Shown here in pieces: positions 1-24,973 of a stretch of DNA of 24,973 nucleotides (position 1 is its first letter; the number at the start of each line of letters is the position of its first letter). This DNA comes from a virus. The notes beneath the pieces were generated by a model. It saw only the letters and a list, made by a program, of their open reading frames with translations, was not told the DNA's origin and ran no database searches. The stretch covers positions 1-24,973 of the IMG/VR virus record IMGVR_UViG_3300046011_003041. The stretch is one strand, 5' to 3'. A program made the position numbers and the translations under genes.

Positions 1-1
1 T

Positions 2-418
2 ACAGATAACCCTGAATTAGCTATAGAAAATCGAGTAGTATTAGTAATAACAAATGATTGCTACCTACCTAAGTTTTGGGAAGTACAATTTTTACGCACT
101 TTACAAATTGATACATCACAAGTTTTAGTTCCATGTTTTACTAATTCAAAATACCAAGAACAACAATGTCCGTTATTTGAGACATTTACTGATGGAATAT
201 ACCTTGAAAAATTAGACTGGTATAATAGATGTAGTAAACCAACTATTAAACAAATATCAAATTGCTCTGTTGATGCAAGTTTATTTGGATATACTACGTT
301 CGTAGATACTCCATTAGATGAACGAAATTGGAATGTATTACAATCATGTATTATTGGTAATTCAGCAATACTACTTAAAGATACTAACAGTGTTATAAAC
401 TTATTGGATTTAATATGA
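2..418 (+). CDS. C-terminal part of an unidentified protein upstream of glycosyltransferases (5' truncated)
   Basis: An open frame enters from the left edge and stops at the TGA at 416-418, giving 138 residues with no start codon that must be used. The codon usage matches the downstream genes. I do not recognise a family. The start of the fragment (RVVLVITNDCYLP) reads like a beta strand followed by a loop, and the end (NWNVLQSCIIGNSAILLKD) is mixed alpha/beta. The next gene starts at 415, so the stop codon overlaps the following ATG and the two are probably translationally coupled. Because the next two genes are GT-A glycosyltransferases, this may be the tail of a third sugar-related enzyme, but no DXD or other catalytic motif lies inside the fragment. 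The function is open; the reading frame itself is well supported. Confidence 0.7.
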   Translation, partial: TDNPELAIENRVVLVITNDCYLPKFWEVQFLRTLQIDTSQVLVPCFTNSKYQEQQCPLFETFTDGIYLEKLDWYNRCSKPTIKQISNCSVDASLFGYTTFVDTPLDERNWNVLQSCIIGNSAILLKDTNSVINLLDLI

Positions 419-990
419 TACAAGTTTGCATACCTCACACCGGGTCAATTGAAAGTAATGTAGTTGAGTGGCTAACCGCTCATAATCATAAACCATATCT
501 ACAAAAAGCATATTCGGTATGTAAAGGTAGAAATCAATTACTGAGTCGATTTTTAACTATGTCGACAGCCGACTGGTTATTCTATCTCGATTCAGATATG
601 TGCCCAGCCACACCTGGGTTATTTAATTTTGTAGAACAACAAACAGATATCGACTGCATGTTTGTCCCAGGTATTACTAATAAATTAAAATGGAACATGT
701 CATTAGATACCGCTGAGCTATTAGATTTAAAAGAATATACACCTAATGGTAAATACGAATTAAGACCTACAAATATATTTGGTGGATCAGGGGTATTTTT
801 ACATAGACGGTTATTAGAAAAATTACCTGCTAATATATGGCGTGAATCAAATAACAATAATACATCAGAAGACATTTTATTTTCATACACACTAACTCAA
901 ACATATCAAGTACCGGCATATGTAATATACAATTCAGCCCTACATCACTACAAAGGTGGATTTGACCTATTGTCTCTAGCCGGACTATGA
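415..990 (+). CDS. GT-A fold glycosyltransferase, GT2-like
   Basis: A 191-residue protein with the layout of a short family-2-like nucleotide-sugar glycosyltransferase. An N-terminal strand (IQVCIPHTGSIES) starts the Rossmann-like half, and GRNQLL (residues 38-43) matches the Arg-Asn motif seen in phage and bacterial GT2 relatives. DSD at residues 59-61 is the DXD motif that binds the metal and sugar nucleotide. GGSGVFLHRR followed by SED near residue 152 fits the acceptor-side acidic motif, and a His pair near residue 177 could complete metal binding. There is no transmembrane segment, so it is probably a cytosolic enzyme in the infected cell. The ATG overlaps the previous stop, and the gene overlaps the next one by ATGA, so all three are likely co-translated. 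Donor and acceptor cannot be told from sequence. Confidence 0.8.
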   Translation: MIQVCIPHTGSIESNVVEWLTAHNHKPYLQKAYSVCKGRNQLLSRFLTMSTADWLFYLDSDMCPATPGLFNFVEQQTDIDCMFVPGITNKLKWNMSLDTAELLDLKEYTPNGKYELRPTNIFGGSGVFLHRRLLEKLPANIWRESNNNNTSEDILFSYTLTQTYQVPAYVIYNSALHHYKGGFDLLSLAGL

Positions 991-1643
991 AAATATTAGT
1001 AGGTGCACCAGTAAATCAAACTACGGTAATATTTGAGCAATATCTTAATTCGTTGCGAAACATGAAAGGTGAGTTTGATTTATTTTTTATACTACATAAT
1101 TCACCACATCTAATACCGTTACTATCAGATAACGAATATGTAGAGTTTAATACTAACACTAAGTACGAACCACATAATTGGACTCCAAAAAATTTAAAGG
1201 AAGTTGGAATTATGCGTAATATGTTAGTAGATTATGCAAAAACCAATGATTATGATTACTTTTTTTCAGTAGATAGCGACCAAATAATACACCAAGATAC
1301 TCTAGTGCATTTAATATCATTAAATAAAGATATTGTTGGTGAAGTAATATGGACAAAATGGAAAGATAACGAAGAAGAGATGCCAAATGCATGGATGTCG
1401 GATTTCTATGAGTTTGGTAACTTCCCTATTCAGTTATTACGAGTACCCGGGTTATATAAAGTTGGGATGATGGGTGGGTGTTACTTAATAAAAAAAGCTG
1501 TACTACACGCAGGTGTAAGTTATGCACCTATATATAATATTTCGTATACTGCATGGGAAGATAGAGCATTCTTTGTGCGTGCAGCGGTACACGGGTTCGA
1601 TTGTTATTTAGACACCACGTACCCTGTTAAACATTTATATTAA
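987..1643 (+). CDS. GT-A fold glycosyltransferase, GT2-like (second copy)
   Basis: A 218-residue protein with the same architecture as the gene before it but only distant sequence similarity. It opens with MKILVGAPVNQT. IMRNML (residues 75-80) carries the Arg-Asn motif, VDSD ends at D98 and gives the DXD metal site, and AWEDRAFF (around 189-196) is the acidic catalytic-base region. A His near the C-terminus (H216, in VKHLY) is placed like the third metal ligand of GT-A enzymes. It starts inside the stop codon of the preceding gene (ATGA, 987-990), which indicates translational coupling. The pair ends just before the late promoter at 1650. Phages carry such enzymes to modify DNA, virion proteins or host surface glycans; the position beside tail-fibre genes makes virion or host-envelope modification more attractive, as an inference. 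Confidence 0.82.
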   Translation: MKILVGAPVNQTTVIFEQYLNSLRNMKGEFDLFFILHNSPHLIPLLSDNEYVEFNTNTKYEPHNWTPKNLKEVGIMRNMLVDYAKTNDYDYFFSVDSDQIIHQDTLVHLISLNKDIVGEVIWTKWKDNEEEMPNAWMSDFYEFGNFPIQLLRVPGLYKVGMMGGCYLIKKAVLHAGVSYAPIYNISYTAWEDRAFFVRAAVHGFDCYLDTTYPVKHLY

Positions 1644-1656
1644 TATTAATATAAAT
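1633..1656. repeat. Perfect 24-bp AT palindrome overlapping a late promoter
   Basis: The arms ATTTATATTAAT (1633-1644) and ATTAATATAAAT (1645-1656) are exact reverse complements with no spacer. The right arm holds most of the TATAAATA box at 1650-1657. On the minus strand the left arm gives TATAAATG (1639-1632), one base off the box. The left edge runs into the end of the glycosyltransferase gene. A similar palindrome/promoter arrangement occurs at 16388-16413. Confidence 0.75.
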
Positions 1657-1657
1657 A
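1650..1657 (+). promoter_or_regulatory. T4-type late promoter (TATAAATA)
   Basis: The exact T4 late -10 box TATAAATA lies in the gap between the glycosyltransferase gene and the fibre-like gene starting at 1685. T4 late transcripts start about six bases past the box, so the predicted start is near 1663, giving a leader of roughly 20 bases. T4 late promoters have no -35 element and are read by RNA polymerase carrying a gp55-type sigma factor with a sliding-clamp co-activator. An all-AT octamer also occurs by chance in DNA this AT-rich, so the intergenic position is the main support. Confidence 0.65.
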
Positions 1658-1684
1658 GTATACAAACATTTATATGAGTTGATG

Positions 1685-2494
1685 ATGACTAACGTAATAG
1701 CAAATTATAATACCACTAATTATTATATTCCATTACCCTATATTGCTAATAGAGTAGTAGATGATTTATCGCGTATCGTATCTGCTTTTGTAACTATCGA
1801 CTCTTTACTAGCTACAAAAGCAGATAGTAGCTTGATCGGAACACTTAACGGTCTTGCGACGTTAGATAGTAATGGTAGACTAACATCCTCTCAATTACCG
1901 GCATTAACTGGTGATGTAACTTCTAATGCTGGATCTACAACACTAGCTTTGTCTAACACTGGTGTTGTAGCTGGGACGTATAACTCTGTTACTGTAGATG
2001 CTAAGGGTCGAGTTATAAGTGCATCAGTTGTGTCAACTACACCTAATGTATCAAGTGATTTTACAACTACGTTAAACACGTTAAGCTTATCTGACACTGG
2101 TGTTGTAGCCGGGACGTACAGTTCGGTGACTGTTGATGCTAAGGGGCGAATTACAAATGGTACGATTCCTGCTAACGATCCTTCACAAACACAGTCTAAA
2201 ACACTTCAATGGGTTGGAACCGTTACTAGCATGATTGGTAATAATAGATGGTATCCATTTAAACCGGTTACAATAATTGGTGCATATATGTCTATAAATA
2301 CCGCGCCAACCTCATCAATTACAGCAACTATAAATAAAAACGGAGTAGCAATAGGTACTGTTACACTATTAGCAGGTGCTTATATAAGTACCACCACCGG
2401 CTTATTAACATCAATGACAGTTGATGATTATATTCTTGTTGATATTGCAGGTACTTCCGGAGCTAATGCTTCATTAACGATAACCTATATTTAA
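1685..2494 (+). CDS. Small tail-fibre-like protein with phage fibre repeats
   Basis: A 269-residue probable virion fibre protein. Residues 1-60 form a short N-terminal part, probably the attachment end. The middle holds two copies of the phage tail-fibre repeat built on GVVAGTYxSVTVDAKGR (around residues 98 and 140). The same repeat fills the C-terminal third of the giant fibre at 5468-12166, and the DNA is similar too. The last 100 residues (from KTLQWVGTVTSMIGNNRW) look like a compact beta-sandwich with ASITATINKNG-like strands, a form common at phage fibre tips. The start is uncertain: TTG 1679, ATG 1682 and ATG 1685 are in frame. ATG 1685 is preferred because GAG at 1676-1678 then sits six bases upstream. 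A late promoter at 1650 precedes it, and the next gene follows nine bases later. Confidence 0.75.
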   Translation: MTNVIANYNTTNYYIPLPYIANRVVDDLSRIVSAFVTIDSLLATKADSSLIGTLNGLATLDSNGRLTSSQLPALTGDVTSNAGSTTLALSNTGVVAGTYNSVTVDAKGRVISASVVSTTPNVSSDFTTTLNTLSLSDTGVVAGTYSSVTVDAKGRITNGTIPANDPSQTQSKTLQWVGTVTSMIGNNRWYPFKPVTIIGAYMSINTAPTSSITATINKNGVAIGTVTLLAGAYISTTTGLLTSMTVDDYILVDIAGTSGANASLTITYI

Positions 2495-2503
2495 GGAACC
2501 ATT

Positions 2504-4738
2504 ATGGCAGCACCTACAATTACCTCTTTAGGTAATAATACAACGCAAATAACTCTTAATCAATCGACTATAGTTGAAATGACTACAGCTGTTAAAAATG
2601 CTATTACAGGCCTAACTATTCCTACTGCAACTACTTTTAGTAATGGTGGAACAACTGGATGGGATCTTGTATGGGAAGGTTATTTGCATGACTATACTAA
2701 AGTATTTCATCAAGTATTTAGAGCATTAAATAAAGATGGTGTATCCTATAAACCGCTTATTTTACGATGGTATCCACAAGAAAATGAATTATGGGTTACT
2801 ACTTGTGAGAATATTACAATAGGTGGCAGTGCAAGTGTTTTTACTGCAGCACCTAACCAAGCACGAACTACTACATATAATAATACAACATTTGTGAATG
2901 AAGCCTTTACATGGGAAAATTGTTCAGCTACTCCATTTAAAATGGATGCTTGTGATTTAATTATTAATGTAGATGCTAGACATTTTATTGTACAATCGTA
3001 TATTGCATCAGAGCCTGGTCCATGGCAAGGTATTTTTGAAATACAAAGAAATGATCCGTTAGATACGCCCACGCAGTCAAAACCTTGTTGGGGTTTTATA
3101 GGCTCTACATTATGGATGCTTGGGGTTACGAACAATGATCCTACTACCTTAAATGCCAGTGGCTCAGTACCGCTAGCTAATAGTCCGGGTAGAACATATC
3201 CATTAATTTGTATGCCATCGATAATGAAATCTACAGGAAGAGCCACGGGTTACAGTGCATGTATAGATTTAGCAGCAGATTTTGGGATAGGAACTTTCCC
3301 TACATGGACACATTACAGTTCTACTTTTAACCCTAGTTATCATTCTCCTGCGCTGCCTGCGCTAATGTCAAATGATGCTAATAATGGCAGATTTCAATTC
3401 AGCGGATGGGATAAGACTAAACGGGCAGCTTTACCAATATCAGTTGTGTCTGATTATGCTTCAACAGCGCCAGTTGTTCTTGGGCAAATATATGGCTTAA
3501 AATTAATTGGTCCTGTTGGGCAAAGCATGAATAAAATGAAGTTAACTGTAGATAGTGACGGAAGTTACTCTGCTAGTGGTACTGAAAAAGATCATTTCAT
3601 ATTAAATATACACCATAAAAATGGTTACTCTATTCAGGCTCATGCTGCGCGGACTGAATTAACTTACACAACTCTTGGCAGTTTTCCTGGTGATAGCTCT
3701 TATGGTATATGTGCTATTGTCAGCGCAGGCTCGTGCTATATTGCTGTGCAAGGTACAAAAGTATACAAAGTAGATGCTTTTTCTGGTGGTACATCACTTT
3801 TATTTACTGCAAGCGGTGCATATACTGCGCATCGTTTTGACGGTGAAAAATATTTTTATATGATGACTAGCAGTCAATTACATCGTATAGACGTGTATCA
3901 AGGAACAGTCAATTCATATGCAGTTACCTCAAGCGCAAAGTGGTTTGATTTGCTTCGTTCATCTCTTGGTGTTGATAATATACTGTATACAACGATTAAT
4001 ACCACAGTAGCACCTATTGTGTATAAACTTGATGTAAGTGCTGGAACTAACTCAACTTTAGTAACATCTCCGTCTGTGGCTAATTCAATTGCATTAGGTT
4101 CGCTTGCTATCGATGCATGGGGGAATATTGCATTTCAAACTACTGCATGGAGTTCTAGTGTATTGCCATTCAGAATTAAATATTACAGCAATACAGCTGT
4201 TTGGTCAGAGGTTGGTATGCCAGTAGTTCCAAGCACTGATTTTCAATATCAGTATCACAATAATATACGATTGATCAATAGCTCAACATTTATCAGCGCT
4301 TTAGCAAATGGCGGTCCTCACAGTAGAACTGCATTTTATAAGATTTATGTTAACGTTTTTAATTTCAGTACATTCCCAAATGTTCAACTTCAAATGTCTA
4401 GTTTTCCGCACGAAACTAATATGTATCCTCCATATGCAATTAGCAGATTTTTTGGTAATTTGGTAATTGGTGGGGTTACTACACAGTCTAACGGTAATAA
4501 TTATTCTTACGCGCACCTGTCAGCATATGGAAGTACATATTTTTACGGAAATACGGCTAATTTTGCCGATACCACTCTTGCTCCTACTAATGGAGCTGTG
4601 TGGACATTAATGAGCGATGGTGTTCGGGCTATAATGCCTAGTGGTGCAGGTGGTACTGCTCTTAGAGTAATTTCAGGCTTTGGCAGTGACCGTGTATACA
4701 ACCAAACAAAATTAGCGCAGATTGCAGTGGTGGCATAG
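2504..4738 (+). CDS. Large virion protein of unknown family with probable C-terminal beta-propeller
   Basis: A 744-residue protein not assigned to a named family. The strong AAGGA (2493-2497) overlaps the preceding stop and fixes the ATG six bases on. Residues 1-45 are Thr/Asn-rich, as in fibre attachment regions. Residues 50-400 are a mixed aromatic-rich region (GWDLVWEGYLHDYTKVF, then WYPQENELWVTT). From about residue 400 there are spaced strands with a similar ending, VYKVDAFSGG, LHRIDVYQGT and VYKLDVSAGT, about 41-46 residues apart, typical of beta-propeller blades. There is no signal peptide, transmembrane helix or recognisable catalytic motif. Its place between a fibre protein and two small genes, under a late promoter, suggests a fibre or baseplate-associated adhesin. 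The coding call is sure; the function is inference. Confidence 0.75.
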   Translation: MAAPTITSLGNNTTQITLNQSTIVEMTTAVKNAITGLTIPTATTFSNGGTTGWDLVWEGYLHDYTKVFHQVFRALNKDGVSYKPLILRWYPQENELWVTTCENITIGGSASVFTAAPNQARTTTYNNTTFVNEAFTWENCSATPFKMDACDLIINVDARHFIVQSYIASEPGPWQGIFEIQRNDPLDTPTQSKPCWGFIGSTLWMLGVTNNDPTTLNASGSVPLANSPGRTYPLICMPSIMKSTGRATGYSACIDLAADFGIGTFPTWTHYSSTFNPSYHSPALPALMSNDANNGRFQFSGWDKTKRAALPISVVSDYASTAPVVLGQIYGLKLIGPVGQSMNKMKLTVDSDGSYSASGTEKDHFILNIHHKNGYSIQAHAARTELTYTTLGSFPGDSSYGICAIVSAGSCYIAVQGTKVYKVDAFSGGTSLLFTASGAYTAHRFDGEKYFYMMTSSQLHRIDVYQGTVNSYAVTSSAKWFDLLRSSLGVDNILYTTINTTVAPIVYKLDVSAGTNSTLVTSPSVANSIALGSLAIDAWGNIAFQTTAWSSSVLPFRIKYYSNTAVWSEVGMPVVPSTDFQYQYHNNIRLINSSTFISALANGGPHSRTAFYKIYVNVFNFSTFPNVQLQMSSFPHETNMYPPYAISRFFGNLVIGGVTTQSNGNNYSYAHLSAYGSTYFYGNTANFADTTLAPTNGAVWTLMSDGVRAIMPSGAGGTALRVISGFGSDRVYNQTKLAQIAVVA

Positions 4739-5140
4739 ATGGCCACTCTCCCAACTACTACATATGTAACGCCTTTATATAGAAGTGCAAATATTAGTAA
4801 CCAAGTACGTTGCGGTACATTTTATGACTTGCCATTTTCAGCTAAACAAGTACATAAAATAGATAATTGTAAAGGCTGGAAGGATGCTACTATTAGTCCA
4901 AACGTAGGTAATTTTTATAGCATTTTAAATAATTTTAAAATTGACGCTAAAGTAAAATACGGGGGTGTAATACCTCCAGAAGAGCCTAAATCATTATTAT
5001 TTGTGATTAATTATAGGCAAGATTTATTGGCTCAATATTTTTATCCATTCCCTATCCCAACACTATTTAGTGTAGCCACGGGGTGGAAAAGCCCCTACGC
5101 ACTTACAGCAGGTGTTCAATTTTATTCATACTGGAGTTAA
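4739..5140 (+). CDS. Hypothetical protein, 133 residues, in fibre operon
   Basis: The ATG follows directly after the TAG of the previous gene (4736-4738), with no gap and only a weak ribosome site, so translation is probably coupled. The protein is soluble and beta-rich with many Tyr, Phe and Asn residues. It has a Pro-rich middle (GGVIPPEEPKS) and an aromatic segment (QYFYPFPIPTLF) near residue 100. No family is recognised. Length and place fit a small structural accessory of the 744-residue protein, but this is context only. Confidence 0.65.
   Translation: MATLPTTTYVTPLYRSANISNQVRCGTFYDLPFSAKQVHKIDNCKGWKDATISPNVGNFYSILNNFKIDAKVKYGGVIPPEEPKSLLFVINYRQDLLAQYFYPFPIPTLFSVATGWKSPYALTAGVQFYSYWS
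5133..5136 (+). promoter_or_regulatory. Ribosome binding site that fixes the start at 5142
   Basis: GGAG lies five bases before ATG 5142 and just before the stop codon (TAA 5138-5140) of the previous gene. It favours 5142 over the in-frame ATG at 5112, which lies inside the upstream gene with no comparable site. Confidence 0.6.
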
Positions 5141-5141
5141 T

Positions 5142-5372
5142 ATGGATTACAATACAATTAAAGAATTTCTATCATCTGCTACGTTTATCTATGCAGATAT
5201 AACAGAAGAAGAGTTAAGTAACGCCACAGGTAGTATATATCTTACAGAAGTTAACGGTATTAAGTACTTAGGTACATCAATGGCTATTGAAGAATTGGCA
5301 GAGAAAGAGTTAATAGCTCCTGCACCTGTCGAAGAAGAAGTGATTGTTGAAGAAGTACCAGTAGTAGAGTAA
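5142..5372 (+). CDS. Small acidic hypothetical protein, 76 residues
   Basis: The start is set at ATG 5142, one base after the upstream stop, with GGAG five bases before it. An in-frame ATG at 5112 would add ten residues but overlaps the preceding gene and lacks a good ribosome site. The first 50 residues look folded (MDYNTIKEFLSSATFIYADI, then GSIYLTEVNGIKYLG). The last 20 are an acidic low-complexity tail of Pro, Val and Glu (APAPVEEEVIVEEVPVVE). Such tails occur on small phage accessory proteins that sit next to fibre genes. No family is recognised. It is the last gene before the control region of the giant fibre. Confidence 0.65.
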   Translation: MDYNTIKEFLSSATFIYADITEEELSNATGSIYLTEVNGIKYLGTSMAIEELAEKELIAPAPVEEEVIVEEVPVVE

Positions 5373-5387
5373 AGTTATATCTTAATT

Positions 5388-5457
5388 CTCTATACATTTA
5401 TAAATACGAGTTAATTAAACATAATTAGATGTTGATTCTGGTTTTAAATGTATAGAG
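5388..5457 (+). promoter_or_regulatory. Inverted repeat able to hide the giant-fibre ribosome site
   Basis: CTCTATACATTTA (5388-5400) and TAAATGTATAGAG (5445-5457) are perfect 13-base reverse complements separated by 44 bases. The right arm includes the first four bases of the Shine-Dalgarno AGAGGA (5454-5459) that serves ATG 5468. A transcript arriving from upstream contains both arms and can fold. A transcript from the late promoter, whose box overlaps the end of the left arm, should start near 5412 and lack that arm. This is the arrangement known from T4 genes such as e (lysozyme), where early read-through RNA is translationally silent and the late RNA is open. The repeat and overlap are directly visible; the regulatory role is inference. 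Confidence 0.6.
5399..5406 (+). promoter_or_regulatory. T4-type late promoter (TATAAATA) of the giant fibre
   Basis: The exact late -10 box sits in the 95-base gap before the 2232-residue fibre gene, with a predicted RNA start near 5412. Its first two bases are the last two of the left hairpin arm (5388-5400), so the resulting transcript would carry only the right arm. A ten-base palindrome ATTTATAAAT (5396-5405) overlaps the box. Confidence 0.7.
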
Positions 5458-5467
5458 GATATAATAA

Positions 5468-8400
5468 ATGTTAGCAGATGGTTTACAGTTCCTAGAAGGG
5501 TCGGTCAATACTAATCTTGTTTTACCATCAGTTACGGAAGCTGGTAAGGCCGCATTAGTTAACGTTGATGTTGGTGAGATTGTTTGGCAGACTACTGGTG
5601 AACAAGGTATCTATGTATATGACGGTACTGTTTGGCAATATGGGTTAGATACCGCTCCGTATACTCCACCTAAAACAACATTAACTGCATATGGTATTAC
5701 TGACGCGGTTCGATCAAACCCAACTATTACCGCAGGTACTGGTACTAAAGTTACATATGATAGTAAGGGTCTCGTAACAAGCTCTACTACACTAGTATTA
5801 TCCGACCTACCAGATATTCCGACCACAAAACTAACAGGTCAAATATCTGTTGCACAATTACCTACACTTGGTTCAACCGCACACACATATAATAAAGTTT
5901 ATGTTGATGCAACCGGTCGAGTTGTAAGTGGTGAAACAAGCACCACATTAGCTGGTTTTGGCATAACAGATGCAATCCGCTCAAACACAGCAATTACCGC
6001 AGGTACTGGAACTAAAGTTTCATATGACTCTAAAGGTCTAGTTTTATCGTCCACAACGTTAATTGAAACAGATATACCAAATATTCACACCAGTAAGTTA
6101 ATAGGTAAAATATCTACAGCTCAGCTACCAGAGCTTGGTGATATTACTAATACCTATACAAAACCACATATTGATAGCACTGGACGAGTAATTGGTGGTG
6201 ACAATCCAACAACTTTAGCTGGGTATGGCATTACAGATGCAATGTATGCTAATCAACTAATCACACCAAACACCGGCATTAAAATAACTTATGATGAAAA
6301 TGGATTAGTATTATCATCCGGCTCATTAACTGTAAGTGATATACCTGAACTAGATGCGAGTAAAATCACCACCGGTAGATTCTCTGCTAATTTTTTACCG
6401 TTTATTGATACGTTAAATATTGGTTATTACACAAAAGTATTAATAGATAATACTGGTCGTGTAACTGCTGGATCAAATCCAACTACCTTAGCTGGATACG
6501 GTATTACAGATGGTATGACCGGTAATGCTGATATTCCAGCTGGAACCGGTACTAAAATTACATATGATGAGAAGGGATTAGTTACCGCATCTGACATATT
6601 AATTGAAAGCGATATTCCGGACCTAGATGCTAATAAAATTACAACTGGTGTATTTAATGCATCATTACTGCCATTAACTGGTACAGCTGGTAGCTACTAT
6701 AATGTTACTACTGATAACAAAGGTAGAGTTACTGCGGGTGTTTCAAATTTAACTATTGCAGATATCGATGAGCTTACAAGTGAATTAGCGTATAAAGCTG
6801 TACCGAGTGATATTACATCCGCAATAGACGCCATTAAAGATGAAGTTGATTCAAGTGGAAACACACTTAAAAAATTATATAATTTAATATTATCTAATAG
6901 CCATGAAGTTACGGTTGCAGATACCGCAGCTAGAAATGCATTAAATATCTCATCATTACCAACTAACATATTCGTAGTTAATGATGGTGACGACCACTGG
7001 GCGTTATATAAAGCTACTACATTAGGTTTAGCTGTAGATGCAAATGTAGTTAAGATATCTGACCCAGACTTATTAAACGGTGCACTAGGATTTAACGCTG
7101 AAGGTATTAACAATAAAGATCCTGATGAAACATTATCAGCTAATAGCGATATTAAATATCCAACACAAAAAGCTGTTAAAACATATGCTGACACAAAACT
7201 ATCGCCAAATGCTGATATTGTTGCAGGTACCGGTACTAAAATTACTTATGATAGTAAGGGGTTAGTTGTTAGCAAATCAACGCTTGTAGCATCTGATATT
7301 CCAAGTTTAGATGCGAGTGTGATTACATCAGGGGTATTTAATCAAACATTGATTCCAACTGTTGGTATTAATACTGCATTAACATACGTAAAAGTAAATG
7401 CTGATCAGTATGGGCGAGTCACATCCGGTGTAACCGCATTAACAGCATCTGATATACCAAACCTAGATGCAAGTAAAATTACCACCGGTAAAATTACAAC
7501 AAGTATGTTGCCTGATATTGGTATCAGCGAACATACATATCGTTCTGTAAGTGTTGACGGTCAAGGACGAGTAGTTACAGGTACTAACCCTACTACTCTA
7601 GATGGGTACGGAATTACTGATGCTTTAAGAGTTCCAGCAGCAATAACGCCTGCAACTGGTATTAAAATTACATATGACACACATGGGTTCGTATTGAGCT
7701 CAGAACCAAGTCTTGCTGTATCTGATATTCCTGATTTACCATTAAGTAAAATTACATCCGGTGTATTAGAAGCATCTATGCTTCCATTATCAGGTGTAAC
7801 AGCGGGTCACTTTAAGAAAATTACTGCTGATCGATTTGGCCGTGTAGTAGGTGGAACAGATACTCTTATTATTCCTGATATTACCGATTTACAAGCGGCA
7901 TTAGATACAAAAATTACAGGCCCAGTTGCACAAAGTTATGTTGATATTGCCGTAGCCGCTATTAAAAATAATGTACCTGTTGCAGGTGAAACATTAAATG
8001 ATTTATACGAGTTAATTAAAGTATGTCAACATGATACTGCAGTTATTAATATTGCTGCACGTAACGATTTAATTGTTGATTCATTACCTGCAACCATATT
8101 TGTTGAGGATGATGGCGATGGTAAGTGGGCGCTATATCGTGTGTTATTTACCGATGAGCAGTTTGGTAACTATCAACTAACTCATGAAGATGCGGTTATA
8201 CATGATAAGTTTGCAAAAATATCTGATGAGAGTTTCCTTGCTCTTATCGCTACAGGATTTACACCTGAAAACGCATACAACAAATCAACCAATATTTTAT
8301 TATTAGATGGTGCGCAGGCAAGTAGCGTTAAATATCCAACGCAATCAGCTGTAAAAAGTTATGTTGATAACAGATTACTAACGATATCATCATTACTAAC

Positions 8401-11400
8401 AGATGTTATTCATACCACCGCTGTACCACCTGGTACTGATTTAAACACTACTTACCTAGTATTAGATGACGATATAAGATTAACTGATAACCGTCCTCCG
8501 TTAGAGCATACTCATTTATCAACAGATATAGATGGGTTTACAGAAGCATTAGTTAATAAGATCGATAAAGGTCCGGGTGTGATTGCCGGTACAGGTATAA
8601 AAATAACTTATAATACGGATGGGTTGGTTACTGGAGTTACCGCGTTAGAAGCTAGTGACATTCCAAATATCAGTGCAGACAAAATTACAAGCGGCACATT
8701 AAGTATTAATCGATTACCACCAACAGTTGTATATACAGATGAGAATGGTATGGTACCATCAGGTATGATACCATCTATATCACTAACAGGTACGATCACA
8801 CCTGCAACTATTGAGGATATGAATCTTGATACTACCTCTCCTGTAGGTACAGTAGCAGTTGTTGCGTCAACAAATGAAACCTATGTGCAATCATCTACTG
8901 GTTGGGTATTATTAAATGTTCCAACTGATCATGTAATATCAATTAACGGTAAAAATGGAGTTATAGTAAAAATTACACCAGAAGATACTGCGGGATTTGT
9001 TGATGCTGCTAAGGCTGGTACACCATTATTAACAACACTTTTACCAGGATTAACTGGTGATGTCACATCATCAGATGGCTCTAACGTTATTACATTAAAT
9101 GATATACCAGGTATCAATACTGCAGCAAGCTATACTAGTGTGCAGGTTAATAGCAAAGGCTTAGTAATTGGCGGTGGAACTGCTCAGGCAGTAACTACTG
9201 AGGTTGGTGATCTTAGATACGTAATACAAACATCATTAGGTGAAAGAAATGTTGCAAATGGTTATGCTGGATTAACATCAAACGGTGTTATAAGCTTTGA
9301 ACAGCTACCATACTTAACAGGTGATGTTACTTCTTCTAATGGATCTAACTCGGTTATATTGAAATCTATAATTGGCTTAGATACATCGTTGCCATTCACT
9401 ACAGTGAATGTTGATATGAAGGGTAGAGTTATTGGTGGTACAACTGATCCAGTATATACTAGCGCTCAATGTGATGAACAATTCCTAACTATTTTAGAAA
9501 GTGGTCATAAAAACCTAGCTAGTGGTTATGCAGGGCTAAATGAATCTGGTTATGTAGATACTTTAGTGTTACCAGCGTTTACAGGTGATGTTAACTCACT
9601 TGCAGGTACTAAAACAATCAATTTAAACATCATGCCTAATGTATTAACAGGGGTTGATTATACATCGGTACGTGTAAACAATAAAGGGTTAGTAACATCA
9701 GGCTCAACTAGTGTGATGTATACAAAAGCTCAAGTGGATTCTGCATTTGTTACTAAAGCAGATACAGGTATTAAAAACGCACCAAACGGGTACGTTGGCT
9801 TAAATGCAAATGCAAAAATTGATACAGCATTTTTACCACAACTTGTAATTAATAACCAATTTGTAGTTCAGTCACTTGGTGAACGTAACCTACTTGCTGC
9901 TGTAACTGGTGATATAGCGATAGTGCTAGGCACAGTAAATCAATCATTTATTTTAGCAGCAGCAGATCCAACCGTTAATGAGCATTGGATTGAATTTACA
10001 TCGTCTGCTAATGTACTTCAAGTTAACGGTCAAACAGGATCTGTTAACTTATCTTTATTAGATCTAAATGGTAGATTACAAGCAACACAATTACCTTTAC
10101 TAACATCTGGAGGCATTATAATTGACCCAGATAATAATGATCAGTTAATGCTAAATGATGTAGGTACTAATCAATTAGCAACGGGTGAAATTGGTGTTTA
10201 CACACAGGTAACAGTTAATAGTAAAGGTTTAGTAATAGAAGGTACATCTCCAACTTCAATTATAGATTTTGGAATTACAGACGTAGTATCTACACTTAGA
10301 TTACCAGAGAATGATGATGGTGTTTCAAAGATAGTTACAGTTGACGCAACAGGTAAAATTAGTAGCAGTTTAATTCCTGCAATATCAGTATCGCAAATAT
10401 TTACATTCTTTGCATCCGATGCAACAAAAGAAAGTATTATTGCTGAAGATAGTCCTGCACTCGCTGCAACTCAAGGTGCAATGGCTATTGTTGGTGGTAC
10501 AGCAGGTGCAACTTTCATATTAACATCTGATGTACCTACCAATATTGAAGATTGGGTAATGATGCAGGCGCCGGGCGGAGGTGGTTCTAGTGGTATATCA
10601 TCTGTTAACGGATTAACTGGTAGTGTAGTAACTGTTGCATACCCTGATATCGATAACGTGTCTACAGATATTGTAGCTAGCGGTACATATAATACTGTTA
10701 CTGTTAATAATAAAGGTAGAATTGTATCTGTAGCCAACACACCAATGGTGTCATTAAGTGGTGGATTAATATCAACCAGCGTATTACCTGCATTTACAGG
10801 TGATGTTCGTACTACCGCAGGTACCTCTATAACAACGTTAGCCGCTAGCGGGGTAGTAGCTGGCACATACAAATCTGTTACAGTTGATGCTAAAGGGCGT
10901 GTACTTAACGGTACAAATCCAACAACTGTTGCTGGATACGGTATTACAGACGCATTATCATCAAGCCGCTTAGCTGCACCGGGTGGAATTGCAACATTAA
11001 CTGCAGGTGGATCATTAACTACAAATCAAGTACCTGCATTCATCGGTGGTGAAGTTGTATCAGTTGCTGGATCGTTAAATTTATCATTAACTCCAAGCGG
11101 TGTTGCGGCGGGAACATATAAATCTGTTACGGTTGATACTAAAGGTCGTGTAACTGCTGCCACTAACCCAACTACACTAACCGGATACGGTATTACTGAT
11201 GCTGTTAACGTATCTAGAATTGATGCGGCACTTGGTGTAGCTGGATTAAACGTAGATCGTAAAATATCATCCGGATATTTTCCAGCTAGTGGTGTAACTG
11301 CTGGTACTTATACTAGCGTTACTGTAGATATTACCGGACGTGTAACAGCTGCATCAAATCCTGATATATTAATGGTAAGCTCAATTGGTGCAGCTAACGG

Positions 11401-12166
11401 GGTTGGTGGTTTAGATGCTGATAGACGTCAAACAACCGAGCAAGTACCAATATTTGCTGGTGGCGATGTAGTTTCTACTGGTGGAACTAAAGTATTAACA
11501 TTAACAAACACTGGTGTGGTACCTGGAACGTATACTAGTGTTACGGTTGATGCTAAAGGGCGGGTAACAGCTGCGGATAGCTCGTCATTATCTAGTACGT
11601 TCTCTGGTAATGTTACAGCACCAGTGTTTATATCTAATGTAGCTACAGGTACAGCTCCATTACAAGTTACATCGAGCACATTAGTACAAAATTTAAATGT
11701 ACAAAAATTAAATGGTATATTGGTTACAGGAAATGGTACCGCTGGACAAGTACTTACATTAGATTCAACCAGTGCTGCAAGTTGGCAGGATAGTGCAGGT
11801 GGTACCGCAACTGGATCAACAGAAGCAACTCCCAACACTGTTGTTCAACGTACGTCGGATGGTAGTGTATATGCTACTAACTACTATTCAACATCTGATA
11901 GAAACTATAAAGGTAATATTCAACCATTAACTAATGTAACAGATATAGTAAATCAATTACAACCTGCTACATTTAACTTTAAAGCTGATGAACATCAACG
12001 TCTACACTTTGGTTTAATTGCGCAAGAAGTTGAAACAGTATTACCTGCGTTAGTAACAAAAGATGAAGCAGATATTAAATCAGTGAATTATGTGGAGTTA
12101 ATACCAATATTACTAGCTAATATACAAGAATTAAATGCACGTATAGCAGTACTTGAAGGTAAATAA
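5468..12166 (+). CDS. Giant modular tail fibre with C-terminal peptidase S74 chaperone
   Basis: A 2232-residue protein made almost wholly of repeat modules. Its N-terminus (about 1-60, LEGSVNTNLVLPSVTEAG) should attach to the virion. Residues 70-430 hold four modules of 89-91 residues, with Y/F-GITD at 75, 164, 253 and 344, each followed by a GTKxxYDxKGLV strand and an SDIPxLDxxKIT segment. More GITD copies lie near 714, 1601, 1824 and 1907. Residues about 440-960 hold a long two-copy duplication, about 1200-1460 a third module type, and 1740-2040 several copies of the GTYxSVTVDxKGRV fibre repeat. The last 90 residues are the intramolecular chaperone of endosialidase-type fibres, with Ser2143 and Lys2148 spaced as in the self-cleavage dyad, HFGLIAQEVE, and a C-terminal coiled coil. 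It should trimerise, then lose the chaperone. AGAGGA fixes the start. The receptor is unknown. Confidence 0.93.
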   Translation: MLADGLQFLEGSVNTNLVLPSVTEAGKAALVNVDVGEIVWQTTGEQGIYVYDGTVWQYGLDTAPYTPPKTTLTAYGITDAVRSNPTITAGTGTKVTYDSKGLVTSSTTLVLSDLPDIPTTKLTGQISVAQLPTLGSTAHTYNKVYVDATGRVVSGETSTTLAGFGITDAIRSNTAITAGTGTKVSYDSKGLVLSSTTLIETDIPNIHTSKLIGKISTAQLPELGDITNTYTKPHIDSTGRVIGGDNPTTLAGYGITDAMYANQLITPNTGIKITYDENGLVLSSGSLTVSDIPELDASKITTGRFSANFLPFIDTLNIGYYTKVLIDNTGRVTAGSNPTTLAGYGITDGMTGNADIPAGTGTKITYDEKGLVTASDILIESDIPDLDANKITTGVFNASLLPLTGTAGSYYNVTTDNKGRVTAGVSNLTIADIDELTSELAYKAVPSDITSAIDAIKDEVDSSGNTLKKLYNLILSNSHEVTVADTAARNALNISSLPTNIFVVNDGDDHWALYKATTLGLAVDANVVKISDPDLLNGALGFNAEGINNKDPDETLSANSDIKYPTQKAVKTYADTKLSPNADIVAGTGTKITYDSKGLVVSKSTLVASDIPSLDASVITSGVFNQTLIPTVGINTALTYVKVNADQYGRVTSGVTALTASDIPNLDASKITTGKITTSMLPDIGISEHTYRSVSVDGQGRVVTGTNPTTLDGYGITDALRVPAAITPATGIKITYDTHGFVLSSEPSLAVSDIPDLPLSKITSGVLEASMLPLSGVTAGHFKKITADRFGRVVGGTDTLIIPDITDLQAALDTKITGPVAQSYVDIAVAAIKNNVPVAGETLNDLYELIKVCQHDTAVINIAARNDLIVDSLPATIFVEDDGDGKWALYRVLFTDEQFGNYQLTHEDAVIHDKFAKISDESFLALIATGFTPENAYNKSTNILLLDGAQASSVKYPTQSAVKSYVDNRLLTISSLLTDVIHTTAVPPGTDLNTTYLVLDDDIRLTDNRPPLEHTHLSTDIDGFTEALVNKIDKGPGVIAGTGIKITYNTDGLVTGVTALEASDIPNISADKITSGTLSINRLPPTVVYTDENGMVPSGMIPSISLTGTITPATIEDMNLDTTSPVGTVAVVASTNETYVQSSTGWVLLNVPTDHVISINGKNGVIVKITPEDTAGFVDAAKAGTPLLTTLLPGLTGDVTSSDGSNVITLNDIPGINTAASYTSVQVNSKGLVIGGGTAQAVTTEVGDLRYVIQTSLGERNVANGYAGLTSNGVISFEQLPYLTGDVTSSNGSNSVILKSIIGLDTSLPFTTVNVDMKGRVIGGTTDPVYTSAQCDEQFLTILESGHKNLASGYAGLNESGYVDTLVLPAFTGDVNSLAGTKTINLNIMPNVLTGVDYTSVRVNNKGLVTSGSTSVMYTKAQVDSAFVTKADTGIKNAPNGYVGLNANAKIDTAFLPQLVINNQFVVQSLGERNLLAAVTGDIAIVLGTVNQSFILAAADPTVNEHWIEFTSSANVLQVNGQTGSVNLSLLDLNGRLQATQLPLLTSGGIIIDPDNNDQLMLNDVGTNQLATGEIGVYTQVTVNSKGLVIEGTSPTSIIDFGITDVVSTLRLPENDDGVSKIVTVDATGKISSSLIPAISVSQIFTFFASDATKESIIAEDSPALAATQGAMAIVGGTAGATFILTSDVPTNIEDWVMMQAPGGGGSSGISSVNGLTGSVVTVAYPDIDNVSTDIVASGTYNTVTVNNKGRIVSVANTPMVSLSGGLISTSVLPAFTGDVRTTAGTSITTLAASGVVAGTYKSVTVDAKGRVLNGTNPTTVAGYGITDALSSSRLAAPGGIATLTAGGSLTTNQVPAFIGGEVVSVAGSLNLSLTPSGVAAGTYKSVTVDTKGRVTAATNPTTLTGYGITDAVNVSRIDAALGVAGLNVDRKISSGYFPASGVTAGTYTSVTVDITGRVTAASNPDILMVSSIGAANGVGGLDADRRQTTEQVPIFAGGDVVSTGGTKVLTLTNTGVVPGTYTSVTVDAKGRVTAADSSSLSSTFSGNVTAPVFISNVATGTAPLQVTSSTLVQNLNVQKLNGILVTGNGTAGQVLTLDSTSAASWQDSAGGTATGSTEATPNTVVQRTSDGSVYATNYYSTSDRNYKGNIQPLTNVTDIVNQLQPATFNFKADEHQRLHFGLIAQEVETVLPALVTKDEADIKSVNYVELIPILLANIQELNARIAVLEGK
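5681..6760 (+). repeat. Tandem fibre modules of about 89 residues (GITD type)
   Basis: Four consecutive modules inside the giant fibre begin with LAGYGITD or a close variant, at 5690, 5957, 6224 and 6497. The steps are 267, 267 and 273 bases. Each carries an AGTGTKITYDSKGLV-like strand, then SDIPxLD, then a LPxxG and a GRVxxGxNPTT strand leading to the next copy. The copies have diverged, so this is an old array kept by selection on protein shape. Confidence 0.8.
6780..8390 (+). repeat. Two-copy long duplication within the giant fibre
   Basis: A block at about 6780-7270 recurs at about 7900-8390. Matching landmarks are AARNAL/AARNDL, then SLPTNIFVVNDGDDHWALY against SLPATIFVEDDGDGKWALY, then KYPTQKAVKTYAD against KYPTQSAVKSYVD. 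The landmarks lie about 375-395 residues apart, so the unit is about 1.15 kb including intervening GITD-type modules. This suggests a larger duplication after the small modules had formed. Confidence 0.7.
9040..9850 (+). repeat. Third fibre module type, three tandem copies
   Basis: Three copies with a step of about 87-88 residues are marked by NVANGYAGL, NLASGYAGL and NAPNGYVGL (near 9250, 9511 and 9776). Each is joined to an LTGDVTSSxGS strand or relative and a VxVNxKGLV strand. This module type seems confined to this part of the fibre. Confidence 0.7.
10680..11590 (+). repeat. Phage fibre repeats near the giant-fibre C-terminus
   Basis: Five copies of GTYxSVTVDxKGRV or a close variant lie near 10684, 10861, 11113, 11305 and 11527, some followed by GYGITDA. 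The copy near 11509-11580 is similar at DNA level to the repeats in the separate fibre gene at about 1950-2160, which suggests module exchange between the two genes. Confidence 0.75.
11894..12163 (+). other. Peptidase S74 / intramolecular chaperone domain of the giant fibre
   Basis: The domain spans residues 2143-2232. SDRNYK supplies Ser2143 and Lys2148, five residues apart as in the Ser-Lys dyad of endosialidase-type fibres. HFGLIAQEVE and the VNYVELIPILLANIQELNARI coiled-coil region follow in the usual order (only the motif positions are claimed here). Cleavage just before Ser2143 would free a 90-residue chaperone after fibre trimerisation. Confidence 0.88.
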
Positions 12167-12168
12167 TC

Positions 12169-13296
12169 ATGGCATTCTATATAAATGATGCCTCATTATC
12201 TGATCAGTTCGTAACAGAATACGAACTGATTGATAAATGGGTGAGCTGCAACACCGTAAAGGTGTGCGGCTCAAATACGTATGGTCAGTTAGGGTTAGAC
12301 ACCACTACTACTGTTTTTAATGCGATATTTCAAGATGTACCTAACGTTAGTAATATTAAACAGGTTGCAACCGGATCGAACTTTAGCGCAATATTAAGAC
12401 CTGATGGTTTCTTATATACTTGTGGTGATAACTCGTACGGGCAATTAGGTGTAGATTCGGCACTGAGTCAATTTATTAAGTTTATGCCTGTCTACACCGG
12501 ATTGAACATAAATTACATCGCATGCGGTGCGACTGCACTATTTGCTGTGGATACTGACGGTAACTTGTATGCTTGTGGTAAGAATACTAATAACATGCTA
12601 GGAATATCATCAGGTGATTCATTCCGTAAGATGCAACAAGTGCCGTATGCATCTGGGGTTGTGCAGGTAGCCTGTGGATTATCACACACCGTGATACTAA
12701 AGCAAGATGGTACAATAATGGTAGCTGGAAGTAACGCATACGGTCAATTAGGTCCTGTTCTGGATGCTACCCAATTTACATCAGTACCAAATATAACAGA
12801 TATTAAACAAATTGCATGTGGTGATAATCACACTATATTATTAACGAAGAGTGGTACATTGTATGCTACTGGGTTAAATAATAATCATCAATTAGGTTTA
12901 AGTGAAGATAGTTATAACAATTTTACCCTTATACCTGATGTTGATTCAGTTCGCTCGGTATCTACACATCAAGGTCACACTATTATAGTATTAAATGATG
13001 GTACTATACTAGGATGCGGGTTAAATGTTAGTGGTCAGTTAGGTATGGGTAATTTAGTAAGTGCGTACACGGTATTTGTACCAATTACAAATATTACAAA
13101 TATACGTGCTAGCTATTGTATTAATAACACAACATTATTGCTACGAGTAGATGGAACTGTATTGTTTGCAGGTAGAGCAAATAAGCAAGTAAACTTATCA
13201 ACTGCCTCATACTACACATTTCAGCCGTTACCAAATATAACTGATATCAAACAGTTATCGGTAGGTCAATCACACACTATGCTGCTAAAATATTAA
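12169..13296 (+). CDS. RCC1-type seven-repeat beta-propeller protein 1
   Basis: A 375-residue protein with about 33 N-terminal residues before the first blade, then seven RCC1-like repeats of about 50 residues. The blade motif is CGxNxYGQLG: VCGSNTYGQLG, TCGDNSYGQLG, ACGKNTNNMLG, VAGSNAYGQLG, ATGLNNNHQLG, GCGLNVSGQLG and a decayed AGRANKQVNL. Between them run the linking strands NIKQVAxGxNFSAILxxDG. The fold should be a closed seven-bladed propeller, as in RCC1 and the beta-lactamase inhibitor BLIP-II, and such proteins act as binding platforms rather than enzymes. There is no signal peptide or membrane segment. It starts two bases after the giant fibre with GAAGG upstream, so it probably shares its transcript. 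A role as fibre-tip or tail adhesin is inferred from position. Confidence 0.88.
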   Translation: MAFYINDASLSDQFVTEYELIDKWVSCNTVKVCGSNTYGQLGLDTTTTVFNAIFQDVPNVSNIKQVATGSNFSAILRPDGFLYTCGDNSYGQLGVDSALSQFIKFMPVYTGLNINYIACGATALFAVDTDGNLYACGKNTNNMLGISSGDSFRKMQQVPYASGVVQVACGLSHTVILKQDGTIMVAGSNAYGQLGPVLDATQFTSVPNITDIKQIACGDNHTILLTKSGTLYATGLNNNHQLGLSEDSYNNFTLIPDVDSVRSVSTHQGHTIIVLNDGTILGCGLNVSGQLGMGNLVSAYTVFVPITNITNIRASYCINNTTLLLRVDGTVLFAGRANKQVNLSTASYYTFQPLPNITDIKQLSVGQSHTMLLKY

Positions 13297-13308
13297 CGAG
13301 GAAGATAA

Positions 13309-13932
13309 ATGTATTGCTTATTAGAAAATGACAACATTGTTGCAGGTCCATTTGATTGGAATGCACGTAGATTTACATTAGAGTTATTAGAAGAGTATGG
13401 TATCAAGTCTGATTTACCAGCTAATAGTAACAATCAATCTTTTGAAATTAATGAAACACTAAAATTGCTACCGGTAAATTCAGTTGTACACAAAGAATAC
13501 GATACTAGAACACAACAACTAGTAGGTCCGGTTCCAGTAGTAGCGGATGGATTAAAGTTAACATATACTATAGCAGATAGAGACATTGATGTAGTTAAAG
13601 CAGAATTGGTGCAAGAGTTAGCAGCAAACAGATACAATTACGAAGTTAAGGGTGTTGAGGTGTCATTAGGTGCAACTACAATATCGGTACCAACAGATCG
13701 CGAGTCACGTAACACATTACTTCAATGTCTCGCATTAAGCGTCTTTGATAAGTCATGGAAATTTGGTAGCAGTTGGGTGGTTTTATCTAGTAGTGATCTT
13801 AAGACTGTAGTTGACGCAATATTAGCACATGTACAATCAGCATTTGATTGGGAGCAAGCTAAACTAGTTGAGTTAGCAGATATAAGCTTATTAGAAGATT
13901 TAGCGGTTTTTGATGTTGTTAAAGCGAGTTAA
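13309..13932 (+). CDS. DUF4376-like protein between propeller genes
   Basis: A 207-residue protein. Residues 1-100 have a tail-fibre-accessory look (MYCLLENDNIVAGPFDWNAR). Residues about 110-195 match the pattern I know as DUF4376: ANRYNYEVKGVEVSLGATTI, then TDRESRNTLL, a WKFGSSWVVLSSSDLKTVV core and a helix AHVQSAFDWEQAKL. DUF4376 domains are common in phage proteins encoded next to tail fibres, often with fibre assembly functions, but no biochemical role is settled that I can cite. GAGGA nine bases upstream supports the start; the next gene follows after two bases. The family assignment is by motif memory, without a profile search. Confidence 0.7.
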   Translation: MYCLLENDNIVAGPFDWNARRFTLELLEEYGIKSDLPANSNNQSFEINETLKLLPVNSVVHKEYDTRTQQLVGPVPVVADGLKLTYTIADRDIDVVKAELVQELAANRYNYEVKGVEVSLGATTISVPTDRESRNTLLQCLALSVFDKSWKFGSSWVVLSSSDLKTVVDAILAHVQSAFDWEQAKLVELADISLLEDLAVFDVVKAS

Positions 13933-13934
13933 AT

Positions 13935-15113
13935 ATGACTTCTGGCTTCTATGAATACGATGAGGATATTTTATCCAAATATCTATCACAAGATTACATG
14001 TTAAATGCATTTCCTGGAAATTCATTTACGTCATTATATACCAGTGTACAAGCATTCGGTAGTAGTTATTCAGGTCAATTAGGTGATTTAGAATTATCTC
14101 ACTTATTACCTGTATTTCTACCAGTGGCTAATGTATCGCAAGTAGCTGCTGGTGACGGGCATGTGATGGTGGTTAAAGCGGACGGTACTGTTTGGGGAAT
14201 AGGTGATAATTCAAAAGGTCAACTAGGGAATGGTACACTAATCACTAGATACACTACATTTCAACAAGCAACAAATATATCCAACGTAAAGCAATTAGTA
14301 TGTGGTTCCGACTTTACATATGCATTAAAATATGATGGAACTGTGGTAGCCTGTGGTAGTAATTACTACGATCAGCTTGGTGTGCCAGATGGCGGACAAT
14401 ATAATACGTTTAATGCAGTACCAGGGTTATCAAATATTGTGCAATTAGTGTGTGGTGGTTACCATGTAATAGCATTAAAAGAAGATGGTACAATATTAGT
14501 GTGTGGTAACAACGATTATGGTCAATTAGGTATTGGAGCTGCACTAAAAGCATCATATTTCACCATTGTACCTACTACCACACCAATTAAATTTGTAGCT
14601 GCAGGTACTTGGCACTCTATGCTTATCACGTCTAATGATGCACTACAATCAGCTGGTATTAATACCGGGGGAGCATTAGGATTAGGTGAGAATTACAGTA
14701 CAATTGCAAAAGTAACGACGTTTACCGATGTACCTAACACTGTCAACGTAAAATACGTGGCTTGTGGTAACAATATTACTATGGCTACAAGAACTAACGG
14801 TATGTTATTTGTATGTGGTACAAGTACTGTTGGTGCTTTAGGATTAAAGTACTCAACGTCAGCTAATACATTGAGATTAATACCGGAAATTACAAATGTA
14901 AAGCGTATTGCGTTTGGAAGTGCTCATACTGCGATATTTACCACTGATGGTAAAGTATTAACAACTGGTTATAATATTTCAGGTCAACTTGGAACTGGAG
15001 ATGCAATAGATCGCACTACATTTCAACAAATAACTCAAGTGAATAACATCAAACAGCTGGCTTGCTATGGATCTACCACTCTACTCCTAACAACACCTGC
15101 GAATTGGATGTAA
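13935..15113 (+). CDS. RCC1-type seven-repeat beta-propeller protein 2
   Basis: A 392-residue paralogue of the 12169 and 15211 genes. About 40 N-terminal residues differ from those of its relatives (MTSGFYEYDEDILSKYLSQD), as expected if they dock to different partners. Seven blades follow: AFGSSYSGQLG, GIGDNSKGQLG, ACGSNYYDQLG, VCGNNDYGQLG, SAGINTGGALG, VCGTSTVGALG and TTGYNISGQLG. The repeat length is about 50 residues, as in RCC1. It starts two bases after the DUF4376-like gene with only a weak ribosome site, so coupling is likely. It converges with the third propeller gene on the minus strand. Confidence 0.87.
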   Translation: MTSGFYEYDEDILSKYLSQDYMLNAFPGNSFTSLYTSVQAFGSSYSGQLGDLELSHLLPVFLPVANVSQVAAGDGHVMVVKADGTVWGIGDNSKGQLGNGTLITRYTTFQQATNISNVKQLVCGSDFTYALKYDGTVVACGSNYYDQLGVPDGGQYNTFNAVPGLSNIVQLVCGGYHVIALKEDGTILVCGNNDYGQLGIGAALKASYFTIVPTTTPIKFVAAGTWHSMLITSNDALQSAGINTGGALGLGENYSTIAKVTTFTDVPNTVNVKYVACGNNITMATRTNGMLFVCGTSTVGALGLKYSTSANTLRLIPEITNVKRIAFGSAHTAIFTTDGKVLTTGYNISGQLGTGDAIDRTTFQQITQVNNIKQLACYGSTTLLLTTPANWM

Positions 15114-15125
15114 ATTTAGGTTCTC

Positions 15126-15189
15126 TGCACGTCTCTCAAAGGTATTTTATTAAGATGTATACTTGATATACATCGATGAGATCCGTGCA
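15126..15189. repeat. Nested inverted repeats between convergent propeller genes
   Basis: The 97-base gap 15114-15210 holds an inner perfect hairpin, GATGTATA (15154-15161) and TATACATC (15167-15174) with loop CTTGA. It is enclosed by outer arms TGCACGTCTC (15126-15135) and GAGA-TC-CGTGCA (15178-15189), which pair except for a two-base bulge. The word CTTGATATA occurs twice (15162-15170 and 15191-15199). No U-run follows the stem on either strand, so it is not a classical terminator. It may still stop or stabilise the two converging RNAs. Confidence 0.5.
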
Positions 15190-15210
15190 TCTTGATATAG
15201 TAGCGGTGGG

Positions 15211-16332
15211 TTATACTAGTTGCTTGATCATCAGCTGATGTTTATCGCCACCGCTAATATATTTAATGCGATCTGCACCTAATACAGTGTTAAAACGTGA
15301 ATTATTTGCAGATGGTGATACACCTAGTTGTTTTGATGAATTATCACCACATGCTAGTACAGTACCGTTAGTTAATAGCACATTTGTTGAGTTATATGCA
15401 CAATATACAGCTTTTGCGTTAATTATCGCTGTAATTTGACGTGGAGTCATTGTTTTATTAGATAGTGCTAAACCTGCACCTAACTGACCAAAGTTATTTC
15501 TACCCCAAACATATACAGAACCGCTATTAGTTACAGCAGCTACGTGTGATAATCCAGCTGATATTGATTTTACCCCGGTAATTCCAGGTATTTGTTGAAA
15601 GGTAGTGTTATCGGTGGATGCAAATCCTAATTGACCGTAAGTATTATTACCACATGCATACAATATACCGCTAGTTGCTAATAATATCGTGCTACTATCA
15701 CAGCAGGCAATTTGTTTAATATTATCAACACCCTCTACTGCAGTAAAAGTAGATGTATTTGTTGTATTTCCTAGACCTAATTGACCATTACTGTTATTAC
15801 CACATGAGATAACCGTACCGTTTGATAATAATGCAACGGTATGTTGTTTACTATTAGCTATTTTAACGACATTATCTATACCGGGCGCTAATGTAAACGT
15901 GGTATATGTATCAGCATTATCAAATCCTAATGATCCTGATAGATTTTGACCACATGCGTACAATTTACCATCAATCGTTACAGCAAATGAGTTATTTCCA
16001 TTGCTGCTAATGTATGTAATATTACAAATATCTGGAACAACTTGAAAAGTAGTTGTATTAGCCGGTAAACCAAGCTGTCCGGATGAGTTATCACCGGAAG
16101 CTAGTAGTGATCCATCAGTAAGTAGTATGAAAGAATGATCTGTGCCGCAAGCTATTTGAGCTGCAGCGGTAATATTAGGTACATTATTAAGCGATAAGAC
16201 TGGATCTACACCTAATTGTCCAAGGATATTGCTGCCTAATGCATATACCAAGTTTCTACTAAACATTGCACGAGGAATCAATGATTCTAGCACATTAGTA
16301 TTTACAGAATTGCTGACTTTAAATAATGACAT
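15211..16332 (-). CDS. RCC1-type seven-repeat beta-propeller protein 3 (inverted)
   Basis: A 373-residue paralogue on the opposite strand to all neighbours. About 27 N-terminal residues (MSLFKVSNSVNTNVLESLIP) precede seven blades: ALGSNILGQLG, ASGDNSSGQLG, ACGQNLSGSLG, SCGNNSNGQLG, ACGNNTYGQLG, VWGRNNFGQLG and ACGDNSSKQLG. The blades are better conserved than in the other two copies. It has its own late promoter at 16391-16398 reading leftward, with a predicted leader of about 50 bases, so it should be expressed late like the rest. The ribosome site before ATG 16332 is weak (GAG at -11 to -9). The frame is intact, so the inversion has not damaged the gene. Confidence 0.88.
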   Translation of the reverse strand: MSLFKVSNSVNTNVLESLIPRAMFSRNLVYALGSNILGQLGVDPVLSLNNVPNITAAAQIACGTDHSFILLTDGSLLASGDNSSGQLGLPANTTTFQVVPDICNITYISSNGNNSFAVTIDGKLYACGQNLSGSLGFDNADTYTTFTLAPGIDNVVKIANSKQHTVALLSNGTVISCGNNSNGQLGLGNTTNTSTFTAVEGVDNIKQIACCDSSTILLATSGILYACGNNTYGQLGFASTDNTTFQQIPGITGVKSISAGLSHVAAVTNSGSVYVWGRNNFGQLGAGLALSNKTMTPRQITAIINAKAVYCAYNSTNVLLTNGTVLACGDNSSKQLGVSPSANNSRFNTVLGADRIKYISGGDKHQLMIKQLV

Positions 16333-16390
16333 TGGGTACTCATGAAATAATTGGTGGTGTTACGAGTATTTAGGTGGATTTATATGATAA

Positions 16391-16398
16391 TATTTATA
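16391..16398 (-). promoter_or_regulatory. Leftward T4-type late promoter
   Basis: The plus strand reads TATTTATA, so the minus strand reads TATAAATA, the late -10 box. RNA should start near 16385, about 50 bases before ATG 16332 of the inverted propeller gene. It is the only promoter-like element for that gene. Confidence 0.65.
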
Positions 16399-16402
16399 AA
16401 GT

Positions 16403-16410
16403 TATAAATA
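16403..16410 (+). promoter_or_regulatory. Rightward T4-type late promoter of the neck operon
   Basis: An exact TATAAATA box with a predicted RNA start near 16416, 25 bases before ATG 16441 and upstream of AGGAG (16426-16430). No terminator is visible until 24175, so this promoter may serve all four genes through gp15. Confidence 0.68.
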
Positions 16411-16440
16411 TTAGTTATTTAGAGCAGGAGAATACCAATC

Positions 16441-19035
16441 ATGGCAATCAATAATCCAACGAAGTTGGTGATAGACTTTAATGCCGATGTCCAGACCAGT
16501 TGGCCCAACGGTCAAAGCACTGTTGCGCGAATTATTACGAATAAATTTGAAATTCCATTTAGTAGTTACAATGTTGGATCAGTAGATATAAACTCCACTT
16601 CAACACCTATATTATTAGGAAATATAGCGACTGGAGTATTTTATAGTGACCAGTTAGTAACTTATACTGTAGATAGTACTGATGTAGTTAATACTAAATT
16701 TTTTGCATATGAAGGTCCAGCTGTACCTATTACCGTATCCACGACGCACCCAACAGCAGTTACAGTTGAATACGCGTTAAGTGTATCGCAAATCCCAACT
16801 ATTATTAGAACTGCACCAGGTGCACCAACAATTACTACTGTAACAGTAGATGATCACATAGCTACTGTATCATTTACAGCTCCTATAACTGATGGTAATA
16901 GTTCGATTACATCATATAAAGTAACTACAGTCACTGGTGAGTATCTTACAACAGGTACACAGTCACCTATTACTGTAACTGGGTTACCAAATAATGTTGC
17001 ATATCGTTTTAAAGTATCAGCGGTAAACGCAATTGGTGAGGGTGCTGTTAGTGCATTATCATCTAATGTAACGCCATTAGCTCCAACTGTACCAGATGCA
17101 CCTGCGATATACTCAGTTGTACCTAACAACGGTCAAGTTTCAGTATTCTTCCATCCCCCTGTGTACACAGGTAGACGTCCAATTGTTGCTTACTCAGTTG
17201 TATCAAGTAATGGTGATTGGGCAGGTGGGGTGGCATCACCAATCGTGGTGACTGGATTAACTAACGGCGAACCTTTAACATTTACAGTAACAGCTGTTAA
17301 CGTTGTAGGTTACAGCGCACCTAGCGCGCCAAGTATACAAATGGCGGCTGCAAATGTACCAATGGCACCTACTATTGACAATGTAGATGTAGGTGCAGCT
17401 TCAGCGTTAGTTGAATTTACACCTGGTGATGATGATGGTAGTGATATTACTGCATTTATAGTAACAGCTACTCCAGGTAATATTACCGCATCTGGGATGG
17501 ATTCACCAATTTTAGTAACAGGATTAACTAATGGTACTGAATACGAATTCACAGTACGTGCTATAAATGCTGTCGGTCCTAGCCCTGAAAGTGTAGTTGC
17601 AAGCAATAATTATATACCATTAGATGTACCACATGCACCAACTAATGTAGCTGGTGTTAGTGTTGGTGTAGGAGCTGTTAGCGTTTCGTGGGTACCACCA
17701 TTAATAACTGGTGGTCAAATTGACTCTTATGAAATAGAATCATATAACACTGATACTGAACTAACCTCTACTACTCTTACTGAGGATATACCAACAGTAG
17801 TTGACGAGTTACAATCAGGTGCGGTATATCAGTTTAGAGTTAGAGCGGTTAATAGTGTAGGTAATGGAGCCTGGAGTTTAAGTAGCGCAAATGTTTCGAC
17901 ATGGTCAGTACCAGTAGCACCTACAGCTGTAACTGCTGTTAATGCTGGTGTAGGTAGTATTGAAGTAACGTTTACTGCTCCAACAGTTACTGGTGGTAGC
18001 CCAATCACAAGTTACGACGCAGTAATTTGGAATGTAGATACTGAAACTTCAGATACACAGAATACATTAGCGTCACCAGTTACTTTCGGTCAACTTGAGC
18101 TCGGCACTGAATATGTTGTTGAAGTATTTGCAATTAGTGATGTGGGTACTGGTGCAAGCAGTGGCTACAGTGGATCAGTTACTACTTGGGATGTTCCAGG
18201 TGCTCCAACAGGTGTAGTTGCAACTGCTGGTGATGAGCAGGCTTCTGTTGCATTTACTGCACCTACTCAAACCGGTGGCAGACCAATACTTGAATATTCA
18301 GCGATATCATCACCAGGTGGGGTTCTACTCACATCATTAGTTTCACCGATTATATTTACTGAGTTAACTAATGGTACTGCATACACATTCGAAGTATTTG
18401 CACATAATATCGCGGGTGATGGACCTAATAGTACGCCAAGTGCTCCAGTTACACCTCAAGGTGCAGCAACAGTACCAGTTGCACCAACTAACGCAATTGC
18501 ATCACTAACCGCTACAGCACTTCAAGCGCTAGTTGCATTTGATATTCCAAATGATGGTGGATCTGCAATACTTGGATACACTGTAACATCTGACCCAGAT
18601 GCAATTTCTGCTACAGGAACTACCTCACCAATCGCTGTTGACGGGTTAACTAATGGTACTCTGTATGACTTTACAGTTATTGCAACTAACGCTGTAGGTG
18701 ATAGTTTACCAAGTACTCCAACAAACCCAGTATCTATGTCAGCACCATTAGTACCGGTGGCACCTATTAATATAGTTGCAAGCCTTGTTACACCAGGGTC
18801 AATTAGTGTAATGTTCGATCCGCAAAGTGATAATGGTCGACCAGTAACTATGTATAATGTAACCGCTGCAAATGTAACTGATCCAGTGCAACCAACTTAT
18901 ACAGCACACGATTCCCTGCTACCTGTATTGGTAGCAGGATTGACGGTAGATGATGTGTATGAATTCACTGTAACGGCGACTAACGTAGTAGGTGATAGTT
19001 TACCTAGTCTTGTAAGTAATCAGTTACCAGCTTAA
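16441..19035 (+). CDS. Eight-domain fibronectin type III virion protein
   Basis: An 864-residue protein. Residues 1-120 form a distinct N-terminal domain (MAINNPTKLVIDFNADVQTS), probably for attachment. Eight fibronectin-III domains follow, starting near residues 125, 217, 306, 396, 490, 585, 678 and 771. Each opens with VPxAPT or a variant and has the core Y-x-F-x-V-x-A-x-N-x-x-G (for example YEFTVRAINAVGPSP). Domain length of 90-95 residues is normal. FnIII domains on phage virions bind weakly to cell-surface carbohydrate and act as spacers. No enzyme domain, signal peptide or membrane helix is seen. AGGAG ten bases upstream supports the start. It is first in the neck operon, so it may decorate the head-tail junction; that location is inferred from gene order. 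Confidence 0.85.
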   Translation: MAINNPTKLVIDFNADVQTSWPNGQSTVARIITNKFEIPFSSYNVGSVDINSTSTPILLGNIATGVFYSDQLVTYTVDSTDVVNTKFFAYEGPAVPITVSTTHPTAVTVEYALSVSQIPTIIRTAPGAPTITTVTVDDHIATVSFTAPITDGNSSITSYKVTTVTGEYLTTGTQSPITVTGLPNNVAYRFKVSAVNAIGEGAVSALSSNVTPLAPTVPDAPAIYSVVPNNGQVSVFFHPPVYTGRRPIVAYSVVSSNGDWAGGVASPIVVTGLTNGEPLTFTVTAVNVVGYSAPSAPSIQMAAANVPMAPTIDNVDVGAASALVEFTPGDDDGSDITAFIVTATPGNITASGMDSPILVTGLTNGTEYEFTVRAINAVGPSPESVVASNNYIPLDVPHAPTNVAGVSVGVGAVSVSWVPPLITGGQIDSYEIESYNTDTELTSTTLTEDIPTVVDELQSGAVYQFRVRAVNSVGNGAWSLSSANVSTWSVPVAPTAVTAVNAGVGSIEVTFTAPTVTGGSPITSYDAVIWNVDTETSDTQNTLASPVTFGQLELGTEYVVEVFAISDVGTGASSGYSGSVTTWDVPGAPTGVVATAGDEQASVAFTAPTQTGGRPILEYSAISSPGGVLLTSLVSPIIFTELTNGTAYTFEVFAHNIAGDGPNSTPSAPVTPQGAATVPVAPTNAIASLTATALQALVAFDIPNDGGSAILGYTVTSDPDAISATGTTSPIAVDGLTNGTLYDFTVIATNAVGDSLPSTPTNPVSMSAPLVPVAPINIVASLVTPGSISVMFDPQSDNGRPVTMYNVTAANVTDPVQPTYTAHDSLLPVLVAGLTVDDVYEFTVTATNVVGDSLPSLVSNQLPA

Positions 19036-19056
19036 TTATTAAAAGGTAAAACATAT

Positions 19057-21882
19057 ATGAGCATGTATTCTCCATTTAAAGATACTCCATTAACTATTAA
19101 TGATGAAGGTAATAGAATATCTATTGATTTTCAGCGTACCTCAGATTCAACAGCTATTATTACTTGGGGAATACCAGCTAATATTGATAACAGTAATTTA
19201 CCACCAGCAACCTACGATGGGTTGTTGGTGTTGTTAGATACAAAACCAATCGAAGGGAGTCGACCTGTAAACACCACCATTTATGAAGCGGACAACACCG
19301 CTGATGCTAATAAGCATGTTGGTGATAAAATAGGTGATTGTTTAGTAGTGGGTGTGTTTTATAATGATAAAGCCACTACATCACTAGTTATTACGGATAT
19401 TTCACATGATCTTAATTACTATATTGCTGGATTCGCGATCGATAATGTTAGAAACTACCATAGTGGGGTCTTTAGTTATCAATTACCTTTGCTGCTAACT
19501 AATGAAACCAAAAGCACTAAAGGTTATCAAGATATAACTTTAGGTGTATTAGAAACAGATAGTCTAGATATAGATAGTAAGTTTGCTATCTATATCGATG
19601 ACGTTCTACACGAATTTCAAGTAACAGCTACAAATTATACTGAGTTGGTTGATGCAATAAACTTAGGTATAATTCAGATTGATAACACATATCAAGGAGC
19701 AACACCGTTAAACACTAACGGTTTAGCCTTGAGAAACAATGTGTTATACACCTTTGATGGATTAGATGAAAATGTTACTGAGTATTATGCTGGTACAGTT
19801 TCACCTGATCGGATACAAGGAGGTTATTGGCAAAACGGTTCGTCATTATTTAAATGGAATGGCACCGGTTGGGATAATATGAATGCTATAAGCTATCATA
19901 AGCCATTAACTCAATTAGATACAACTGATTTCTGGTTTGACGGTACTACCGCATATCAGTATAACAATGTATGGAAGAAAAAGAAAACATATTTAAATGC
20001 AAATCCATGTAATGGACCTGTATTAAATAAAACTAGTATCTGGACAGATGGTACAGATTTCTTTAATTATGTTGGTGGATCAATTAAATGGGCAAAATTA
20101 CCTGTTCATTCGAGTGCTCACGATCCTTCATCGTATTATAACGGATACTATTGGTTAAACGTTGATAAAGTATATCAATTAGTTGCAAGTAAATGGACGC
20201 TTACGAGTATCGTAGTTGGTGCACAACCAACCACTCAAGTAGCTATTGATTGGTATAATTCTGTTGACAATAAAGTTTATCGATATGACCCAGCTGCAAA
20301 AACATGGGGTATCCTACCAATTGATATCATTAATAGTACTTTTGATGTTATAGTGCCAGGAGACTGGTATTGGTACGATGTTGATAATGATGTTTTAAAT
20401 GCATGGGATGACGTGTACAGCAATTGGGCTTCGCTAACTGTTTTAACAGGTGCGGACCCGGTAGCTAATAAGGTGAGAACAGGTGACTGCTGGTATAGTA
20501 ATACCTTACATCAATGGGATGGCTCCCAATGGGTAGACGTTAGTTATATAGCTAATGCAGTAGATCCAAAACCTGTGATCGACACGTACTGGTACGATAC
20601 GATAAATAATACCTTTAAGCGTTACGATGATTCTGAATGGACTATCTTTACGCGTTACGACGGTTTTGAATGGACTACTGTACAAGGATGTTCCCTATCA
20701 TACGACCCGACTGATCTTCAGATTGGACAATACTGGTATAACACAATTACCAGAACATTATCTACATGGAATGGTAGCAATTGGCAACCAGTCATGTATT
20801 CAACAAATAGTTTAAAGCCTAAGTTAAATGACTTATGGTATAACACTACCGAACACAAACTATACAAATTTAATAAGCAATGGATTGCTGCTGATGCAAG
20901 AGCTACCTGTGAGTTGCTACATGGTGATATTAGAATTACCAGTAACACCGTAGGTAGTGTGTCACGTATAGTTGTACCAGATGTAAATAGCGATAACGAA
21001 TCAAATGTGTTTACAATTACTAATCCGCGTGGCGTGTTGCAACCTATAGTTATCGGTACAGATGCAGTACCACAAACTCCAATGAAGCAGCAAATAGGGG
21101 TTGGTACAGACGGATCGCTAGCTCAGCGTCGAGAACTAATTAACGATATGTTAATGTGCTTAGGGTACCCATCAATTCAAATCGAATTAGATAAAGCACA
21201 ATTAAATTTATGTGTCGATCTTGCATTAGCCATGTTCCGTAAGTTATCAGGTAGCGCATATGAACGTGCTATATTCTTTTTAGATTTTGAATCAAACAAG
21301 CAACAATATTACTTAACCGATAAAAAAGTTGGATTAAATCGTATTGTTGATGTTCAAGGTGTTTATAGACGTAACAGCTCATTTATGGCTAGCTCTAGCG
21401 GTAACGGTATTTACGCACAACAATTCTTGCAATGGATGTATAATCCAACGATGGGTATGGATTTAATTTCATACCATATTATTGCTGAATATACGGAACT
21501 AATGGAAATATTATTTGCAACCCGTATAGTGCATAGATTTAATGAGCGCTCACGTAGACTAGACATCTATCAAAATATTGGTTTACCTGAACGAGTGTTA
21601 GTCGACTGTACTGTTGAACGTACAGAACAAGAACTTATATTAGACCGGGTATGCGGTAAATGGATACTTACTTGGGCGTTAGGTGAAGCTTATATGATGC
21701 TAGCTAATATACGTGGCAAATATGGCTCGATACCTGGTGCAGGTGGATCTGTTACCTTGAATGCTAGTGATATGCAAACACACGCTGATAACTGCTTTGA
21801 AAAATGTAGAGATGAGATCGACAACTACATTGCTAACGAACCAGAAAATATTGGTTTGGAAAGTACGTTTATTTGGGGTTAA
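19057..21882 (+). CDS. 13: gp13-like neck protein fused to FnIII-like and Trp-rich repeats
   Basis: A 941-residue protein; T4 gp13 and cyanophage relatives have about 250-310. Residues about 690-941 are the neck part: INDMLMCLGYP, then IELDKAQLNLCVDLALAMF, a MDLISYHIIAEYTELMEIL core, RFNERSRRLDIYQNIG, and a helical C-terminus. This resembles the gp13 pattern of T4-like cyanophages. Residues 10-145 are FnIII-like (STAIITWGIP, then LNYYIAGFAIDN). Residues about 250-610 hold about ten repeats of 30-45 residues with the pattern DxWYNTxxNxLYxWNGSxW, a beta-rich Trp module common in phage decoration and fibre proteins. AAAAGG (19041-19046) supports the start, and no frameshift or inner start separates the parts. 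The fused region probably projects from the neck as a collar or whisker. Confidence 0.8.
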   Translation: MSMYSPFKDTPLTINDEGNRISIDFQRTSDSTAIITWGIPANIDNSNLPPATYDGLLVLLDTKPIEGSRPVNTTIYEADNTADANKHVGDKIGDCLVVGVFYNDKATTSLVITDISHDLNYYIAGFAIDNVRNYHSGVFSYQLPLLLTNETKSTKGYQDITLGVLETDSLDIDSKFAIYIDDVLHEFQVTATNYTELVDAINLGIIQIDNTYQGATPLNTNGLALRNNVLYTFDGLDENVTEYYAGTVSPDRIQGGYWQNGSSLFKWNGTGWDNMNAISYHKPLTQLDTTDFWFDGTTAYQYNNVWKKKKTYLNANPCNGPVLNKTSIWTDGTDFFNYVGGSIKWAKLPVHSSAHDPSSYYNGYYWLNVDKVYQLVASKWTLTSIVVGAQPTTQVAIDWYNSVDNKVYRYDPAAKTWGILPIDIINSTFDVIVPGDWYWYDVDNDVLNAWDDVYSNWASLTVLTGADPVANKVRTGDCWYSNTLHQWDGSQWVDVSYIANAVDPKPVIDTYWYDTINNTFKRYDDSEWTIFTRYDGFEWTTVQGCSLSYDPTDLQIGQYWYNTITRTLSTWNGSNWQPVMYSTNSLKPKLNDLWYNTTEHKLYKFNKQWIAADARATCELLHGDIRITSNTVGSVSRIVVPDVNSDNESNVFTITNPRGVLQPIVIGTDAVPQTPMKQQIGVGTDGSLAQRRELINDMLMCLGYPSIQIELDKAQLNLCVDLALAMFRKLSGSAYERAIFFLDFESNKQQYYLTDKKVGLNRIVDVQGVYRRNSSFMASSSGNGIYAQQFLQWMYNPTMGMDLISYHIIAEYTELMEILFATRIVHRFNERSRRLDIYQNIGLPERVLVDCTVERTEQELILDRVCGKWILTWALGEAYMMLANIRGKYGSIPGAGGSVTLNASDMQTHADNCFEKCRDEIDNYIANEPENIGLESTFIWG

Positions 21883-21914
21883 TTAGGTTTTTATACTAAC
21901 AGCGAAATTATAAT

Positions 21915-23423
21915 ATGGCATATAATCCAAGACGAGTAGTTTCACCAATTGTTCATCAAAACAGTCCATTTCAGATGTTTGATGAACAATTAAGCAATAA
22001 ATTAATGAATGATTATGTGACTGAAGGTCTCATGATCGGTGGTACAAGTGTGTTAGTGTATAAGCTATTAGGTATACACGAACAAAAAGAATTATTGCCA
22101 TTATCAGGTACTCCTATAACTAATAGCGAGTACCCTGAGTTTCCTGTTGCAAACGTATTTCAAGATGATGATACTGAATGGCATTCTGTAAATAGATGTG
22201 GGGTGCGTAATCCGGATACTTATATTGGATATGATTTTGGACCTATTAAGATTCAAGGTACCGATATTGATAAGTATGCAATTCACTCCGAAGTAAAGTA
22301 TCACGTTACATCTGTTTATATTCAACAAGGCGCTTTAGCTAAAAATAGAATAACTAAAGCCCGTGTTGAACGCTCTGATGATGGTATAACATGGGTTGGT
22401 GTTGCATTATTAACACTACCAGATGATGATCAACCACATTGGGTAGATATACGTCAAAGTGCTCCATCTAGATATTGGAGAGTGGTACCAACCACTTATA
22501 ATAGTGCTACTGATTTATGGATCGTTAAAAAGTTATCATTCTCAGAATACACTAAGACTGGTATTACTAATATTCAAGATGAGATGGGATTCTTAGAAAA
22601 TAGAGATCGTAGTTATTCTACAGATCCAATTACTATGAAAGCATATTATAATTTAATAGATGTTACTACAGATTTAAGTCAATTTGGTATCGACCTTAAA
22701 AATCAATACAATTTCAAATTTGGCTTTGATATGACAGTTCAGCATTTAAACCGACCGATAGTAATCGGTGATGTACTAGATGTATTATGCGAAGTACAAT
22801 TTGATACTCAATTAAATCCAGTGCGTAAGTATCTTGAGGTGACCGATGTTGCTTGGGACTCTGGGTCATTTACACCTGGGTGGCAACCAACTTTGTATTC
22901 TGTTACCGCTCAGCCAATGATAGCATCACAAGAAACAATGGATATTGTAGGCGATTTAAATAATGACTTCTTTGACAGTATAGAAATGTTTAACACCACT
23001 GCATTAAAATCTAGTAAACGTATTAGAGCAGAAGCTGATACTCAGGTACCTGAAGTAGGTGGTAGTTATAATGATACTCAATTAGTCCCATCAGATGAAA
23101 TTGAGCGTGGACTAGAGTTAGGATTTAATTTAGCACCTTTAAATCCTAACCCAAAAGAGTATTTACAGGAAGATGCATTACCTCCAAATGGGTTGCCGTA
23201 CACCGAAGGTGATGCTTACCCTGAAAATCCAAGCAATAAAGACTATCATAGATTAACTTACAGTAACGTTAAAGATCCAATTCCAGCTAGATTATATCAA
23301 TACTCAACTACAAAAGGTAGATGGATATTCATGGAAGAAGATAAGCGTATGCGTAATAACAGTAAAAAACCAGCTATTGATCCATTTACAAGTGGTATTG
23401 ATGTTACCAAGTTAGGTAAGTAA
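21915..23423 (+). CDS. Probable gp14-like neck protein with discoidin-like insertion
   Basis: A 502-residue protein, against about 256 in T4 gp14. The order gp13-like, this gene, gp15 is that of T4 genes 13-14-15, which is the main support. The C-terminal half (RPIVIGDVLDVLCEVQF, then WQPTLYSVTAQPMIASQET) fits a neck protein but is only loosely like gp14. Residues about 70-212 look like an F5/8 type C (discoidin, CBM32-like) beta-sandwich: PVANVFQDDDTEWHS, YIGYDFG, VERSDDGITWVGV, then SRYWRVVPTTYN and a final KKLSFSEY strand. That fold binds sugars in many proteins. Residues 400-502 are Pro, Asn and Asp rich and probably flexible. The ribosome site is weak. The neck role is fairly likely; the glycan-binding role is inference. 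Confidence 0.68.
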   Translation: MAYNPRRVVSPIVHQNSPFQMFDEQLSNKLMNDYVTEGLMIGGTSVLVYKLLGIHEQKELLPLSGTPITNSEYPEFPVANVFQDDDTEWHSVNRCGVRNPDTYIGYDFGPIKIQGTDIDKYAIHSEVKYHVTSVYIQQGALAKNRITKARVERSDDGITWVGVALLTLPDDDQPHWVDIRQSAPSRYWRVVPTTYNSATDLWIVKKLSFSEYTKTGITNIQDEMGFLENRDRSYSTDPITMKAYYNLIDVTTDLSQFGIDLKNQYNFKFGFDMTVQHLNRPIVIGDVLDVLCEVQFDTQLNPVRKYLEVTDVAWDSGSFTPGWQPTLYSVTAQPMIASQETMDIVGDLNNDFFDSIEMFNTTALKSSKRIRAEADTQVPEVGGSYNDTQLVPSDEIERGLELGFNLAPLNPNPKEYLQEDALPPNGLPYTEGDAYPENPSNKDYHRLTYSNVKDPIPARLYQYSTTKGRWIFMEEDKRMRNNSKKPAIDPFTSGIDVTKLGK

Positions 23424-23445
23424 TGAAATTATTTGGAGTTAAAGT

Positions 23446-24168
23446 ATGAGTTATTTTTACCATCAACAATTTAAAAAACACATTGTTCAGTTCATGGAAA
23501 TATTTAGAGGAACTGAGGTTAAGTCTGGTGTATCAAAAGATGGTACTATAAAAACTATTGAAGTTCCTATTGTATATGGTAGCATGGATAGAGTTACTGC
23601 ATCAATTGCTGGGAATAATACGCAGAATTTACCGTTGCGGTTACCTGTTATGTCTGCATATATGACAAATATATCAATGGCAACTGATAGATATAAAGGT
23701 ACTGATACTACTAAAAGCTCGTTGTATACTCCACCTGGTGGAGTGTATCCGGATGATAGTAGGTTTGTTTATCAGATTATGCCAACACCGTATAGAATAT
23801 CAATGGATTTACACGTGTATAGTAGTAATATGGATACACAAATGCAGATATTAGAACAAACACTAATATTATTTAATCCACAGATACAGATACAAACATC
23901 TGATGCATTATTTGATGGTGGTAAAATAACTACAGTTGAGTTGACCGGCATCAATAACGCGGAAAACTTCCCAATCGGTAGTAATGATAGACGTACGATA
24001 ATGCACACATTATCATTTGATATGATTGTTTATTTGTCAGCACCTGCACAACTAAAAGATAACCGTATTGAAGATATAAAATTGAGGATAAGTAGTGTTA
24101 CTAGCGCATCCGATTTAAACATCGATAATACAATAGAAGAAGTAATAGCGGAATACGATATTAAATAA
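23446..24168 (+). CDS. 15: gp15-like tail terminator / sheath stabiliser
   Basis: A 240-residue protein, close to the 272 of T4 gp15. The N-terminus SYFYHQQFKKHIVQFMEIF parallels the T4 start GYFYNSSFRRYATLMGDLF. EVPIVYGSMDRV matches the RVPITYASKEH segment, LPVMSAYMTNI the LPRINLHLVDF segment, and QIMPTPYRISMDLHVYSSN the NPSPIKMIYELSIFTRY segment. The later ILEQTLILFNPQIQI matches IVEQILPYFQPHF. In T4, gp15 forms a hexameric ring that ends tube and sheath polymerisation and gives the docking face for the neck. GGAG eight bases upstream sets the start. It ends just before the bidirectional terminator and faces the convergent sheath gene. Confidence 0.88.
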   Translation: MSYFYHQQFKKHIVQFMEIFRGTEVKSGVSKDGTIKTIEVPIVYGSMDRVTASIAGNNTQNLPLRLPVMSAYMTNISMATDRYKGTDTTKSSLYTPPGGVYPDDSRFVYQIMPTPYRISMDLHVYSSNMDTQMQILEQTLILFNPQIQIQTSDALFDGGKITTVELTGINNAENFPIGSNDRRTIMHTLSFDMIVYLSAPAQLKDNRIEDIKLRISSVTSASDLNIDNTIEEVIAEYDIK

Positions 24169-24174
24169 CAAAAA

Positions 24175-24196
24175 AAAGCCCGCTTTCGCGGGCTTT
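24175..24196. terminator. Bidirectional intrinsic terminator between gp15 and sheath genes
   Basis: GCCCGC (24178-24183) and GCGGGC (24188-24193) form a perfect GC stem with loop TTTC, extended by AAA/TTT on each side. For the minus-strand sheath transcript the stem is followed by seven U (from the A-run 24171-24177), a strong signal. For the plus-strand neck transcript it is followed by TTTCTT, which is weaker. It sits seven bases after the gp15 stop and 13 bases beyond the sheath stop. Confidence 0.92.
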
Positions 24197-24208
24197 CTTA
24201 TATAAAGC

Positions 24209-24973
24209 TTATTGTGTCATTGGATCACCGGTGTTAACCAGTGTGATTGGCACGTAAATAAACTCGATTGCTTTTGTTGGTTTTAACGCAATATTAACAT
24301 ATAATTCATTGCGGTCAATAGTAGTAGCTGTGTTGTTACTGCTATCGCACTGTACCGCAAAATCATATAAACCACGTTTAATTTGAATATCATACAAGTA
24401 CGATGTTACAAGTGATGATACATTTTTACGTGATACTTCATCATTTTGTTCCATTAAGAAGCGAACTAATGCTTTTCTAATACCGCGACGGATGTACATA
24501 ACCATACGTGATACATTGATACGATCAAGTGATGAATTGAAGCCTACGTTAACACGAGTTTTTTGACCCCAGATTGCAATTCCGTATTGAACTGAATCAT
24601 GAATTGGGTTAATGTTACACAAGTTGTATAAGCTGTCACGCATACCATCATTTAAACGAACACGTTTAAATTCAACGTCTGCTGTACCAACACTACCTGA
24701 CACATAACCAACAGCAGTAACACCAAGAGTGCCACCAATCAAACCTCTTGTTGGACCTGCTGGTGCAAACCAAACTTGACTTTTGTTGTCACTGTTGGTA
24801 ATTGCAGCTAATGCTAATGCAGATGATGGGCATAACACATCATAGCCATCTAGGTTAGATACAATACCATGTGGATAGTAATAAGCAACTGTACCAGCAT
24901 TATCTGAACGAATATTAGCACCTGTTGAAACTGTAGCGTTATCATCAGATTGTTGACCCCAACGAATAACATC
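24209..24973 (-). CDS. 18: Tail sheath protein, gp18-like, C-terminal part (5' truncated)
   Basis: The last 254 residues of a contractile tail sheath; the frame stays open to the right edge, so the gene start lies outside. An in-frame GTG at 24838 is internal, since sheath-like sequence continues upstream of it (AYYYPHGIVSNLDGYDVLCP). Key matches to T4 gp18 are VWFAPAGPTRGL, INPI, WGQKT, the DRINVSRMV helix, SYLYDIQIKRGLYDFAVQCD, SNNTATTIDRNELYV and LKPTKAIEFI. This is the conserved C-terminal domain that forms the inner sheath layer and contacts the tube. It runs opposite to the neck genes and ends at the shared terminator. T4 itself has genes 13-18 in one direction, so the order here is rearranged. 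Confidence 0.95.
   Translation of the reverse strand, partial: DVIRWGQQSDDNATVSTGANIRSDNAGTVAYYYPHGIVSNLDGYDVLCPSSALALAAITNSDNKSQVWFAPAGPTRGLIGGTLGVTAVGYVSGSVGTADVEFKRVRLNDGMRDSLYNLCNINPIHDSVQYGIAIWGQKTRVNVGFNSSLDRINVSRMVMYIRRGIRKALVRFLMEQNDEVSRKNVSSLVTSYLYDIQIKRGLYDFAVQCDSSNNTATTIDRNELYVNIALKPTKAIEFIYVPITLVNTGDPMTQ

Follow-up and report, generated by a model that had tools for sequence, protein, structure and literature searches.

In bacteriophage T4, the right arm of a hairpin ahead of gene e sequesters the ribosome binding site (RBS) in long transcripts, and late promoters start transcription past the left arm (PMC3014915). An RBS hairpin bypassed by a late promoter has likewise been described for T4 soc, 49, I-TevI/II/III and segB and for mobE of phage Aeh1, and in T4 the genes with such leaders are transcribed as parts of long RNAs that also include early or middle genes (PMC2988022). 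The switch mechanism is therefore already known from e, soc, 49 and I-TevI; our literature search found no tail-fibre case of this type of leader among the papers that it covered. Here we describe a leader with the same geometry in front of a giant tail fibre gene, which would be a new setting for the switch if it functions in the same way. The sequence analysed, referred to below as the window, is the whole 24,973-nucleotide stretch of IMG/VR record IMGVR_UViG_3300046011_003041, a fragment of an uncultured T4-like contractile-tail phage.

The fibre leader and its setting

The fibre gene (5468-12166, + strand) encodes a protein of 2232 aa that belongs to tail-fibre families and carries a C-terminal S74 intramolecular chaperone; head-tail adaptor, sheath stabilizer and sheath genes are found to its right. 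Three RCC1-like beta-propeller genes lie beside the fibre (12169-13296, 13935-15113 and 15211-16332), the last of them on the opposite strand. The genes upstream of the fibre are co-directional with it. The nearest of these (5142-5372, +) encodes a 76 aa acidic protein with no assigned family, and its stop codon is followed, after 15 nt, by the left arm of the hairpin.

The leader contains the two arms CTCTATACATTTA (5388-5400, +) and TAAATGTATAGAG (5445-5457, +), which are exact reverse complements over 13 bp, extendable to 19 nt at 89%, and enclose a loop of 44 nt. The right arm lies over the Shine-Dalgarno sequence AGAGGA (5454-5459, +) upstream of the fibre ATG at 5468, such that AGAG falls inside the arm and the following G is able to pair as a wobble. 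A T4-type late promoter box, TATAAATA, occupies 5399-5406 (+) and shares 2 bases with the left arm. Transcription from T4 late promoters begins at the box start + 13, a spacing that would place the start at 5412 (+) and confine the left arm to RNA entering from upstream. The perfect 13-base repeat over the Shine-Dalgarno and the late box overlapping the end of the left arm were both claimed in the initial annotation of this DNA, and both were recovered exactly. Perfect repeats with arms of at least 13 bases and loops of up to 70 nt occurred three times in the window versus 0.08 times per dinucleotide-shuffled window, and the other two are both within genes. Two perfect inverted repeats of 14 bp with short loops are located at 21947-21991 and 1779-1826, a short way in from the 5' ends of genes 21915-23423 and 1679-2494, respectively.

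Across four contigs of this phage group, ATAAATA was the commonest 7-mer upstream of genes, with 28 sense versus 13 antisense occurrences (the next word of equal composition reached 11), and it was mostly positioned 30–50 nt before the start codon. Based on this enrichment, the box in the fibre leader is credible as a T4-type late promoter. No T4 gp55 was found when the relatives, whose contigs are fragments, were searched for it. Elsewhere in the window, divergent TATAAATA boxes form a palindrome (16388-16413) between the genes at 15211-16332 (-) and 16441-19035 (+).

Another late-promoter-like TATAAATA box (1650-1657, +) precedes the upstream transcription unit, comprising genes 1679-5372; this unit is thus itself probably late, as would be the RNA that enters the fibre gene from it. 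The stretch from 5372 to the fibre yielded no terminator-like site, sigma-70-like sites were no commoner than in shuffles, and Rfam gave no match in the window.

Predicted folding and ribosome-site accessibility

Folding with and without the left arm, a check proposed in the initial annotation, bore out the expected difference. The read-through RNA (5373-5490) had a predicted energy of -26.4 kcal/mol compared to -16.1 ± 2.8 for shuffled sequences (z = -3.7; 0 of 200 as good), while the late RNA beginning at 5412 was without notable structure at -6.6 kcal/mol (shuffles -9.2). The predicted cost of opening the RBS was 9.9 kcal/mol in the read-through RNA versus 3.5 kcal/mol in the late RNA, a result that was the same for assumed starts from 5410 to 5414. 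The fibre RBS is accordingly predicted to be hidden in the long RNA and open in the late RNA.

The same measure was obtained for known leaders and for control late genes. Opening costs in long versus late RNA were 16.5 versus about 4 kcal/mol for T4 e and 14.3 versus 1.6 kcal/mol for I-TevI; I-TevII and gene 49 showed a contrast like those of the window and e, and soc only a small one. Among the controls, there was about no switch for T4 genes 18 and 22 or for the major head gene of a related contig (G002), and the window gene at 16441 gave a contrast of only 2.3. When 43 pairs of boxes and genes from five contigs were scanned for pairing, four fibre leaders ranked 1, 2, 4 and 5. As a control, the scan was run on T4, where e and I-TevII were among the top hits alongside divergent late gene pairs. 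Two such pairs, 4/53 and 26/51 (L098, L099), scored as high as e, presumably because the RBS of each gene is able to pair with the complementary sequence of its partner's RBS.

A second leader of the same design was found in G002, ahead of a gene at 35475 (305 aa) located directly before the major head gene. In this leader (35413-35475; L091:15413-15475), TATAAATA lies within the left arm CTAGTATAAA, and the right arm TTTATACTAG runs into the Shine-Dalgarno. It differs in that the late RNA keeps other structure, so that the predicted switch is small (9.1 versus 7.0 kcal/mol). Small enzyme-like proteins (acetyltransferase, kinase-like and methyltransferase-like) are encoded in the relatives (L087:1608-3834 and L091:17989-19480), in G002 between the head gene and the fibre. 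An N-terminal peptide, MxLLxELY, is common to the three from L087 and may be a capsid-targeting tag.

Leaders of related fibre genes

Viral contigs yielded four more fibre leaders (G001, G002, G003 and G004), and the design of hairpin and promoter was kept in four of the five (the window, G001, G003 and G004). These represent two independent hairpin lineages only, G003 and G004 being near copies of each other. The G001 fibre is 77% identical to that of the window over the first 200 residues, and the same leader stands there behind a different upstream gene. The G001 stem contains one A-C mismatch, and the window and G001 differ by one extra U-A pair, a base having been added in each arm of the stem. 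The G003 fibre is more distant (46% identity). Its arms and those of G004, CTTTGTTCAT and ATGAACGAGG, are unlike those of the window yet occupy the same places around a AATAAATA box; the stem relies on two G-U pairs, with one A-C mismatch in G004. The predicted opening costs in long versus late RNA were 15.6 versus 3.8 kcal/mol for G001, 13.4 versus 3.9 for G003 and 12.2 versus 3.9 for G004.

With the arms aligned by structure, 3 of 10 pairs differed on both sides and 95% of cells paired, in a register chosen by hand and fitted to the stem. The pair counts rest on these structure-aligned arms, as the promoter of G003/G004 falls out of register with the others in a general alignment. We feel that these changes support covariation, short of proof.

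The exception was G002, whose fibre has 73% identity. Its leader keeps the promoter region (box GATAAATA), loop, right arm and ribosome site, but its left segment is unrelated and lacks the left arm, without compensation in the right arm. The contrast in RBS opening is almost absent (4.3 versus 3.4 kcal/mol). Detected homology between the window and G002 begins at 5400, just at the box, and the left arm was therefore probably removed by an exchange of upstream DNA. Given this loss, the hairpin is common but dispensable. The comparison of homologous leaders that had been proposed thus returned a divided answer: the design recurs in four of five leaders, including one lineage with different pairing arms, while the expectation that related phages would not carry arms mutated without compensation fails in G002, and in that phage only.

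Neither the DNA of the fibre start region nor the first 200 aa of the protein had a match in phage records, and scans of viral contigs and genomes for further fibre relatives yielded no more usable leader. A pattern combining the left arm and box produced 28 hits in viral contigs, of which only G001 came from a relative; a longer conserved stretch is common to many of the others, and a single hit that was inspected coincides in part with a group I intron. XacN1 and RAS14, the nearest named phages by sheath stabilizer, were rejected as comparators as they are without many TATAAATA sites. On an otherwise different phage contig (L084:1911-1956), CATAAATA is followed by TTAATTAAACATAA, the start-region sequence of the fibre leaders.

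Proposed translational switch, possible insulation and rival explanations

Computation establishes the arms, the box and its enrichment, the predicted switch in fold and accessibility, and the recurrence in four of five fibre leaders; the start site, the read-through RNA, the translational effect and its benefit are inferred. The reading that we favour, and hold to be reasonably probable, is a switch of the T4 gene e type. Read-through RNA from upstream would carry both arms and form a long stem over the fibre Shine-Dalgarno, leading to poor ribosome loading, while RNA from the fibre's own late promoter would begin past the left arm, lack the stem and be translated. The most likely effect would be to make fibre synthesis dependent on its own promoter and independent of read-through.

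Three rival explanations were weighed against this switch. An appreciable, though minor, chance is given to a hairpin that forms in read-through RNA for processing, stability or insulation of the upstream messages, or that is inherited with little effect, with the hiding of the RBS incidental. This would fit with the dispensability of the hairpin in G002, and with its persistence in G003 and G004 behind two terminator-like hairpins that lie between the upstream gene and the leader, where low read-through is expected. However, both hairpin lineages have the Shine-Dalgarno under the right arm, and in both the hairpin is adjoined by a promoter whose RNA would lack the left arm. We consider it improbable that the pairing arose by chance in an AT-rich leader, the right arm being kept as a ribosome site and the left arm matching by accident. 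The DNA is indeed AT-rich and G002 keeps the right arm without the left, but when the window's left segment was dinucleotide-shuffled 3000 times against a fixed right side, no shuffle matched the real pairing (for the relatives, the fraction that did was 0.001 to 0.004), the different arms of G003 and G004 still pair, and four of the five fibre leaders top the pairing scan. Least likely, and by our estimate very doubtful, is a role for the repeat as DNA, its two half-sites serving a regulator that would block or loop the late promoter. The left arm does abut the promoter, and I-TevI is a repressor that binds at its own late promoter (PMC2988022), yet arm sequences and loop lengths differ between the lineages, and the two G-U pairs of G003 and G004 help RNA pairing but break DNA symmetry.

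Even for the favoured switch, the resemblance to T4 e extends only so far. The initial annotation had invoked the logic of gene e, and the geometry (an RBS-hiding right arm with late TATAAATA promoters past the left arm), the promoter-like motif and an accessibility contrast matching those of e and I-TevI all stand. What is not supported is timing of the e type: the long RNA of T4 is early and its purpose is lysis timing, whereas the RNA upstream of the fibre leader is probably late, the gene is a tail fibre and the loop is 44 nt. The leaders of soc, 49, the I-Tev genes, segB and mobE are similar in being those of late genes with an RBS hairpin bypassed by a late promoter, and I-TevII was recovered by our scan; however, they mostly belong to nuclease genes within early or middle units, and no tail fibre is among them.

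Since the upstream unit looks late in the window, and since the two terminator-like hairpins may let little read-through reach the leader in G003 and G004, any read-through may be weak or itself late, with the hairpin possibly insulating instead of timing. Insulation of fibre dosage from read-through is, in our view, at least as likely as timing. The specific proposal that the hairpin is a dosage insulator between two late units, silencing late read-through and not acting as an early/late timer, is put forward as a tentative possibility.

With this leader, a textbook T4 switch documented mainly for lysozyme, soc, gene 49 and homing endonucleases would reach a giant tail fibre of an uncultured T4-like group, in which upstream genes are swapped while the leader stays. 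It also provides an easy test case for whether hairpins of this kind set the timing of a late gene or shield it from its neighbours. If the hairpin is an insulator, the fibre's own promoter would fix the amount of fibre regardless of which gene recombines in upstream, and the leader together with the start of the fibre gene would move as a single self-regulated cassette.
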